This document shows positions 1 to 64,000 of a stretch of DNA of 64,000 nucleotides, piece after piece. The number at the start of each line of letters is the position of its first letter. Within the stretch, counting starts at the first letter, position 1. Source of the stretch: Clostridia bacterium (lineage in GTDB: Bacteria > Bacillota > Clostridia > Lachnospirales > Anaerotignaceae); contig JALCQR010000004.1 in NCBI GenBank assembly GCA_022651385.1, forward strand, positions 147,554 to 211,553, written 5' to 3'. The notes beneath the pieces are model-generated. The model had not been told where the DNA came from and did no database searches. It saw only the letters and a list, made by a program, of their open reading frames with translations. The position numbers were made by a program, and so were the translations under genes.

Positions 1-120
1 AATGTGTTCATTTGAAACCTTATTTTTTTAAGTTTTATGGGTAATATAAATTATGTTTTATAAGTGCCAAACGGTATTTATATTTACTTTATTATAAACC
101 TATTTTTGAGGTGACAAAGC

Positions 121-1398
121 ATGTTTGTAGACAGAGTTAAAATCCATATTAAAGGCGGAAACGGCGGAAACGGTGTTGCTACATTTTTCCGTGCAAAGTA
201 TATAAGCCACGGCGGGCCTGACGGCGGAGACGGCGGACGCGGCGGCGATATTATATTTGAGGGAAACGCCAGTATGTCAACACTTATGGATTTCAGATAT
301 AAAAGACATTTCAGTGCCGAGCCCGGCACAGACGGAAGCAAAAGAAACTGTACAGGTGCAGACGGTCAGAGTGTTGTAATCAAGGTGCCTGTAGGCACAA
401 TTATAAGAGAAGCCGAAAGCGGTAGAATAATGGCCGATATTACAAAAGACGGCGAAAGAAAAACTATTATAAAAGGCGGCAGAGGCGGCAGAGGAAATCA
501 GCATTTTGCTACTCCTACCAGACAGGCACCGAGGTATGCTGAAAGAGGGCAGCTGTCAAAAGAGTACGATGTTATTCTGGAGCTTAAACTAATAGCGGAC
601 GTAGGAATAATAGGTTTTCCAAATGTTGGGAAAAGCACTTTGCTTTCTATGGTTACAAATGCGAATCCAAAGATAGCAAACTATCATTTTACAACTCTTG
701 CTCCAAATCTTGGCGTTGTAGAGCATAGAAAGGGAGCAAATTTTGTTATGGCCGACATACCTGGGCTTGTAGAAGGCGCAAGCGAAGGAGTTGGTCTCGG
801 ACATGAGTTTTTAAGGCACGTTGAAAGAACAAAAGTTTTAATTCATGTTGTAGATGCGGCTGCTATTGAAGGAAAAGATCCGATTAATGATATAAAAAAG
901 ATAAATTCAGAATTAGAGGCATATAATCCGGAGCTTCTTAAAAGACCGCAGATTATTGCGGCAAACAAGATTGACATTCCCGAAGCAGCGGCAAACGTAA
1001 AGCGGCTCAAGGAATATTTTGAGCCTAAAGGTTATAAGGTTTTTCCTATTTCGGCAGCAACTAATAAAGGTCTTGACGAGCTTATAGAAGCAACTGCAGA
1101 GATACTTAAAAATTATCCTGACGATATTGTATTTGAAGAAGATTTTGAAGAATACGATGAGCCGGAAATCGATTCAGCACCTTTTGAAATAGAAGTTGTT
1201 GACAATAACTATTATATAGTTACAGGTGTCGGAGTAGAAAAAATGATAGGGTATACTAACATTGATACCGAAAAAGGATTTGCTTTCTTCCAGAAATACC
1301 TTAGAGAAAAGGGCATAATAGCTGCTCTTGAGGAAAAGGGTATAAAAGAAGGAGATACTGTAAAAATATATGACCTTGAGTTTGAATATTTTAAATAA
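121..1398 (+). CDS. obgE: Obg family GTPase (ObgE/CgtA)
   Basis: Essential ribosome-associated GTPase involved in 50S assembly and stress control. Residues 1-158 are the glycine-rich Obg fold (runs of GGxGG between residues 12 and 130). The G domain follows with P-loop GFPNVGKST near residue 165, DIPG as G3 and NKID as G4. The last ~85 residues match the OCT domain found in Firmicute Obg proteins. At 425 aa it is full length for that type. The ATG is preceded by GAGGTG seven bases upstream. yhbY follows after 18 bases, a common pairing. The rplU-rpmA genes that often precede obg are not visible in the 120 bases before it. Confidence 0.97.
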   Translation: MFVDRVKIHIKGGNGGNGVATFFRAKYISHGGPDGGDGGRGGDIIFEGNASMSTLMDFRYKRHFSAEPGTDGSKRNCTGADGQSVVIKVPVGTIIREAESGRIMADITKDGERKTIIKGGRGGRGNQHFATPTRQAPRYAERGQLSKEYDVILELKLIADVGIIGFPNVGKSTLLSMVTNANPKIANYHFTTLAPNLGVVEHRKGANFVMADIPGLVEGASEGVGLGHEFLRHVERTKVLIHVVDAAAIEGKDPINDIKKINSELEAYNPELLKRPQIIAANKIDIPEAAANVKRLKEYFEPKGYKVFPISAATNKGLDELIEATAEILKNYPDDIVFEEDFEEYDEPEIDSAPFEIEVVDNNYYIVTGVGVEKMIGYTNIDTEKGFAFFQKYLREKGIIAALEEKGIKEGDTVKIYDLEFEYFK

Positions 1399-1416
1399 CT
1401 AATAAAGGAGTATTTT

Positions 1417-1710
1417 ATGCTTACAAGTAAACAAAGAGCGTTTTTAAGAAGTATGGCAAATACAATTCCTTCAATATTTCATATTGGAAAAAGCGGCGTT
1501 ACGCCGGAGCTTACGGAAAGTTTTGGTCAGGCTCTTGAAGCAAGGGAACTTGTTAAAGCAAATGTCCTTGACAACAATTTGCTTGACGCAAGAAGTGTAG
1601 CTCAGACTATTGCAGACAGAACACATGCTGACATTGTGCAGGTAATCGGAAGCAGGTTTGTACTTTACAGAAAAGCAAAAAATCCTGTTATTGAATTACC
1701 CAAATTATAA
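1417..1710 (+). CDS. yhbY: YhbY family RNA-binding protein (CRM domain)
   Basis: Small CRM-domain protein that binds pre-50S ribosomal particles in relatives. The sequence opens with LTSKQRAFLRSMAN and contains the family's GKSGVTPEL stretch and a C-terminal IGSRFVLYRK strand. The length, 97 aa, is normal. AAAGGAG lies just upstream of the ATG. It is co-transcribed with obgE and closed by a strong terminator, so it belongs to the housekeeping unit and not to the motility island that follows. Confidence 0.93.
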   Translation: MLTSKQRAFLRSMANTIPSIFHIGKSGVTPELTESFGQALEARELVKANVLDNNLLDARSVAQTIADRTHADIVQVIGSRFVLYRKAKNPVIELPKL

Positions 1711-1726
1711 ATTCTAAACACTTTAA

Positions 1727-1770
1727 ATAGTGTCTGTGTCTTAAATTTTAAGCACAGGCGCTATTTTTTT
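1727..1770 (+). terminator. Rho-independent terminator after yhbY
   Basis: A 12-bp stem (ATAGTGTCTGTG pairing with CACAGGCGCTAT, two G-U pairs) is followed by seven T residues. It ends the obgE-yhbY unit. Confidence 0.9.
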
Positions 1771-1794
1771 ATACAAATAAGTAAAAAACAAAAA

Positions 1795-1827
1795 ACAGGG
1801 CAAAAACACTTAAAGTTCTTACCCTGT
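1795..1827 (-). terminator. Terminator for the minus-strand chemoreceptor gene
   Basis: Read on the minus strand, ACAGGG...CCCTGT forms the base of a hairpin with a long loop. It is followed by T-rich sequence (TTTTTTG, TTTTTT). It lies just downstream of the chemoreceptor stop codon at 1860. Confidence 0.65.
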
Positions 1828-1859
1828 CTTATTTATGTTTTTATGTATGATAAATTTAA

Positions 1860-3656
1860 TTATACATCTTTTTCATCTTTATCATTGATATTATCAATAT
1901 CATCTATTGTTTCTGTATCTTCATCTGTTACATCTGTTATTGTATCATCATTATCTAAACTGTCAGTTTCATCTTCGTTTCCTTTAAGTTTAAATTTAGA
2001 TACCATAGATTTCAGCATATTGGCCTGAGCAGAAAGTTCCTCGCTCGAAGCTGCACTTTCTTCGGCAGTAGCGGAGTTAGTCTGTATAACGCTTGAAATT
2101 TGGTTAACACCGATATTAATCTGGTCGATAGATGTTGACTGAGCCTCGGATGATTCTGCTATTTTATCAACAAGCTGTGATACCGCATATGCTTTCTTTG
2201 ATATTTGGTCAAGATATTTTCCGGTTTCAGAAACCATTTTATCTCCTTTATCAATGGCTTTAAGTGTTGTTTGTATAAGCTCGGTAGTATCTTTAGCAGC
2301 CATAGCGCTTTTATTTGCAAGATTTCTAACTTCATCAGCAACTACTGCAAACCCTTTTCCGGCTTCTCCGGCTCTTGCGGCCTCAACGGCAGCATTAAGT
2401 GAAAGAATATTTGTTTGGAAAGCTATATCATCTATAGTCTTAATAATTTTTTGAATTTCACCTGATGTGCTGGCAATTTCATCCATTGATGAAACAAGCT
2501 TTTTCATCTGCTCATTTCCCTGCAATATCTGTTTTGTAGTGTCTTCCATATTAACTTTAGCCTGTTTTGCACTGACTGAATTTTCTTTAACTCTTTCAGA
2601 TACTTCAGTTATAGATGCAGCCAATTCCTCAGATGAACTTGCTTGCTCAGTTGCACCCTGAGACAATGCCTGAGCACTTGCAGATATCTGCTCAGAACCT
2701 GAAGCTACCTGGTCTGCCGAAATACTTATCTGTGAGAGATTATCACTGAGAGAATCTACAATTTGTTCCATTGAGTCTTTAATAGGAGCAAAGTCATTAA
2801 TATATTCCTTATCACTGCTAACTGTCATATCACCTTTTGATATACGTCCCAAGACAGTACTCATATCTGTAATATAACCCTGAAGATTACTGATTAATGT
2901 ACGTATGCTGTCCGACAGCATTCCAATCTCATCTTTTGAATTGTATTTAACTTCGGCATCCAATTTACCTTCGGAAAGAAGTTTTGCTGCTTCCTCAATT
3001 TCTTTTACAGGTTTGACTATACTTCCTATTATTGAAGTACAGAGAACTACTGCTATCAATAATGAGATAACTGAACACAATGCTATAATTGTAATTGCTT
3101 TTGTTTCTGATGTTTTAATATTATCGGAATAGCTGTTACCAACGGTTTTGGCAGATTCGGCTAACTCGTTGGATAATTTATATACCTCCTCGGCAACAGG
3201 AGAATATCTTGAGTTATAAATATCAAGAGCGGTTTCATAATTGCCTTCGCCTATGTTAATAAAAATCTCTTGTCTTGCATCCTTCATTTTTGTTTTTCTT
3301 TGTATAATTTGACTGAGCCTGCTGCGGTTAACCTGCAAAGAAAGATTATCTTTAAGATAAGCAATATCGCTATTGACATTATTATAAGCAGTATCCATAT
3401 CTTTTTGATATTGCTGCAAGTTGCCTTTATTATCTTTAAGCAAAGCAGATGCAAGATCCTTTTCACTTGTCTGTATTGAATTCTGCAAGTCAAAGGTGTA
3501 CTGGCATGACTTATATGGCCCGTTATAAAACCCCGTAAATGAATCTGATATTGTGTTCATACCGTATACGATAGAAATTATAATTGAACCGAAACATAAA
3601 ATTAAAACAACACAAAAAGTTAAAACAAGCTTTTTGCCGATGGATAAATTTTTCAT
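1860..3656 (-). CDS. Membrane methyl-accepting chemotaxis protein
   Basis: Transmembrane chemoreceptor feeding CheA/CheW. From the chosen ATG it has 598 residues: TM1 near 9-31, a ~150-residue helical extracellular region resembling four-helix-bundle (4HB_MCP) sensors, TM2 near 185-207, a HAMP domain, then the signalling coiled coil. The hairpin tip reads [39 protein letters not shown], split here only by residue identity with the MCP consensus. A longer frame upstream exists, but GGAGGA six bases before the ATG at 3656 fixes the start there. The very acidic C-terminal tail ([14 protein letters not shown] and beyond) is unusual. The ligand cannot be predicted. Confidence 0.93.
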
Positions 3657-4050
3657 ACGTCTTCCTCCATATTCCAATATTGTCATAAAAAATAAAATTG
3701 CGTATCTCTTTGTATATGGAGATAGCATAAAAACTTTGTTGATTTATTGTAGTTCATGATAGTTAATTTTTTGTAACAAAAATTCTATCTAAATATCATA
3801 ACTTAAAACATTAGCTTAAGTAAGTTACGCTAAAAGTTATAGTATAAATATTCATGTCATAAATCAACGATTTTAAAATTAGACTTTATTTATAAGAGTA
3901 AAGCGGCTAATTAAAATACACATATTAAAAAGTTTGTGGGCATGCATATGTCGCTTTTCCTCGAATTTTGTAACTACATAAAAAATATCGACAAATTTGC
4001 TTCTACATTAAGAGTTTGTTTAAAAAAAAATAACTTTTAATAAGTAAGCA

Positions 4051-4077
4051 CAAATTTTAATTCTAAAAAACCGATAT
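4051..4077 (+). promoter_or_regulatory. Sigma-28-like promoter candidate
   Basis: CAAA, 15 bases, then ACCGATAT, against the consensus TAAA-N15-GCCGATAA. It reads toward the soluble chemoreceptor at 4467 but lies ~390 bases away. Pattern match only. Confidence 0.4.
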
Positions 4078-4229
4078 TGGCAAAACGTAACAAAAAGAAA
4101 AAATAACCAAATAATTTAAAAAAAGATGTAACCTTTAAATAGATGACGATTTTGCATAATTATAAGCATATTAAATGATATTTTAGAAAAATATATTTTT
4201 TTGTAGCCATGATATTTGAACTTATATAT

Positions 4230-4257
4230 TAAAATATTTATAATTTAATGCCGATTT
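4230..4257 (+). promoter_or_regulatory. Second sigma-28-like promoter candidate
   Basis: TAAA, 16 bases, then GCCGATTT. The -10 keeps the GCCGAT core. It reads toward the soluble chemoreceptor gene. Confidence 0.4.
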
Positions 4258-4351
4258 TAGACAAACATTATGTATATTATTTACAATTATTGGTACAAAT
4301 GTATATTCAATGATAATTATTACCAAAAATCGACAAATATCGATACTACTA

Positions 4352-4380
4352 TTGTATTATTTGTGATGTGAGTATATAAT
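4352..4380 (+). promoter_or_regulatory. Sigma-A promoter for the soluble chemoreceptor
   Basis: TTGTAT, 17 bases, TATAAT. The -10 matches the consensus perfectly and the spacing is ideal, ~87 bases before the coding start. A TTTGTCGAT element (minus strand, 4329-4340) ends 12 bases upstream of the -35 and resembles a Spo0A box (TGTCGAA). Confidence 0.65.
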
Positions 4381-4466
4381 TAAAAAAAATTTGTGGGCTG
4401 CACTAATAAAACAAAAGCTAAATTTTTGTAAATCGTGGTATTAATTAATGAATTTTAAGTTTACTC

Positions 4467-5960
4467 TTGTATAATAAAATTTTTGCAAAGAGGGTACCAT
4501 TTGCCCGATTACATTATGTTCCAGTATGCTTTAAAAATAAAATGAAAGAAGATGATAAAGTGTTATTTTCAAAAAAAAATCAAGATAAGTATAGTGATAA
4601 TGAGAACTTGACGAAGGCAGCAAAGGCTGTTAAAAATGCCAAAAATAATGACAAAAATTCAACCAATATATTTAAGGGAATTTTTAATCTTGCCACAATG
4701 ATTAGCGATTTCAGCATTAAATTATCTTTATATGGAAGTAAAATCAAGGATTCTTCAGATAATTTAAACACTATGTTTAATGGTGTATCTTCGGCATCAG
4801 AGGAAATCTCAACTTCGACAAACCAAATTGTCAATACTAATTCTGATTTATATGTTGCTATGAACAGTATTTCGGATGATGTAAAGGCTCTAAATCAAAA
4901 TACTGAGAAAAATAACGAGATTATTAAAAGTATAGAATCTGAAAATAATGAAATGGTAGCCTTTTCAAATGACATGGATCAGAGTGTTCAGGATCTTTTA
5001 AACGTTATGAGCAAGGTAAATGAGTCTGTTAAGGTTATAAATAAAATATCCGATCAGACAAAACTTTTAGCTTTAAACGCGGCTATTGAAGCAGCAAGAG
5101 CCGGAGCAGCAGGAAGGGGTTTTTCTGTTGTTGCCGAAGAAATAAGAGCCTTGGCTGATTCGACGAAAAAACTTACTTCAAGTATTGATGACCTTATGGT
5201 TGATATGAATAAGGCCTCAAACAAGAGTCAGACAAGCGTTACCAAAACATTGGATTCAATCAAAAAGATTGGCGAAAGCATTAAAACTGTTTCTGGAAGT
5301 ATGGAAAAAAGCACCGATGCTACGGAAAACATAACTAATCGTATTTCAAAAGCGGCTGAGATGAGCAAAGGCATGAATGAATCACTGCAGGAATCATTTG
5401 CGGCTTTGGAGTCTGTAAACAATGATTTGCAGAATCTATCAATGTCATCCGATGAACTTAAAAATATAAGTGGTTCTATAAATGAAATTTCAACGGTTAT
5501 GAATTCAATTGAAGAAAATGTAAATAATCTTTCGATTACTTCAGGCAAAATGGTTGAAAACAAAGCTTCGGGATTTTCAAACGACGATTTTATTGAGACT
5601 ATTGGAAATGCTATAAGCGCTCACAAAAAGTGGGTGTTAAGCGTTAAAAATATGGCCCAGTCTATGAGTGTAATTCCAATACAGACAAATGAGCATAAAT
5701 GCGGATTTGGACATTTTTACTACTCTATTAAAGTATCATCCCAAAAACTTGCCCCAATATGGGAAGGCATAGAGGGACTTCACCACGATTTACATAAAAA
5801 AGGAGCACTTGTAATTAGCTGTGTTGAAAAGAACGACAAAAAAGGAGCTTTAAATGCAGCAAATGAGGCTGAAAAGCTTTCAAAAATTATTATAGAGAAG
5901 TTTGAACTTATGATTAAAATAGCCAATGAAATGAGTAAATATAGAGAATTGGTTTTCTGA
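4467..5960 (+). CDS. Soluble chemoreceptor with C-terminal CZB zinc-binding domain
   Basis: Cytoplasmic MCP-type receptor without transmembrane segments. The signalling tip ([19 protein letters not shown]... near residues 193-232) is a good match to the MCP consensus. The last ~110 residues form a CZB domain. It has His in SAHKKW (~387), [10 protein letters not shown] (~410-416, His and Cys) and LHHDLH (~438-443), giving the 3-His/1-Cys zinc site known from CZB chemoreceptors and diguanylate cyclases that sense zinc or hypochlorous acid. The start is uncertain: the frame opens with TTG at 4467 without a clear ribosome site, and an ATG at 4542 (MKEDDKV) would remove 25 residues. The neighbouring hemerythrin fits a redox- or metal-sensing role. 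Confidence 0.9.
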
Positions 5961-5985
5961 GACAATAAAATGTTTAAGGCTTGAA

Positions 5986-6020
5986 TTATGTCCTGTAATT
6001 ATAAACAGGACATAAATTTT
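5986..6020 (+). terminator. Terminator after the CZB chemoreceptor
   Basis: A perfect 11-bp stem (TTATGTCCTGT/ACAGGACATAA) with an 8-base loop is followed by ATTTT. Confidence 0.8.
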
Positions 6021-6048
6021 GAACAACTTTTTTCTATTACAATAATAT
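6019..6048 (+). promoter_or_regulatory. Probable sigma-A promoter for hemerythrin-cheX
   Basis: TTGAAC, 18 bases, TAATAT, ending 38 bases before the hemerythrin ATG. The -35 overlaps the T-tract of the preceding terminator. Confidence 0.5.
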
Positions 6049-6086
6049 TTAAAGTAAAGCTTTTATTTATTTAACAGGAAAGAAGG

Positions 6087-6521
6087 ATGAGCATGCTTTG
6101 GAAAGACAAGTATGAACTTGGAGTACCTTTGATTGATAGACAACACAAAGAGTTATTTAAACGTGTTGAGGAGTTTATTGTAACTTTACGTTCAAGTGCC
6201 TCATGGGAGGATAAGCTGCAGCGTGTAGACGAAACACTTGAATTTATGAAAGGATATGTTGTGGAACATTTCCATGACGAGGAAGAATATCAAAAAAAGA
6301 TAGGCTATCCCGGATATAATGAGCATAGAAAAATACATGCTGATATGGTAAAGTATGTTGTTAATGCATCAAAGGAATATGAGCAGGGAAACCACAGCGA
6401 GGTATATATGCAGCAGTTAGCTGGGAAACTTCTTTCATGGCTTATTAATCATGTTGCGGCAGAGGATCAGCGCATTGCAAAATATGCTATAGAGAAGGGA
6501 GTGGCCAACGATGAGCAATGA
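6087..6521 (+). CDS. Bacteriohemerythrin
   Basis: Four-helix di-iron oxygen-binding protein, stand-alone, 144 aa. All seven expected iron ligands are visible: His20 (DRQHKEL), His61 and Glu65 (EHFHDEE), His80 and His84 (HRKIH), His122 and Asp127 (NHVAAED). In motile bacteria such proteins carry or sense oxygen and often sit beside chemoreceptors. Here it follows a CZB chemoreceptor and overlaps cheX by 11 bases, so the two are probably translationally coupled. AGGAAAGAAGG precedes the ATG. Confidence 0.93.
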   Translation: MSMLWKDKYELGVPLIDRQHKELFKRVEEFIVTLRSSASWEDKLQRVDETLEFMKGYVVEHFHDEEEYQKKIGYPGYNEHRKIHADMVKYVVNASKEYEQGNHSEVYMQQLAGKLLSWLINHVAAEDQRIAKYAIEKGVANDEQ

Positions 6522-6963
6522 TATTTTTTCACCGTTTTTGGATGCAACTCGTAGTGTATTTAAGCTTATGTTTGATATTTCGGATGTAAACGAGCTCCCG
6601 ATTGAGAATTTTAAATTTAACGATGCTGTTATTATATGTATCGGCGTTACTGGTGATCTTGAGGGAAACATAGTATATAAGTTTCCTCGCAACACATCTT
6701 TAACTATGGTGAACATAATGAGCGGTATGGAAATAGAATCGGTTGATGATTTTGTAACGTCGGCTATTTCTGAAATAGCAAATATTATTAGCGGAAATGT
6801 CGTAACTATGTTTACGGAAAAAAATGTTAAATGTGATATACTTCCACCTGTACTTGGAAACACCGAAGATGACAAGACATATGCTTTAACTAATGATTTT
6901 TGCGTGTCAACCTCTATTGGCAAGGTTTGTATTGACATAAGGCTTAATCAAAAAAACAAATAA
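6511..6963 (+). CDS. cheX: CheX-family CheY-P phosphatase
   Basis: 150-aa single-domain CheC/CheX/FliY-superfamily protein that dephosphorylates CheY-P. The ExxN catalytic motif is present in SEIANIISGN (residues ~89-98), embedded in the characteristic helix after DDFVTSAIS. Only one such motif is present, as in CheX and unlike the two of CheC. It overlaps the hemerythrin gene. It adds a third CheC-family protein to this window besides CheC and FliY. Confidence 0.88.
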   Translation: MSNDIFSPFLDATRSVFKLMFDISDVNELPIENFKFNDAVIICIGVTGDLEGNIVYKFPRNTSLTMVNIMSGMEIESVDDFVTSAISEIANIISGNVVTMFTEKNVKCDILPPVLGNTEDDKTYALTNDFCVSTSIGKVCIDIRLNQKNK

Positions 6964-6976
6964 GCAAAGAAATTTT

Positions 6977-7012
6977 AAGGCGTATCATTTTGTTAAGTAG
7001 ATGGTATGCCTT
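6977..7012 (+). terminator. Terminator after cheX
   Basis: A 12-bp stem, AAGGCGTATCAT with ATGGTATGCCTT (two wobble pairs), 12-base loop, then T-rich sequence. Confidence 0.7.
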
Positions 7013-7178
7013 ATTGTGTCTTATTTTTAATATTGCACTATATTACATTTTTTGGCTGTTTTATTACCACGTTTTAACATATATTTCACCAACTGAAAAA
7101 TTGGGCGCTGTTTTTAAGATAAATTATTTTAAACACAGACTGACTCATATTTAAGGCCTGAAAATATTAGGTCTAATA

Positions 7179-7230
7179 TTGTCGAATTCTGTAAAGATTT
7201 GTTGAAATTTGGCTTGCGATGTGGTAATAT
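7179..7230 (+). promoter_or_regulatory. Sigma-A promoter of the late fla/che operon with a Spo0A-box-like element
   Basis: TTGAAA at 7202-7207, a 17-base spacer and TAATAT at 7225-7230 form a strong sigma-A promoter. TTGTCGAATT at 7179-7188 contains the exact 0A-box core TGTCGAA and ends 13 bases before the -35, a position where Spo0A could touch RNA polymerase. It drives fliK and probably the following genes down to flhA and sigD. Binding by Spo0A is an inference. Confidence 0.65.
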
Positions 7231-7358
7231 TTACATATACTTAGTTCACTTTTATGTGATTTGTGTGATTTTAATTATTTTGGTCAGAAAAAGAAAAATC
7301 TGAAATAACATTTAAAAAATGTGACTTTACATGAAAAAAAGAAGGAGGTGAAAAAAGA

Positions 7359-8645
7359 ATGAATGTTAGTGCTGTTCAAAGCAACGATATTAACACTAAA
7401 ACTGCAAAAGTATCCACTGCAAAAAGCGATACTGATGGAAGCACAAAGTTTAAGGATCTTATCAAAAGCAAAACTACTAAAAAAACAGAAAATAATGATA
7501 AGACTTCTATAAACAAAAAACAGAAAAAGACTGCTTCTGCAAAAGATGACTCAACTAAAGAAAACAATAAGACATCAAAATCTGAAGCAGCAGGCATGGA
7601 TTTGAATAATGTCTGCTCTTTTATTGAGGTTTTGTCTAAAAACGGCGAGGTTTACAGTTTTAGCCAAGGAGCTGTGATGGCTAATAGCGGCAGTAATAAC
7701 GGAGATTTAAAAACAAATGCTTTATCAAATACAGCTAATGCAACAGCTTTATCAAATGCAATGGCATCTGCAAACGCTGCAACGTCAAATGTAGTGGTAT
7801 CTGCAAACGCTGCAACGGCAAATACAGCTTCTACAAACGTTACAACGGCAAATGCTCAAAATAATATAAATACTTTAGTTAAATCAGCAAAAGAAGTTAA
7901 AACCGAGACATCTGAAGGAAAAGGCAGTTCTATTAAGAATGTAACTACCGCAGGCACTAAGATTAGTGAAAGCAAAGAAGAAACTTTGGTTGAACCTAAA
8001 AATGCGGAAAGCAGCAACACGTCTTTATCTTCATCAGATAATAAAACTTCTTCAATTGGTGATAAAAAGCTGAATAGTAAAACCAACTTAACTGAAAAAA
8101 ATAATTTGTCAAATGATAAAAGCAGCAATGTTGAAGTTTCAAAACCGCTGACTTTTAAACAAAATGAAGGGTTTATTACAATTAAGGTAGGCGAGCCTGT
8201 AACAACTAATACTTGGAAATCTGTATCTCAGGAAATAGGAAAAGCAATTGTTGAAAGCGTAAAAAATGGCAAAATAGAGAAATTAAACATAACCCTGAAT
8301 CCTAAAGAATTAGGAAAAATAAATGTTGAGTTTTCAGTTGATGATAAAAAGGTATTAGTAACACTTATTTGCAGCGATAACAATACAAAAACCCTTTTAT
8401 CTGACAATATGAGTGCATTATCAAAAATTGTACAGTCCAATTTAGGACATGAAACAGTTGTAAATGTTTATAGTGAGCAAAGCAGCGGACAGGAAAAAAC
8501 AAGCGAGAACTTTGATGGGGGAGGAAACAACGGCCATTACAGGGATGACTCTCAGCAAAATGGCAAACGTCGTAAGGAATCTGACTCGGATTTTATTCAG
8601 AAACTGCGTCTTGGAATATTGGATATGGACGACGTGAGAGTCTGA
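7359..8645 (+). CDS. fliK: Flagellar hook-length control protein FliK
   Basis: Secreted ruler that sets hook length and switches export specificity through FlhB. The 428-aa protein has a low-complexity N-terminal two thirds rich in Asn, Thr, Ala, Lys and Ser. A conserved C-terminal domain (~310-395) contains KLNITLNPKELGKINVEFSVDDKKVLVTL, the family signature LxPxxLGxVxV. GAAGGAGGTG precedes the ATG. The internal region at 7735-7855 contains near-repeats (ATSNVVVSANAAT-like units). flgD and flgE follow, the usual order. Confidence 0.93.
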   Translation: MNVSAVQSNDINTKTAKVSTAKSDTDGSTKFKDLIKSKTTKKTENNDKTSINKKQKKTASAKDDSTKENNKTSKSEAAGMDLNNVCSFIEVLSKNGEVYSFSQGAVMANSGSNNGDLKTNALSNTANATALSNAMASANAATSNVVVSANAATANTASTNVTTANAQNNINTLVKSAKEVKTETSEGKGSSIKNVTTAGTKISESKEETLVEPKNAESSNTSLSSSDNKTSSIGDKKLNSKTNLTEKNNLSNDKSSNVEVSKPLTFKQNEGFITIKVGEPVTTNTWKSVSQEIGKAIVESVKNGKIEKLNITLNPKELGKINVEFSVDDKKVLVTLICSDNNTKTLLSDNMSALSKIVQSNLGHETVVNVYSEQSSGQEKTSENFDGGGNNGHYRDDSQQNGKRRKESDSDFIQKLRLGILDMDDVRV

Positions 8646-8670
8646 CATCAAGTAGACCGTAAATAAAACT

Positions 8671-9114
8671 ATGAGTGATATTTCTATTAATGGAGTTAAT
8701 GCAAACTCTGCAGCTGCTGCTACCAGCACAACAAGCAAAAACACGCTTGATATGGATGACTTTTACAAGCTCATGGCTGCACAGCTTAAAAATCAGGATG
8801 TATCAAATCCAACTGATGAAAGCGATTTTATGAACCAAATGATGCAGATGGCTGTTATTTCAGCTATAAATACATTTACTGATATTTCAAAAACATCTTA
8901 TGCGGCATCTTTGGTTGGAAGAGACGTAACTATAGCCGATATAGGAAATGACGGCAAGCCAAAGGAAGTATACGGCACAGTGACTGCCACCGGAGTTTAT
9001 TCCGGAGAACAGGTAATATATGTAAACGACAATAGATATGCTCTTTCACAAATAATGGCTATAGGTAAACTTCCGGATACTGACAGCAGTTCCAACAGCT
9101 CATCATCCGGTTAA
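8671..9114 (+). CDS. flgD: Flagellar hook assembly protein FlgD
   Basis: Hook cap protein, 147 aa, lacking the large C-terminal Ig-like part of longer FlgD proteins, as in many Firmicutes. The N-terminal signature DMDDFYKLMAAQLKNQDVSNPTD is nearly consensus (LDxxdFLxLLvaQLknQDP), here with N in place of P-linked variation. The tail is serine-rich. The region just before the ATG lacks a clear ribosome site, so translation may depend on coupling with fliK, 25 bases upstream. Confidence 0.93.
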   Translation: MSDISINGVNANSAAAATSTTSKNTLDMDDFYKLMAAQLKNQDVSNPTDESDFMNQMMQMAVISAINTFTDISKTSYAASLVGRDVTIADIGNDGKPKEVYGTVTATGVYSGEQVIYVNDNRYALSQIMAIGKLPDTDSSSNSSSSG

Positions 9115-9154
9115 AGCGGTTAAATAAATTTACATATCGAAAGGGGCGTGTAGG

Positions 9155-9547
9155 ATGGTAGAGAAAACGCAATTCGGCGTTGGTAATGTAAATTACAATT
9201 CAAAAACTTCCGCAAACCCTGTTAAGAATTATAGCAATCAGGATTTAAGATTTAGAGCTGTTTTTGATAAACAGCTTATAAGGAACAAAGACAATGAACT
9301 GCAAATTTCAAAGCATGCAAAAGAAAGAATAGCTCAGCGCGGAATAACTGTTGATAAGGATATGATTAATTCGCTTAATAACGCTGCGGATATGGCGAGA
9401 AAAAAAGGCGCCAAAGATATTGTTATGATTGGAAAAGACGCCGCTTTTATTGTTAATATTCCTAACAGTGTGATTGTAACAGCAGTTTCATCGTCGGAAT
9501 TAAAAGATAATATTTTTACTAATATTGACAGTGCTGTTTTAATATAG
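9155..9547 (+). CDS. Flagellar operon protein of the TIGR02530 type
   Basis: 130-aa protein of unknown biochemical role that occurs between flgD and flgE in many Firmicute flagellar operons. The hallmark segment ISKHAKERIAQRGI lies at residues ~49-62, followed by an alpha/beta stretch ending in a VIVTAVSSSELKDNIFTNIDSAVLI tail. AAAGGGG lies eight bases before the ATG. Position and motif agree. Function is inferred only as hook-assembly related. Confidence 0.82.
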   Translation: MVEKTQFGVGNVNYNSKTSANPVKNYSNQDLRFRAVFDKQLIRNKDNELQISKHAKERIAQRGITVDKDMINSLNNAADMARKKGAKDIVMIGKDAAFIVNIPNSVIVTAVSSSELKDNIFTNIDSAVLI

Positions 9548-9623
9548 CCGGACCTTTTAAGGGGGCTATCATAATTTGTCTGATTGGCAATTATGAGCAG
9601 CATTTTGAGAGGAGAATAATACT

Positions 9624-10541
9624 ATGGCAAGATCTTTGTTTTCAGGTGTATCAGGCATGAGGGCTCACCAGGACAAAATGGATGTAATAGCAAATAATAT
9701 AGCCAATATGAACACATATGGTTATAAATCAGGAAGAGTTACATTTAAAGAGTCGCTTTATCAAACAACCAAAGCTTCAAGCAATGGCACCGATACATAC
9801 GGAGGCACAAACCCTTCTCAGGTTGGATATGGTTCACAGGTTGGTACTGTTGATCTTATGTATTCAACGGGAGCTTATTCGCCTACTGACAGTTCAACGG
9901 ACTGTATGATTGATGGAAATGGATTTTTTGTACTTGGTGCAAAAGGCGGCAAAGTTGAAGTGGACAGCGATCCTTCTGTTACGTCGAAGCATATGGAAAG
10001 CACAGTTTTATCAAGAGTCGGCAATTTTGAAATAGACGGAGACGGATATCTGGTTGACGGAGGCGGAAACGTTGTATATGGGTATCCAGACCCAAAAGAT
10101 ACAAGCTATATACAGCCGCTTGTAGTTCCTTATGTTGATTCTTCAGGAAACAAAGTCGCTGCCGGCACATCCGGTGCATCGCCTATGAAGCTTAACAGCA
10201 TTTCAATAAGCTCATCAGGAGAGCTTACAGGTACAGACAGCAACGGAAAGGTTGTTACGGTCGGAGCAATTGCTGTAGCCAATGTACCAAACCCTAACGC
10301 TCTTGAAAAAACAGAGGGGCCTTATTATACAATCAGAGAAAATACCGGAGATGTAGAGCCTCAGATACCAGGGGAAGGTACAACGGGAAAACTTATATCA
10401 AATGGATTGGAAATGTCAAACGTTGACCTTGCAAAAGAGTTTTCAGAGATGATTACTACTGAGAGAGGATTTCAGGCAAATTCAAAAATTATTACTGTTT
10501 CAGATGAAATGCTGGAAGATCTTGTTAATCTTAAGAGATAA
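9624..10541 (+). CDS. flgE: Flagellar hook protein FlgE
   Basis: Structural subunit of the hook, 305 aa. The N-terminal rod/hook signature MARSLFSGVSGMRAHQDKMDVIANNIANMNTYGYK and the C-terminal helix NVDLAKEFSEMITTERGFQANSKIITVSDEMLEDLVNL are both conserved. These form the coiled D0 domain. The middle region (~95-230) is the variable D1 part. It sits in the usual place after flgD and the TIGR02530-like gene. A GAGAGGAG ribosome site precedes the ATG. A terminator-like hairpin follows at 10588. Confidence 0.93.
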   Translation: MARSLFSGVSGMRAHQDKMDVIANNIANMNTYGYKSGRVTFKESLYQTTKASSNGTDTYGGTNPSQVGYGSQVGTVDLMYSTGAYSPTDSSTDCMIDGNGFFVLGAKGGKVEVDSDPSVTSKHMESTVLSRVGNFEIDGDGYLVDGGGNVVYGYPDPKDTSYIQPLVVPYVDSSGNKVAAGTSGASPMKLNSISISSSGELTGTDSNGKVVTVGAIAVANVPNPNALEKTEGPYYTIRENTGDVEPQIPGEGTTGKLISNGLEMSNVDLAKEFSEMITTERGFQANSKIITVSDEMLEDLVNLKR

Positions 10542-10587
10542 AGGTTTAAATGGGTAGGGGTTAAAAAAATATCCAGCAAATGTGGAT

Positions 10588-10622
10588 AAACCACGGCCAC
10601 TGCGGCTGTGGTTTACTGTTTT
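10588..10622 (+). terminator. Intra-operon terminator or attenuator after flgE
   Basis: Stem AAACCACGGCC with GGCTGTGGTTT (one wobble), loop ACTGC, then ACTGTTTT. It separates flgE from flbD-motA-motB and could reduce read-through into the stator genes. Confidence 0.7.
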
Positions 10623-10740
10623 AAATCATTCATTAATACAAGTTTTTAGATGGCATCGGTTAAATTTAACTTAGCGGCATTGATTTAAAAACAACAGTTA
10701 ATTGTATAACCATATGAATTATAAAAGGAGAAAACCGGGT

Positions 10741-10965
10741 ATGATAAAAGTTACTAAGCTTAATGGAGAAAAGTTTGTAATCAATTGCAGCCAGATAATA
10801 TCTATAGAGTCGATTCCTGAGTCAAAGGTGATACTTCATAATGGTACTTTCTATATTGTTAAGGAAACGCCGGACGAGATTATAAACATGGTTATAGAAT
10901 ATTATTCAAAAATAGAGTCTTTACACGACCATACGTTAGTTGTGAAAAAAGTGAATAAGTTTTAA
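10741..10965 (+). CDS. swrD: FlbD/SwrD family flagellar protein
   Basis: 74-aa protein of the FlbD family. The B. subtilis member, SwrD (YlzI), raises flagellar power, probably through the stators. The signature is MIKVTKLNGEKFVINCSQI followed by IESIPESKVILHNGTFYIVKETPDEII. An in-frame ATG lies 39 bases upstream, but AAAGGAG ten bases before 10741 fixes this start. The adjacency to motA and motB agrees with a stator-related role. Confidence 0.88.
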   Translation: MIKVTKLNGEKFVINCSQIISIESIPESKVILHNGTFYIVKETPDEIINMVIEYYSKIESLHDHTLVVKKVNKF

Positions 10966-10993
10966 CAAGTTTTAGCGGTTTTGGAGGCGTATT

Positions 10994-11794
10994 ATGGATT
11001 TTACAACAATAGTTGGTATTGTAGCTGGGGTGGCTCTTGTTACTATAGGTATAGGATTTGGTAACCTTGGGAACTTTTTTGAAATCGGAAGTGTTTTTAT
11101 AGTTTTTGGTGGTACTTTTGCTGCTCTTGTTGCCAGCTATCCCGTGAGGGTTTTGAAACAATTGCCAAAACAATTTAAAATTGTTATGAGAAAAAATCAG
11201 TATAATCCAATGGAGTATATTGACCAGCTGCAGGAGTTTGCTCTTATTGCACGTAAAAATGGACTGCTTGCTCTTGAAGATAAGGCAAATGAAATGAAGG
11301 ACCCGTTTTTTAAAGAAGGACTTATGCTTATTGTTGATGCTACAGGTCCTGAAAAAGTAAAAGAAATATTGGAAAACGACTTGGGTTATATAGAGGAAAG
11401 ACATAATGAGATAATTGAATTTTATGAAAAAGGCGCGAGCTATGCGCCGGCATTTGGAATGATAGGAACATTAATTGGTCTTGTAAATATGCTTATGTCA
11501 ATGAATCTTGAAGAAGGGGCAGGAAATCTAAGCTCAAATATGGGTACTGCTCTTATTACTACATTTTATGGGACAATGCTGGCAAATTTAGTGTTTCTTC
11601 CGTTAGCAAAAAAACTTCAGGCAAGAAGCGACGAGGAGCTTTTATGCAGAAGAATAATTATTGATGGTATTTTAGCTATTCAGGCAGGAGAAAACCCTAC
11701 ATTTTTAAGGGAAACTTTAGTATCGTTTCTTCCGCACTATGAAAGAAAAATCAAGGGAAAGAAAAATGCTGAACAAACTGAAAAAGAAAAATAA
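10994..11794 (+). CDS. motA: Flagellar motor stator protein MotA
   Basis: Proton or sodium channel subunit of the stator, 266 aa. Four membrane segments (~5-25, 30-50, ~150-170, ~180-200) flank a cytoplasmic loop. TM3 has the conserved GASYAPAFGMIGTLIGLV, including the proline used in torque coupling. GGAGG lies just before the ATG. motB follows after 91 bases. Which ion is used cannot be stated from the sequence alone. Confidence 0.94.
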   Translation: MDFTTIVGIVAGVALVTIGIGFGNLGNFFEIGSVFIVFGGTFAALVASYPVRVLKQLPKQFKIVMRKNQYNPMEYIDQLQEFALIARKNGLLALEDKANEMKDPFFKEGLMLIVDATGPEKVKEILENDLGYIEERHNEIIEFYEKGASYAPAFGMIGTLIGLVNMLMSMNLEEGAGNLSSNMGTALITTFYGTMLANLVFLPLAKKLQARSDEELLCRRIIIDGILAIQAGENPTFLRETLVSFLPHYERKIKGKKNAEQTEKEK

Positions 11795-11885
11795 TTTAAA
11801 ATCGCACTTAGATTTTTGAATATAATGAATATAATATTGTAATTTATTAAAAATTTATATATTTTTTATAATTACGGAGATTGCT

Positions 11886-12707
11886 ATGAAAAAAAAGAAA
11901 CGAAAATCATCTACAGGTGAATGGCTTAATACGTATAGCGATATGGTTACATTACTTTTGTGCTTCTTTGTTTTAATGTACTCAATATCGTCTGTTGACA
12001 GTGCAAAATGGAAAATTATTGTGCAGAGCTTTAATCCATCACAGGGTGAATTAAGTCAAGTTGTTGATAATCTCAAACAAAATAACGGAGGTTATGCCGT
12101 GGACGGTGGTCTCGACGGCGGTGCTAAAGATATAGATAAAGCTGATAATTTTGATGATAAAGATATTGAAAAAGCTCAAGATTTCGATGATATATATTAT
12201 AAATTGTCAAAGTATGTCCAGTCTGAGGGGTTGGATTCAGAAGTATCAATATCAAAAGGTGACGGTTTTACTTTTATAACATTCAGAGATAAGGTGTTTT
12301 TTGACGGCAACAGCTATAAATTAAAAGACGAAGGCAAAAAAATTTTGGATCAGTTATGCTACGCAATATCGGATGTTAGCAAATCAATAGGTGAAATTCA
12401 AGTTTTAGGTCATACATCTCAGGCAAGTCCTGATGTGCCAAATGATGTTGAAAGTGATAGATTTTTGTCTTCAGACAGGGCTACGGAAGTTTTGGTATAT
12501 ATTCAGGAGAAGAATATAATAGATCCGTCAAAATTGATTTCAACTGGCTTTGGTCAGTTTAGACCGATAGCATCTTTTGATACTTGGGAAGACAGAGCTA
12601 AAAACAGACGTGTGGAAATTCTTATAACCAAAAGCAATCAGGTTGTAAAGAGTTTGGACAATTACTATAAAGAAGTTTATGGTATTGAAACAAACAATAA
12701 TAATTAA
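11886..12707 (+). CDS. motB: Flagellar motor stator protein MotB
   Basis: 273-aa stator subunit. A basic N-terminus (KKKKRK) leads into one membrane helix, with the ion-binding aspartate at residue 19 in NTYSDMVTLLL. The C-terminal OmpA-like peptidoglycan-binding domain (~130-262) ends with the signature GFGQFRPIASFDTWEDRAKNRRVEILI. The linker at 65-105 is Asp-rich. CGGAGATT precedes the ATG. The fliL gene normally found next is absent. Instead there is a 172-base gap to fliM. Confidence 0.94.
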   Translation: MKKKKRKSSTGEWLNTYSDMVTLLLCFFVLMYSISSVDSAKWKIIVQSFNPSQGELSQVVDNLKQNNGGYAVDGGLDGGAKDIDKADNFDDKDIEKAQDFDDIYYKLSKYVQSEGLDSEVSISKGDGFTFITFRDKVFFDGNSYKLKDEGKKILDQLCYAISDVSKSIGEIQVLGHTSQASPDVPNDVESDRFLSSDRATEVLVYIQEKNIIDPSKLISTGFGQFRPIASFDTWEDRAKNRRVEILITKSNQVVKSLDNYYKEVYGIETNNNN

Positions 12708-12798
12708 ATTGTGAAAAATATTAATAAAATTAATTTTTGATTTTATTTAATTTTTAATATTATTAATTTGGCTCAACGCAAAAACAAAATCAATATAC

Positions 12799-12849
12799 AG
12801 GTTTTTGTTTCGCAAGTCCAAAAAGGATTATGGGTTTCCTCAAAAACCT
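12799..12849. other. Inverted repeat in the motB-fliM gap
   Basis: AGGTTTTTG at 12799-12807 and CAAAAACCT at 12841-12849 pair perfectly around a 33-base loop. The fliM start follows 30 bases later. It may be an RNA structure in the fliM leader. It does not match a riboswitch known to me and has no T-tract. Confidence 0.5.
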
Positions 12850-12879
12850 AAATACACTGTGCTGGGGGTGAAACTGTAA

Positions 12880-13881
12880 ATGCCAGAGGTATTGAGTCAG
12901 AGCCAAATAGACGCATTGCTTGCTTCTGTAATGGGCGGCGATGATGTTGAAAAAGAATCACTCGATCTTGATGATAAAGAAAAGAATTATAGAAAATATG
13001 ATTTTTATAGTCCGAAGAAATTTACCAAGGACAAGCTCAATATTTTAAGAAATGCTTATGAAAACTATTGCAGAATAGTATCATCAAGGATAAACAGCCT
13101 TCTTAGGGTAACAAGTGAGGTTTCTCTGGTTACGGTTGAAGAAGAACGGTACTATGAATTTAGTAACGCTTTGTCTGACAATGATGCGTTAACTTTAATT
13201 AATGTAAGCATGCCGGGAGCGGAAGTGGGAGAAAATATTTTTATGCATATAACCACACCGCTTGTATTAAGCATGATAGACCGTATGCTTGGCGGTTCTG
13301 GGGAAGACAACGTTAATGTACCGTCATCATATGTATACACCGACATAGACCTTAGGCTTTATGAAAACATAGCAAGATATATTGTTGGGGTTATGAAAGA
13401 TGGGTGGTCTAATTACATTGATATGGATTTTAAGATATCAAAGCTTGAGACGCCTCATGGATTGCTGCAAGAAATAGGGATGGACGAAACAGTCGTTATT
13501 GTTGTAATAGAAGCGGTAATAAATAAAGTTGCCGGGAAAATTACTATCTGTATTCCCAGTACCTTACTTACAAACATGTTTTCCATTGTGGAAAGCAAAT
13601 CAGCTTCACATGGAAGACAAGCTGGCGGAGAAGATAAAACGTCTCAAGAGATTTTTAGTTCTATTGAAGACTCTTCTTTGGAAGTTACCGCTAAAGTCGG
13701 CGATGCCACGGTATTATTAAAGGATATTTATGATCTTAAAGAGGGCGACATCATTAATATGAATAAGCCTAAAAATTCTGATGTAGATGTTTATGTAGAG
13801 GATAATCCATGGTTTAAGGGAAAACTTGGTGTGCAAAACAAAAACATTGCCGTAAGGATAAGCGATGTAATTAAAAACTAG
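12880..13881 (+). CDS. fliM: Flagellar motor switch protein FliM
   Basis: C-ring switch protein, 333 aa. The N-terminal CheY-P docking peptide LSQSQIDALL is at residues 5-14. The middle CheC-like domain (~45-230) includes TPLVLSMIDRMLGGSG. The C-terminal SpoA/FliN-like domain (~255-333) ends SDVIKN. TGGGGGTG precedes the ATG. It is followed directly by the FliY-type partner with the same docking motif multiplied in its linker. Confidence 0.95.
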   Translation: MPEVLSQSQIDALLASVMGGDDVEKESLDLDDKEKNYRKYDFYSPKKFTKDKLNILRNAYENYCRIVSSRINSLLRVTSEVSLVTVEEERYYEFSNALSDNDALTLINVSMPGAEVGENIFMHITTPLVLSMIDRMLGGSGEDNVNVPSSYVYTDIDLRLYENIARYIVGVMKDGWSNYIDMDFKISKLETPHGLLQEIGMDETVVIVVIEAVINKVAGKITICIPSTLLTNMFSIVESKSASHGRQAGGEDKTSQEIFSSIEDSSLEVTAKVGDATVLLKDIYDLKEGDIINMNKPKNSDVDVYVEDNPWFKGKLGVQNKNIAVRISDVIKN

Positions 13882-13910
13882 AGAGTATCATAAAGGGGAG
13901 AATTTATTAT

Positions 13911-15440
13911 ATGGAGTCAGAGATTTTTAGCTCTTTAGAGATAGATGCCATAGGTGAAATTCTTAACATAAGCCTTGGAGCATCGGCTACGGCAGTCTCT
14001 ACACTACTTAACAGAAGAGTCGATATTACCATTCCTACGGTGGTAGTTTCAAACAAGCAAGATTTTGAATTTTCCTATATGGAACCGGCTGTTGGGGTTG
14101 AAATTGTTTATTTGTCTGGATTAAGCGGAAAAAACATAATGCTTTTAAAGCAGCATGATGTTAAAGTTATTGTTGAGATTCTTATGGGAACTGAAATTCC
14201 AGATGATGAGTTTGAGCTTAACGACCTTAATTTAAGTGCGGTTCGTGAAGTAATGAATCAGATGATGGGTGCTTCTTCAACGGCTTTGTCGGAATTTTTG
14301 GGAGAAGCTGTCAATATATCTACTCCTACGTCATATGAAATTAACACAATGGAAGAGTTTAAAGAAAAATACCTTTCAGATGAGAAAATGGTTGTTGTAA
14401 GATTTTCATTAAAAATAGAAGACGCTATTGAAAGCGAATTCCTTAATATAATGACAATTGATTTGGCTAAAAAACTTTTAGCATGCATAGGTGTTGGAAG
14501 TAATGATACCAACAACACAAATAGTACGCCTAATGAGGTACATAAAGACAACCAAACAGACAACAATAAGCCTTCACAACCTCAAAGCAATAATGAGGGG
14601 AAACTTTCACAAGAAGAAATAGAAAAATTAATGGCAGGAAATCAAGAAAATGAGCAGACAAGTGAGCCGGAAAAACCTCCTGAGACAGAGCCTTCAAACC
14701 CAGGCAAAATGCTTTCACAGGAGGAAATAGAAAAACTAATGTCAGGAGCTCAAGGCAATGAGCAGGCAAACGAGCCGGAAAAACCTCCTGAAACAAAGTC
14801 TTCAGACTCAGGCAAAATGCTTTCACAGGAGGAAATAGAAAAACTAATGGCAGGAGCTCAAGAAAATGAGCAGACAAGCGAACCTGAAAAGCCTCCTGAA
14901 ACAAAGCCTTCGGAGCCGTCTAACTCTAACAGGAAACTTTCACAAGAGGAAATAGAAAAACTTATAAACGCAGGTCCTGCTTCCGTAGGAAATGAAAATA
15001 TGACTAATGTGCCGAAAGAAAATAACAAGGCACAGCCTAATGCGGTTGGAGATATTAACAGAAATGCTACACCGCAGGCCACAAGTGAACAGCCAAGGCA
15101 GCATGTAAATGAAAAGCGTGAGCCTAATATTATAAACGTTAAGCCAAACAGAAACGATGAGATTCAAGAGGCAGTAGAACAGGGAGAGGAAAAACCAGAA
15201 AATCTGGACCTTATTATGGATGTGCCTTTGGAAATATCGGTTGAAATTGGCCGTACTAAAAAGTGCGTAAAGGAAATACTTGAATACGGACAAGGTTCTC
15301 TTGTTGTTTTGGACAAGCTGGCAGGTGATCAGGTGGATGTTTATGTAAACGGTCAATGTATAGCCAAAGGCGATGTGGTGGTTGTTGATGATTGTTTTGG
15401 AGTACGTATAACAGAAGTTTTAAAGAAAGCTAAATTATAA
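13911..15440 (+). CDS. fliY: FliY-type motor switch phosphatase with FliN domain and a repetitive linker
   Basis: C-ring protein combining a CheY-P phosphatase and a FliN domain, 509 aa. Residues ~5-200 are CheC-like with two intact ExxN sites (GEILNISLGA and REVMNQMMGA). Residues ~430-509 are the FliN/SpoA domain (LDLIMDVPLEISVEIGRTK...). Between them lies a ~220-residue Pro/Glu/Asn-rich linker with four copies of LSQEEIEKLM, starting at Leu232, 268, 304 and 343. B. subtilis FliY carries one such CheY-docking peptide at its N-terminus; here the N-terminus lacks it. AAAGGGGAG precedes the ATG. Confidence 0.94.
   Translation: MESEIFSSLEIDAIGEILNISLGASATAVSTLLNRRVDITIPTVVVSNKQDFEFSYMEPAVGVEIVYLSGLSGKNIMLLKQHDVKVIVEILMGTEIPDDEFELNDLNLSAVREVMNQMMGASSTALSEFLGEAVNISTPTSYEINTMEEFKEKYLSDEKMVVVRFSLKIEDAIESEFLNIMTIDLAKKLLACIGVGSNDTNNTNSTPNEVHKDNQTDNNKPSQPQSNNEGKLSQEEIEKLMAGNQENEQTSEPEKPPETEPSNPGKMLSQEEIEKLMSGAQGNEQANEPEKPPETKSSDSGKMLSQEEIEKLMAGAQENEQTSEPEKPPETKPSEPSNSNRKLSQEEIEKLINAGPASVGNENMTNVPKENNKAQPNAVGDINRNATPQATSEQPRQHVNEKREPNIINVKPNRNDEIQEAVEQGEEKPENLDLIMDVPLEISVEIGRTKKCVKEILEYGQGSLVVLDKLAGDQVDVYVNGQCIAKGDVVVVDDCFGVRITEVLKKAKL
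14601..14960 (+). repeat. Tandem repeat array inside fliY
   Basis: Four copies of a 108-117-base unit. Each encodes LSQEEIEKLM followed by a Glu/Pro/Asn-rich spacer containing a form of NEQxxEPEKPPET. The DNA is also similar between copies (TTTCACAGGAGGAAATAGAA), so recent duplication or copy-number change is likely. Confidence 0.9.
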
Positions 15441-15471
15441 AACAATTAAAACGATGGAAAGGATGTTTCAA

Positions 15472-15831
15472 ATGTCTAAAATACTTTTGGTTGATGATGC
15501 TTCTTTCATGAGAATGATGATTAAGGATGCTCTTATGAAAAACGGCTACAGCGATTTATATGAGGCGTCTGACGGAGTGGAGGCTGTTTCTAAATATTCA
15601 GAAATAAAGCCTGATTTAGTTATTATGGATATAACAATGCCTAATATGGATGGACTTGATGCTTTGAAAGCAATTAAAAAAATTGATCCGAATGCTAACG
15701 TTGTTATGTGCTCGGCCATGGGACAGGAAGCAATGGTTATAGACGCAATAAAATCAGGAGCAAGAGACTTTATAGTAAAACCGTTTAAACCTGAGAGAAT
15801 ATTAAAAACAGTTTCATCAGTTTTGGGGTAA
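15472..15831 (+). CDS. cheY: Chemotaxis response regulator CheY
   Basis: Single-domain receiver, 119 aa, that carries the signal from CheA to FliM/FliY. Acidic pocket Asp8-Asp9, phosphoacceptor Asp53 (VIMDITMP), the Ser/Thr switch in VVMCSAMG and Lys in IVKPF are all present. An upstream in-frame ATG at 15454 exists, but GGAAAGGA lies eight bases before 15472, so this start is preferred. It lies between fliY and fliO as in B. subtilis. Confidence 0.95.
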   Translation: MSKILLVDDASFMRMMIKDALMKNGYSDLYEASDGVEAVSKYSEIKPDLVIMDITMPNMDGLDALKAIKKIDPNANVVMCSAMGQEAMVIDAIKSGARDFIVKPFKPERILKTVSSVLG

Positions 15832-15848
15832 TCAAAAAGTAGCTGGGA

Positions 15849-16208
15849 GTGATTTCGATTATAAAAGATATTTTACCGTTGGTTTTTACACTATTTGCGG
15901 TTATTCTTATTTTATACCTTAGTTACGTTTTTACAAAGTTTATTGGAAAAAGGTCTATAAAATACGGCGGCTCCAGCAATATGAAAATTGTGGACAGGCT
16001 TTCAATTACACAAGACAAATCAATTGTGATTTTGAAGGCAGGCGGAAAATTTTATTTATTAGCTGTTTCTCCGTCAGATATTAAGCTAATAACGGAATTG
16101 GAGGAATTTGACGAAAACAGTTTAGCGGTCATTAATGATAGCAACATTCAGGGAAATCTTGACTTTAAAAGCATTTTAAATCAAATTTTTCCAACCAGAA
16201 AAAAATAG
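15849..16208 (+). CDS. fliO: Flagellar biosynthesis protein FliO
   Basis: Short membrane protein that helps assemble the FliP ring of the export gate. It has one transmembrane helix (~8-30) followed by a small cytoplasmic beta-rich domain with the typical MKIVDRLSITQDKSIVILKAGGKFYLLAVSPSDIKLI. 119 aa. The GTG at 15849 is the only plausible start codon near the membrane helix. GGGAG overlaps it, so the exact start is uncertain. Position before fliP supports the call. Confidence 0.85.
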   Translation: MISIIKDILPLVFTLFAVILILYLSYVFTKFIGKRSIKYGGSSNMKIVDRLSITQDKSIVILKAGGKFYLLAVSPSDIKLITELEEFDENSLAVINDSNIQGNLDFKSILNQIFPTRKK

Positions 16209-16264
16209 AAATATTTTTGCTATGTGCTTGTTTTGTTGAGAGATAATTTGAGAGGTATTTTATT

Positions 16265-16921
16265 ATGAATGGTGCTTTAATTAATATAAACGGTAACGGA
16301 ATGCAGACGCTTAACATTATTTTTTTGCTGACATTTTTGTCACTTCTGCCTTCCATTATCATTATGATGACATCTTTTACAAGAATAATAATAGTTTTAT
16401 CTTTTTTAAGGAACGCTCTTGGACTTCAGCAAACTCCACCAAACAATGTTTTAGTAGGAATAGCTCTTTTTCTTACTTTGTTTATTATGTCACCTGTTAT
16501 TGACAACATAAACCAAAATGCATACATACCTTATAAAAACGAACAGATAACGGCAGAAGAAGCCATAGAAAAAGCATCGGTGCCTATGAAAGAGTTCATG
16601 CTTAAACAGACAGAGACCGATACTTTAGACATGTTTATGCAGTATGCAGGAGAAGAAAAAACTGACGATTACAGCAAAGTACCTATGAGGGTTGTTATAC
16701 CATCTTTTATAACAAGCGAGCTTAAAAGAGCCTTTTTAATAGGTTTCCTTTTATATCTTCCTTTCTTGCTTATAGATATAATTGTTTCAAGCACTCTTAT
16801 GTCAATGGGAATGATAATGCTGCCTCCGGCTATGATTTCATTGCCGTTTAAGATTCTGCTGTTTATAACCGTTAACGGCTGGCAATTGCTGTTTTCAACT
16901 TTAATAAAGGGCTTCAATTAA
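16265..16921 (+). CDS. fliP: Flagellar export gate protein FliP
   Basis: Core membrane subunit of the type III export gate. 218 aa with four hydrophobic segments. Family motifs FLSLLPSIIIMMTSFTRIIIVLSFLRNALGLQQTPPNNVL and MGMIMLPPAMISLPFKILLFI are recognisable in pieces. Residues 20-60 and 175-205 are the most conserved. GAGAGG precedes the ATG. No N-terminal cleavable signal is obvious. fliQ follows after 19 bases. Confidence 0.95.
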   Translation: MNGALININGNGMQTLNIIFLLTFLSLLPSIIIMMTSFTRIIIVLSFLRNALGLQQTPPNNVLVGIALFLTLFIMSPVIDNINQNAYIPYKNEQITAEEAIEKASVPMKEFMLKQTETDTLDMFMQYAGEEKTDDYSKVPMRVVIPSFITSELKRAFLIGFLLYLPFLLIDIIVSSTLMSMGMIMLPPAMISLPFKILLFITVNGWQLLFSTLIKGFN

Positions 16922-16940
16922 TTTATGGGAGAATAAATTT

Positions 16941-17198
16941 ATGACTAATTCACAAGTTTTGGCAATAATGCAAAAAGCCATAATGGTAGCTATTAAAATT
17001 GGAGGCCCCATATTAATTTTAAGCATGGCATTAGGCGTTATAATATCTATTATACAGGCTGCAACACAAATACATGAACAGACTGTAACCTTTGTTCCAA
17101 AGCTTATACTTATTGCAATTATCTGTGTTGTTTTTGGGGCGTGGATGCTGGAAACACTTCAGGATTTTTTATATGATGTATTTAAGCTTATGCTCTGA
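16941..17198 (+). CDS. fliQ: Flagellar export gate protein FliQ
   Basis: 85-aa gate subunit with two membrane helices (~16-38 and ~50-75). The conserved turn between them reads IIQAATQIHEQTVTFVPKL. GGGAG lies upstream of the ATG. There is a 101-base gap before fliR. Confidence 0.95.
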   Translation: MTNSQVLAIMQKAIMVAIKIGGPILILSMALGVIISIIQAATQIHEQTVTFVPKLILIAIICVVFGAWMLETLQDFLYDVFKLML

Positions 17199-17299
17199 TT
17201 CTTAAAATCTTAAGTGTTTTATAACCGGTATATAGGTATATATTAAAACTGAATTAAAAAATTTGACTTGTTACATAAATTTTGGAGGACCGGCGGTAT

Positions 17300-18067
17300 A
17301 TGGATCTTTACAAAACTGATTTTGTTTTATTCTCATTTATACTTATGAGAATGTCTGGGTTTATTTTTCTAAACCCTATATTCGGAAGAAAAAATGTACC
17401 TAATATTGTAAAAACAGGTCTTGTAATGGCTCTTACAATAATAGTTTATACAGCGTCAGGCAACGAAAAAGTAGTGATTTCAGGTATCTTTGAGTATGGA
17501 GTGCTTCTTGTAAAGGAGTTTGCAGCCGGTTATGCCATTGGTTTTGTAGTCAGCTTATTCTCATATGTAATAATTTCAGCCGGCGAGATGATAGATATGC
17601 AGATGGGTATGTCTATGTCTAAAGTGTTTGATGCACAGACTAATTCATCTATATCACTTAGCTCTACGTATTACAACATACTGTATATGCTTTTGTTTTT
17701 TGTGGCGGATGCACATTTGGCACTTATAAATATTTTGATTAACTCAAGCAAGGTAATGCCATATGGTCAGATTGCTCTTGGTCAGAATTTATCAAAGGGC
17801 ATTTTGGAAATTTTCACTTTGTGCTCGGTTTTAGCCGTCAAAATGGCATTTCCGATAATAGCCATAGAGCTTTTATGTGCTATAGGAATGGGCATATTAA
17901 TGAGAGCAATACCGCAGGTAAACGTATTTGTAGTAGATATTCAGCTGAAAATATTTGTTGGGCTGTTTTTAATTGCTTTTACGTTTCTGCCAATATCGAA
18001 TTTTTTAAACAATATGATAACAACTATGCTTGAGAGTATAAAAAATATAATGAGTCTTATGGGTTAG
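17300..18067 (+). CDS. fliR: Flagellar export gate protein FliR
   Basis: 255-aa polytopic gate subunit. The early segment RMSGFIFLNPIFGRKNVPNIVKTGL and the central EFAAGYAIGFVVSLFSY...AGEMIDMQMGMSMSKVFD are typical. A TTG 18 bases upstream is in frame but overlaps the GGAGG ribosome site of the ATG at 17300, so the ATG is used. flhB follows after 48 bases. Confidence 0.94.
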   Translation: MDLYKTDFVLFSFILMRMSGFIFLNPIFGRKNVPNIVKTGLVMALTIIVYTASGNEKVVISGIFEYGVLLVKEFAAGYAIGFVVSLFSYVIISAGEMIDMQMGMSMSKVFDAQTNSSISLSSTYYNILYMLLFFVADAHLALINILINSSKVMPYGQIALGQNLSKGILEIFTLCSVLAVKMAFPIIAIELLCAIGMGILMRAIPQVNVFVVDIQLKIFVGLFLIAFTFLPISNFLNNMITTMLESIKNIMSLMG

Positions 18068-18115
18068 TCTTTTAAAAAGTATTATACACTTTTAAATTAT
18101 AAAGGGTGATGATTT

Positions 18116-19180
18116 TTGGCTGATGATTCAAAGACTGAAAAAGCCACTCCCAAACGTAGGCAGGATGAACGTAAAAAGGGCAATGTGGTAGTAAGCAAGG
18201 ATATTATTGCAATAATGTCGCTTATCGGTTCATTTTTCACATTAAAGTTGCTGGGACCAAAAATGGTAAGCAATGCAGAAATGTTTATGTATAGGTATTT
18301 CAATTATGCCGAAAGCAAGTCTGCGCTTTCTGAAAGCTTTTTATTAGACATAACAAAAGATTTTGTATATGAATTCTGCATTATAGCAATGCCTGTCATA
18401 TTAGTTTCAGTAGGCCTTGCTGTTATAGCCACAATAGCGCAGACGAAACCTATTTTTGTACTGGAAAGCCTTAAGCCGAAATTCAGCAGAATAAATCCGA
18501 TACAGGGCATTAAAAATTTATTTTCACTAAGAAGCTTATTTGATGTTATTAAGGGAATTATTAAAATTTCTATAATAATAGCGGTCTTATACAATTTTAT
18601 AACGAAAAGCTTAGCGGAAATTTCAAGAACTATTAATATGGATGTTGTGCAATCATGCTCTGTTTTATTCAGCCTTATTATGAGCCTTGCTTTAAAAATA
18701 TGTCTTGCTTTTGTAGCTATATCTGTTTTTGACTATTTCTTCCAATGGTGGGAATATGAAAGACAAATTAGAATGTCTAAACAAGAACTTAAAGAGGAAT
18801 ATAAAGATCTTGAGGGTGATCCTCAGGTAAAAGGCAGAATAAGAGACATACAGCGTAAAATGGCTATGTCAAGAATGATGCAGGCTGTGCCAAAAGCAGA
18901 TGTGGTTATAAAAAACCCAACGCACTTTGCTGTTGCCTTAAAATATGATTTAAATAAGGATAATGCTCCTATACTTTTGGCAAAAGGTCAGGATGAGCTT
19001 GCTCTTAGAATAATACATGAGGCGGAGATTAATAATGTGTACGTTTTGGAAAACAGGCCTTTGGCAAGGGCAATATATGCCACAACGGACATTAATCAGG
19101 AGATACCTCAGGAGTTTTACGGAACAGTGGCGGAAATTCTTGTATATGTATACAAGATTAAAAATAAAAAGTTAATATAA
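18116..19180 (+). CDS. flhB: Flagellar export switch protein FlhB
   Basis: 354-aa export-gate protein that switches substrate class when it cleaves itself. It starts with TTG (ADDSKTEKATPKRRQDERKKG), the classic basic N-terminus. Four membrane helices lie between ~30 and 215. The autocleavage motif NPTH is at residues 267-270, followed by FAVALKYD. AAGGGTG precedes the start. A second, separate FlhB C-terminal domain is encoded at 48149. Confidence 0.95.
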   Translation: MADDSKTEKATPKRRQDERKKGNVVVSKDIIAIMSLIGSFFTLKLLGPKMVSNAEMFMYRYFNYAESKSALSESFLLDITKDFVYEFCIIAMPVILVSVGLAVIATIAQTKPIFVLESLKPKFSRINPIQGIKNLFSLRSLFDVIKGIIKISIIIAVLYNFITKSLAEISRTINMDVVQSCSVLFSLIMSLALKICLAFVAISVFDYFFQWWEYERQIRMSKQELKEEYKDLEGDPQVKGRIRDIQRKMAMSRMMQAVPKADVVIKNPTHFAVALKYDLNKDNAPILLAKGQDELALRIIHEAEINNVYVLENRPLARAIYATTDINQEIPQEFYGTVAEILVYVYKIKNKKLI

Positions 19181-19198
19181 ATTGAAATGGTGTGGGCT

Positions 19199-21256
19199 AT
19201 GAAACGTTTTTTTAGGAATTCGATTTCCTTATTTGTAATTTTAATTATATTGCTGTTGATAATACCTTTAAGCCCTTTTTTGCTTGATATTTTATTTGTA
19301 TTTAATATATCTATTTCGCTTATAATTTTGCTTATAACCATGAATATAAAAGAGCCGCTGGAGTTCTCAATTTTTCCTTCCCTGCTGCTTATTACAACGC
19401 TTTTCAGGCTTGGATTAAATGTATCATCAACAAGACTTATTCTTACAAGGCAAGGTTCAGCGGGACAAGTTATAAAGGCTTTCGGAAGTTTTGTACTTCA
19501 GGGAAACGTTATTGTAGGAACTATTATATTCTTAATTATAGTTCTTGTACAGTTTATAGTAATAACAAAAGGAGCTGAACGTGTGGCTGAAGTTGCTGCC
19601 CGTTTTACCCTTGATGCTATGCCGGGAAAGCAGATGGCTATAGACGCCGACTTGAATTCCGGCCTTATAAATGAACAGGAAGCCAGAGTAAGAAGATATA
19701 AAATACAAAAAGAAGCCGACTTTTACGGAGCTATGGATGGTGCCACCAAAATTGTCAAAGGCGATGCCGTTATGTCATTGATTATTACTACTATAAACTT
19801 TGTGGCAGGTGTTATAATAGGTTCTGTTCAGTCCGGCATGAGTTTTTCAGAGGTTTTGCAGGTATACTCTATTGCTACAATTGGTGACGGACTTGTATCA
19901 CAGATACCAGCGCTTCTTATATCAACTGCAACAGGCATGATAGTTACCCGTTCGGTTTCAGAGGGAAGCTTAAATACTGATGTGGCAAGACAGTTCTTAG
20001 CTCAGCCTCAGGCTATTCTTATGGGCGGCAGCATTGTAGCAGCTCTTATTGTTGTTCCGGGTACTCCTAAAATTCCGCTTATTGTAGTATCGGCATTGCT
20101 TCTTTCACTCGGCGGAAATGTAAAGAAAAACATGAAAGAAAGCGTTGCAAAAAAACAGGTTAAGACTGAAGCTAAAGCTGCTGAAAAGCCGGCAAGCGAA
20201 GAAGATTATTACAAAGACGTAAACAATATTTACTCACTTATAAACGTTGAGCCTATAGAAATGGAGTTTGGCTACAGCCTTATACCGTTGGTTGATGAAT
20301 CAAGCGGAGGCAAGCTTATAAACAGAATTGTAATTTTCAGAAGAAAATATGCTCAGGATATGGGATTTGTAATTCCATCTATACGAATACGTGACAGTGC
20401 TTCGCTAAACCCTAACCAATATGTGATAAAGATTAAGGGTGAGGTTGTGGCAACAGGCGAAATTCTTGTGGATTATTATCTTGCCCTTGAGCCTTCAGAG
20501 CCTTCCGGTGATATAGACGGAATAGAAACTATTGAGCCGGCCTACGGAATACCAAGTAAATGGATACTTCCTGAAAATAAAGAGCTTGCCGAGTTATATG
20601 GTTATACCGTAATAGATCCACTTTCGGTTATGGTTACGCATCTGTCGGAAACGGTTTCGTCCCATGCTTATGAACTTCTATCAAGAACAGAAATTATGCA
20701 CCTTATTGACAACGTTAAGAAAAGCTCACCGGAAATTGTTGAGGAAGCATTCCCTAATATCATATCGTACAGCAATTTCCAGAAGATTATATCAAATCTT
20801 TTAAAAGAAGGCGTTCCTATAAAGGATATGGTTACCATTATAGAAACAATTGTGGACTCATCCTCCGCTGGAAAGGATATTGATACTATAACGGAAAATA
20901 TAAGAGTTGCCCTTAAGAGAACTATTACAAGAAAGTTCTGTGAGGACGGACAGATGAAAGTTATAACATTGGATGCTGAGCTTGAGAAGGTTATTATATC
21001 AAGCATGTCTAAAAGCGAACAGGGCGTTTATCTTTCGTTAAGTCCTGATGTTCTGCAAAAGATTTTGAATCAGCTTTCGGATAACATTAAAAAGTTCAAT
21101 GATATTTCGCACAGGCCTATTATTTTAACAAGTCACGTGATAAGAGTTTATTTTTATAGATTAATTGAGCAGTTTTATCCGAATGTAAGCGTTATTTCTT
21201 TTAATGAAATAGCAAATAACGTACAGATTCAATCTATAGGCAATATAAAAATTTAA
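19199..21256 (+). CDS. flhA: Flagellar export protein FlhA
   Basis: Largest export-gate component, which docks chaperone-substrate complexes. 685 aa from this ATG. An alternative ATG at 19187 adds four residues, and neither start has a strong ribosome site. Residues ~5-310 contain about eight membrane helices with the conserved FHIPEP-family segment RFTLDAMPGKQMAIDADLN (~135-155). The rest is the four-domain cytoplasmic part. flhF and flhG normally follow; here sigD begins 24 bases later. Confidence 0.95.
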   Translation: MKRFFRNSISLFVILIILLLIIPLSPFLLDILFVFNISISLIILLITMNIKEPLEFSIFPSLLLITTLFRLGLNVSSTRLILTRQGSAGQVIKAFGSFVLQGNVIVGTIIFLIIVLVQFIVITKGAERVAEVAARFTLDAMPGKQMAIDADLNSGLINEQEARVRRYKIQKEADFYGAMDGATKIVKGDAVMSLIITTINFVAGVIIGSVQSGMSFSEVLQVYSIATIGDGLVSQIPALLISTATGMIVTRSVSEGSLNTDVARQFLAQPQAILMGGSIVAALIVVPGTPKIPLIVVSALLLSLGGNVKKNMKESVAKKQVKTEAKAAEKPASEEDYYKDVNNIYSLINVEPIEMEFGYSLIPLVDESSGGKLINRIVIFRRKYAQDMGFVIPSIRIRDSASLNPNQYVIKIKGEVVATGEILVDYYLALEPSEPSGDIDGIETIEPAYGIPSKWILPENKELAELYGYTVIDPLSVMVTHLSETVSSHAYELLSRTEIMHLIDNVKKSSPEIVEEAFPNIISYSNFQKIISNLLKEGVPIKDMVTIIETIVDSSSAGKDIDTITENIRVALKRTITRKFCEDGQMKVITLDAELEKVIISSMSKSEQGVYLSLSPDVLQKILNQLSDNIKKFNDISHRPIILTSHVIRVYFYRLIEQFYPNVSVISFNEIANNVQIQSIGNIKI

Positions 21257-21280
21257 CACATGGGGGAGGGGTAGAAAAGT

Positions 21281-22054
21281 ATGAAGCTAAAAGAAAAATT
21301 ATGTGATATGACAAGTGAGGAGCTGTTTATTGAATACAAGACTACCCACAACTTGAAAGTAAGAAATGAGCTTGTGTTAAGATATATACATATAGTTAAA
21401 AACATAGCCATTCAGATGCGCGGTGTGTATAATGATTTGACTCAAATTGACGATATAGTAAATGAAGGTGTAATAGTTCTTATGAACGCGATTGACAAGT
21501 TTGACATAAATAAGAACATAAAGTTTGAGAGTTTTATTTCTAAAAGAATACGCGGACTTGTAATTGACATTGCGCGAAAGAATGACTGGGTGCCAAGAAG
21601 TATAAGAAAAGCCGCAAAAAGTGTGGACAAGGCGGCAAATGATCTTTTTATAAAGTTTGGAAGAATGCCGACCGATGATGAAATGGCTGATTATATGAAT
21701 ATGCCTATTGAAAAGTACAGAAAAGTGTTGGGTGACACCAATCTTATGAATGTTTTGTCCTTTGAGATACTTCTTGATGGCGCTGAAAACGGTTTGCCGG
21801 GCAATCAGGTTATGAGCTCTAATCTGGAAAGTATGCCGGAACATTATCTGGATACTGAGGAGTTAAAGATGGAAATGAGGGCCGGATTTAATAATTTAAG
21901 AGATAAAGAAAAACTTGTCATATCTCTTCATTATGTTCAGGGCCTTAACATGAAGGAAATAGCAGGGGTTTTGGGTGTAAGTGAGCCAAGGATATCTCAG
22001 CTGCACTCTAACGCTTTAAGAAAGCTAAGGATATATTTACAAGGAAGGATTTAG
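21281..22054 (+). CDS. sigD: Flagellar sigma factor sigma-28 (SigD/FliA)
   Basis: 257-aa group 3 sigma factor for late flagellar and chemotaxis genes. Region 2 reads LRYIHIVKNIAIQM...DDIVNEGVIVLMNAIDKFD. The linker has the typical RGLVIDIARKNDWVPRSIRKAAK. Region 4 ends with NMKEIAGVLGVSEPRISQLHSNALRKLR, a helix-turn-helix. GGGGGAGGGG precedes the ATG. Its antagonist FlgM is encoded at 41669, and sigma-28-type -10 elements are seen before flgM and flagellin. Confidence 0.95.
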   Translation: MKLKEKLCDMTSEELFIEYKTTHNLKVRNELVLRYIHIVKNIAIQMRGVYNDLTQIDDIVNEGVIVLMNAIDKFDINKNIKFESFISKRIRGLVIDIARKNDWVPRSIRKAAKSVDKAANDLFIKFGRMPTDDEMADYMNMPIEKYRKVLGDTNLMNVLSFEILLDGAENGLPGNQVMSSNLESMPEHYLDTEELKMEMRAGFNNLRDKEKLVISLHYVQGLNMKEIAGVLGVSEPRISQLHSNALRKLRIYLQGRI

Positions 22055-22071
22055 ACAAGGAGGGTATAAAT

Positions 22072-22821
22072 ATGTTTCAAGGGATGTACACATTGTCTTC
22101 AAGTATGATTACCCAAAACAGACAGATGGATGTTATAAGCAACAATTTGGCCAATGTATCAACACCGGGATATAAATCGGATTCTCTTGTGTCTGGGACA
22201 TTTAAAGATGAACTGCTATTAAGAACATCAAACAATATGTCGGGAGCAATAGGCGGTTCGCTGGGTACATTATCATTGGCAACTATACCTTATAGAACAT
22301 ATACGGATTTTTCCGGCGGTTCTATTGACGAAACAGATAAAAATCTTGACTTTGCCATACAGGGTGACGGATTTTTTAAGATAAGAGGACAAAATGGTGA
22401 TGTTTATACAAGAAACGGCTCATTTATAATTGATAATGACGGATACCTTTCCCTTCAAGGGGTAGGGCGGGTTGTTGGAGATAACGGTCCTATTCATTTG
22501 ACTACAGATAATTTTAATGTAAAAAGCGACGGTACTATAACAGATAAAAACGGAAAAGAAATTGCGAAATTAAGTGTTTTTACATTTGATAATTTGGACA
22601 CCTTTACAAAAGTAGGGGAAAATGCTTTCTCAACCACAGCACAGTCAAAAAAGGCTGATACCAATATTTTATGGAAATATGTTGAGACATCAAATGTTGA
22701 TCCGACAACCGAAATGACAAATATGCTTGCAAGCCAGCGTGAAATTCAGAGTGCTGCTCAGGTTTTAAAAATGTATGATGAACTTATGGGCAAGGCTACT
22801 ACAGAAATAGGAAGAGTTTGA
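22072..22821 (+). CDS. flgF: Flagellar rod protein, FlgF/FlhO type
   Basis: 249-aa member of the FlgF/FlgG rod family. The N-terminal signature MDVISNNLANVSTPGYKSD and the C-terminal NVDPTTEMTNMLASQREIQSAAQVLKMYDELM are both present. Such a pair of rod genes next to each other corresponds to FlhO-FlhP of B. subtilis. The exact FlgF versus FlgG label is assigned by order only. AAGGAGGG precedes the ATG. Confidence 0.85.
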   Translation: MFQGMYTLSSSMITQNRQMDVISNNLANVSTPGYKSDSLVSGTFKDELLLRTSNNMSGAIGGSLGTLSLATIPYRTYTDFSGGSIDETDKNLDFAIQGDGFFKIRGQNGDVYTRNGSFIIDNDGYLSLQGVGRVVGDNGPIHLTTDNFNVKSDGTITDKNGKEIAKLSVFTFDNLDTFTKVGENAFSTTAQSKKADTNILWKYVETSNVDPTTEMTNMLASQREIQSAAQVLKMYDELMGKATTEIGRV

Positions 22822-22846
22822 TTAATGAAAGGGATGATTTTAAGTT

Positions 22847-23554
22847 ATGTATATGTCGTTTTACACTGCAGCGGCGGGGGCGTCTGCTCAACAGTCAAAG
22901 CTTGATGTTGTGGCTAACAATATAGCCAATATAAACACACGTGGATATAAATCTAAAACGTCGTCTTTTTCAGATTTGGTTTATAGTAATCTAAGTGGTG
23001 CTCAGGGACAAAATGCCAGTTTAAAAATAGGAAGCGGTGCCAAGATTGAAAAAACGGGAACTGTGTTTTCTCATGGAAGTATAGACAATACAGATTCCAA
23101 GTTTGACTTATCAATTGATGGCAGAGGGTTCTTTGCATTACAAAATCCGGAAACAAAAGAGGTTGTATACACAGCTAACGGAAATTTTATTATGTCGAGA
23201 AAGGGCAATAAATTCTATTTGGCATCAAAGGACGGTTATTTAGTGCTTGGGAAAAACGGAAAGCCAATGGAGATTACAGGCCAAGAGAATAAGCTTGAGC
23301 CGGCGGTTTATGATTTTCCTGTGGAAGATGGATTTATAAGCGCAGGAGATACAAATTTTATTCCGACAGCTAAAAACGGAAAGCCGTTTTTGACCGACAC
23401 AAATGTAAGACAAAATAGTCTCGAGTGTTCAAATGTTGATTTTTCCAAAGAAATATCAAAGGTTGTAGAAGCTGAAAGAGCTTATCAGTATTCACTCAAA
23501 ATGGTTGAAACGTCAGACGAAATTCAAAGCCTTATCAACACCTTAAGATCGTAA
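22847..23554 (+). CDS. flgG: Flagellar rod protein, FlgG/FlhP type
   Basis: 235-aa paralogue of the preceding gene. It begins YMSFYTAAAGASAQQSKLDVVANNIANINTRGYKSK and ends with the conserved NVDFSKEISKVVEAERAYQYSLKMVETSDEIQSLIN helix. It probably forms the distal rod. A second ATG two codons in could also serve as the start. Confidence 0.85.
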   Translation: MYMSFYTAAAGASAQQSKLDVVANNIANINTRGYKSKTSSFSDLVYSNLSGAQGQNASLKIGSGAKIEKTGTVFSHGSIDNTDSKFDLSIDGRGFFALQNPETKEVVYTANGNFIMSRKGNKFYLASKDGYLVLGKNGKPMEITGQENKLEPAVYDFPVEDGFISAGDTNFIPTAKNGKPFLTDTNVRQNSLECSNVDFSKEISKVVEAERAYQYSLKMVETSDEIQSLINTLRS

Positions 23555-23589
23555 TTGTATTTATTATCACCTTTAAAAGGAGAGAATAT

Positions 23590-24222
23590 ATGAAAAAGCG
23601 AATTGATAATTATGAGGAAATAAACGGCTATGCCATGGACATGTTTAAGGAAATAGGCAGTATTGGAACCGGAAACGCCGCTACTGCGCTTTCAGGAACA
23701 CTTTCATCTAAAATATCCATGTCACTTCCTGAAGTGGATATAATGGATTATGATCAAGCTATTGATTTCCTCGGCGGACCTGAAAAAGTTATAGCTGCCG
23801 TTCTTGTTCATATGACCGGACAATTCAGCGGGATTATGCTCTATTTACTTGATTTTGATTTTATGAATTTTGTGCTGGAAAAGCTTAATCTTAAAAAGAT
23901 AAACAGTTATGATGACATAGATGAAATGAGCAAGTCGGCTATTTGCGAAGTAAGCAATATTATTATTTCCTCGTATGCTAATGCCATTTCGCAGTTAAGC
24001 GGAATATCAATAAACCTTTCAGTGCCGGCAATAGCTTTAAATATGCTTGGCGGAATAATGTCTGTGCCTATGATTGAGTATGGATATGTTACTGATAAAA
24101 TTATGATGGTAGGCGGAAAGCTGATGTATTCAAATGAGGAGATGACGAGCAATTTGCTCATGCTGCCGGACATAAAGTCTTTAAACTTTTTATTTAAAAA
24201 GCTGGGGGTTTTCTATGAGTAA
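23590..24222 (+). CDS. cheC: CheY-P phosphatase CheC
   Basis: 210-aa adaptation protein that dephosphorylates CheY-P and is stimulated by CheD. The second active-site motif is intact (EVSNIIISSYANAI, near residues 118-131). The first reads EIGSIGTGNAATAL, with Ser where the catalytic Asn of ExxN normally stands, so one of the two sites may be inactive. AAAGGAGAG precedes the ATG. The end overlaps cheD by eight bases, which fits the CheC-CheD complex. Confidence 0.93.
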   Translation: MKKRIDNYEEINGYAMDMFKEIGSIGTGNAATALSGTLSSKISMSLPEVDIMDYDQAIDFLGGPEKVIAAVLVHMTGQFSGIMLYLLDFDFMNFVLEKLNLKKINSYDDIDEMSKSAICEVSNIIISSYANAISQLSGISINLSVPAIALNMLGGIMSVPMIEYGYVTDKIMMVGGKLMYSNEEMTSNLLMLPDIKSLNFLFKKLGVFYE

Positions 24223-24700
24223 AATGATAACGGTAGGCATAGCCGATATGAAGTTTACCAGAAATGAAGGAGTTTTAATTACATATGCTCTTGGTTCATG
24301 TGTTGGTGTATGTTTGTACGATCCTATTATTAAACTTGCGGCTATGGTACATGTTATGTTGCCGTCAAGACTTGAGGGCTCAAGTGACAAAAATATATAT
24401 AAATATGCCAATACCGGCATACCCAGCACACTTAAGAAAATGGAAGTTTTTGGCGCAGTAAGAAATCGTGTAACAGCAAAGATTGCCGGAGGCGCAAAGA
24501 TGTTTGAAATTTTAGGTAATAACAGTCTTGGCAATATAGGAATGAGAAACGTTGAAAGCGTAAAACAGGTTTTAAAATCCGAGGGAATACCTATAATTAA
24601 AGAGGATGTAGGCGGAAATTATGCGAGAACTCTTCTTTTTGACAGCAGCAACGGCAATGGAATAATAAGGCTGTGCGGAAGAAAAGAAATTCCTTTTTAG
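24215..24700 (+). CDS. cheD: Chemoreceptor glutamine deamidase CheD
   Basis: 161-aa deamidase that modifies receptor glutamines and binds CheC. The catalytic Cys in ALGSCVGVCLYD and His in MVHVMLPSR are present. The third conserved region reads AKIAGGAKMF. Translation is coupled to cheC through the overlap. The C-terminus (GGNYARTLLFDSSNGNGIIRL) is typical. Confidence 0.95.
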   Translation: MSKMITVGIADMKFTRNEGVLITYALGSCVGVCLYDPIIKLAAMVHVMLPSRLEGSSDKNIYKYANTGIPSTLKKMEVFGAVRNRVTAKIAGGAKMFEILGNNSLGNIGMRNVESVKQVLKSEGIPIIKEDVGGNYARTLLFDSSNGNGIIRLCGRKEIPF

Positions 24701-24722
24701 GATTGTTAAAATCTCTGTCTTT

Positions 24723-24790
24723 CTTTGGAAGTCAGTTAAAATTGTGATATGTCTTTTAAGCACATATGGAATTTTAACTGGTTTTCAAAG
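24723..24790 (+). other. Long imperfect hairpin between cheD and cheV
   Basis: CTTTG at 24723 to CAAAG at 24790 enclose CAGTTAAAATT and AATTTTAACTG, with ATATGT/ACATAT at the tip. The stem is ~26 bp with a few mismatches. There is no T-tract on the right, so it may be an RNA-stabilising or processing element instead of a simple terminator. Confidence 0.6.
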
Positions 24791-24863
24791 AGTTTATAAA
24801 AAGTTTAAATTATAACGCTTTTATATTTAATATAATCCACAATTTTGAGGGGGAGAGGTGTAT

Positions 24864-25841
24864 ATGATTAACAAAGATAAAAAAAATGGAGAGATTCTTC
24901 TTGAATCAGGAACAAACGAGATTGAAATAATGGTATTTAAAATTAACGGCAATCTTTTTGGCATAAATGTGGCTAAAGTAAAAGAAATTATGATGTCAGC
25001 ACAGGTAACGCCAATTCCATTGACACATCCTGCTATTGAGGGTGTGTTTAAACCAAGAGGCGTTGTAATAACGGTTTTTGATTTGCCTAAATATCTTTAC
25101 GGCGACGATGCTGTACATACTGAAAAGGATATTTTTATAATTACTAATTTCAATAAAATTCTTATAGCTTTCAGAGTTACAAGTGTTGAAGGAATATTCA
25201 GACTTTCATGGGAAGACATACAAAAACCGGATAAGACAATTGGCGGCAAAGAGGGCATGGCTACTGGTATAACTCAAATTAAAGACGGCATTGTAACTAT
25301 TCTTGATTTTGAAAAAATAGTATCTGAAGTTGCTCCTTCGGCAAGCATAAAGATAGACGATATAAATAAATTCGGACATAGACAAGCTAATAACTCGCCT
25401 ATTGTAATAGTGGAAGATTCCATAATGCTTTCAAAAATAATTATTGAATGTCTTACACGAGCCGGATTTACAAACATAAATAAGTTTGACAACGGCAAAG
25501 AAGCTTGGAACTATCTTGAGACAATTAAGAAAAAAGAAGAAAACATTGAAAAGAAAGTTTCATTAGTAATAACAGATATAGAAATGCCTATTATGGATGG
25601 ATACAAACTTACAAAGCTTATAAAAGATGATGAAAAATTAAAAGAAATACCGGTTATTATTTTCTCGTCAATGATAAATGATGAGATATACGCAAAAGGC
25701 AAGAGCATCGGTGCCGATGAGCAGGTAAGCAAACCTGATATAGGCAATCTTGTTGGTGTTATTGATTATCTGCTTGATAAAAAGTCAAAGTCAAAATCGG
25801 AATCTGAACCTGAAAAAGAGGAAGAAACAAAAAGCAAATAA
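24864..25841 (+). CDS. cheV: Chemotaxis coupling protein CheV (CheW-REC)
   Basis: 325-aa hybrid of a CheW-like coupling domain (~20-160) and a receiver domain (~180-305). The CheW part has NLFGINVAKVKEIM and PLTHPAIEGVFKPRG. The receiver has VEDSIMLSK, phosphoacceptor Asp in LVITDIEMPIMDG and Lys in QVSKPD. The tail is Lys/Ser/Glu-rich. A GTG two codons upstream is possible, but GGGGGAGAGG is spaced for the ATG at 24864. It is a second route to adaptation beside CheB/CheR. Confidence 0.94.
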   Translation: MINKDKKNGEILLESGTNEIEIMVFKINGNLFGINVAKVKEIMMSAQVTPIPLTHPAIEGVFKPRGVVITVFDLPKYLYGDDAVHTEKDIFIITNFNKILIAFRVTSVEGIFRLSWEDIQKPDKTIGGKEGMATGITQIKDGIVTILDFEKIVSEVAPSASIKIDDINKFGHRQANNSPIVIVEDSIMLSKIIIECLTRAGFTNINKFDNGKEAWNYLETIKKKEENIEKKVSLVITDIEMPIMDGYKLTKLIKDDEKLKEIPVIIFSSMINDEIYAKGKSIGADEQVSKPDIGNLVGVIDYLLDKKSKSKSESEPEKEEETKSK

Positions 25842-25897
25842 TGGCTTATCCAAGTTGAAATTAATTACTTTACAGTGAAAGGTGGCACTATAAGTAC

Positions 25898-27130
25898 ATG
25901 AATAAGTATGTTGTACGTCAACCGATTAAGGATAAGAATAATAACATTGTTGCTTATGAAATAATGTATGAAGTCGACAAAATGGATATCTTTAATCAAG
26001 TTGAGGATTTTCAGGCTGCGGATACAATATCCGACTTTTTTATGCAAAATACATCTATGATTTCTGGAAACAATATTGTATTTATAACATTTACTCCAAA
26101 CCTGCTATTTAAAAATATGCCGAAAGTTTTTGAAAGTGATAAATTAGTTATACAAATAGAGGACAATGTTGTAATTCACCCATTATCAAACAATTTGATA
26201 ACAAAATACAGAAAAGAAGGCTATAAAGTAGCAGCAAATAATTTTCAGTTTAACCCAAAGTATTTTGCTATAATAGACTCTATAGATTACATAAAAATAG
26301 ACTTTAAAAATATTGAACATAGTTCAATAGATAATCTTGTAAGCATGGCTAAAGGCTTTAATAAAAAATGTGTTGCGACTGGTGTTGACTCAAAGGAAAT
26401 ATATGACTACGCTCTTTCAAAAAATGTGGATTATTTCCAAGGAGTTTATGTTTCGGAAATTGCAAAAACGCATATGCGAAAAACTGAATTTATACAAGGA
26501 AACTTTTTCAGGCTTGTTGTCGAAGTTACAAAAGCCGAGCCTGATTTAGAACAGATTGAGCAGATTATATCGAGAGATGCAAGCTTGTCCTACATGATTT
26601 TAAAAGTTGTAAACTCGCCGTATTTTGCCTTAAAAAACAGAGCCACAACAATAAAGCAGGCTCTTACGCTTTTAGGTTTAGTACAGCTTAAAAGGTGGGT
26701 TTATCTTTTGAGCTTTAAAAACGGTGACAGCAAGGAAGCCGAAGAAGTACTTAAAATATCGTTCTTAAGAGCTAATTTTTGCGCCGAGCTTGTGAAATAC
26801 ATAAAAGATTTCCCTATTAACTTAAATGAGGCCTACACTATGGGTATGTTCTCAACTCTGGATGTACTTATAGATGCACCTTTAAGTGAACTGCTTGACG
26901 AAATATATGTGTCCGACGAGGTAAAAGGAGCACTTTTAAATCATGAGGGCAAATGCGGAATGCTTTATGATCTTGTTTTGAGCTATGAAAAAGCCGATTG
27001 GAATAATTTAAAGTCTTATGCAGATGAGCTTGGCATACCGAGAAATGTCATAGCTCAGGTATATTTTGACTGTGTTGAAGAAGTTAACAACATATGGAAC
27101 AATGCTTTTAAAGTTTTGAAAGATAAATAA
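25898..27130 (+). CDS. Degenerate EAL-HDOD signalling protein
   Basis: 410-aa two-domain protein of the YuxH type. Residues ~1-200 resemble an EAL domain but the catalytic residues are lost: the EAL motif reads YEIMYE and the DDFG region reads NNFQ. It probably does not hydrolyse cyclic di-GMP, though it might bind it. Residues ~205-395 are an HDOD domain (IISRDASLSYMILKVVNSPYFALKNRATTIKQALTLLG). It follows cheV and precedes a bidirectional terminator. Related proteins act in motility and surface-behaviour signalling, but the partner here is unknown. Confidence 0.88.
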   Translation: MNKYVVRQPIKDKNNNIVAYEIMYEVDKMDIFNQVEDFQAADTISDFFMQNTSMISGNNIVFITFTPNLLFKNMPKVFESDKLVIQIEDNVVIHPLSNNLITKYRKEGYKVAANNFQFNPKYFAIIDSIDYIKIDFKNIEHSSIDNLVSMAKGFNKKCVATGVDSKEIYDYALSKNVDYFQGVYVSEIAKTHMRKTEFIQGNFFRLVVEVTKAEPDLEQIEQIISRDASLSYMILKVVNSPYFALKNRATTIKQALTLLGLVQLKRWVYLLSFKNGDSKEAEEVLKISFLRANFCAELVKYIKDFPINLNEAYTMGMFSTLDVLIDAPLSELLDEIYVSDEVKGALLNHEGKCGMLYDLVLSYEKADWNNLKSYADELGIPRNVIAQVYFDCVEEVNNIWNNAFKVLKDK

Positions 27131-27170
27131 AAATATCCCCATGAGATAAAAAGTCTTATGGGGTATTTTA
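27131..27170. terminator. Bidirectional terminator
   Basis: AATATCCCCATGAGA pairs with TCTTATGGGGTATT around TAAAAAG, with T-rich flanks on both strands. It serves the EAL-HDOD gene and the convergent ComFB gene. Confidence 0.85.
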
Positions 27171-27172
27171 TT

Positions 27173-28180
27173 TTAATGATGAGGATTGTTTTTTACTACG
27201 CTACAGGCCCGTGATAACTGTGCTGTTACAGCACCTTTATACTGGCTGCTGAAAAAATTTAATAACGGTGAAACGTATGAACTGTCTACAACGATATATT
27301 TTGCCGGAAGTCCGTTTAAGGCCAGAGCCATTACGTCTACTTTGCATCTTGGACACGTGCATACATCGAATAGTTTAAGAAACTCGTCAATTCTGCTTTT
27401 TACTATTTCCTCAAACACATTTACATATTGATATTCAATGCCGTTATTGTTTGATTCTTGAGAGCTGATTTCAGCCGAGGTTTCAGGAGCTTTTTTTGTA
27501 TCGTTTTCAGCTGAGGTCTCAGGAGCCTTTTTTGTGTCGTTTTCGGCTGTATTGGAACTTTCCGCTGCATTTTCAACTTTTTTTGTATCATCTTCAGCTT
27601 GTTTTTCATCCATATTTTCAGCTACATGTTTAAGAACGTTTTCAAAAGAACTTTTTGAAGCACTTTCAGAATCTGTTACAGAACTTTCTGTATTGCTTTC
27701 AGTTTGACTTTTTAAAATTTCAGCAGTGTCTTTAACTGTATCATTGCTTTCAGCTGAGTTATAATCAGTATTTTCGTTTTCATCAGTATTTTCGGAGCTT
27801 TCAGATATTGTTTCATTTTGAGCTACATCATTATCTGAAACAGCATCGGATAAAGACTCTGCATCCACAGTATCCAACTCATCGGCATTAAACTCTATGC
27901 CAGTATCATTTTGATTGGTCAGAATGTCCGATAGTGTGTCTTGTTTTGTACTATTTAGGCTTGCATTTATATCTCCATCATCAGCTATTTCGGAAAGCCT
28001 TTCCTTTACTTTCTCGGAAACTTTGTTATCTTTTGCTATGTCTACGTCTATAAAAGATAAATCATTTGTTATATCACTTTCGTTTGGCTCGATTTCTAAA
28101 TCGTCATCTAATTTATGCTCCTCCTTGGATTTTGATATTAGCTTAAGAACATGGGCTGTTTTGTTTGTTTTTCGTGACAT
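27173..28180 (-). CDS. ComFB-domain protein with a long acidic N-terminal region
   Basis: 335 aa. The C-terminal ~86 residues match the ComFB family: Cys274, Cys276 and Cys279 in DVCTCPRCKVDVMALALNGLPAKYIV. ComFB-family proteins in other bacteria have been reported as cyclic dinucleotide receptors. The N-terminus begins MSRKTNKTAHVLKLISKS and is followed by ~220 disordered acidic residues with tandem ENDTKKAPETSA units (DNA repeat near 27472-27545). The gene is 80 bases downstream of parA on the same strand and probably shares its promoter. No competence genes are nearby, so a motility or cell-pole role is more likely than competence. Confidence 0.85.
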   Translation of the reverse strand: MSRKTNKTAHVLKLISKSKEEHKLDDDLEIEPNESDITNDLSFIDVDIAKDNKVSEKVKERLSEIADDGDINASLNSTKQDTLSDILTNQNDTGIEFNADELDTVDAESLSDAVSDNDVAQNETISESSENTDENENTDYNSAESNDTVKDTAEILKSQTESNTESSVTDSESASKSSFENVLKHVAENMDEKQAEDDTKKVENAAESSNTAENDTKKAPETSAENDTKKAPETSAEISSQESNNNGIEYQYVNVFEEIVKSRIDEFLKLFDVCTCPRCKVDVMALALNGLPAKYIVVDSSYVSPLLNFFSSQYKGAVTAQLSRACSVVKNNPHH

Positions 28181-28260
28181 TATATTACCTCTTTTTACGT
28201 TTCTTGTTGAATTTTATGTAAAATATCTTTTAATTATACTTTCAAATAAAAATAATATGA

Positions 28261-29040
28261 TTACGTATTGCTTTTTTTAGCCCTACAGCGAACAAGTACA
28301 TCCTCTATAAAATTTATATAATCGGCAGTTGGTTTTGAGCTTGGTGCGTGAAGCAAAACCGATTCTCCATGTGCCGGTGACTCGGCAACTACAACACTTG
28401 CTCTTATTTTAGACGGAAAAACAGAGGTATCAAGCTGTTTTGCTATTTCGTTTGCAAGTTCTTCAACTTCTTTTGTTAGTTTTGTTCTGCGGTTATATTT
28501 TGTAAGCAAAATTCCCATTACGTCGAGATTTGTGTTATAAAACTTTTTGACTGTTTGTACGGTTTCTTTAAGCTGGCTTACACCCAAAAGACTTAGTATT
28601 TCAGGAACCATCGGTATAATAAGAAAATTAGAGCAAACATATGCGTTTACTGTCAGTATGTTAAGTGACGGCGGAGTATCTATTATTATAAAATCATAGT
28701 CGTTTTTAATGACATCAAGGTTTTCTTTTAATAGAAACTCACGGCCTGAACGGTTAAATTCTAATTCCGCTCCGCTTAACAAAATATTAGACGGTATAAT
28801 ATCTCCAAACTCGGTTTTGTGTATGGCATCTTTTATTGAGGCTTTGCCTTTTAAAACATCGTATATTGTTACAACATTTTCAACATCAAGGCCCATAGAA
28901 AATCCAAGATTGCCCTGAGGATCCATATCTATACCAAGAACTCTATAGTTTTGCAGTGAAAGTCCTGTCAGCAGAGCACATGTTGAAGTGGTTTTTCCTA
29001 CACCTCCCTTTTGGTTTGTAAATGTAATTACTAAAGACAC
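28261..29040 (-). CDS. ParA/Soj-type ATPase
   Basis: Deviant Walker A ATPase of the ParA/MinD superfamily, 259 aa from the GTG at 29040. The Walker A motif FTNQKGGVGKTTS (residues ~6-18), Walker A' IDMDPQGNLG and Walker B FIIIDTPPS are intact. It looks closer to Soj (chromosome ParA) than to FlhG: no FlhG-type N-terminal peptide and no C-terminal amphipathic helix of the MinD type are obvious. GGGGTG eight bases upstream selects this GTG over another GTG nine bases earlier. No parB follows; a ComFB gene takes that place. Confidence 0.9.
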   Translation of the reverse strand: MSLVITFTNQKGGVGKTTSTCALLTGLSLQNYRVLGIDMDPQGNLGFSMGLDVENVVTIYDVLKGKASIKDAIHKTEFGDIIPSNILLSGAELEFNRSGREFLLKENLDVIKNDYDFIIIDTPPSLNILTVNAYVCSNFLIIPMVPEILSLLGVSQLKETVQTVKKFYNTNLDVMGILLTKYNRRTKLTKEVEELANEIAKQLDTSVFPSKIRASVVVAESPAHGESVLLHAPSSKPTADYINFIEDVLVRCRAKKSNT

Positions 29041-29183
29041 AAGTATCACACCCCATATATAAATTATTTGATTTTGCTATTAATAAAAGTATACTATAGG
29101 TCGAAAAATAAGTATATAGGGTATTATTGAAAACTGATTATTTTTATATGCAATACTTTAAATTTTAACAAAGGAGGGCTATT

Positions 29184-31649
29184 ATGGATATAAGCAGTTT
29201 ATCTTCTGCTTCAAGCAGTAGCACAAGCAGTATTTTTGGGAGCACGAGTAAAGGTATAGGCGGTCTTGCCAGTGGCCTTGATACCGATTCACTTATTGAT
29301 GCCATGACTTCAAATATACGCTCAAAAATAGCTAAGCAAAAGCAAAGCAAACAAATACTTGAGTGGAAAATGGATGCCTATCGCTCTGTAAGTACAAAAT
29401 TGATTGATTTTGAGAATAATTATACCTCTTATGCATCCAGCACTAACTTATACAGTGAAAATTTCTTTTCCCGTAATGTAATAACGGCTTCTGGTGACAA
29501 CAGCAAATATGTCACTGTTTCGGGTACAGCTTCAAGCTCAACAGTTCTTGCCTTAAGCGGTGTTACTCAGCTTGCAAAAGACGCAAGTTTTACAACAAGC
29601 GATCCGCTTTCGGATAACTATATACAAACAGGTGCAATTTCTTATGGAGATATGGAAGAAAGCACTATAACAGGCGAAAAGCTGAAAATACAGCATGGCG
29701 ACCAAACTTACTACGTTGCTATACCTGAAAAAGATGGTGGCGGAGTATACACCAGTGTTTCAGAAGTCGCAGACGCAATTAATTCTGCTCTTAGTAAAAC
29801 TGATCTTACAGGAGACGTAAGTGACAAGCTTAGTAGTGTTCTTACTGTTAGTGCCGACGGAGACAAGCTTAAATTTACTAATATGGATATGTCTGGAAAT
29901 GACGTAAAGATAACAGGAGGGGATACAAATCTCCTTACAACGCTTGGATTAAAAACTGACACTGATACGATTGTTGGCAAAAGCATAACCGGTTCTTTAG
30001 ACGGCGTAGCAGATATTAATACGGATGATTTATCGAAAACTACTACTTTTGCTGAGAGGCTTAGCGGAAAGGCAGTAATGTTTACTTATAACGGCACTTC
30101 AAAAACAATTAAATTTGATGATACGGACAGACTTACAGAGTCTGATTTTAAAAACTATCTTCAAGACGAGCTTAACAGCAGTTTTGGAAATGGAAGAATA
30201 ACTGTAACAGACAGTAACGGGGGCTTGAAATTAGAGACCACAACGCCGGATGGTGCGGCGGATACAACTTCTGTTTTAAAGATGTCAAGCAGCTCGACTG
30301 GACTGTTTGGAAGCTACGGTGTTTTCGGAATAGAATCAGGAACTTCCAACAAGGTGAATCTTGATGTGGCCCTTGAGTCATCTGGATTAAAGGGTGCGGA
30401 TAATGTGTCCCTTACTGACGGAGAAAATGTTATAAGAATAAACGGCAAGGATGTAAAATTTACTTACGAAGCAGGCAAGACTACAATGGCCGACATAATG
30501 GAAGCAATTAATAACTCAGATGCAGATGTCAAGATTTCTTATATGGAAAACAGCGATAAATTCTCGGTTGCTTCTACTCAACAGGGAGCATCTGGAGACG
30601 TAACTTTTGGAGACGAATCCACAGGCGAACTTAATGACTTAGAAAAATTGCTTTTTGGGAAAAAAGACGAAAACGGCGATATATTGTCATCAAGCAATGA
30701 GTTAAACGGAACAAAGGTTAACGGACAAGATGCCAAAATAATGGTTGATTTCGACGGAGAAGGCGGAGCTGACCCTGTAGAAGTTACAAGGTCAAGCAAC
30801 AGTTTTACTCTTGACGGATTAAACATATCTGTAAGCGGCTGTTTTGGATATGACAGCGACGGTAACAAAATTGACGGCTCGGACGTAACATTTGACGCTT
30901 CGGTAGACGCTGACTCAATAGTAAGCGCTGTAAAAAGTATGATAGATGATTACAATGAAATTGTAGCAGGCACCAATACGGCGGTTAACGAAAAAAGAAA
31001 TTATGATTATGCGCCTCTTACCGATGAACAAGAAAAGGGTATGAGTGATAGCGAAATAACGGCATGGAATAAAAAGGCCCAAGCCGGCATGCTTTTTGGG
31101 AACAGCGATATGGTAGACCTGACAAATGACCTTAGATATGCATTTCTTGACACAAGAACAGACGGACTGACTTTTTCAGACATTGGAATAAGTGTTTCTT
31201 CTGATTATTCTGATAACGGTAAAATTACTCTTGATGAGTCGAAGCTAAGGTCAGTGCTTGAGTCAAATCCGGAAGATGTTCAGAAATTGTTTACATCTTC
31301 TTCAAATGACAGCAATTACACAAGCTCGTCAGGTTCAACGTCAAGCCTTACCACAGGCGGAGCTATGACACGTTTAAGGTCAGTAATGGAAAAATATGCT
31401 TCAACTACAGGCGCTACTAAAGGAATACTTGTTGAGGAAGCAGGCAATGCGGCATCAGCTACGTCAATGCTTTCTAACAACCTTCAAAAGCAGGTTGATG
31501 ATATAGACGACAATGTATCAGACCTTAACGATAAGCTTACATCGGATCAGGCAAGGTATCAGTCAAAATTTACCGAGCTTGAGCAAGTTGTACAAAAAAT
31601 GAATACGCAGAGCAGTTATCTTAGCAACATGTTTAGTAGCGGCTCTTAA
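29184..31649 (+). CDS. fliD: Flagellar filament cap protein FliD
   Basis: 821 aa, far larger than the usual 400-550 aa FliD. The N-terminal signature GIGGLASGLDTDSLIDAMTSNIRSKIAK and the long C-terminal coiled region (LSNNLQKQVDDIDDNVSDLNDKLTSDQARYQSKFTELEQVVQKMNTQSSYLSNMF) are typical. The extra ~300 residues are in the middle, rich in Ser, Thr, Asp and Gly, and probably add surface-exposed cap domains. AAAGGAGGG precedes the ATG. fliS follows after 24 bases. Confidence 0.93.
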   Translation: MDISSLSSASSSSTSSIFGSTSKGIGGLASGLDTDSLIDAMTSNIRSKIAKQKQSKQILEWKMDAYRSVSTKLIDFENNYTSYASSTNLYSENFFSRNVITASGDNSKYVTVSGTASSSTVLALSGVTQLAKDASFTTSDPLSDNYIQTGAISYGDMEESTITGEKLKIQHGDQTYYVAIPEKDGGGVYTSVSEVADAINSALSKTDLTGDVSDKLSSVLTVSADGDKLKFTNMDMSGNDVKITGGDTNLLTTLGLKTDTDTIVGKSITGSLDGVADINTDDLSKTTTFAERLSGKAVMFTYNGTSKTIKFDDTDRLTESDFKNYLQDELNSSFGNGRITVTDSNGGLKLETTTPDGAADTTSVLKMSSSSTGLFGSYGVFGIESGTSNKVNLDVALESSGLKGADNVSLTDGENVIRINGKDVKFTYEAGKTTMADIMEAINNSDADVKISYMENSDKFSVASTQQGASGDVTFGDESTGELNDLEKLLFGKKDENGDILSSSNELNGTKVNGQDAKIMVDFDGEGGADPVEVTRSSNSFTLDGLNISVSGCFGYDSDGNKIDGSDVTFDASVDADSIVSAVKSMIDDYNEIVAGTNTAVNEKRNYDYAPLTDEQEKGMSDSEITAWNKKAQAGMLFGNSDMVDLTNDLRYAFLDTRTDGLTFSDIGISVSSDYSDNGKITLDESKLRSVLESNPEDVQKLFTSSSNDSNYTSSSGSTSSLTTGGAMTRLRSVMEKYASTTGATKGILVEEAGNAASATSMLSNNLQKQVDDIDDNVSDLNDKLTSDQARYQSKFTELEQVVQKMNTQSSYLSNMFSSGS

Positions 31650-31673
31650 TGTTGGAAAGGCCGGCGATTAGCA

Positions 31674-32057
31674 ATGAACGGTTATGGATATCAGCAGTAT
31701 AAGCAGCAGTGTATTAATACAATGACGCAGAGTGAGCTGTTGATTACTTTATTTGATGAAGCTATAAAAAGACTTGGAATGGCTGAAATGGCTTTGAAGA
31801 ACAATAAAATGGAAAATTTTGACAAGTCTGTAGACAGAACTTCGGAGATAATAAGATATCTTAATAAAACTCTTAACAAGTCATATTCAATAAGCGCTGA
31901 AATTTCAAGAATGTATGACTTTTTTCTATATGAATTGGCCAGAATTAAAGCTGGAAGGAATATAAAAGTTATAAATGAAATTAAACCAATGATAATGGAC
32001 TTAAGAAACACATTTAAGGAAGCTGACCGTATTTCTCATAAGGCTGTAAAAAGCTAA
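31674..32057 (+). CDS. fliS: Flagellin export chaperone FliS
   Basis: 127-aa helical chaperone that holds flagellin for export. It starts MNGYGYQQYKQQCINTMTQSELLITLFDEAIKRLGMAE, the family N-terminus (YxxxxVxTaspeeLilmLYdgaikrl). Genes fliD, fliS and a FliT-like gene in series match the B. subtilis arrangement. Confidence 0.94.
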   Translation: MNGYGYQQYKQQCINTMTQSELLITLFDEAIKRLGMAEMALKNNKMENFDKSVDRTSEIIRYLNKTLNKSYSISAEISRMYDFFLYELARIKAGRNIKVINEIKPMIMDLRNTFKEADRISHKAVKS

Positions 32058-32075
32058 TTGTAAGGAGAGGGTGCA

Positions 32076-32471
32076 ATGGATTCAGATTTAATGGGCATAG
32101 CATTAAACCTTCAAAAAAAGTATACAAAGTTTAATGAAATATATAACCTTACAAAACAAATTGAGGAATCTTTATATAGGGACGACATGTATTCCTTAAG
32201 GCTAATTGTAAATATGCGTACAACTGCCATACTTGAACTTGAAAAAATTGAGTATAACAGAAAGGATTTAATAAATGCTTTGCCTGATGATAAAAAGAAT
32301 ATTGTAAATGAATTAATGAGCGAAAATGCCAAGGACAGTGATACTTGTTCTGATATCGGCAAAAAGATAAATAATATCTACAGACAGACAAGAAAAGTAA
32401 TGGAAAAAACTGTTCTTTTAGACAAAGCAGTAAATAAAAAATTAAATACAAAAAGCAAAATTAAATACTGA
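32076..32471 (+). CDS. FliT-like helical flagellar chaperone
   Basis: 131-aa, almost entirely helical, charged protein immediately after fliS, preceded by TAAGGAGAGG. It has no strong sequence motif. Size, position and predicted helix content agree with FliT, the export chaperone of FliD. It could instead be an unrelated small flagellar protein. The gene ends in a bidirectional terminator. Confidence 0.6.
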   Translation: MDSDLMGIALNLQKKYTKFNEIYNLTKQIEESLYRDDMYSLRLIVNMRTTAILELEKIEYNRKDLINALPDDKKNIVNELMSENAKDSDTCSDIGKKINNIYRQTRKVMEKTVLLDKAVNKKLNTKSKIKY

Positions 32472-32481
32472 TAAAAACTAT

Positions 32482-32516
32482 AAAAGCGTAGAACAATATA
32501 TTTGTTCTACGCTTTT
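32482..32516. terminator. Bidirectional terminator between the FliT-like and C39 genes
   Basis: A perfect 15-bp stem (AAAAGCGTAGAACAA / TTGTTCTACGCTTTT) with a 5-base loop. One arm includes the last sense codons and stop of the minus-strand C39 gene. T-rich sequence lies beyond the stem on the minus strand. Confidence 0.9.
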
Positions 32517-33328
32517 GGATTGCTTATAGACCAAAAAGGCCCGCCATAATTGGCCGAATATTTTGCCTCTTTTAAAATAATATCTATGTCCCATGGCGTT
32601 TTGCTGTTTTCTATGCTTTTCGGGTCGGCTATAAGAACCTTTGAGTCTTTTGTTATACCTCTCAGTATTATAAAATGTCCGTCAGTTGTAAAGGTTCCCT
32701 TATTCATAAGAACTACAATAATATTGCCTTTTGAGACATTATCAATTATATCCTGTTTTGATGGCTTTTCAAGGCTTTTGCAATCAAGACCATGCTTTTC
32801 TGCACCCTTTGGTATAATCGAGTGATAAGAGCCGTTATTATAGCTAAAATGACCGTTGTCGTACGCCCACTTTGCAGCATCAACAGGTGTTACTGTTTTG
32901 TCTGTAAGAGACGACAAAACCATTGCCAATACAGTAGGGCCGCATCCATATACACCTATGGTATTGTCTGCTCCGTAAATTGCGTTTTTCCAGCGGTTGT
33001 CCGTTTGAGAATAATAAACAATTTGTGATGTGTCAGATTTAAGCACAACATTATCCTCATTTTCGCTGTTATCTGTTTTATCAGGCGTTTCTTTTGCTTC
33101 GGCAACTTTTGCAATAGTTTTATCAGGCTTTTTAAGTGATGCAATCTCTGAATCAATTTTTTGCTTAACAACAACAGCAATCTTTTGTGAGCTCTCCTTT
33201 GTGTTTTTAACAAAGTAATCTATATCAGGAGGGGTTATGTTATTAGCAAAAAGATATAAAAACACAATAAAACTGATAAGCGTTACCATAAATATCATAT
33301 TAAATATTTTTTTAAATACTTCTTTCAT
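32507..33328 (-). CDS. Membrane-anchored C39-type cysteine peptidase
   Basis: 273 aa. One N-terminal membrane helix (~9-28) is followed by a Lys/Glu-rich helical stalk to ~95, then a peptidase C39-like domain facing outside. The expected triad is visible: Cys129 in GVYGCGPTVLAM, His218 in TDGHFIILRG and Asp235 in LIADPKS. The start is the ATG that shares ATGA with the stop of the upstream FtsE-like gene, so translation is coupled. The family includes secreted peptidases and possibly wall-processing enzymes. The substrate is unknown. Confidence 0.87.
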   Translation of the reverse strand: MKEVFKKIFNMIFMVTLISFIVFLYLFANNITPPDIDYFVKNTKESSQKIAVVVKQKIDSEIASLKKPDKTIAKVAEAKETPDKTDNSENEDNVVLKSDTSQIVYYSQTDNRWKNAIYGADNTIGVYGCGPTVLAMVLSSLTDKTVTPVDAAKWAYDNGHFSYNNGSYHSIIPKGAEKHGLDCKSLEKPSKQDIIDNVSKGNIIVVLMNKGTFTTDGHFIILRGITKDSKVLIADPKSIENSKTPWDIDIILKEAKYSANYGGPFWSISNPKA

Positions 33329-34011
33329 ACTATCCAACCATATTTTCCTTTTTTTACATCTCCAAGTACTTTACCGTTGTTTAATGTTATAACTCTTTTT
33401 TTCATAATGTCGACGAATTTTTTGGCATGTGTAGCAATTATTACTGTAATGCCAAGCCTGTTTATGTCGTTAAACAAACACATTATGTCCCATGCCGTTT
33501 CATAGTCAAGACTTGCCGTCGGCTCATCGGCTATAATTATTTTAGGATTATTAACAACAGCGCGTGCTATAAGTATCCTCAACCTTTCACCTTCAGACAT
33601 ATTTGAAGGGTATTCATTGATTTTTTTGTTCATTCCCACAAGCCCGAGGGCACGCGGAATGGAATCTTTGATTTTTTTTGACGGCTGCTGAGCCGCAAGC
33701 ATAGCCAGTTCTAAATTTTCATAAACAGTTTTCTGCTCCATAAGAGATATGTTTTTGTCTATTATCCCCAAAAGACGCCTGTAGTATGGCAGCTCTTTTC
33801 TGCCAATTTTATTTAATGAAAGATTGTAGACAAAAATATCTCCGCTTGTTGGACTAAGCTCTTTTGTTAAAAGTTTAAGCAAAGTGCTTTTTCCGGAGCC
33901 GCTTTTTCCTACAATAAAAACAAACTCGCCGTCATTAACGTAAAATGAGGCGTTTTCAACCCCTATAGAGTTATTAACGTAAGTTTTGGATACATTTTTA
34001 AGCTCAATCAA
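33325..34011 (-). CDS. Degenerate FtsE-like ABC ATPase
   Basis: 228 aa from a TTG at 34011 (AAAGAGG eight bases upstream). It aligns along its whole length with FtsE, including IELKNVSKTY, DGEFVFIVGKSGSGKST (Walker A 35-43), IIIADEPTASLD and ATHAKKFVDIMKKRVI. Two usually critical parts differ: the Q-loop Gln is Lys86 (GIIDKNIS instead of GVVFQDF), and the signature LSGGE is MSEGE. No ftsX follows; the next gene is a coupled membrane-anchored C39 peptidase. It may regulate that peptidase as FtsEX regulates wall hydrolases, or be a generic ABC subunit. Confidence 0.82.
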   Translation of the reverse strand: MIELKNVSKTYVNNSIGVENASFYVNDGEFVFIVGKSGSGKSTLLKLLTKELSPTSGDIFVYNLSLNKIGRKELPYYRRLLGIIDKNISLMEQKTVYENLELAMLAAQQPSKKIKDSIPRALGLVGMNKKINEYPSNMSEGERLRILIARAVVNNPKIIIADEPTASLDYETAWDIMCLFNDINRLGITVIIATHAKKFVDIMKKRVITLNNGKVLGDVKKGKYGWIV

Positions 34012-34151
34012 TGTTAATACCTCTTTATAATAAGACAATGTTTTACAAATTTCCCCTACTTAACAGTATAACATTTAAAACAAAAATTGTATACACTGAT
34101 ATACAACTATAAAAAATTTAAAAAATATTTTTATTTTTGGCGATTTATGTA

Positions 34152-34178
34152 TTATTTTTTATGCTTTTAATCCGATTT
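34152..34178 (+). promoter_or_regulatory. Sigma-28-like promoter of flagellin
   Basis: TTAT, 15 bases, TCCGATTT. The -35 departs from TAAA, but the same TTAT at the same spacing occurs before the flgM -10. An alternative lies at 34119-34146 (TAAA, 16 bases, GGCGATTT). Confidence 0.5.
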
Positions 34179-34232
34179 ATTATATGTAAAGGAAATGATT
34201 ACCTAGGGTCATTTACTGTTATCTTAAAAGTT

Positions 34233-34266
34233 GGGAAAAGGATTTCCCTTTTAATTACAAGGAGGT
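34233..34266 (+). promoter_or_regulatory. CsrA-binding region in the flagellin leader
   Basis: A perfect 6-bp hairpin, GGGAAA (34233-34238) with TTTCCC (34243-34248), presents AGGA as its loop, the ideal CsrA target. The second site, ACAAGGAGGT at 34257-34266, matches the CsrA consensus (ACARGGAUGU) and is the ribosome binding site. Two sites, one covering the Shine-Dalgarno sequence, repeat the hag leader design of B. subtilis. csrA and fliW are encoded 3 kb away. Confidence 0.8.
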
Positions 34267-34272
34267 AAGATT

Positions 34273-35799
34273 ATGGTTATTCAACATAATATTGCGGCTT
34301 TAAACGCAAACAGACAATTATCAATAAACAACAACGCAGTAAGCAAGAGCCTTGAGAAACTTTCTTCAGGCTACAGAATAAACAGCGCAGCAGATGACGC
34401 TGCAGGCCTTGCAATTTCTGAAAAAATGAAATCTCAGATAACAGGTCTTGAAACAGCATCAGACAACGCTGAAGACGGTGTTTCATTAATCCAGACAGGC
34501 GAGGGTGCTTTAACAGAAGTTCACTCAATGTTAAACCGTATGGTTGAGCTTGCTACACAGTCAGCCAACGGTACATACGGAACTGAAGAAAGAAGCAAAC
34601 TTCAGGATGAGGTTACAAACCTTAAAGACGAAATAGACAGAATTTCCGATAGCACAAACTTCAACGGAATCAATCTTCTTGACGGTTCTCTTGGAAGCGG
34701 TACATCAGGTGCTTCAAAAACACTTGCTACTACTGGCACTCTTAACACAACTGGTAAACTTAATAGTTTTGATGTATCTGTTTCAGGAAACGAGGGTATT
34801 ACAGTAAACTTTCAAACTGCAGACGCTAGTGGTACTTCTGGAGTCACAGCAGCTTGGAGTGCTACAACTTTAACATTTACTTTAGATATTTCAGACGGAG
34901 ATAAGGTTAGTCAGTCAGATATTGACAATGCTTTAAAAACTGCAAGTGGTGCTCCTGGCATAGCTGATGGATTAAAAGTTACTATTGGTTCAGATATTAC
35001 TACTGTTAGTGGCAGTGATAGCGTAGAAGATACTACAGGTGAATCATTAATAACTGCAAAAGCTGCAAAAGCAACTGGAACAGTATCAGATTTAACAAAT
35101 ACAGCTGGCGAAAGTACTGATTTAGTGGTTACTGCTGATAAGGCTGGATCGGATTTAAATGGTAAAACAATTCAATTTGTAACTGGCGGCGGTACATATG
35201 GAGTTACAGATGATGGAAGCGGAAATGTTACAGTTACATTAGGTACTGGAGATTATTCAGCTAGTGATATCAATAGTTTATTAAGTGAAGCTGACACGGG
35301 AAGGTCAGTAGCATTTAGCGGCAAAATGTCAGCTGCTGCTCTTACAACTGCTACATCAACTCCTTTAGCTATTGATAACGGTGCTGGTCTTGCATCAGGC
35401 GGCGGACTTAAGCTTCAAGTAGGCGACACAGATGCTGCATACAATAAGATTGAGGTTGGCTGTGACTCAATGGATTCAACTTCTCTTGGATTGGATGGTA
35501 TTGATATCTCACAACAGGATACAGCAGGAGACGCAATTGATGTAATAAATAGTGCTATTGAGAAGGTTTCAACATCAAGAGGCAACTTTGGTGCTTTACA
35601 GAACAGACTTGAGCATACAATCAACAACCTCAGCACAACAACAGAGAATTTAACTTCTGCTGAGAGTAATATCCGTGACGTTGATATGGCAGGCGAAATG
35701 ATGGAGTTTACAAAGGACAGTATCCTTACACAGGCTTCTCAGGCTATGCTCGCTCAGGCAAATCAGCTTCCACAGGGCGTTCTTCAGTTATTACAGTAA
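34273..35799 (+). CDS. hag: Flagellin
   Basis: Major filament subunit, 508 aa. The conserved N-terminal D0/D1 (MVIQHNIAALNANRQLSINNNAVSKSLEKLSSGYRINSAADDAAGLAISEKM) and C-terminal D1/D0 (SAESNIRDVDMAGEMMEFTKDSILTQASQAMLAQANQLPQGVLQLLQ) flank a ~270-residue Gly/Thr/Ser/Ala-rich variable region (~140-420). A GGAGGT site precedes the ATG and is part of the CsrA target. A strong terminator follows. The adjacent fliB gene suggests the surface lysines are methylated. Confidence 0.97.
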   Translation: MVIQHNIAALNANRQLSINNNAVSKSLEKLSSGYRINSAADDAAGLAISEKMKSQITGLETASDNAEDGVSLIQTGEGALTEVHSMLNRMVELATQSANGTYGTEERSKLQDEVTNLKDEIDRISDSTNFNGINLLDGSLGSGTSGASKTLATTGTLNTTGKLNSFDVSVSGNEGITVNFQTADASGTSGVTAAWSATTLTFTLDISDGDKVSQSDIDNALKTASGAPGIADGLKVTIGSDITTVSGSDSVEDTTGESLITAKAAKATGTVSDLTNTAGESTDLVVTADKAGSDLNGKTIQFVTGGGTYGVTDDGSGNVTVTLGTGDYSASDINSLLSEADTGRSVAFSGKMSAAALTTATSTPLAIDNGAGLASGGGLKLQVGDTDAAYNKIEVGCDSMDSTSLGLDGIDISQQDTAGDAIDVINSAIEKVSTSRGNFGALQNRLEHTINNLSTTTENLTSAESNIRDVDMAGEMMEFTKDSILTQASQAMLAQANQLPQGVLQLLQ

Positions 35800-35832
35800 A
35801 TTTAATAAATTTAAAGCAATATTACGTAAAAG

Positions 35833-35858
35833 CAAAAAGGGCCGTAAGGCTCTTTTTG
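35833..35858 (+). terminator. Terminator after flagellin
   Basis: CAAAAAGGGCC pairs with GGCTCTTTTTG (one wobble) around GTAA. It isolates the highly expressed flagellin gene from fliB. Confidence 0.9.
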
Positions 35859-35892
35859 TGTATAATACAGAAAATGCTTAGGAGAAAAATTT

Positions 35893-37170
35893 ATGGATAA
35901 AAAATATTCTGCTTTAAAGCTCAATATATTTGATAAGTTTAAATGCAAAGGCGGTACGTGTGTACAGACTTGCTGCAGCGGCTGGAGAATAGATATTAAC
36001 TTAAACGAGTATGAAAAAATTGCTGAAAGAAACAGGTTTGGAAAAAGTTTAGACAGTTTTTTTACGGATTTTGAGATTGCAGGTAAAAAGAAAAAAATTA
36101 TTGCACTTAATAAAGACGGAAGCTGTCCGTTTTTAGACAATAATAAACTTTGTGCGCTACAGTTAAAATGCGGAGAGGAATTTCTGCCTAAAACATGTAG
36201 AATTTTTCCGAGAATAACTTTAATGTGCGGCGATGTGTTTGAAAAAACGCTTTCTACAGGATGTGAGGAAGTTGTGCGCCTTCTTTTAGATGAAAAAGAC
36301 GGGCTTGCTCTGGAGGAAGAAAAGAGTATTTCACGCGGTAAAGTTTTTAAATACATTAATGGTTTGGCATTTAATATAAATGAAAACGCTATAAAGGATA
36401 GGCCGGCGCTTTCTTGTTGGTTTGATATACAGTTCTTAGGATTAAGTATTTTAATGGACAGAAGCTACACTATTGAGCAGAGAATGCTTTTGCTTGGAAT
36501 GGCTATGATACACATTGACGAGTTTGAGAAAAAAGGCAGAACTATTGAAATACCGACTTATATAAATGCGTTTTTGGAAAACGTATGCGGCGGCAAACTA
36601 AAAGAGCAGCTTTCGGGTTTTACTAAAAATGAGGATTTAAAAGTTAAAACGGTTATTTCTCAGGCAGCCATATTATTTTATTACGGAGAAAGAGAATCAG
36701 ATATTTTCGATTACATTGAAAAAAAGCTTGAGATTGAAAAAGTCAACATAAGCAATGTAAATAAAGGAACAGGAGAAAACGAAAAGGTTTATTGCAGTTT
36801 TTCTATTAATCCGGAATACAATAAAGAAACATACAATAAGTGCGAAGAGTTTTACAAAAATTTTATTAAAGATAAAGAATACTTCTTTGAGAATTTTATG
36901 GTGGCAAATTATTTGTTTTTATATATACCGTTTAAGAACAGAAAATTATCAATATTTGATAACTATAGAATGTTTGCAGCTCTTTTTACTACATTTAAGT
37001 TTTGCATTGCCACATATATGGATAATACCAAAACAACAGATGACCTTATTTATTTAACTGTTGCAGTATCAAGAACATTAGTACACAACAACAGACTAAC
37101 GGAAAGAGCAAACGAAATTTTAAATGCGGCAGATGTCAAAACATTGGCACAATTAGCAATACTGCTATAA
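35893..37170 (+). CDS. fliB: Flagellin lysine-N-methylase FliB
   Basis: 425-aa protein of the FliB family, which methylates lysines on flagellin. The cysteine-rich N-terminus is diagnostic: Cys18, Cys23, Cys27 and Cys28 in CKGGTCVQTCCSGW, then CPFLDNNKLC (~75-84) and PKTCRIFPR (~100). It lies directly downstream of the flagellin terminator with its own TAGGAG ribosome site. The partner flagellin gene is next to it. Confidence 0.9.
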   Translation: MDKKYSALKLNIFDKFKCKGGTCVQTCCSGWRIDINLNEYEKIAERNRFGKSLDSFFTDFEIAGKKKKIIALNKDGSCPFLDNNKLCALQLKCGEEFLPKTCRIFPRITLMCGDVFEKTLSTGCEEVVRLLLDEKDGLALEEEKSISRGKVFKYINGLAFNINENAIKDRPALSCWFDIQFLGLSILMDRSYTIEQRMLLLGMAMIHIDEFEKKGRTIEIPTYINAFLENVCGGKLKEQLSGFTKNEDLKVKTVISQAAILFYYGERESDIFDYIEKKLEIEKVNISNVNKGTGENEKVYCSFSINPEYNKETYNKCEEFYKNFIKDKEYFFENFMVANYLFLYIPFKNRKLSIFDNYRMFAALFTTFKFCIATYMDNTKTTDDLIYLTVAVSRTLVHNNRLTERANEILNAADVKTLAQLAILL

Positions 37171-37209
37171 AAAAATGGGTATTTGTAAACTTTACATATA
37201 CCCGTTTTT
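37171..37209. terminator. Bidirectional terminator between fliB and csrA
   Basis: A long stem with GGGTAT-TTGTAA pairing to TTACA-ATACCC, flanked by A-run and T-run, ends both convergent genes. Confidence 0.85.
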
Positions 37210-37216
37210 GCTGTTT

Positions 37217-37441
37217 TTATTTTTTGAATATATCTTTTAAAAGGGCAATAGCATTGCTCGATGATTTAAGTGCTTCTTCATTGCTTATTTCAGCAAATTT
37301 TAACTCTTCACGTATAATTTTAATGTCTTTTGGGGCATCAATTGAAATTTTAACTTTATCTGATGATATATCCTGAATCGTGATTTTTATTTCATCGCCT
37401 ATAAATATGGACTGACCAATTTTTCTTTGAAGTATTAACAT
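37217..37441 (-). CDS. csrA: Translational regulator CsrA
   Basis: 74-aa RNA-binding dimer that blocks flagellin translation. The family pattern is clear: MLILQRKIGQSIFIGDEIKI, KVKISIDAPKDIKIIREEL. The RNA-contact segment reads IIRE instead of the common VHRE. The Shine-Dalgarno AAGGAGG lies inside the last codons of fliW and the ATG begins one base after the fliW stop, so FliW and CsrA are made together. Confidence 0.95.
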   Translation of the reverse strand: MLILQRKIGQSIFIGDEIKITIQDISSDKVKISIDAPKDIKIIREELKFAEISNEEALKSSSNAIALLKDIFKK

Positions 37442-37442
37442 T

Positions 37443-37886
37443 TTAGGCCTCCTTATTTATAAACTTTGAAAATGGATACTTAAACGGATAAGAGCTGTCT
37501 TCCAGTATAATTTGCTTTGCAAGCCTCGTATCTTGATTAACAATTATTGGGCACTTAAGGTTGGCTGTGCATTTCAAAACAGTATCGTTTACTACACAAA
37601 TATTATAAACCAATACATTGCTCGCATTAGATATTTCAAGCTGTCTGCAGTCATCGTCAGGCACATCAACGTTATAGTCTTTAATGAAATAATATGGATT
37701 AATCACTACAAAGGCTATATTTTTTTCATCTAAGCTCTGAAGGCATAAAAGGGAACTATTTTCATTATCGAATCTAATTAATAAATACTTTTTATAATTG
37801 TCAAATCCAAAAAGCCCGTCTTTGAAGAATATAACCTCATCATCCGTATATTGGATATTTGAAAAATATTTAGTTTCAATTTCCAT
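37443..37886 (-). CDS. fliW: CsrA antagonist FliW
   Basis: 147-aa protein that binds both flagellin and CsrA. When flagellin is low, FliW releases flagellin and sequesters CsrA. Typical segments are FSNIQYTDDEVIFFKDGLFGFDNYKKYLLI and AFVVINPYYFIKDYNVDVPDDD. Translationally coupled to csrA. It is the penultimate gene of the flgM operon. Confidence 0.95.
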   Translation of the reverse strand: MEIETKYFSNIQYTDDEVIFFKDGLFGFDNYKKYLLIRFDNENSSLLCLQSLDEKNIAFVVINPYYFIKDYNVDVPDDDCRQLEISNASNVLVYNICVVNDTVLKCTANLKCPIIVNQDTRLAKQIILEDSSYPFKYPFSKFINKEA

Positions 37887-37909
37887 TCATTGAACACCTC
37901 ATTTAATTT

Positions 37910-38518
37910 TTAAGCCATAGTATCTATATTTGACTCATATCCCGGTTCGGAACTTGGCGGAATATAAATAGGATTGCCTAAGTACTCAATTACAATATCA
38001 GGCTCCTGAGTGATTGAGATTTCTATATTTCCCGGTATAAACTCAAAATTACCGTTTTGTACTTTCCAATCAAAATTAAGCTTCTCCAGCTCATATTTTA
38101 TATTCAATTCCGGCTTGGACCAGTTAAGCTCAGGCTCTGAGGTTGGAATAAATTTAATATTAACATTTGTGTTTACATCCATTTGAGATGCGGCAATTTC
38201 TCCTATTACATCCTGACCAATTTTGGCATTTAAAAATAACTGGCCGTCCTTGGCATAAGCGGCGGTTGCCTCATAGGCTGCAAGCTTACCTTTTTCAGCT
38301 GCATTTTTAATACTTGTTCTTGCAGTTGGGTTAACAGAATTAAAACATTCAAATGAGTCTATGTCAAGCTTTATAGGATCACTTTTTATTTTCAATCCAC
38401 CGTTATTATCCTTCGATATTTGTAGCTTAGTGTTTTCGCTTCTATACTCAAGTTTTGCATTGTTTATTTTCATCTCAAACTGTATTGGTGTAGTTGTTAT
38501 TTGCAGTAATTGCTCCAA
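37910..38518 (-). CDS. DUF6470 (YviE-type) flagellar operon protein
   Basis: 203-aa protein found between flgL and fliW in Firmicutes. Function is unknown. The sequence has ITTTPIQFEMKINNAKLEY near the start and a C-terminal half of repeating beta-strand-like segments (SEPELNWSKPELNIKYELEKLNFDWKV). The start is placed at a TTG (38518) seven bases after GGAAGGAGG. A longer reading has no ribosome site. Confidence 0.82.
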   Translation of the reverse strand: MEQLLQITTTPIQFEMKINNAKLEYRSENTKLQISKDNNGGLKIKSDPIKLDIDSFECFNSVNPTARTSIKNAAEKGKLAAYEATAAYAKDGQLFLNAKIGQDVIGEIAASQMDVNTNVNIKFIPTSEPELNWSKPELNIKYELEKLNFDWKVQNGNFEFIPGNIEISITQEPDIVIEYLGNPIYIPPSSEPGYESNIDTMA

Positions 38519-38557
38519 CTGAGGTCCTCCTTCCAGCCATAAGTACAATAAATACTT

Positions 38558-39559
38558 TTAATTCATAAAATCAATCAATGACGGGGTGATTATGCTTGTA
38601 CCGACTTTAAGCGCTGCATTATATGCAAACTGCGCCCATGCAAAATTTGTAATTGCTTCTGCAGTATCTACATTTTCTACTGAATCTATTTTATTATTTA
38701 ACGTAAGTTTATTATCCTCAAGTCTGCTTTGGGTTTTTTCCAAAAACTTACTTTGAGTTCCCAAACCGGTTAAAACATCCAAAAGTTGATTTTTAGAAGA
38801 ATCAAACTGCTTTGTTAAGCCTTGCATTTTACTTTCATCAATGGTTGGCTTTTCAAGTTCATCTGCAATATTGCCTAAAAGATTAACTAAGTTTTTATCA
38901 ACACCGTCATCATTAGTTCCGTAACCAAGTACATTAAGAGCTGAAAATGCTGTGTTTAATGTACTGTTATTAACAAGATTACCGGAACCATCATAGCTTA
39001 AACCAAAGCCAAGATCCACATTTATTTTAGCATCTGCAGCTTTTTGAAGATTAGCCTGCACAGCTGCATCGGTGCTGCTGACATCCTGACTGCAATACAA
39101 AAGCTTATTGTCGTCTGAAAGCTCATATGACGCAGTTGACGTATTTTGACCGCCTAATATAAACGTGTCACCGATTTTTGCATTTGCGCTAAGTACAAGA
39201 GACTCCTGCATGCTTCTGAGGCTTGTGGCAATTGATTTACGAGCCTCAATGCTTGTTGAACCATTTATACCTTTAGTTATGAGGCCGCTTGCCTCTTGCA
39301 CTGTGGTATTCATTTCCAGGACGCTGCTCTCAACAGCCTGAAAACGAGACTCGGCTGTTTTGGTATTATCTATGTAATCTGTATTATCAAGATATTGTGT
39401 CCTTAAAGTGAAAGCCGTTGACGCAGATCCGGGATCATCAGATGCCTTATTAAAATTTCTGCCTGTCAATACTTTTTCACGTGCACTGGTAAGATTATTG
39501 TTTGCCTTGGACAGGTTTGACTGATAATTTTTTATGACCTGATTTGTTGTAATTCTCAT
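38558..39559 (-). CDS. flgL: Hook-filament junction protein FlgL
   Basis: 333-aa flagellin-like junction protein (HAP3). N-terminus MRITTNQVIKNYQSNLSKANNNLTSAREKVLTGRNFNKASDDPGSAS, C-terminus AITNFAWAQFAYNAALKVGTSIITPSLIDFM, both typical. It is between flgK and DUF6470, the standard order. Confidence 0.95.
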   Translation of the reverse strand: MRITTNQVIKNYQSNLSKANNNLTSAREKVLTGRNFNKASDDPGSASTAFTLRTQYLDNTDYIDNTKTAESRFQAVESSVLEMNTTVQEASGLITKGINGSTSIEARKSIATSLRSMQESLVLSANAKIGDTFILGGQNTSTASYELSDDNKLLYCSQDVSSTDAAVQANLQKAADAKINVDLGFGLSYDGSGNLVNNSTLNTAFSALNVLGYGTNDDGVDKNLVNLLGNIADELEKPTIDESKMQGLTKQFDSSKNQLLDVLTGLGTQSKFLEKTQSRLEDNKLTLNNKIDSVENVDTAEAITNFAWAQFAYNAALKVGTSIITPSLIDFMN

Positions 39560-39580
39560 TGTAAACTCAACTCCTATTTA

Positions 39581-41158
39581 TTATCGTCCTACAACTCCCA
39601 TTTTATTTATTAGCGTATCCATTGCCTCATCCAATGTTGTCATAAGTCTTGCGGCTGCAGAATAGGATTTTTGGTATTTCATTAAATTTACACATTCATC
39701 ATCCAAAGATACTCCGGAGATGCTATCTTTTTTATCAGAAATATTACTAGCTACCGCTACATGGCTTTGCAAAGTTTGTTTTGTAGACTTTGCGTCAATG
39801 CCAAGAGTTGTATTTAATGTAGAATAAAATTCAGTAAAAGATCCTGTAAATACAGTTTTATCATTAGACGGATTAGAGTCAGGGGAATAAACAAAGCTTT
39901 GGTCATCCTTAAGTGCGTTAATCATTTTCATTATTACATCGTTTGCTCCTGATGAATCCGGATCGGTCGAAGTAGTAGTTGTTAAGCCGTAATCATCTTT
40001 GGACCATCCGGATGCTAAAGTGATATTTGCAGCAGTAATAGTAGTACTGCCGTCCGACGTGCTGAATAAATTATGAAGATCCGCATCTGGCGTACCGGCC
40101 GGAAGAGTAGAATTATTAAGGTCATTAAAAGTTTTTGCAAATTTTGATGCCAAAAGATCAAGCATTTTTTCATAATAGCCTATACCACGTGTAGAATTAT
40201 CGTCACTGTCGAACACACCTGAACAATTAAGCATTTCTAATGAACCCTTTATAGAACCTGATGAAAGCTCATCATATATATCTGTTCCTATATCGTTTCC
40301 GGATAAATCCTTGATAGGGTCACCGTTGCTGTCAACTACATTAAGCTTGGTTGTACCATCCGGAATTTTAAATGTATTATGATCGTTGCCGTTTACAAGA
40401 TTTATAGTGTTGTTATTGCCTACGAGATCTATTTTCAGGTTATCCACCGATAACGAATCGGATATTTTTTCAGGAATATACTGGACGTCAATCTTAACAT
40501 AACTTGACAGATTATCAATTAACATGTTACGCTGATCCATAAGCTCAAGGGCGTCGTCACCGTTTATTTGTCCGCTTTTTATTGTTTTGTTAAGCTCTGT
40601 TATATTTTCAAGTATTTCATTTATATCTGGTACATCAACTTTAGTAAGATTATTTTCCAAGTCATTTCTTGTTGTTTTAAGCGAATTAGCATACTGGTTA
40701 AAAAACTTTGTAAGAGATTCAGCAGAGGATTTAACCGAGCTTGCATATTTGCCGCTGTCAACGCTTCCGGATAACTTCTGCAACATACTTGAAAGATCAC
40801 TTAACTGAGTTTGAATACCGTCAGTCTTACTTTCGTCCAATGCAGATTCAAGCTCCTGCAAGGTAGAATACATTTCATCAGCATTTCCAACATCTGCTGC
40901 TTCATTTCTGAATCTTATATCCAAATAAGGATCCCTAATTTGCGATATGTCTGTGACAAGAGTTCCGTAACCGATGGTTGCTTCACTTGCAGAATAACGG
41001 TCGCAATTTGATAAATTGAGGCTTATTTGATCCAAAACCTGACGTGTATAACCGTCTGTATTAATATTTGATATGTTTTGTCCGGTTATATTAAGCCCTT
41101 GCTGGCTTGCTCTTAGCCCTAATTGAGCGGCTGTGAATCCGGCAAAAGTTGAACTCAT
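39581..41158 (-). CDS. flgK: Hook-filament junction protein FlgK
   Basis: 525-aa HAP1. The N-terminal signature reads FTAAQLGLRASQQGLNITGQNISNINTDGYTRQ and the C-terminal SGVSLDDECVNLMKYQKSYSAAARLMTTLDEAMDTLINKMGVVGR. Central region is rich in Asp, Asn and Ser. AAAGGAGG precedes the ATG. Confidence 0.96.
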   Translation of the reverse strand: MSSTFAGFTAAQLGLRASQQGLNITGQNISNINTDGYTRQVLDQISLNLSNCDRYSASEATIGYGTLVTDISQIRDPYLDIRFRNEAADVGNADEMYSTLQELESALDESKTDGIQTQLSDLSSMLQKLSGSVDSGKYASSVKSSAESLTKFFNQYANSLKTTRNDLENNLTKVDVPDINEILENITELNKTIKSGQINGDDALELMDQRNMLIDNLSSYVKIDVQYIPEKISDSLSVDNLKIDLVGNNNTINLVNGNDHNTFKIPDGTTKLNVVDSNGDPIKDLSGNDIGTDIYDELSSGSIKGSLEMLNCSGVFDSDDNSTRGIGYYEKMLDLLASKFAKTFNDLNNSTLPAGTPDADLHNLFSTSDGSTTITAANITLASGWSKDDYGLTTTTSTDPDSSGANDVIMKMINALKDDQSFVYSPDSNPSNDKTVFTGSFTEFYSTLNTTLGIDAKSTKQTLQSHVAVASNISDKKDSISGVSLDDECVNLMKYQKSYSAAARLMTTLDEAMDTLINKMGVVGR

Positions 41159-41191
41159 TACGTTTTCCTCCTTTACAGTTAAGTTATAAAA

Positions 41192-41647
41192 TCAAACTAA
41201 TTTACCTGATAAACCATTATTTAAAGGTACAGCAATATTTTCATCTTTTGGAATACCGTTGAGCTTTTTAATGGCAATATCTATAGAGTGAAGGTTTACT
41301 TCAATAGCTGTTTTAACAGTTGAATTTATTGAATTAAAATCATCCGTTGCTTTTTTTAAGTTGTTGAATAATTTTTGAGCCTCGTTTTTTTCGTCGCCAT
41401 CTAAGGTTGATATAATTTGTCTGAATGTAAGGCCATCGTATCCCAATGAATTTAAAAGCTTCTCACGTTTTTTATCCAAACCTCTAAGCTTCATTACCTG
41501 AACTTGCTCATCTTTTATACAGACATTCAGCTTTTCCAGATTATTTCGTGTTACCGCATTAAGTTTGTCTTTCTCAATAGTAATAAGGCTTTTAATTATT
41601 TCAATAAGATTAACAACAAGTTTATTAAAATCTGTTATGCTATTCAT
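41192..41647 (-). CDS. flgN: Flagellar chaperone FlgN
   Basis: 151-aa helical chaperone for FlgK and FlgL. It has the FlgN pattern of long amphipathic helices with KLNVCIKDEQVQVMKLRGLDKKREKLLNSLG and a C-terminal KTAIEVNLHSIDIAIKKLNG. An in-frame ATG three codons earlier overlaps the AAAGG ribosome site, so the later ATG is chosen. Located between flgM and flgK. Confidence 0.88.
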   Translation of the reverse strand: MNSITDFNKLVVNLIEIIKSLITIEKDKLNAVTRNNLEKLNVCIKDEQVQVMKLRGLDKKREKLLNSLGYDGLTFRQIISTLDGDEKNEAQKLFNNLKKATDDFNSINSTVKTAIEVNLHSIDIAIKKLNGIPKDENIAVPLNNGLSGKLV

Positions 41648-41668
41648 AATGTTCATCCTTTCAAACTA

Positions 41669-41974
41669 TTAATTTAGCATAAATTTTTTGACAATTTCAT
41701 CTGTATCTATTTTATATGTTCCTTCCTCGATCTGGCTCTTAAGGCTTTCAAGTGTCTTTTCGTTCACAGGTGTATTAACCTCATCACGGATTTTATTTGT
41801 GATGCTTTTTGCAAAATCATCTGAGTCTGTATGCCCGGCTTTTGAGCTTATTATTATTTCGTCACAATTAGAGCTTTTTGCTTTAAAAGTGTTATCAAAA
41901 GCACGTGTTGAGGTTTTCATTTGAGCTTTGACAGAAGACTGAATATTAAAAAAATTATTATCCGGTATCTTCAT
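41669..41974 (-). CDS. flgM: Anti-sigma-28 factor FlgM
   Basis: 101-aa inhibitor of SigD, exported once the hook is complete in the classical model. The C-terminal half with AGHTDSDDFAKSITNKIRDEVNTP and ETLESLKSQIEEGTYKIDTDEIVKKFML fits the family (IRxGxYxIDxxxIAxkml). The start at 41974 is seven bases after GGAGGAG. A longer start would use that site as codons. It heads the flgM-flgN-flgK-flgL-DUF6470-fliW-csrA operon. Confidence 0.9.
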   Translation of the reverse strand: MKIPDNNFFNIQSSVKAQMKTSTRAFDNTFKAKSSNCDEIIISSKAGHTDSDDFAKSITNKIRDEVNTPVNEKTLESLKSQIEEGTYKIDTDEIVKKFMLN

Positions 41975-42019
41975 AAAATTCTCCTCCATAATTTTTGGGA
42001 ACAGTTATATATACCATAT

Positions 42020-42046
42020 ATATCGGCAGGTTTTACTATAATATAA
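42020..42046 (-). promoter_or_regulatory. Sigma-28-like promoter of the flgM operon
   Basis: GCCGATAT, read on the minus strand at 42027-42020, equals seven of eight bases of the sigma-28 -10. The expected -35 position 15 bases upstream reads TTAT, as at flagellin. The -10 is ~46 bases before the flgM ATG. Confidence 0.6.
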
Positions 42047-42097
42047 TATTTGGCATATGTATTGAATGATTTTCAAAAAAATGAACTGTTAAAAAGA

Positions 42098-43138
42098 TTA
42101 AATCTCGGACAAATGTTTTTGTATAACGGAAGCTATATTTTCACAGGAAGCCTGTACATTTACAGCGCCTATATTATAAGCAACCATAGGCATGCCATAA
42201 ACAACGCATGATTCCTTGTCCTGACCTATTGTGTAAGCACCTTGTTTTCTCATCTTTAAAAGACCGTCAGCACCGTCTTTTCCCATGCCGGTTAAAATAA
42301 CGCCAATGGCATTTTTCCCTGCCACCTCGGCGACTGAAGTAAACAAAACATCAACAGACGGTCTGTGTCCGCTTACTTTGTCTGCCTTATAACATTTAAC
42401 AACATAATTTGTTCCGAGTTTGGAAAGGGCCATCTGAAAGTCTCCGGGAGCTATCAGGGCAAGACCTTTTCTTACTACGTCTCCGTCTTCAGCTTCTTTA
42501 ACGTCTATTTCGCATATGCGGTTTAATCTTTCAGCATACATTCTTGTAAACACCGGCGGCATGTGCTGAACAATAACTATTCCGGGAATATCTTTAGGCA
42601 AATCTCTAAGAACGGTAAGTGTGGCTTCCGTTCCGCCGGTAGAGGCTCCGATTGCAATTATAGTGTTATTTGCTGAAAACGAAGTTTTTGTTATTTGCTG
42701 AAAATTATGCTTTTTAGGCAAAGCAGTATTTTTTATTGTATGCAATTGAGCATTGCTTGCTATTTTGATTTTTGACACAAGCTCTGCCAAAAAAATTGAA
42801 AGATTGCCGGGACGTGATATATCAGGCTTTTTAACAAAGTCAACAGCACCGGCAGATAATGCATCAAAAACATTTATATTAACCGATGAAACAAGCACAA
42901 CCGGAACGGAATATATAGGCAAAAGCTGTTTTAAAAACTCTATACCATTTAATTTTGGCATTTCAACGTCTAAAGTTACAACATCCGGTTTTAGCAGCGG
43001 TATTTTTTCCTTGGCGTCAAAAGCGTTTACCGCATATCCTATTACTTCCAGACCTTCATGCTTTGAAAGCTTATCAACAAGAAGTGTTCTGAAGAACATG
43101 GAATCGTCGACAATTAATACTTTGATTTTTTTTATCAT
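42098..43138 (-). CDS. cheB: Chemoreceptor methylesterase CheB
   Basis: 346-aa response regulator with an esterase domain. Receiver: Asp11-Asp12 and phosphoacceptor Asp57 in VVTLDVEMPKLNG. The esterase domain (~155-345) has catalytic Ser in AIGASTGGTEA, His in IVQHMPPVFT and Asp in LTGMGKDGADGL. The start is the ATG eight bases after GGAGAGG. A longer frame of 12 residues has no site. Last gene of cheA-cheW-cheR-cheB. Confidence 0.95.
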   Translation of the reverse strand: MIKKIKVLIVDDSMFFRTLLVDKLSKHEGLEVIGYAVNAFDAKEKIPLLKPDVVTLDVEMPKLNGIEFLKQLLPIYSVPVVLVSSVNINVFDALSAGAVDFVKKPDISRPGNLSIFLAELVSKIKIASNAQLHTIKNTALPKKHNFQQITKTSFSANNTIIAIGASTGGTEATLTVLRDLPKDIPGIVIVQHMPPVFTRMYAERLNRICEIDVKEAEDGDVVRKGLALIAPGDFQMALSKLGTNYVVKCYKADKVSGHRPSVDVLFTSVAEVAGKNAIGVILTGMGKDGADGLLKMRKQGAYTIGQDKESCVVYGMPMVAYNIGAVNVQASCENIASVIQKHLSEI

Positions 43139-43176
43139 TAAAGCTACCTCTCCATTAATTAGTTTTGTAATCAATT

Positions 43177-43995
43177 TTATATTTTTCTGTATGTTGCTGG
43201 CATTATGTATTTGTATTTTGATACACTCCTGTTAATGGTTTCGGAATGGCCTATAAGCAAATAGCCACCAGTGTTTGTAGCGTCGTAAAATTTCTGAACA
43301 AGGTTTTCTTTTGTTTCTTGATTAAAATAAATCATTACATTTCGGCAAAATATTATATCAAAAGGCACTCTAAATATAATAGGATCCATTAAGTTAAAAA
43401 TTTTATAAGAAACACTTGATTTTAGCTCATTTGATACCTGATATTCATCTTTTCCAGGTGATTTTATAAAGTATCTTCTAAGCCAGCTTTCAGGTACATC
43501 TTTTAAAGAGTCTTTTAAATATATGCCAAGCTTAGCCTGTGAGAGGGCATTTTGAGATATATCCGTAGCCAAAATCTTAATGTCCCACAAAGGATACTGG
43601 GTTTTGAAAAATTCTTTTAAAATTATAGATATTGTATATGGCTCCTGACCGGTTGAACATCCGGCGCTCCAAATGTTTAAGACCCTATTTTTTTTCTCTT
43701 TTACCATTTGAGGCAGTATAGTATTTTTAAGAAAGTCAAAATGTGACGTTTCCCTCATGAAAAAAGTATAATTTGTTGTCAACTTATTAAGCATAATCTC
43801 AATATCTTTTGGGTCTGATTTCCTTAGTATATGGTTAACATATTCGTTAAAGTTTTTAAAGCCCATTGACTGTAATGTAGAGTTGAGGCGGGCCTCAATA
43901 AGCTGCTTTTTTTTGGTAAGGTTTATACCGTAGTTTTTTTGTATGAATGTGGTTAAACGGATAAAATCGCTTTCTTCCAATAAGTTCATATTCAT
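43177..43995 (-). CDS. cheR: Chemoreceptor methyltransferase CheR
   Basis: 272-aa S-adenosylmethionine-dependent methyltransferase acting on receptor glutamates. The N-terminal helical domain precedes the SAM motif LNIWSAGCSTGQEPYTISIIL, then DPIIFRVPFDIIFCRNVMIYF. AAGGGTG lies six bases before the ATG at 43995; a GTG nine bases earlier overlaps it. It lies 11 bases downstream of cheW. Confidence 0.95.
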   Translation of the reverse strand: MNMNLLEESDFIRLTTFIQKNYGINLTKKKQLIEARLNSTLQSMGFKNFNEYVNHILRKSDPKDIEIMLNKLTTNYTFFMRETSHFDFLKNTILPQMVKEKKNRVLNIWSAGCSTGQEPYTISIILKEFFKTQYPLWDIKILATDISQNALSQAKLGIYLKDSLKDVPESWLRRYFIKSPGKDEYQVSNELKSSVSYKIFNLMDPIIFRVPFDIIFCRNVMIYFNQETKENLVQKFYDATNTGGYLLIGHSETINRSVSKYKYIMPATYRKI

Positions 43996-44006
43996 ATTTA
44001 TCACCC

Positions 44007-44477
44007 TTATTTTTGATTTACAAGAAGCTCGCAGTTAAGGCAGAACATAACAGTACCGTCTGGAAGATTTGTCATTCCGCTTATAAATTCATGATTTTTT
44101 GCAGGCGGTGCTGAAATTTTGTTTTCAATATTAATTACCTGAGAAACGGCGTCAACAAGTATTCCTATTGATATATCGTTGACATTAAGAATAATTATAC
44201 ACGTTCCGCGGGTTTTCTCGCTGCATTCTTTGCTAATACGCTGTTTCATATCTATTATAGGTACTATTTGACCTCTTAAATTTATTATTCCCTTAACATA
44301 GTCAGGAACTCTTGGTAGCTTAGTTATATTATGGTTTGTTATTATCTCAACAACGTTTTCGATTGGTATACCGTAAACGAGATTGTTGGACATAAAAGTT
44401 AAATATTTTTGCATTTCTATATTTTGAGAATCTGTTTCTATATTTTCATTTTCTGTTTCAAATGATTCATCTGGCAT
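44007..44477 (-). CDS. cheW: Chemotaxis coupling protein CheW
   Basis: 156-aa adaptor linking receptors to CheA. Signature ENVVEIITNHNITKLPRVPDYVKGIINLRGQIVPIIDMKQR is intact, as is GILVDAVSQVINI. The N-terminal ~25 residues are acidic and extra. AAGGAGGG precedes the ATG. Confidence 0.96.
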   Translation of the reverse strand: MPDESFETENENIETDSQNIEMQKYLTFMSNNLVYGIPIENVVEIITNHNITKLPRVPDYVKGIINLRGQIVPIIDMKQRISKECSEKTRGTCIIILNVNDISIGILVDAVSQVINIENKISAPPAKNHEFISGMTNLPDGTVMFCLNCELLVNQK

Positions 44478-44489
44478 ATTTATCCCTCC

Positions 44490-46619
44490 TTATAATGAGC
44501 TTACAGAAGCGGTGTGTAAATTAAGAATATCAAGAATAATGCTTATATTGCCGTCACCGAGGATAGTACATCCTGCTATGCCGGCATTTTTAATGCTGAA
44601 GCCGTTAAGGTATGTCGGCAGAGGCTTAACAACTACCTGCTGTTCACCTATAAGATTATCAACAAAAAGGCAATATGATTTGTCGCTTGCCTCAACCCAT
44701 ATAAATATACCGTCTTCAACCTCTGTTATATCTGTATCAATATTATAAAGCTTATGAAGCCTTACGATAGGATAAAAGTCACCCATACGCTCCACAATCT
44801 CATTGCCTGCGGAGTCAACTATTATATCTTTTTGAGTACACTTAAATGACTGGCGCATATTGGTAATAGGTATTGTAAATATTGACTGACCGACAGCTAC
44901 TTCCATTCCGTCTACTATAGCAAGCGTTAAAGGTATTTTGAGGGTGACACATGTGCCTTGGCCAACTTCGCTTGTTATTGTGACTACGCCGCCTACTTTT
45001 TCTATATTCTGTTTTACAACGTCCATTCCGACACCACGTCCTGAGTATTCCGTAACGACCTCGTTTGTGGAAAAACCCGGAACCAAAAGAAGTGCCAAAA
45101 TCTCTTTTTTTGTATATTCGCTTTCAGGTTTTGTAAGAATACCGTTGCGACTTGCTTTTTCAAGAACCTTTTTAGTATCTACTCCGGCTCCGTCATCAGT
45201 TATTGTTATAATAATATCGCTTCCGGTATGTTTTGCTTCAAGGATTATTTCACCCTGAGGGTCTTTTCCGAGAGCTGTTCTTTCGTTGACATCTTCTTCA
45301 ATTCCGTGGTCCATTGAGTTTCTTACTATATGCATTAAAGGATCGCCGATGCTGTCAACTATAGTTTTGTCGAGTTCTGTGTCTTCGCCTATTATTGTAA
45401 GCCGTACATCTTTATGTAAGTTTTGGCCCATGTCTCGGACAATTCTTTTCATTTTGTTAAACACACCTGAAATAGGCACCATACGTATTGACATTGCTAT
45501 GTCCTGAAGCTCATCCGTAAGTTTTCTTAATTGTCTTGCAGATTTTGTAAAATTATCAAGTTTTAAGCCTTTTAAATCAGGTGACGCCGTAACCATTGAT
45601 TCAGTAATTACAATCTCGCCTACGATAGCCATAAGGCTGTCAAGTTTTGAAAGGTTTACACTTATTATGCTTTGCTTTGTTTTCTGCATAAGAGACGACT
45701 GTTGAGAACTTTTCTTTTTCAGTGCCGTCTTGGATGATGCAGCACTGATAGTACCGCTTTTTGAAGTGCTTGCCGAGGTGCTTTTTTTATCTGCAGCACT
45801 GTCTTTTTTAACGCCGTCAGAGTTTGGCATTACCTCATAAGACGCTACACTTGGCGAACTTTTTATTACGGCAACGGCTTTATCTATGAGTGCTTCATCA
45901 TTTAAAAATATAAAAAATCCGTTGTCTACTATATAATTGCTTGTTTTTGGGTTGCCTTCAACGTCTTCAGGGTAAAATGAAAATTTGTCGCCTATGCTAT
46001 CTGTAAGAGAGTTAACTATCATAAAAGCTCTCAGGTTTTCCATTCCGCATCCATCGTCAAATTTGATTTTTATAGTAAAATGTGATTTTGCCTTATATTC
46101 TTCAATTTTTCCGTCTGAATCAAGTTTTTTTGCAGCATCCTCTTTTTTAGCTGCGACGCCGGAATCTTTTTCGGTTTTGCCATTGCTGTCTCCTTCAGAG
46201 ACATTGCCGTTCAATTTTTCAATAAAACTATTAATATCGTTTATAAAGCTGCCGATATTATCAGAAAGAGGTTCTCCATTTTCAATTTTAGCTACTTCAT
46301 CACGCATAAAATCGTTTATACGGAACATGAGGTCAAATAATTCTTTCCTCATTGGCTCACTTAAAGATGCAGTTGAGTTGTTGTTCCTAAATATGAAGAA
46401 AAGATCCTCTACCCTGTGAGCAAGTTTTGTTAAGGAATCAAATTCCATCATAGCGGAAGAACCCTTGATAGTATGCATAATTCGAAATATTTCGTTTATA
46501 TCATCAGTCGTGAACAATTTCGCCTTTTCCGCACCAAGCATTATTTCTTCGTACTGCTCAAGAAGGGAATTGGTTTCGTAAAGATACATATCTATCATAT
46601 TATCTGAGTCATTGTTCAT
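44490..46619 (-). CDS. cheA: Chemotaxis histidine kinase CheA
   Basis: 709-aa kinase. P1 phosphotransfer domain with His49 in IMHTIKGSSAMMEF; a P2-like domain (~175-270) for CheY/CheB docking; a Ser/Lys-rich linker; P3 dimerisation; P4 ATPase with HIVRNSMDHGIE and GRGVGMDVVKQNIEKVGG; P5 CheW-like domain at the end. The start is the ATG nine bases after AAGGTGG. A longer frame of 11 residues is not supported. First gene of the chemotaxis operon. Confidence 0.96.
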   Translation of the reverse strand: MNNDSDNMIDMYLYETNSLLEQYEEIMLGAEKAKLFTTDDINEIFRIMHTIKGSSAMMEFDSLTKLAHRVEDLFFIFRNNNSTASLSEPMRKELFDLMFRINDFMRDEVAKIENGEPLSDNIGSFINDINSFIEKLNGNVSEGDSNGKTEKDSGVAAKKEDAAKKLDSDGKIEEYKAKSHFTIKIKFDDGCGMENLRAFMIVNSLTDSIGDKFSFYPEDVEGNPKTSNYIVDNGFFIFLNDEALIDKAVAVIKSSPSVASYEVMPNSDGVKKDSAADKKSTSASTSKSGTISAASSKTALKKKSSQQSSLMQKTKQSIISVNLSKLDSLMAIVGEIVITESMVTASPDLKGLKLDNFTKSARQLRKLTDELQDIAMSIRMVPISGVFNKMKRIVRDMGQNLHKDVRLTIIGEDTELDKTIVDSIGDPLMHIVRNSMDHGIEEDVNERTALGKDPQGEIILEAKHTGSDIIITITDDGAGVDTKKVLEKASRNGILTKPESEYTKKEILALLLVPGFSTNEVVTEYSGRGVGMDVVKQNIEKVGGVVTITSEVGQGTCVTLKIPLTLAIVDGMEVAVGQSIFTIPITNMRQSFKCTQKDIIVDSAGNEIVERMGDFYPIVRLHKLYNIDTDITEVEDGIFIWVEASDKSYCLFVDNLIGEQQVVVKPLPTYLNGFSIKNAGIAGCTILGDGNISIILDILNLHTASVSSL

Positions 46620-46677
46620 AAATTTGCACCACCTTAATATTATTGTGAACATTTAAAAATGCTATATTACATATAAA

Positions 46678-46687
46678 ATCGACAAAA
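46678..46687 (-). promoter_or_regulatory. TTTTGTCGAT element between cheA and the FliK-like gene
   Basis: Minus-strand TTTTGTCGAT is one base from the Spo0A-box core TGTCGAA and is like the elements at 3986 and 4329. It lies in the divergent promoter region. Binding is not established. Confidence 0.3.
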
Positions 46688-46731
46688 TTTTAAAAATAAT
46701 AATAGTTAGAAATTAAAGGAAGGTGAAAGTT

Positions 46732-48162
46732 GTGTCGGATAATTTAAAGGTTACAACACCATTATCTGGATATGAAAATTCCACAAAGACAAACCCCATT
46801 TCCGTTAACGATACAAATATAAGCAACATTACAAATATAGATAAAGTTACAAGACAAGACGGAAGAACAGACGGTTCCGATGTTAAAGAAGAAAATTTCA
46901 TGCTGTACCAAAATTCAAATTTTGATGGCTTTTTAAAAATTCTGAAAAAAATGCCGTCAACCACTGAACTTTTGGCCGACCTTATGTTTACAAAATTGGG
47001 CAATCTTGTAACTTCCGGTATAAATGAAAATTTTGCACAGGAAATATCTAATTTTTTAGATATGATAAAACTGTCGCAAAACGATTTAAAAACTTTTATT
47101 GAGGGTCAGGCGGAAGTCAATACAAAGTTCGGGGGAATTTTTTTTGATTTATTGAGAAATATTTTGTCGGAGTCAAGCTCGTCTTCTTTAAATTTGTCAG
47201 TGCTTGAAATGCTGAAAAAATATAATGATTTTACATCAAGCAATCATATATTAAAAAGTATTTTAGCCGATATATCAAATATCAGTAAGAATATGCCGGC
47301 AAGGTTTTCAAAAAATTTAATGGAGCTTGTAGGCCATTTGGACCAAAACGCTGAGCTTGGAGATGTATCAAAAAATGTTGATGTACTTAAAAAAGAAATT
47401 ATGCCGTTTTTATCGGAGTATATTAAAAACACTAATGATTTCGGTACAGTTAGGAATTTGATATCATATCTTACTTTGAATATAGCAAGGTATGAAAACG
47501 CGGATAAAAAAGCATTTGCTGAAGCATTTAAAGAAGTAATGAGTTATAATGATGTTAAAAGAAAGTTTGGAGATGTAAACTCAGACAAACTTATAGAAGC
47601 TTTATTGAAAAACAGCACAGAAAAATTACATGGATATGAGTTTAATGATAAACTTATGAATATAATTGAAAGAGGAATAAAAGGAGAGGCCGGATATGAA
47701 AACATAGATTCATTTAAAGATATTTTATCCTCTATGCTTATAAATGAAAGCGTTTATATGCCGCTTATACACATTATGCTTCCGTTAAATGTGGAAAATA
47801 ATATGATGTACTCCGAAATTTGGATTGACCCGGATGACAAAAGCGACAAAAACGGCAAAGAAAGCTTAAAAGAAGATAAGGAAAGAAAAACCAAGCTTTT
47901 GGTGAAGTTTGATATAAAAAATGTTGGTTTTTTTGATTTAATAATTCTTCATCAAAAAAGCAAAATTGATATGCAGATTTTCTGTCCTGAGAAAATAATT
48001 AAGATTGATAAGACCATAAAAAGCAAGCTTAAAGAAATTATTGAGAAAAACGGTCTTACAACCGGTTCAATATCGGTCGGAAAAAGCAATACACCTGTTA
48101 GTATATCTGAGGTTTTCCCTAAAATTTATGAAAGGAAAAATACTGTAAATGTTAGAGTATGA
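46732..48162 (+). CDS. FliK-like (YlqG-type) protein
   Basis: 476-aa, mostly helical protein. It begins at a GTG eight bases after AAAGGAAGG. I see no firm domain, but the last ~110 residues (KLLVKFDIKNVGFFDLIILHQKSKIDMQIFC... IIEKNGLTTGSISVG) resemble the beta-rich C-terminal domain of hook-length control proteins. It is followed, with a 14-base overlap, by a stand-alone FlhB C-terminal domain, which is the partner of FliK in export switching. The pair corresponds to the ylqG-ylqH arrangement of B. subtilis. Confidence 0.65.
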   Translation: MSDNLKVTTPLSGYENSTKTNPISVNDTNISNITNIDKVTRQDGRTDGSDVKEENFMLYQNSNFDGFLKILKKMPSTTELLADLMFTKLGNLVTSGINENFAQEISNFLDMIKLSQNDLKTFIEGQAEVNTKFGGIFFDLLRNILSESSSSSLNLSVLEMLKKYNDFTSSNHILKSILADISNISKNMPARFSKNLMELVGHLDQNAELGDVSKNVDVLKKEIMPFLSEYIKNTNDFGTVRNLISYLTLNIARYENADKKAFAEAFKEVMSYNDVKRKFGDVNSDKLIEALLKNSTEKLHGYEFNDKLMNIIERGIKGEAGYENIDSFKDILSSMLINESVYMPLIHIMLPLNVENNMMYSEIWIDPDDKSDKNGKESLKEDKERKTKLLVKFDIKNVGFFDLIILHQKSKIDMQIFCPEKIIKIDKTIKSKLKEIIEKNGLTTGSISVGKSNTPVSISEVFPKIYERKNTVNVRV

Positions 48163-48460
48163 TGATAAATTGCCAAATAAAAAGGCTGTAGCCTTAAAGT
48201 ACGATAACGGACAGATAGCACCTATTGTAGTGGCTTCGGGAATGGGGCGTTTAGCCGAAAAAATAGTTGAGGTGGCATCCGAAAACGGAGTCCCGATTTA
48301 TGAGGACACTTCTTTAGCAACGGTGCTTTCAAAGCTTGAGCTTGGAGCCGAGATACCAGAGGAAATTTATAAGGTGGTTGTAGACATATATTTGTACTTT
48401 CTTAAATTTTCGCCGGAAAAAGATAAAGAGAGCGATAAAGAGAGCGGAGGCGAAACGTAA
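48149..48460 (+). CDS. Stand-alone FlhB C-terminal-domain protein (YlqH type)
   Basis: 103 aa aligned to the cytoplasmic end of FlhB just after its cleavage site: KKAVALKYDNGQIAPIVVASGMGRLAEKIVEVASENGVPIYEDTSLATVLSKLELGAEIPEEIY. It has no membrane part and no NPTH, so it looks like a pre-cut FlhB fragment. Such paralogues can replace FlhB-CC or modulate export switching. Full-length FlhB is also present (18116). AAAGGA lies ~12 bases before the ATG. Confidence 0.9.
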   Translation: MLEYDDKLPNKKAVALKYDNGQIAPIVVASGMGRLAEKIVEVASENGVPIYEDTSLATVLSKLELGAEIPEEIYKVVVDIYLYFLKFSPEKDKESDKESGGET

Positions 48461-48493
48461 AATAAGTCCGAACATTTAAAGGGGGAAAATGCA

Positions 48494-49108
48494 GTGTCGG
48501 GAAGATGTATAATAATAAATAATGAAAACAGAGCAATTGATTATGCCAGTTTAAATTTTATTACCAGCGGAGGAGCGGTTATTGTCCCTTTTAATATTGA
48601 TACAATAGGAAAATTAAAAGAAGGCCATAGGCTGAAATTTCAGGTTGAGAATAAATACAAGAATATTTTTGACGGAGAAATTATAGAAATTGAAAAAAAC
48701 AAAGTCCATGTTGATGATATAAGAGATTTAGGCCCTATGTCGAGCAGAAAAGATGTTAGAGTAAATGTAAATTTCGACTCATGTATTTTATGCAAATCTG
48801 ATGAAGGTTATTTGTCAATAGACATAAAAGTACGTAACGTAAGCTCGGGAGGTATGTGTTTCATTTGCCATGATAATCTTGACATGGATAAAATATATGA
48901 AACTGTTGTGGACTGGATAAAAACACCAATTATAGTAAAACTAAAACTTTTAAGAAAAGAACATGTTGAAAATAATATGATTTTATACGGCTGTAGTTTT
49001 GTAGATCTTCTTAAAGAAGAAGAAAAACTTTTAAGAGCAGGAGTTTTTTACATACAAACGAAGAAATTTAAAATGGATGGGAGCAATGTTAACGATGCAG
49101 TTTGCTAA
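48494..49108 (+). CDS. PilZ-domain protein with YcgR-like N-terminus
   Basis: 204-aa probable cyclic di-GMP receptor. The PilZ binding residues are present: R85xxxR89 (SRKDVRV) and N115xSxxG120 (RNVSSGGM). Residues ~15-75 resemble the YcgR flagellar-brake N-terminal domain. It starts with GTG after AAAGGGGG. It lies between the FlhB-like gene and the large SLH protein and overlaps the latter by up to 32 bases. It could act on the motor like YcgR/MotI, or control the surface protein. Confidence 0.85.
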   Translation: MSGRCIIINNENRAIDYASLNFITSGGAVIVPFNIDTIGKLKEGHRLKFQVENKYKNIFDGEIIEIEKNKVHVDDIRDLGPMSSRKDVRVNVNFDSCILCKSDEGYLSIDIKVRNVSSGGMCFICHDNLDMDKIYETVVDWIKTPIIVKLKLLRKEHVENNMILYGCSFVDLLKEEEKLLRAGVFYIQTKKFKMDGSNVNDAVC

Positions 49109-52100
49109 ATTTTCTTTTAAAAATGCTGCAAGAAAATGTTTTGCGTTTCTTATGGCACTTATAATTGTTTTAACAAGCACGGCTTTTATGCCGCAGGGAC
49201 TGAAAAAAGCTTATGCCGGACAGTTTAACATGGGTACCGAAAACAGTTGGGCTGAGCCTTATATGAAAAAACTTTATGACGATGGCATTATGACTGGGGA
49301 TTCCAACGGCAATATGAATCCGAACAAAGATATTACAAGAGCCGAGTTTGTGTCTATGATAAACAGAGCTTTTGGGTATGAAAATTCCAGCTCAGCCAAA
49401 ACGAATTTTAATGATATAAAAGGCAACGAATGGTATGCGAAGGATATAGCTATTGCATACAACAAAGGCTATTTTTCCGGAGACGGAAAAAATGCCTCAA
49501 ATGCAACCGGAAATTTAACGAGAGAACAGGCTGTATCCTTGCTTTGCAGAAATATAAAAATAGATGAAGTTGAGGGAGACAATACTGTTTTTGCGGACGG
49601 CAAAAATATATCAAACTGGAGTTTGGGCTGTGTTAACGCAGCAGCCAAAAAAGGCTACATTTCCGGATATAAAGATAACACGTTCAGGCCGCATAACAAC
49701 ATAACCCGAGGAGAAGCGGCTAAGATGTTTTCCGATGCTATAGGAAAATTAATAAATAAAACCGGTGTACAAACTTTAGGGTATCAAGACGGAAACGTCA
49801 CAATCACAGCTTCCGGAGTAACGCTTGAAAATACGGTTATAAACGGTGACCTTTACATAACTCCGGGAGTTGGGCTTGGACATACTTATTTTAATAACGT
49901 TCATGTTACAGGTGATGTTATAGTAAGCGGTTCAGGTGAAAGCTATGCAGGCAAAAGCAGTGTCGATTTTAAAGATTCAACTCTTGCAAACCTTATAATT
50001 AAAGACTCAAACAGCGATAATATTAAGTCTGTAAAGCTTGCCGGAAATTCAACGGTTTATACAACCGAAGTATCGACCAACACATATTTGGAGGAACTTT
50101 CCAACAGAAGCGGAGGTTTTAAAAATGTTGTCCTAAACGGTGACGACGGAACTGAGCTTCATTTATCCGGCGTGTTTGACCAAATTTCGGTAAAAGGCGA
50201 GAAAAATAAACTCTATTTGGATGATGGTACTATTAAAGAGCTTATTGTTGATGAGGAAGGCAAAGACAGCAACGTAAACATTGATGATGACTCGAACGTC
50301 GATAAATTATTGCTTGACGTCGGAACCAAAGTTACCGGCGACGGCGAGATTTCATATGTAAAAGCAAATGCGGCCGGAACAACGGTTTCAACACTTCCTG
50401 ATGACGTGGAGATAAGACCGGGATTAACTGCAAATATAGACGGAAAAGATATGTCAAGCGAGGATGCCGAAAAAATTACTTTGAATCCAAGAATTTTATC
50501 CGGTTATCCTGATATAACCGATATTGGTCAAAGTGACGCTAAGGTTCTTTTTGAGACAAATAAGCCGGGACGTGTTTATTGGGTAGTTACAAGTTACGAG
50601 AATAAAAATGTATCATCGGATGATATAATCAAACCGGGAAAGTATGACTCGGAGATTATAGATTCCGGAGATTTATATGTAGATTCCACTAAAGAATACT
50701 CAGAAACTATATCAGGCCTTGATTCCGACACTGAATATGTTGTTTCAGCTGTGTTTATTGATGAAAAAGACGATGAAAGCTCTAAAAAAAGAGAAACGTT
50801 TACTACTATTAATACATCTAAGCCAAGTTTCTTAACCGGTTACCCTACTGTAAGCGATATAGAAAATACTTCGGCTGAGGTTAAATATGTGACTACAAAG
50901 GATGTAACATTATATTGGGCTATATTCCCTAAGAACAGTACCGCTCCAGATATAAAAGCCTTTAAAGACCAAAACTTTTTTGGAGAAATTAAAAGCGGCG
51001 AAAAAGATGTTGACAAGTATGAGGAAGGCACAATAAATATTACTGGGCTTGAGGAAATGGAGTCATATGACATTTACTTGTTTATGACTGACGGCGCAAA
51101 AGATTCAAGTATTACAAAGCTTAACTTAACAACGGTAGATAAAACGGCACCGCAGTTTAATACAGGATATCCTAAGATAGAAGATGAGGATAAGACATCA
51201 GCCCAGATTTCGTTAAGCGTGGACGAAGACGGAAAAGTTTACTTTTCTCTCTATGACGGCGGGACAACTTTCCCTGTACCGAATCAGGACGGAACATCTC
51301 CTTCAATGGATTCTGAGGAGGCAAAACAGCAGGTTATTTTAGGAAAAGGCGGAGAAAAAACTTATTCAGCAAATGTAAAAGCAGATGCTACAGCAACCGC
51401 CAAGCTTACAGGTTTAGATTCAACAAAGGACTATGATTTATACTTTGTGGCAGAGGACGGCAGCGGAAATTTGTCAGGAATTAAAGAATTGAAAATCGGT
51501 GCCAAACCTGATTTTTTAAGCGGATATCCGAAGATAGTCACTATAAAGAATACGTCAGCCCAGATTGCAATTGATGTGACTAAAGACTGCAAGGCATACT
51601 GGGCAATTCTTCCAAGCGGAAGCGTTGCGCCGAGTGTGATTAACTTAAAGTCACAGTCTATTGCCGGAGCCACAAATAACGGAGTGATTGAGGACTGCAA
51701 AAAGAATGTTGAAAATATGCTTAATATTGATAATCTTAAGGAATATTCGGATTACGATATTTATATGATGGTTTCAGACGGTACAACTGATTCTGAGATA
51801 CAAAATCTTACACTTAAAACATCAGACTTAACACCGCCGGAATTTTCCAACGGCTACCCTATGATAGGTACTGTAACCGACACCACTATCGCAGTTAAAG
51901 TAAGAGTTAACGAGGGCGGCAACATTTACTATGTACTTTGCAAAAAAGGTGATGAATTCCCTGTTCCGGCTACTTTAGGCGGAGACAAGCCGAGTCTTGA
52001 TTCCGACGAGGCGAAAAACCAAGTTGTTTCAGGAAACAACGGCTATAAGAGCGGTAAAATAAACATTAAACAAAACACCGAAGCAAGCTTGACAATTTCA

Positions 52101-54275
52101 GGTCTTGCGGCCGAAACACCATACGACCTTTACCTTGTAGCTGTAGATGGTTTCAATAACATATCAAATGTTAAATATATGGAAGTTAAAACATTGGATA
52201 ACACGGCTCCGACTGCAGAGCTTGATTTTGCGGATACAATAAGCGGAGATGTTGTAGCTGGAAGCGAAATAAAAATTAAGTTCAGCGAAGAAGTTATAGA
52301 TAACGAGAGCAAAAAAAGGCTTTCTGAGGTCTCAACGGATATTTTGGCTAAGGACATAATTTTATATGATATGTCAACAGTTAGAACCACGGCTTTCAAC
52401 ATTGATTTTTCAAAGGCAACCGTAGCTGATGTGGACGGAAAAACAATTGTTACTTTCCCGAAGGGGATGCTGGAACTTAAAAGCGGGAATGCGTATCAGT
52501 TTGAACTGAATGATATTGCCGATACGTCAAACAACAGAATGGACGATAAAACACTTTTGCCGGAGTTTAATACTGTAGCCCCAATGGTAGAGATAAACGA
52601 AACTATTGCATCAACAGGAATGGATATGACATTTGAGCTTACTCCTCAGATATCTGAAACCAATGACAATATTTTGTATGACATGATATTTACAAGCAAT
52701 GAAAAAGTTGAGTTTGAAGTTTATGAAAAACCTAAAGGCCAAAGCTCTTTTACTGAGGTTACAGGCACAAGCGCTAATCCGGGCAAGATAATTGTTGAGA
52801 AGGATAAATCAATATCACTTCAAAATATAAAAGATAAGATTTTAAGTGACAAGGCTGAATATGATTTTGATAAATTTAAAGACCTTACGCAGACAGAATA
52901 CGGTATTAAAATTATATCAATAGACGGTGATACAAACAGAAAAGGCTGGAACGATACAGTTCAGTTTAATGTAAAGTGTATTATAGGCTCGTACTCAGGC
53001 TTAAGCCCTGTAGCAGATAATCCTACTGACAGGCTTAGCGATGCTATAAGCGAAGGCAAAGCTACTGTAGTAAACTATCCTAAGGATTTTAGTGTAAAAG
53101 TTTACTTTACAGATACAATAATTCCTGAGTTTGTATCAGGATATCCGGAAATTGATAATGATAACGACTCAAGCAACGGTTTAAGTCAGGTAGGAGATAC
53201 GCTTATCAGACCAATAGTAAAAACAACAAAGAGCGCTACATTTTATTACCTTATAGCAAAAACCGGTACTGTAACAAACCCGACAGCGGACGGTATTATG
53301 GACAACAAATATAAGCCGCAGGACGGAACTTACGGAAGTTTTAGTGTTACAAGCGGCCAGACGGAATTTGAATTTAAGATTGGCGGATTAAATCCTGAAG
53401 TAAGCTATACAATGTATTGCTTTTTAAAAGGAACACCGGCGGCAACGTCTGCAATGCAGGTAATTCAGTTTACTACTGTTCAGGTTGCGGCACCTAAATT
53501 TGAAACCGCAATTGTAAGGGACAGACTTGAAGATTCCGCAATAATTGAATTAACATTGGATAAAGAGGCAACAGTGGACTGGATTGCTTTCAATAGGGAA
53601 TCAATGCCTGACCCTACTGCGGTTGACGGTGATTTGATAAGACAGAAAAAACAGAATGAAGCCTACAAGCCAACTGATTTTGGTTCTGCTTCAGCAACTT
53701 TCAGCAAAGGTGAATCTTCTGCTAAAGCAACGATTACTATACAAAATCTTGAGCAAGATGTATATTATGACTTTTATGCTGTTGCAAAAAGTGATTCGGG
53801 AGGCGGAGATTCAACTATATTAAGAATACAGAATATTACACCTGCCGATAAAACTAAACCAACAGTTTTAGTTACAACAGTAATAACCAATTATGGTTCG
53901 GCAGATGAAGGAAAGCCGTACAGCGGTGAGGTAACGCTTACTTTTTCCGAGCCTTTGTATTATATAGTTAAGGAAGGCGATCCATTGTTGCCTTTGAGTA
54001 AAGATGCATTTAAAGAGGGTCTGGACTACGGCGATTTTTCTCTTGACATATTTTCTTGTAAGACTGCAGACACAGACACTGAGACAAGAGCGTTGAAATC
54101 AATAACTCTCAAGTTTTCAGGTGTTTATAACAACTCTACAATAAACTATATAAACTTGATATCCGATAATAGCACAAATGTTGCAGGAAGCCTGCATATG
54201 ACATTTGATGATGCTGAACTTGAAGGTAAAAACAGAGCTGATTCTCATTGGGATTATGAGTTTATAAATAAATAA
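49077..54275 (+). CDS. Giant SLH-domain surface protein with beta-helix and fibronectin-like repeats
   Basis: 1732 aa. A signal peptide (hydrophobic LMALIIVLTSTAFM, cleavage near AYA-G at ~48) is followed by three SLH domains (~50-225, e.g. YMKKLYDDGIMTGDSNGNMNPNKDITRAEFVSMINRAFG) for wall attachment. A right-handed beta-helix-like region runs ~235-465. Then at least six ~110-residue modules begin with xxGYPxIxxIxxTSAxV and contain YWAI or YWVV, starting near residues 475, 582, 695, 815, 922 and 1352. The start could also be the ATG at 49086 or 49095, since GGATGGGAG overlaps the first. Likely an adhesin or surface-layer component. No catalytic motif seen. Confidence 0.88.
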   Translation: MGAMLTMQFAKFSFKNAARKCFAFLMALIIVLTSTAFMPQGLKKAYAGQFNMGTENSWAEPYMKKLYDDGIMTGDSNGNMNPNKDITRAEFVSMINRAFGYENSSSAKTNFNDIKGNEWYAKDIAIAYNKGYFSGDGKNASNATGNLTREQAVSLLCRNIKIDEVEGDNTVFADGKNISNWSLGCVNAAAKKGYISGYKDNTFRPHNNITRGEAAKMFSDAIGKLINKTGVQTLGYQDGNVTITASGVTLENTVINGDLYITPGVGLGHTYFNNVHVTGDVIVSGSGESYAGKSSVDFKDSTLANLIIKDSNSDNIKSVKLAGNSTVYTTEVSTNTYLEELSNRSGGFKNVVLNGDDGTELHLSGVFDQISVKGEKNKLYLDDGTIKELIVDEEGKDSNVNIDDDSNVDKLLLDVGTKVTGDGEISYVKANAAGTTVSTLPDDVEIRPGLTANIDGKDMSSEDAEKITLNPRILSGYPDITDIGQSDAKVLFETNKPGRVYWVVTSYENKNVSSDDIIKPGKYDSEIIDSGDLYVDSTKEYSETISGLDSDTEYVVSAVFIDEKDDESSKKRETFTTINTSKPSFLTGYPTVSDIENTSAEVKYVTTKDVTLYWAIFPKNSTAPDIKAFKDQNFFGEIKSGEKDVDKYEEGTINITGLEEMESYDIYLFMTDGAKDSSITKLNLTTVDKTAPQFNTGYPKIEDEDKTSAQISLSVDEDGKVYFSLYDGGTTFPVPNQDGTSPSMDSEEAKQQVILGKGGEKTYSANVKADATATAKLTGLDSTKDYDLYFVAEDGSGNLSGIKELKIGAKPDFLSGYPKIVTIKNTSAQIAIDVTKDCKAYWAILPSGSVAPSVINLKSQSIAGATNNGVIEDCKKNVENMLNIDNLKEYSDYDIYMMVSDGTTDSEIQNLTLKTSDLTPPEFSNGYPMIGTVTDTTIAVKVRVNEGGNIYYVLCKKGDEFPVPATLGGDKPSLDSDEAKNQVVSGNNGYKSGKINIKQNTEASLTISGLAAETPYDLYLVAVDGFNNISNVKYMEVKTLDNTAPTAELDFADTISGDVVAGSEIKIKFSEEVIDNESKKRLSEVSTDILAKDIILYDMSTVRTTAFNIDFSKATVADVDGKTIVTFPKGMLELKSGNAYQFELNDIADTSNNRMDDKTLLPEFNTVAPMVEINETIASTGMDMTFELTPQISETNDNILYDMIFTSNEKVEFEVYEKPKGQSSFTEVTGTSANPGKIIVEKDKSISLQNIKDKILSDKAEYDFDKFKDLTQTEYGIKIISIDGDTNRKGWNDTVQFNVKCIIGSYSGLSPVADNPTDRLSDAISEGKATVVNYPKDFSVKVYFTDTIIPEFVSGYPEIDNDNDSSNGLSQVGDTLIRPIVKTTKSATFYYLIAKTGTVTNPTADGIMDNKYKPQDGTYGSFSVTSGQTEFEFKIGGLNPEVSYTMYCFLKGTPAATSAMQVIQFTTVQVAAPKFETAIVRDRLEDSAIIELTLDKEATVDWIAFNRESMPDPTAVDGDLIRQKKQNEAYKPTDFGSASATFSKGESSAKATITIQNLEQDVYYDFYAVAKSDSGGGDSTILRIQNITPADKTKPTVLVTTVITNYGSADEGKPYSGEVTLTFSEPLYYIVKEGDPLLPLSKDAFKEGLDYGDFSLDIFSCKTADTDTETRALKSITLKFSGVYNNSTINYINLISDNSTNVAGSLHMTFDDAELEGKNRADSHWDYEFINK

Positions 54276-54346
54276 GTTTTATTTATGAAATAGTTATTCA
54301 TTATTTTAGTATTCGTGTAATTTAATAATTGTACACTACTCACTTT

Positions 54347-54393
54347 AAAACGACTAATATTAGAGGTAAAATGCTTCTATTATTGGTCGTTTT
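54347..54393 (+). terminator. Hairpin after the SLH gene
   Basis: An 18-base arm AAAACGACTAATATTAGA pairs with TCTATTATTGGTCGTTTT (two mismatched or wobble positions) around an 11-base loop. It is probably a terminator, though the following sequence is not a T-run beyond TTTT. Confidence 0.65.
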
Positions 54394-54432
54394 GCATGTT
54401 ATAAATGAAAAAATTGTAAATTATTTTCTACT

Positions 54433-54467
54433 TTCCGACAAAAAATTGTGCTTTTTGTCGGAATTTT
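54433..54467 (+). terminator. Second hairpin after the SLH gene
   Basis: A perfect 12-bp stem (TTCCGACAAAAA/TTTTTGTCGGAA) with a 7-base loop, followed by TTTTAT. Confidence 0.75.
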
Positions 54468-54679
54468 ATATAAGTCATCGATATTTGTTGATTTTTGGTA
54501 AGATATTAAATATAATTAATATTATTATATGTATCTTGAAATATACAATTAAAAATTGTTAATGACAAAATGAGATTTGCAATGAAAGCTGACAGCGTAA
54601 CGCGCTAAAGCTGTTTATATAATTGTATACGTTTTTATAGGTGTTTATTTTAGTATTTATGACGAAAGAGGTGTGTTTT

Positions 54680-55048
54680 TTGTTTGACAATGCTTTATTT
54701 GCTACAGAGAAATTGGCCAATTATCTTTGGCAGAAGCAAAAGGTTACGTTAAATAATATAGCTAACGTTTCTACTCCTGGCTATAAGGCTCAGTATGTTA
54801 CTTTCCAGGATGAGCTAAAAAAAAGATTGGAGTTTGATGACAATGAAAGCTCCGCACAGATTAAAAATGACATCGGCAGCACGGACATGCATGTATATAC
54901 AAAGGAAGATGAGTCAAATAGGCTTGACGGAAATAACGTAAATATGGATGCAGAACAAGTTGAGCTTGCAAGCACAACAATACAGTATCAAATGGCTATT
55001 GACAGTATTAGTGATGAAATAAGCAGAATAAGGAGTGCTATGAAATAA
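54680..55048 (+). CDS. flgB: Flagellar rod protein FlgB
   Basis: 122-aa proximal rod protein. NIANVSTPGYKAQYVTFQDELKK is typical; the C-terminus ends with a conserved amphipathic helix. The start is set at a TTG (LFDNALFATEKLANYL) eight bases after AAGAGGTG; a longer frame starting at 54641 has no ribosome site. First gene of flgB-flgC-fliE-fliF-fliG-fliH-fliI-fliJ. Confidence 0.93.
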   Translation: MFDNALFATEKLANYLWQKQKVTLNNIANVSTPGYKAQYVTFQDELKKRLEFDDNESSAQIKNDIGSTDMHVYTKEDESNRLDGNNVNMDAEQVELASTTIQYQMAIDSISDEISRIRSAMK

Positions 55049-55061
55049 GGAGGACTTATAA

Positions 55062-55502
55062 ATGGCTTTTTTAAATGCTATGAATATAAGTGCATCGGGA
55101 TTAACCGCTCAGCGGCTGAGGCTAGATGTAATATCGGAAAATATAGCAAACGCAAAGACGACGAGAACTGAAAGCGGACAACCGTATAGAAGAAAGATGG
55201 TTGTTTTTGAACCTTCTTCAAAGGGCAGTTTTAAGGATTCTTTAATTAATGCTGCTGGTTCCTCAAATAATCAGCAGGGGGTTATGGTAACTCAAGTTGA
55301 AGAAGATAACTCACCTCTTAAGCAGGTGTATGATCCAAAAAATCCAGATGCTGACGCTAATGGATATGTTTCATATCCAAATGTTGATCTTTTAAAGGAA
55401 ACAGTCGACAGTATGGATGCCACAAGGTCATATTATGCAAACGTAACGGCTTTTAACGCAATTAAGGATATGGCTACTAAGGGATTAGAAGTAGGAAAGT
55501 AA
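55062..55502 (+). CDS. flgC: Flagellar rod protein FlgC
   Basis: 146-aa rod protein. Begins FLNAMNISASGLTAQRLRLDVISENIANAKTTRTESGQPYRRK, and ends YPNVDLLKETVDSMDATRSYYANVTAFNAIKDMATKGL, both typical. AAGGAGG precedes the ATG. Confidence 0.96.
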   Translation: MAFLNAMNISASGLTAQRLRLDVISENIANAKTTRTESGQPYRRKMVVFEPSSKGSFKDSLINAAGSSNNQQGVMVTQVEEDNSPLKQVYDPKNPDADANGYVSYPNVDLLKETVDSMDATRSYYANVTAFNAIKDMATKGLEVGK

Positions 55503-55526
55503 TAATTTATTGAGGAGGGCTTTAAA

Positions 55527-55835
55527 TTGTTTATAACACCTATGAATCAGGTAAATTCAATAAACGATCTAAGTAAAATAACCGATAGCACTACAGGTAA
55601 TAGTACAAATAAAACGGACGGTTTTAAAAATATATTTAATCAGGCTATTGATAACGTTAAGCAAACTGAGGACAATCTTGCCAAACAGCAGTATGCATTT
55701 GTTACCGGACAGTCGGATGATACACATACTCTTGGTATAGCGGCATCTGAGGCACAAATGGCAGTTGATTTGCTGGTTTCATTGAGAAACAAAGCTCTTG
55801 ATTCATATAACGAGTTGATGAGAATAAATCTATAA
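55527..55835 (+). CDS. fliE: MS ring-rod adaptor FliE
   Basis: 102-aa export substrate. The C-terminal LGIAASEAQMAVDLLVSLRNKALDSYNELMRINL is diagnostic (EAxxALxLxlqvRNKlldAYqEIMrMqi). TTG start after GAGGAGGG. Confidence 0.94.
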   Translation: MFITPMNQVNSINDLSKITDSTTGNSTNKTDGFKNIFNQAIDNVKQTEDNLAKQQYAFVTGQSDDTHTLGIAASEAQMAVDLLVSLRNKALDSYNELMRINL

Positions 55836-55901
55836 AAATTTAGAGGAATATTTAAAAATCATTTGACAACATAATTCTATAGGATTAAGAGGGGCTAAAT
55901 T

Positions 55902-57524
55902 TTGAAAGAGAAGGCAAAAGAATTGTTTGGAAAGCTAAAACAGCAATCCTCTAAGCTAAGTCCTAAAATGAAAAGAACAATGTTTATTGGTGCGCTTTTA
56001 GCAATTATTTTTTCAGTAGGTGTTGCGTTTTTTTTAAACAATAAACCTTATGCTACATTGTTTAGCGGTTTGGACCAGCAAGAAGCAAGTGAAATTATTG
56101 GCAAGCTCCAAGACTCAGGGGTTAATTATAAGTATAGCGATAACGGCACTATATCTGTTCCGAAGGATCAGGAAGAAAAGCTGAAAGCCGAACTTGTTTA
56201 CGAAGGTTATCCTAAAAGCGGATTTACATATGATGTTTTTAAAAATAATATAAACATGATGTCAACCGACTTCGAGAAAAACAGCTATAAACTTTATGAT
56301 CTGCAAAACAGAATTGGTGCAACTATAAGGCTTTTTGATGGCGTAAGTGATGCAAAGGTTACAATTGCCGTTAATAATGATAATAGCAAATATGTGATTA
56401 GCTCAAGCAACAATTCAAGTGCAGCAAATGCATCGGTAGTGGTTATAATGAAAGACGGCGGTTCTCCTACAGCGGAACAGGTAAAAGGTATACAAAGACT
56501 TGTGTCAAAAAGTATTCCGAATATGCAGATGGATGATGTAGCCGTTATAGACGGAAACGGAAATGATGTTTCGTCTGTGGGTGACGACACAACTGAAGGT
56601 GCGAATAAGGCAAAACTTGATTTTGAAAAGCACATGGATGACTCCGTAAGAGCTAAGATTTTAACGGTTTTAAGCCCTATATACGGCTCAGATAATATCA
56701 GGATTTCTGTAAGAACAAAGGCAAATGTAGACAAAACGGTAAAAGAAACAATTAATCATGAGGCAACCGATAAGGACAATAATAAGGGAATACCAAGTAC
56801 TGAGTCAACAGAGACCGAGATAACGAGAGACGGTACAAAAACAGGCGGAGTGCCTGGTACTCAAACCAATACAGGGATAACTACATATGGCCAGCTTAAC
56901 ACAGACGGAACTGAATCATATGTAAAAAATCAGACAAATACGAATTATCTTGTAAATCAGCAAAAAGAACAGTCTCAGACCGATGCTGGCTCAATAGATG
57001 ATATGACGGTATCTGTAGCTATAAATAGCAACGATACCGGAAGTGTAAATGATCAGCAGCTTAAAAGCTTGATTGGCAATGCAGCAGGGATACCAAGCAA
57101 TCTTCAAAATGAGAAAATTGCGATAGTTTCTACGCCTTTTTATAGTAACGGCTCAACTACACCTGCTAATGATAACAGCGCTGGTAAAAATAACTGGATA
57201 ATAATAGGCTCTATTGCATCTGGTGTACTTCTTATAGCTTTGGTACTATTTATTTTGCTTGTAATGAGAAAAAGGAAAAAGAAGAAAGCTGCTTCTTTGG
57301 CAAATGTTAGCTTAGAGGCATTAGGCAGTAAACACTCTAAGGCATCTGAAGAGGCTTACTTGAAAGAATTGATGCAAAAGCAACAGGAGGATAAGGAAAA
57401 CAAGATTTTGAACCTTAATAACGAAAAGGGATTAGAGCTTAAAAATAAGGTTAGGGAAATCGCAGAAGAAAATCCTGAAATTTCAGCCCAGCTTATAAGA
57501 AATTGGCTAAAAGGAGGAGAATAA
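55902..57524 (+). CDS. fliF: MS ring protein FliF
   Basis: 540-aa base of the flagellum. TM1 at ~24-47 and TM2 at ~428-451 flank the ring-building domains (YATLFSGLDQQEASEIIGKLQDSGVNYKY, GYPKSGFTYDVF). The C-terminal tail contacts FliG. TTG start after AGAGGGG. The intermediate region (~280-370) is polar and low-complexity. Confidence 0.95.
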   Translation: MKEKAKELFGKLKQQSSKLSPKMKRTMFIGALLAIIFSVGVAFFLNNKPYATLFSGLDQQEASEIIGKLQDSGVNYKYSDNGTISVPKDQEEKLKAELVYEGYPKSGFTYDVFKNNINMMSTDFEKNSYKLYDLQNRIGATIRLFDGVSDAKVTIAVNNDNSKYVISSSNNSSAANASVVVIMKDGGSPTAEQVKGIQRLVSKSIPNMQMDDVAVIDGNGNDVSSVGDDTTEGANKAKLDFEKHMDDSVRAKILTVLSPIYGSDNIRISVRTKANVDKTVKETINHEATDKDNNKGIPSTESTETEITRDGTKTGGVPGTQTNTGITTYGQLNTDGTESYVKNQTNTNYLVNQQKEQSQTDAGSIDDMTVSVAINSNDTGSVNDQQLKSLIGNAAGIPSNLQNEKIAIVSTPFYSNGSTTPANDNSAGKNNWIIIGSIASGVLLIALVLFILLVMRKRKKKKAASLANVSLEALGSKHSKASEEAYLKELMQKQQEDKENKILNLNNEKGLELKNKVREIAEENPEISAQLIRNWLKGGE

Positions 57525-57527
57525 ATA

Positions 57528-58538
57528 TTGTCTAAGGAAATTAAAATTACTCCTGAGCAAAAAGCGGCTGCTATTGTTGTTTCTCTTGGTGTTGAAAATG
57601 CATCTAAAATATATAAGTATTTAACAGAAGATGAAATAGAAAGAATAACTGTAGAAGTTGCAAAACTTGGATATCTGTCGCCTGAGACGACCGAAAGTGT
57701 ACTTGATGAGTTTTATAAAAACTGCATGACACAAAAGGTTGTTACGGAAGGCGGAATGGAATATGCCAAAAGTGTGCTGGAAAAGGCTTTTGGAGAAGAT
57801 GTGGCTTCAAATCTTTTAGGAAAAGTTGCAAAATCACTTAAGGCAAGGGCTTTCGCATTTTTAAGCAAGTATGACGATAAAACGATATTCTCTCTATTGC
57901 ATAACGAAAGGCCGCAGGTTATAGCACTTGTTCTTTCGTATATAGATTCAGACAGAGCCGCAAAAATAATCGCCGAACTTCCGGAAAAAATGCGTATAAG
58001 CGTTGTGGAGTCAGTTGCAAGAATGGACAGCGCAGCACCGGAGGCAATGAAGATTGTTGAAAGCGAAATTGAAAATAAACTTTCATCCGTAATGACAACA
58101 GATTATACAAAGATTGGCGGTATAGATTATATCGCCGAGGTAATGAACTATATAGACAGAAGCAATGAGAAGTATATTTTTGATGAGCTTAGTAAAAAGG
58201 ATGCCGGGCTTGTTGAAGAAATACGTAAAAAGATGTTTGTTTTCGAGGATATTGTCAATATGGACAATATGTCTATACAAAGGTTTATTCGTGAAATTGA
58301 CCAGAAAGACCTCGTTTATGCTCTTAAAGGTGCAAATGAGGAGGTTGCAAATGTTATATTCTCCAATATGTCTACTCGTATGACGGAGGCAATTAAATCC
58401 GAGCTTGAGATTACAACTAATGTACGTGTTAGAGATGTTGAGGAAGCACAGCAGAGAATTGTTGGTGTAATCAGATCACTTGAGGAGAAAGGGCAGCTTG
58501 TAATATCTAAGGGAAAGGATGATGATATAATTGCATGA
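57528..58538 (+). CDS. fliG: Motor switch protein FliG
   Basis: 336-aa C-ring protein that meets the stator. FliG_N begins with KAAAIVVSLGVENASKIYKYLTEDEIERITVEV; the middle has NERPQVIALVLSYI; the C-terminal domain carries the torque helix MFVFEDIVNMDNMSIQRFIREIDQKDLVYALKG. TTG start eight bases after GGAGGAG. It overlaps fliH by eight bases. Confidence 0.96.
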   Translation: MSKEIKITPEQKAAAIVVSLGVENASKIYKYLTEDEIERITVEVAKLGYLSPETTESVLDEFYKNCMTQKVVTEGGMEYAKSVLEKAFGEDVASNLLGKVAKSLKARAFAFLSKYDDKTIFSLLHNERPQVIALVLSYIDSDRAAKIIAELPEKMRISVVESVARMDSAAPEAMKIVESEIENKLSSVMTTDYTKIGGIDYIAEVMNYIDRSNEKYIFDELSKKDAGLVEEIRKKMFVFEDIVNMDNMSIQRFIREIDQKDLVYALKGANEEVANVIFSNMSTRMTEAIKSELEITTNVRVRDVEEAQQRIVGVIRSLEEKGQLVISKGKDDDIIA

Positions 58539-59394
58539 TCCTGAAAAATCAACGATAGATAAATTTGATTTTTTTAAATTTTCTAAAGATAAGTCTGAAC
58601 TTTCTAATGAACATTCAAATGAACTAAGCAGTATATCGCTGCCTAACTTTGAAAAAGAAGAAAAAGTCAAAAAAACGCCTAATGTACCGAAAACAGAAAA
58701 AAACACCGACTCGGAAAAGCTTGAAGATGAAAATAAAAAAGCTGAAACAGAGGCAGAACTTGCTAAACACAGAGAAGATATAATATCGTCGGCTAAAAAA
58801 GAAGCGGATAATATTATAAAGCAGGCTGAAGCTGAAGCCGATGAGATAAAAAAAAGAGCATATTCTGAAGGCACTGATAAAGGCTATGAAGAAGGCTTTA
58901 ATAAAGCATATGAAGAAAATAAAGCCAAGCTTGACGAGGGAACAGTCAATTTTCTTTTAAATCTTAAAGATTTGCTTAATGATTATAAAGAAGAAAAGGA
59001 CAAGCTTATAACGGATAATATCGATGAGCTTAAAGACCTTACAATAACTATTGCTGAAAAAATTGTTCACGTAAGTTTAGAGACAAGCGGAGACATAATA
59101 AAGAAAATGATTATTTCAGCAACAGAAAAAATGCGGTGCAAGGAATGGGCTAAAATTTATATATCAAAAAACGACTCATCTTTGCTTGTAGAAGGCAATA
59201 CCGATTTGCTTAAAGCAATCAGCCATTTATCGGAGCATATAAAAATTACGGTAATGGAGGCCGCGGCTCCCGGAACATGTATTATTGAGCTGCCGGACCA
59301 AATTATAGATGCCAGCGCTGCTACACAGCTTGATAATATAAAAGGAATTTTAAAGGGCGTCAGCATAGGCGGAGGCAATGACGATGTTCAGTGA
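58531..59394 (+). CDS. fliH: Export ATPase regulator FliH
   Basis: 287-aa peripheral protein linking FliI to the C-ring. It has a Lys/Glu-rich N-terminal coiled region (~30-120), then the conserved FliH/HrpE-like C-terminal half (ITIAEKIVHVSLETSGDIIKKMIISATEKM...VEGNTDLLKAI). TTG start; overlaps fliG and fliI. The weakly conserved N-terminus is typical of the family. Confidence 0.88.
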   Translation: MHDPEKSTIDKFDFFKFSKDKSELSNEHSNELSSISLPNFEKEEKVKKTPNVPKTEKNTDSEKLEDENKKAETEAELAKHREDIISSAKKEADNIIKQAEAEADEIKKRAYSEGTDKGYEEGFNKAYEENKAKLDEGTVNFLLNLKDLLNDYKEEKDKLITDNIDELKDLTITIAEKIVHVSLETSGDIIKKMIISATEKMRCKEWAKIYISKNDSSLLVEGNTDLLKAISHLSEHIKITVMEAAAPGTCIIELPDQIIDASAATQLDNIKGILKGVSIGGGNDDVQ

Positions 59395-60685
59395 ACTTAT
59401 AGATGTGGTTAAAAAATCCAATACTGTAAGCCACATAGGTAAAATAGAAAATATAATCGGCATGTCTATTGAGGCGTCAAGCCAAAAGGCCAGTATTGGA
59501 GAAATAAGTTTAATTTATAATAAAAATGAAAAAAGACAGATAGCGGCGGAAACAGTTGGATTTAAAGATGACCATATTCTTCTTATGCCTTACGAGAGTA
59601 TAAAGGGTGTATCGGCCGGAACATTTGTTAAGAACACAAATGAGTGTCTAAAGATACCTGTTGGGAATTTTTTGACGGGAAGAATAGTGGACGCAATGGG
59701 CAGGCCTATAGACGGTCTTGGAGATTTCAAAACAGACCAGTTCTTTCCGGTAGACAATCCTCTTACAAATCCTTTGGAAAGGCCACCGATAAGAGAGAAA
59801 ATGGAATTCGGCATAAAAGCCATAGACGGTATGCTGACAATAGGCAAGGGCCAAAGAATGGGTATTTTTGCAGGAAGCGGTGTTGGTAAAAGCACACTTT
59901 TGGGAATGATAGCAAAAAATGTTAAGACTGATATAAACGTAATAGCTCTTGTTGGAGAAAGAGGCCGTGAGGTGAGGGAATTTGTAGAAAAAGACCTTGG
60001 CGAGGAGGGACTCAAACGTTCGGTTCTTGTTGTTGCTACATCCGACCAGCCTGCAATGCTCAGAATGAAATGCCCGATAGTTGCCACAGCAATAGCCGAA
60101 TATTTTAAAAATCAGGGCAAAGATGTTTTGCTTATGATGGATTCTCTTACAAGGTTTGCCATGGCGCAAAGAGAAATCGGACTTGCCATAGGAGAACCGC
60201 CTATCGCAAGAGGATACACTCCGTCTATTTATGCCGAACTTCCTAAACTTCTTGAAAGAAGCGGTAATTTTAAAGAGGGTTCAATAACCGGCATATATAC
60301 AGTTCTTGTTGAGGGTGATGATACAAACGAACCTATTGCCGATACTGTAAGAAGTATTATCGACGGGCACATTGTATTATCAAGAAAGCTTGCCAACAGC
60401 AATCATTTTCCAGCTATAGATGTAAATGCCAGTATTTCGAGACTTATGAGTTCAATAGTAAGTAAAGAGCAGTTGGAAAAGGCCTCAAAGCTTAGAGATA
60501 TTTTAAGCCTGTATGAGAAAAACAGCGATCTTATTGCTATAGGGGCTTATAAGTCCGGCACAAACCATAAACTTGATTTTGCTATATCTAAAATAGACAA
60601 AATAAATGAGTTTTTAATGCAGGGAGTAAATGAGAAGTTTTCCTATGATGAAACATTAAATAAAATGTCGGAGATTTTAGAGTAA
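59384..60685 (+). CDS. fliI: Flagellar export ATPase FliI
   Basis: 433-aa F1-beta-like ATPase. Walker A GSGVGKSTLLG near residue 163, ALVGERGREVREFVEKDLG, Walker B region VLLMMDSLTRFAMAQREIGLA and ARGYTPSIYAELPKLLERSG are all present. The ATG at 59384 is eight bases from GGAGG; one at 59378 is too close to it. It overlaps fliH. Confidence 0.95.
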   Translation: MFSELIDVVKKSNTVSHIGKIENIIGMSIEASSQKASIGEISLIYNKNEKRQIAAETVGFKDDHILLMPYESIKGVSAGTFVKNTNECLKIPVGNFLTGRIVDAMGRPIDGLGDFKTDQFFPVDNPLTNPLERPPIREKMEFGIKAIDGMLTIGKGQRMGIFAGSGVGKSTLLGMIAKNVKTDINVIALVGERGREVREFVEKDLGEEGLKRSVLVVATSDQPAMLRMKCPIVATAIAEYFKNQGKDVLLMMDSLTRFAMAQREIGLAIGEPPIARGYTPSIYAELPKLLERSGNFKEGSITGIYTVLVEGDDTNEPIADTVRSIIDGHIVLSRKLANSNHFPAIDVNASISRLMSSIVSKEQLEKASKLRDILSLYEKNSDLIAIGAYKSGTNHKLDFAISKIDKINEFLMQGVNEKFSYDETLNKMSEILE

Positions 60686-60703
60686 ATATACGAGGCAGAA
60701 TAG

Positions 60704-61144
60704 ATGAAAAAATTTGTTTTTAATCTCCAGAAAGTAATGGAATATAAAAATCAAAAACTTGAGAATAAAAAAATGGAGCATGCAATGGCTATTGTTCTTC
60801 TCAATAAACAGATGGCTAAAATAGATGCTTTGCGCAATAGGTATGACGACATAAATTCCCAGTTTAACGAAAAAAAAATATCTGGCATAGCTATAATTGA
60901 GGCTTGTCAGTACAGTTCATTTTTACATACTCTTGAAAATGAGATTAAAAAAGAAATATCAAATCTTAATGAGCTTAAAAAAAATGAAGACAGTAAGAGA
61001 AAAGAAGTTGTAGAGGTTAAGATTGAAACGTCAACTCTTGAGAAACTCAAAGAGAAAAAGTACGCTCAGTATCTGAAAGAAGCCGGAAAAAGCGAAGAGC
61101 TTTTTATTGAGGAATTTGTTTCAAGACAGCGTATTACAAATTGA
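60704..61144 (+). CDS. fliJ: Flagellar export protein FliJ
   Basis: 146-aa coiled-coil central stalk of the export ATPase. MKKFVFNLQKVMEYKNQKLENKKMEHA is typical at the start; the rest is highly charged helix. It lies 18 bases after fliI. It ends the operon; fliK, which usually follows in Bacillus-type clusters, is 53 kb away in this window. Confidence 0.9.
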   Translation: MKKFVFNLQKVMEYKNQKLENKKMEHAMAIVLLNKQMAKIDALRNRYDDINSQFNEKKISGIAIIEACQYSSFLHTLENEIKKEISNLNELKKNEDSKRKEVVEVKIETSTLEKLKEKKYAQYLKEAGKSEELFIEEFVSRQRITN

Positions 61145-61605
61145 TTTAAAGTTTTAGAAATTGCGAGTGATTTTGCAAGTGGAAATATCCTAATTTATGT
61201 AATTCTATGTGTTTAGCACTTTTGGCGCTGCAAAATTGCGGCGCTTTATTTATTATTGAGATTTGGCATAAGAGGCAGATTTATTATGTTAACAATGCAT
61301 GTGAATTAAGTATACAAGAAAAATAAAATAAAAGAAATTTTTAAGCAAAAAAAATACAGCTATAGAAAGTTTGGTTTGATATGCCGTACAATACAAAATT
61401 AGACTTACCGCTAAAAAAGCAAATAAGACTATTTATAAATAATCATGTTTTAGGCAGAAAATGAGACACCTATGGATTTTAAAACATGCCATAACCACCG
61501 TGGCGTATAACTATTGGATAAAAGCATTTTGCTAAACGTACCGATTTTGCATTGTGTAACGCCAGGTGTTTTGCCTTCAAATAGACATGGCATAAAGATT
61601 GTTTT
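61145..61605. other. Intergenic region after fliJ
   Basis: 461 bases. A terminator is at 61225-61250. The rest (61251-61605) is AT-rich with no gene. TACCGATTT near 61540 resembles a sigma-28 -10 but has no well-spaced -35. Confidence 0.7.
61225..61257 (+). terminator. Terminator after fliJ
   Basis: GCGCTGCAA pairs with TTGCGGCGC (one wobble) across AA, followed by TTTATTTATTATT. Confidence 0.85.
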
Positions 61606-62385
61606 TTATATTGCTATATTTATATCATATTTAGCTTTTTGTAGTACCAAAGCAAGAAACTGACTGTTTGTAGGACGACGGTTGAAATATGAGAAGCCGA
61701 ATATTTCGTCATTGTCTTGCGGTTCCATGTTTTTCCAAGCAGACGAGATAGCGTTTCTTATAGAACGCTCAACACATTCGGATGTTGTATTATGTATTTT
61801 GGCAACGAGCGGATATAAAAATTTGGTAATTCCATTATCAAGTATCTCCGGATCTTTAATACACAATTCTATTGATGTTTTGAGATATCTGTAACCACGC
61901 ATATTTACGGGTATTCCAAGTTTTAAAAGCATACATGATATATTTTTTGTAGGAGGCTGTATGTTTTTATGACTGTTTTGTTCATATAAATCACATTGTC
62001 CGGCAGTATAAAGGTTGTTTTTAAGACCGAGCATACGATCAAGCACATCGTTGAAATTAAAAGGATATATGAAGAAACTACTTACGCCGATACTGGCAGC
62101 ATACCTTATTAAGTTTTCATCGTGACTAAAAGAAAGCATTATGAATGAAGGAATTAATACGCATGATTTTTTTATTTCCTTTATAATGCCAAAAGCGTCT
62201 GGGCCTGGAATCACGTCACTTAATACTACAAAATCAGGCATGGTCGTTTTGATTTTTTCTACTGCGTCATAACCGTTTTCAGCTGTGCCGCACAATGTGA
62301 ATCTACCATTTTCATTAATGACATCACTAAATTCGGATATTATTTTACTGTCAAAATTAACTATAAAGATCTTATAGAAAACCAT
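61606..62385 (-). CDS. Spo0A-like regulator with a degenerate receiver
   Basis: 259 aa. Residues ~150-259 clearly match the Spo0A DNA-binding domain: LLKLGIPVNMRGYRYLKTSIELCIKDPE, ITKFLYPLVAKIHNTTSECVERSIRNAISSAW (recognition helix) and RRPTNSQFLALVLQK. The receiver (~1-125) lacks key residues. The acidic pair reads Asn10-Phe11, the phosphoacceptor position is Ser56 (an Asp is at 57, one place off) and the conserved Lys of KPF is Tyr in IYPFN. Phosphorylation is therefore doubtful. AAAGGATGG precedes the ATG. Divergent from an XRE/S24 gene. It is either an unusual Spo0A or a paralogue. Confidence 0.85.
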   Translation of the reverse strand: MVFYKIFIVNFDSKIISEFSDVINENGRFTLCGTAENGYDAVEKIKTTMPDFVVLSDVIPGPDAFGIIKEIKKSCVLIPSFIMLSFSHDENLIRYAASIGVSSFFIYPFNFNDVLDRMLGLKNNLYTAGQCDLYEQNSHKNIQPPTKNISCMLLKLGIPVNMRGYRYLKTSIELCIKDPEILDNGITKFLYPLVAKIHNTTSECVERSIRNAISSAWKNMEPQDNDEIFGFSYFNRRPTNSQFLALVLQKAKYDINIAI

Positions 62386-62454
62386 AATAAACCATCCTTT
62401 CTTATTGTTTTTACATATTTATTTAATAAATGTATATTTAAGTAATTTTGTGAC

Positions 62455-62492
62455 ATTTTATTATTGCAATGCCTATAGTGTCAAACTATAAT
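62455..62492. promoter_or_regulatory. Overlapping divergent promoters with a palindromic operator
   Basis: Minus strand: TTGACA (62484-62479), 18 bases, TAAAAT (62460-62455) toward the Spo0A-like gene. Plus strand: TTGCAA (62464-62469), 17 bases, TATAAT (62487-62492) toward the XRE/S24 gene. The perfect inverted repeat TATAGT-N5-ACTATA at 62474-62490 covers the minus -35 and the plus -10. A repressor there would block both. Sites were read by eye. Confidence 0.65.
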
Positions 62493-62621
62493 GAAGTTTA
62501 TATTATATTAAGTAACATGAAAATGATATCATAATAAAAGAAATTTTTAAAGTGTCGCAAAGAACTCTGATTTAACGTTTTTTTAATATTTATGTGCCAT
62601 AAAAGAGATGGAGATGTTTTT

Positions 62622-63338
62622 TTGAAAGAATTTGTAATAAAATTTAAGCTTAGGGATAACATTAGTTTTTTATTGAACAGAGAAGGATGGACACTCTCAA
62701 CTTTGTCGAAAAAATCACTTGTTCCATATGAAACAATCAAAAAACTATGCAATGCAAAAATTGAAAATCCGTCCATTATGAACATTTTGAAGATTGCCGA
62801 AGCCTTTGATTGCTCGGTAGATGCATTAGTTGGCAGAGAAAATGCCTTAGCTGAAAAGATTAGACGTCTTCCCGAACATTCCATTCAAATTATTGATGCC
62901 GTTGCCGATTTTGAAGAAAGGCTGATAATAAAAAATTATAAAAATAATTTGGATAAAATATTAGTTTTTGTAGTGACGGGTAAAATGGAAGACAGGATGA
63001 TTTTTGATTCTACATATTTTGAGTCCGTAAATGTGCATGAGTATAAAAAAATATACGGCGACAGGATGTTTGCCGGCATAAAAATTACAAGCAAGGTTTT
63101 TTATCCTGCATACGGTGAGGGCGATATATTGTTGTTGGCTCGTGACAGATACCCAGCATATGGTGAGACAGGAGTATTTTTGAAAGATGGCAGAATGTAC
63201 ATAAGAAAATTTTATTATGGAAATCCTTCAATACTTATGCCGTTAAATTGTATAGGAGTACCTATTGAAATTGATAATATGAAAGAATGGACAATATTCG
63301 GATATGTGCTTACGGTTGTCCGCCAAAAGATGGAATAA
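62622..63338 (+). CDS. XRE-type regulator with a LexA/S24-like C-terminal domain
   Basis: 238 aa. The N-terminal helix-turn-helix (~8-60) reads RDNISFLLNREGWTLSTLSKKSLVPYETIKKLCNAKIENPSIMNILKIAEAFDCSVDAL. The C-terminal half (~125-235) has the S24 pattern YPAYGEGDILLLARDRYPAYGETGVFLKDGRMYIRKF. The usual catalytic GDSMxP is altered to ITSKVFYP, so autocleavage is uncertain. The start is a TTG eight bases after GGAG; an ATG at 62592 is also in frame. Not obviously phage-linked here. Confidence 0.82.
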   Translation: MKEFVIKFKLRDNISFLLNREGWTLSTLSKKSLVPYETIKKLCNAKIENPSIMNILKIAEAFDCSVDALVGRENALAEKIRRLPEHSIQIIDAVADFEERLIIKNYKNNLDKILVFVVTGKMEDRMIFDSTYFESVNVHEYKKIYGDRMFAGIKITSKVFYPAYGEGDILLLARDRYPAYGETGVFLKDGRMYIRKFYYGNPSILMPLNCIGVPIEIDNMKEWTIFGYVLTVVRQKME

Positions 63339-63872
63339 AAAGTGTCGAAATAATGTATAAATGTTATTTTGATTTTTTCGAGCCTAAAATTGCACAAATT
63401 AATATAAAGAAATAATTGTTGATTTTTTATAATTAACCCCTTTTTGTTTTAAATCATTTTATATAAAAATCCTAATTTATTGGGTTTATATGTATGAAAT
63501 AATACTTCTATATATAAACTGTTAGTATCCAAAATTATTTTGTATAATCTAATTCTTAATTTTAATTTCATGTATACGCCAGTAGTTTCAATTCAAAAAT
63601 TTCTTTAATAAAATGAATTTAATAAAAATATATATAGTGTTTCAAATAAATTTTAACGTAAATTAATATAACCAAATATCTTTTAATATATCGAATTTTC
63701 ACATATCTTGACATAAATTTAAAAATAATTAAAAAAATCAACATCACAAATTGTGAATTCTACTTGATTTAATTATAAATTTATATACTTTGATTAATTT
63801 AATATTTTTCTGATAAATTTACTTACAAAAAAGCTATGCAAAAGAAATAAATATATACGAAAGGGAGTATTT
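63339..63872. other. Very AT-rich intergenic region
   Basis: 534 bases with no gene. It starts with AGTGTCGAAA (63341-63350), an exact Spo0A-box core. A weak TTGATT, 18 bases, TAAATT promoter-like pair is at 63790-63819. Confidence 0.6.
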
Positions 63873-63956
63873 GTGCAGTTTACGGCATCCAGCGGTCGCT
63901 ATTCTGTTTTAGAACGGCCGTTTTCCGAAGCCAACGGCCGCCCATTTTTTAGTTAG
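63873..63956 (+). CDS. Possible 27-residue peptide
   Basis: A GTG start five bases after AAAGGGAG opens a 27-codon frame (begins MQFTASSGRY, ends GRPFFS). The stretch is much richer in G+C than its surroundings. The second half contains the hairpin CGGCCGTT/AACGGCCG at 63915-63940, followed by six T residues. It may be a leader peptide with a terminator, a small RNA or a spurious frame. Confidence 0.3.
   Translation: MQFTASSGRYSVLERPFSEANGRPFFS
63915..63950 (+). terminator. GC-rich hairpin with T-run
   Basis: CGGCCGTT and AACGGCCG pair perfectly across a 10-base loop, then CCCATTTTTT. It overlaps the 27-codon frame. Confidence 0.6.
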
Positions 63957-64000
63957 AAGATTACCACTTATCGTGTGTTAATCTTAATCGTGTAGTGTTT

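What the first reader, a model, noticed from the sequence alone, without database searches (positions are those of the whole stretch)
27173..29040. ParA-ComFB pair in a flagellar island that lacks FlhF and FlhG
Seen: parA and a ComFB-domain gene are in tandem, 80 bases apart, between the chemotaxis genes and fliD. flhF and flhG are missing from the flhA-sigD junction, which is 24 bases, and nowhere else in the window. Known: FlhG is a ParA/MinD-type ATPase that sets flagellar number and place; ComFB proteins in other bacteria have been reported as cyclic dinucleotide receptors. Inference: this could be a second-messenger-responsive spatial system, with ParA making the gradient and the ComFB protein, through its basic N-terminus (MSRKTNKTAHVL) and long acidic linker, acting as effector or ATPase activator in place of ParB. 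A short basic N-terminal peptide is just what ParB-type partners use to stimulate ParA.
Basis: partly seen in the sequence, partly recalled or inferred. Interest (0 to 1): 0.75.

Follow-up and report, generated by a model that had tools for sequence, protein, structure and literature searches.

The report
Signal-linked ParA partner pair for flagella
Among the flagellum genes of this clostridium and many relatives, in islands without the usual FlhF/FlhG placement genes, sits a conserved gene pair, a ParA-type ATPase and a ComFB-domain protein, that likely work together and would position or count flagellar machinery in response to a signalling nucleotide.

Summary
parA (28261-29040, GTG start) and a ComFB-domain gene (27173-28180) form a two-gene unit between the chemotaxis genes and fliD; no FlhF was found in the 99.88%-complete genome. 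In the 37-genome family, ComFB occurs in exactly the 19 genomes with FlhA, with a nearby ParA in 17. The pair also sits in islands named Lachnospiraceae, Butyricicoccus, Pseudoflavonifractor and Proteocatella.

Best new evidence is a natural experiment. The ComFB N-terminal basic peptide is more conserved (81%) than the ComFB domain (60%) and is present in all 83 distinct ParA-bearing loci scored. It is missing in all three loci without ParA (probably two losses), while the domain stays. So the peptide very likely contacts ParA, which is Soj-like, without the MinD/FlhG membrane tail.

Against simple FlhF/FlhG replacement: pair-type islands are one FlhA clade whose sister has neither FlhF nor the pair, so FlhF/FlhG were probably lost first; ParA-less relatives keep their flagellar genes. 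Cargo (flagella or chemoreceptors) and cyclic-dinucleotide binding are untested, though the domain's nearest folds are ComFB and the c-di-GMP receptor CdgR. Likely a new adaptor class for a known kind of positioning system.

The parts
28261..29040 (-). parA: Soj-type ParA ATPase, 259 aa, GTG start
27173..28180 (-). comFB-domain adaptor, 335 aa
   Evidence: PF10719 63.4 bits; conserved downstream of parA
28133..28180 (-). codons 1-16 of the adaptor: basic N-terminal peptide (MSRKTNKTAHVLKLIS), predicted ParA contact; helix predicted from residue 7
   Evidence: 81% mean modal identity in 58 sequences; missing in 3 of 3 ParA-less loci; helix 7-20 in model
27980..28030 (-). codons 51-67: second conserved helix in the linker (SEKVKERL), kept in G018 and G020 where ParA is lost
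27434..27979 (-). codons 68-249: low-confidence (predicted disordered) acidic linker, 15% modal identity over residues 70-245, contains a 36-bp tandem repeat
27176..27433 (-). codons 250-335: ComFB domain, Zn ligands C274 C276 C279 H335
   Evidence: ligands 58 of 58; Foldseek 4wai E 4e-5 and c-di-GMP-bound CdgR 8hja E 3e-3
27137..27163 (+). terminator-like hairpin (11 pairs) between the convergent EAL-HDOD gene and comFB
   Evidence: 3 such sites found in 26900-29400, 1.4 expected, so weak on its own
29077..29118 (.). conserved promoter-like element between divergent parA and fliD
   Evidence: core found in the 260 bases upstream in 69 of 86 loci, about 10 expected by mononucleotide shuffling
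21257..21280 (.). flhA-sigD junction without flhF/flhG
25898..27130 (+). neighbour: degenerate EAL + HDOD protein, convergent with comFB
   Evidence: found at this place in 11 of 18 relatives' islands

Best explanation
parA and the ComFB-domain gene are a conserved two-gene module of one lineage of clostridial flagellar islands, in which the adaptor's N-terminal basic peptide likely binds and stimulates the Soj-type ParA, so that the pair would position or count flagellar complexes under predicted cyclic-dinucleotide control. Shown: conservation, operon-like order, island linkage, no FlhF found, and absence of the peptide where ParA is absent. Inferred steps: (1) ATP-ParA dimers bind the nucleoid (Soj-like fold, conserved basic residues, no MinD/FlhG membrane tail); (2) the adaptor dimerises through its zinc ComFB domain and presents two basic peptides on long acidic tethers, which trigger ParA ATPase and release, giving a ParA gradient; (3) the mid-linker helix and/or the ComFB domain hold the cargo, most likely nascent flagellar basal bodies; (4) c-di-GMP or c-di-AMP bound to the ComFB domain switches cargo or ParA contact. 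The order of events suggested by the FlhA tree is loss of FlhF/FlhG first, gain of the pair afterwards.
Against: No interaction, ATPase, localisation or nucleotide binding is measured. All pair-type islands in the tree form one FlhA clade (support 0.924) whose sister group has neither FlhF nor the pair, so replacement of FlhF/FlhG rests on one event. G018, G020 and L128 lack ParA and keep flagellar genes and ComFB, so the system is dispensable and ComFB has a ParA-independent role. The cargo could be chemoreceptor arrays. 14 flagellates of the class sample lack FlhF without having the pair. The whole-adaptor model is poor overall (mean pLDDT 64).
Confidence: 0.55

Rival explanations
1. The pair positions chemoreceptor arrays rather than flagella, as ParC/ParP or PpfA/TlpT do; the gene sits beside cheC-cheD-cheV and is inherited with them.
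For: Neighbours cheC, cheD, cheV in the family islands and in many named loci; ParA/MinD positioning of chemotaxis clusters is published (PMC10241942 and PMC9178275, passages). In L128, which lacks ParA, cheC/cheD/cheV are also missing from this place.
Against: Pfam finds only the ComFB domain in the adaptor, no CheW, and the window CheW (44007-44477) starts acidic, not basic. G018 and G020 lack ParA while keeping cheC, cheD, cheV.
Confidence: 0.2
2. The pair regulates flagellar gene expression: ParA with ComFB works like FleN/FleQ or CdgR/DevH, a cyclic-dinucleotide-dependent regulator without a positioning role.
For: FleN-FleQ complexes with c-di-GMP are among the fold neighbours of this ParA; CdgR of Anabaena acts through the transcription factor DevH (PMC13075795, passages).
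Against: No transcription-factor gene was seen directly beside the pair in the window or in the 18 relatives' islands as read by similarity to window proteins; ParA is of the nucleoid Soj type and far from FleN (18-19% against 33-39% identity).
Confidence: 0.15
3. ComFB is the working part, a cyclic-dinucleotide receptor that acts on the flagellum, and ParA is an accessory of unrelated or minor role.
For: ComFB tracks flagella across the class: 113 of 114 ComFB genomes have FlhA (42 of the other 279 do), mostly as short proteins; 8 such loci were read and none has ParA beside it. ComFB and its mid helix outlive ParA in G018 and G020, ComFB also in L128.
Against: In 94 of 94 ParA-bearing loci the peptide is present, it is under stronger constraint than the domain, and it has decayed where ParA is gone, so ParA binding is likely a selected function of the long form.
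Confidence: 0.1

Closest known systems
ParABS / Soj-ParB chromosome segregation
   Different: Partner has no ParB_N domain; the genome has its own Soj-ParB pair on another contig; linkage is to flagellar genes
FlhF-FlhG flagellar placement and number switch
   Same: P-loop ParA/MinD superfamily ATPase inside a flagellar gene cluster
   Different: No FlhF partner, no C-terminal amphipathic tail, ATPase begins just before the P-loop, only 15-16% identity to solved FlhG
ParC-ParP / PpfA-TlpT chemoreceptor positioning
   Same: Orphan ParA in a motility locus with a dedicated adaptor
   Different: Adaptor is a ComFB protein without a CheW domain
McdA-McdB carboxysome positioning
   Different: Other cargo and another adaptor
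ComFB (B. subtilis) and CdgR/ComFB of cyanobacteria
   Same: PF10719 domain, Zn ligands and most dimer residues
   Different: B. subtilis ComFB is a small protein and the solved CdgR chain is 179 residues, without room for the long acidic linker; none is described with ParA in the papers my searches listed
FleQ-FleN and BcsE-BcsQ
   Same: ParA/MinD-type ATPase in a complex with c-di-GMP (entry titles)
   Different: The c-di-GMP receptors there are other protein families (recalled)

Membership tests
ParA (Soj-type) ATPase | Deviant Walker A with signature lysine, NQKGG form | tested here: met
   NQKGGVGKTT; N12, Q13, K14 invariant in 39 sequences
ParA (Soj-type) ATPase | Basic residues used by Soj for nonspecific DNA binding (positions recalled) | tested here: inconclusive
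   R216 invariant and R188 at least 90% in A6; R188 aligns with a Soj arginine, R216 lies near one; DNA binding itself not tested
ParABS system | ParB (ParB_N domain) encoded beside the ATPase | tested here: not met
   PF02195 hits only on contig C2, one of them beside Soj
FlhG | Adjacent FlhF partner gene | tested here: not met
   no FlhF found in the genome
FlhG | C-terminal membrane-targeting amphipathic tail | tested here: not met
   tail present in the MinD row and a similar one in the FlhG row, absent in the window protein and the 7 orthologues aligned
FlhG | N-terminal extension before the P-loop that activates FlhF (recalled) | tested here: not met
   the start at 29040 lies 8 residues before NQKGG; the FlhG row has a long extension
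ComFB (PF10719) | Profile match over the curated cut-off | tested here: met
   63.4 bits against 25
ComFB (PF10719) | Four Zn ligands, three Cys then Cys or His | tested here: met
   C274, C276, C279, H335 in 58 of 58; H335 as fourth ligand is inferred from the alignment
ComFB (PF10719) | Dimer-interface residues N4 E7 D33 N40 Y46 of B. subtilis ComFB | tested here: inconclusive
   N254 58, E257 48, D282 58, Y295 57 of 58; the N40 position (289) is N in only 14 of 58
ComFB (PF10719) | Binding of c-di-AMP or c-di-GMP | not testable with these tools
   reported for cyanobacterial proteins (PMC12313861, parts 1-2 of 3 read)
B. subtilis-type competence ComFB (NF052654 equivalog) | Score over the equivalog cut-off | tested here: not met
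   33.3 bits against 120
ParC/ParP-type chemotaxis positioning | Adaptor that integrates into arrays; ParP does so through its C-terminus (abstract start), an AIF/CheW-like domain (recalled) | tested here: not met
   only ComFB found in the adaptor by Pfam

The most novel reading that the evidence does not exclude
A new class of ParA positioning system whose cargo adaptor is itself a cyclic-dinucleotide receptor: the second messenger directly switches where, or how many, flagella are built. It arose in a clostridial flagellar lineage that had already lost FlhF/FlhG, by adding a ParA-triggering peptide and a tether to a ComFB protein that was already tied to flagella.
Probability: 0.35. Interest if true: 0.85.

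Novelty: new variant of a known kind. Interest (0 to 1): 0.7.

Why it matters
How peritrichous bacteria without FlhF/FlhG set flagellar place and number is open; a recent review asks, for enteric gamma-proteobacteria, whether it is regulated or random (PMC12826062, passages). This gives a concrete two-gene candidate in gut and environmental Lachnospirales whose ATPase is named only 'ParA family protein', 'chromosome partitioning protein' or 'Soj' where a source names it (listed hits). It would also give ComFB, known from competence, a flagellar role in Clostridia, and would link second messengers to ParA-type positioning.

Tried and rejected
Rejected: pair as a mobile or plasmid partition unit (no plasmid match to the ComFB protein; ParA and FlhA distances agree). 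ParB elsewhere as partner (it is Soj's neighbour). Simple FlhF/FlhG swap by the pair (sister clade has neither). ParA remnant in G018/G020 (only weak tblastn hits, best E 0.05 in the part of the output I printed, in stretches of 0.55 kb around the fliD-comFB gap). The 241-aa ComFB frame in FlhF-bearing G107 as an exception: the frame runs through a masked stretch into an unrelated downstream protein and has no peptide. Of the 7 N-peptide hits listed without a ComFB domain all were read: 6 are truncated or frameshifted ComFBs, and P0054 is an in-frame ParA/peptide fusion on a 1485-base contig, probably a sequencing artefact and not used as evidence; 33 further hits were not listed. A SigD-consensus pattern scan gave 2 hits (0.78 expected), neither near the pair. 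In the class sample 3 FlhA rows at E about 1e-4 (G086, G110, G208) were dropped before counting. The FlhA tree lacks rows from L237, L239, L251 and L252 (no FlhA extracted by my script), so G157, G119 and G139 are not in it and G244 is there only if its duplicate L139 gave a FlhA; 94 distinct sequences were used. In the peptide count 2 of 101 loci gave no ORF: L091 (no comFB in the stretch) and L102 (G019, missed by the script; read by eye it has ParA and peptide). The short second ComFB of G007 is not in that count. The regex first missed 6 motif variants; one search recounted.

No paper on a ParA-ComFB pair was seen in these listings of the open-access library: (one search listed 10 of 16 papers, 15 of 1,782, 10 of 16).

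Full report
WHAT IS THERE. The window is a 64-kb stretch of contig C4 of a 2.61-Mb, 99.88%-complete genome. The best named relatives of this island are mostly Anaerotignum (Lachnospirales, Anaerotignaceae). It carries a large flagellar-chemotaxis island. Between the EAL-HDOD gene (25898-27130) and fliD (29184-31649), on the opposite strand to both, lie comFB (27173-28180) and upstream of it parA (28261-29040 from the conserved GTG start). A terminator-like hairpin at 27137-27163 separates comFB from the convergent EAL-HDOD gene. The ATPase has the ParA form of the P-loop, NQKGGVGKTT; the adaptor has the ComFB domain only, at residues 253-333.

NO FLHF. In the whole genome PF00448 finds two SRP GTPases, neighbours on contig C12, which are Ffh and FtsY by inference. 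ParA/MinD-type genes over the Pfam cut-off are Soj next to ParB (C2), the window ParA (C4), a MinD-type protein (C5, with a SGKGG P-loop and a MinD-like tail) and one on C9 that I did not inspect. None of 37 family genomes has FlhF over the TIGR03499 cut-off.

LINK TO FLAGELLA. Over the 37 family genomes (14 genera) FlhA is found in 19 (18 over the cut-off; in G014 it is in two pieces), PF10719 in the same 19, and a ParA of 60-100% identity near ComFB in 17; the next ParA hits are at 44% or less. In 19 fetched stretches from 18 relatives the order flhA-sigD-flgF-flgG-cheC-cheD-cheV-(EAL-HDOD)-comFB/parA-fliD-fliS is largely constant; in G036 the fliS-fliD-parA-comFB block is inverted, and the EAL-HDOD gene is at this place in 11 of 18. 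A scan of named genomes matched 353 stretches, 252 of them relatives, of which the best 80 were kept; they include records named Lachnospiraceae, Pseudoflavonifractor (Oscillospiraceae), Butyricicoccus (Butyricicoccaceae), Lacrimispora (Lachnospiraceae) and Proteocatella (Peptostreptococcales). 78 of the 80 show at least two of twelve flagellar or chemotaxis genes in the stretch, and 77 of the 80 have ParA just upstream of ComFB; the scan used the peptide as one of its two patterns, so it favours peptide-bearing loci. Where both ends could be measured, flhA and sigD lie 21-105 bases apart in 71 of 71 such loci (102 given, duplicates included), against 2.7 and 8.3 kb in two FlhF-bearing controls.

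THE NATURAL EXPERIMENT. I scored the N-terminal peptide ([KR]-[ST]-[NS]-K-T-x-H-V-[LM]-x-L-[IL], some positions looser) in 101 loci; 99 gave a long ComFB ORF, two of which are cut by a contig end. Of the other 97, 94 have an upstream ParA and all 94 have the peptide; 3 have no ParA (G018, G020, L128) and none has the peptide. Without 11 duplicates the counts are 83 and 3. G018 and G020 are of one genus with nearly the same protein, so I count two losses. In G018 and G020 the best ParA hits genome-wide are Soj-like, 43-44% (completeness 92 and 98%), and only chance-level similarity remains in the 0.26-kb gap between fliD and comFB; for L128 only 19 kb could be read and it holds no ParA-type P-loop. 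Across 58 ParA-bearing adaptors the peptide has 81% mean modal identity, the ComFB domain 60%, the mid helix 46%, the linker 15%. In genus g6, ParA-bearing and ParA-less proteins share 3-5 of 16 peptide positions but 60-70 of 86 domain positions; the two ParA-less proteins share only 8 of 16 in the peptide while 17 of 17 in the mid helix and 82 of 86 in the domain. That is what one expects if the peptide serves ParA and the rest of the protein something else. A database search with residues 1-45 (only proteins of 0.55-1.75 times the query length are candidates) gave 153 hits; of the 120 listed, 113 carry PF10719, 6 are broken ComFBs and one is a ParA/peptide fusion on a short contig.

WHAT KIND OF ADAPTOR. 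The model shows helices 7-20 and 51-67 (a third, 179-189, at low confidence), a low-confidence linker and a ComFB domain at pLDDT about 97; the whole-chain mean is only 64. The domain matches B. subtilis ComFB (4wai, E 4e-5) and the c-di-GMP complex of Synechocystis CdgR (8hja, E 3e-3); sequence-profile E-values are 2.8e-8 and 0.0074. Three Cys and one His in the Zn-ligand positions are in 58 of 58, as described for ComFB, where the fourth ligand is Cys or His (PMC4381287, passages). Synechocystis ComFB binds c-di-AMP (KD 2.6 uM), and c-di-GMP with 1.7 uM is cited there (PMC12313861, parts 1 and 2 of 3 read). The window genome has 11 GGDEF matches.

RESULTS AGAINST A SIMPLE REPLACEMENT. In 393 class genomes (the three searches gave the same set size), FlhA is in 155 after dropping 3 spurious rows, FlhF in 138 (137 of them with FlhA), ComFB in 114 (113 with FlhA). 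ComFB is thus tied to flagella in the class at large, usually as a short protein; in the 8 such loci read there is no ParA beside it. Of 18 FlhA genomes without FlhF only 4 have the long form (G000, G008, G244, G139); a ParA lies beside it in all 4. In an FlhA tree of 94 sequences the pair-type islands (53 with ParA counted as pair, 3 without) form one clade (0.924) and its sister is a group of five genomes of two families with neither FlhF nor the long ComFB (union support 1.0); three of these (G115, G383, G263) were read over 20-60 kb and hold no ParA-type P-loop in that stretch. So FlhF/FlhG loss most simply precedes the pair. The association is one event on the tree, whatever the Fisher value (p 1.3e-4). 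The pair has travelled with the island since (Spearman 0.77, 0 of 999 permutations, 49 loci).

MECHANISM. I commit to a diffusion-ratchet type positioning module: nucleoid-bound ParA, a zinc-dimer adaptor with two basic triggers on acidic tethers, basal bodies as cargo, cyclic dinucleotide as switch. Peptide-ParA contact I hold at about 0.85, flagellar or chemotaxis cargo together at about 0.75, flagella rather than arrays at about 0.55, cyclic-dinucleotide control at about 0.55. All four are inferences; none is measured. The general rule that partner proteins use charged N-termini is from PMC10241942 (passages).

VERDICT. It is a new adaptor class within a known kind of system.

Noticed in passing
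class sample: ComFB of any length tracks flagella across Clostridia: 113 of 114 ComFB genomes have FlhA, against 42 of the other 279. This suggests a general flagellar role for a protein named for competence.
   Followed up: partly
25898-27130: EAL-HDOD protein beside the pair lacks the EAL signature (AYEIMY at that place) and is probably not an active phosphodiesterase; it is missing at this place in 7 of 18 relatives' islands, among them the Anaerotignum ones.
   Followed up: partly
29077-29118: A conserved element (TTATTTTTCGACATATAGTATACTTTTATTAA in near relatives) lies between divergent parA and fliD; core present in 69 of 86 loci, about 10 expected. It stays near fliD in the ParA-less G018 and G020.
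   Followed up: partly
27469-27549: 36-bp tandem repeat (2.2 copies) in the adaptor linker; some relatives have other in-frame linker repeats, and tether length varies (71-228 aa in 58 sequences).
   Followed up: no
G007 C1:127102-127344 (L013): A second, short stand-alone ComFB (88-aa frame) in the same island as the long one.
   Followed up: no
32507-34038: FtsE-like ABC ATPase and a C39-type peptidase gene, both listed with TTG starts, near fliS; both recur near fliS in most relatives' islands read.
   Followed up: no
48149-49108: Free-standing FlhB C-terminal-like protein (103 aa) followed by a PilZ-domain protein, another candidate c-di-GMP receptor in the island.
   Followed up: no
G014 C7:11786-13793: FlhA split over two frames in one relative (sequence error or decay).
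   Followed up: no
P0159: A 67%-identical ParA is named from Epulopiscium / Candidatus Epulonipiscium sp.; whether it sits in a flagellar island was not looked at.
   Followed up: no
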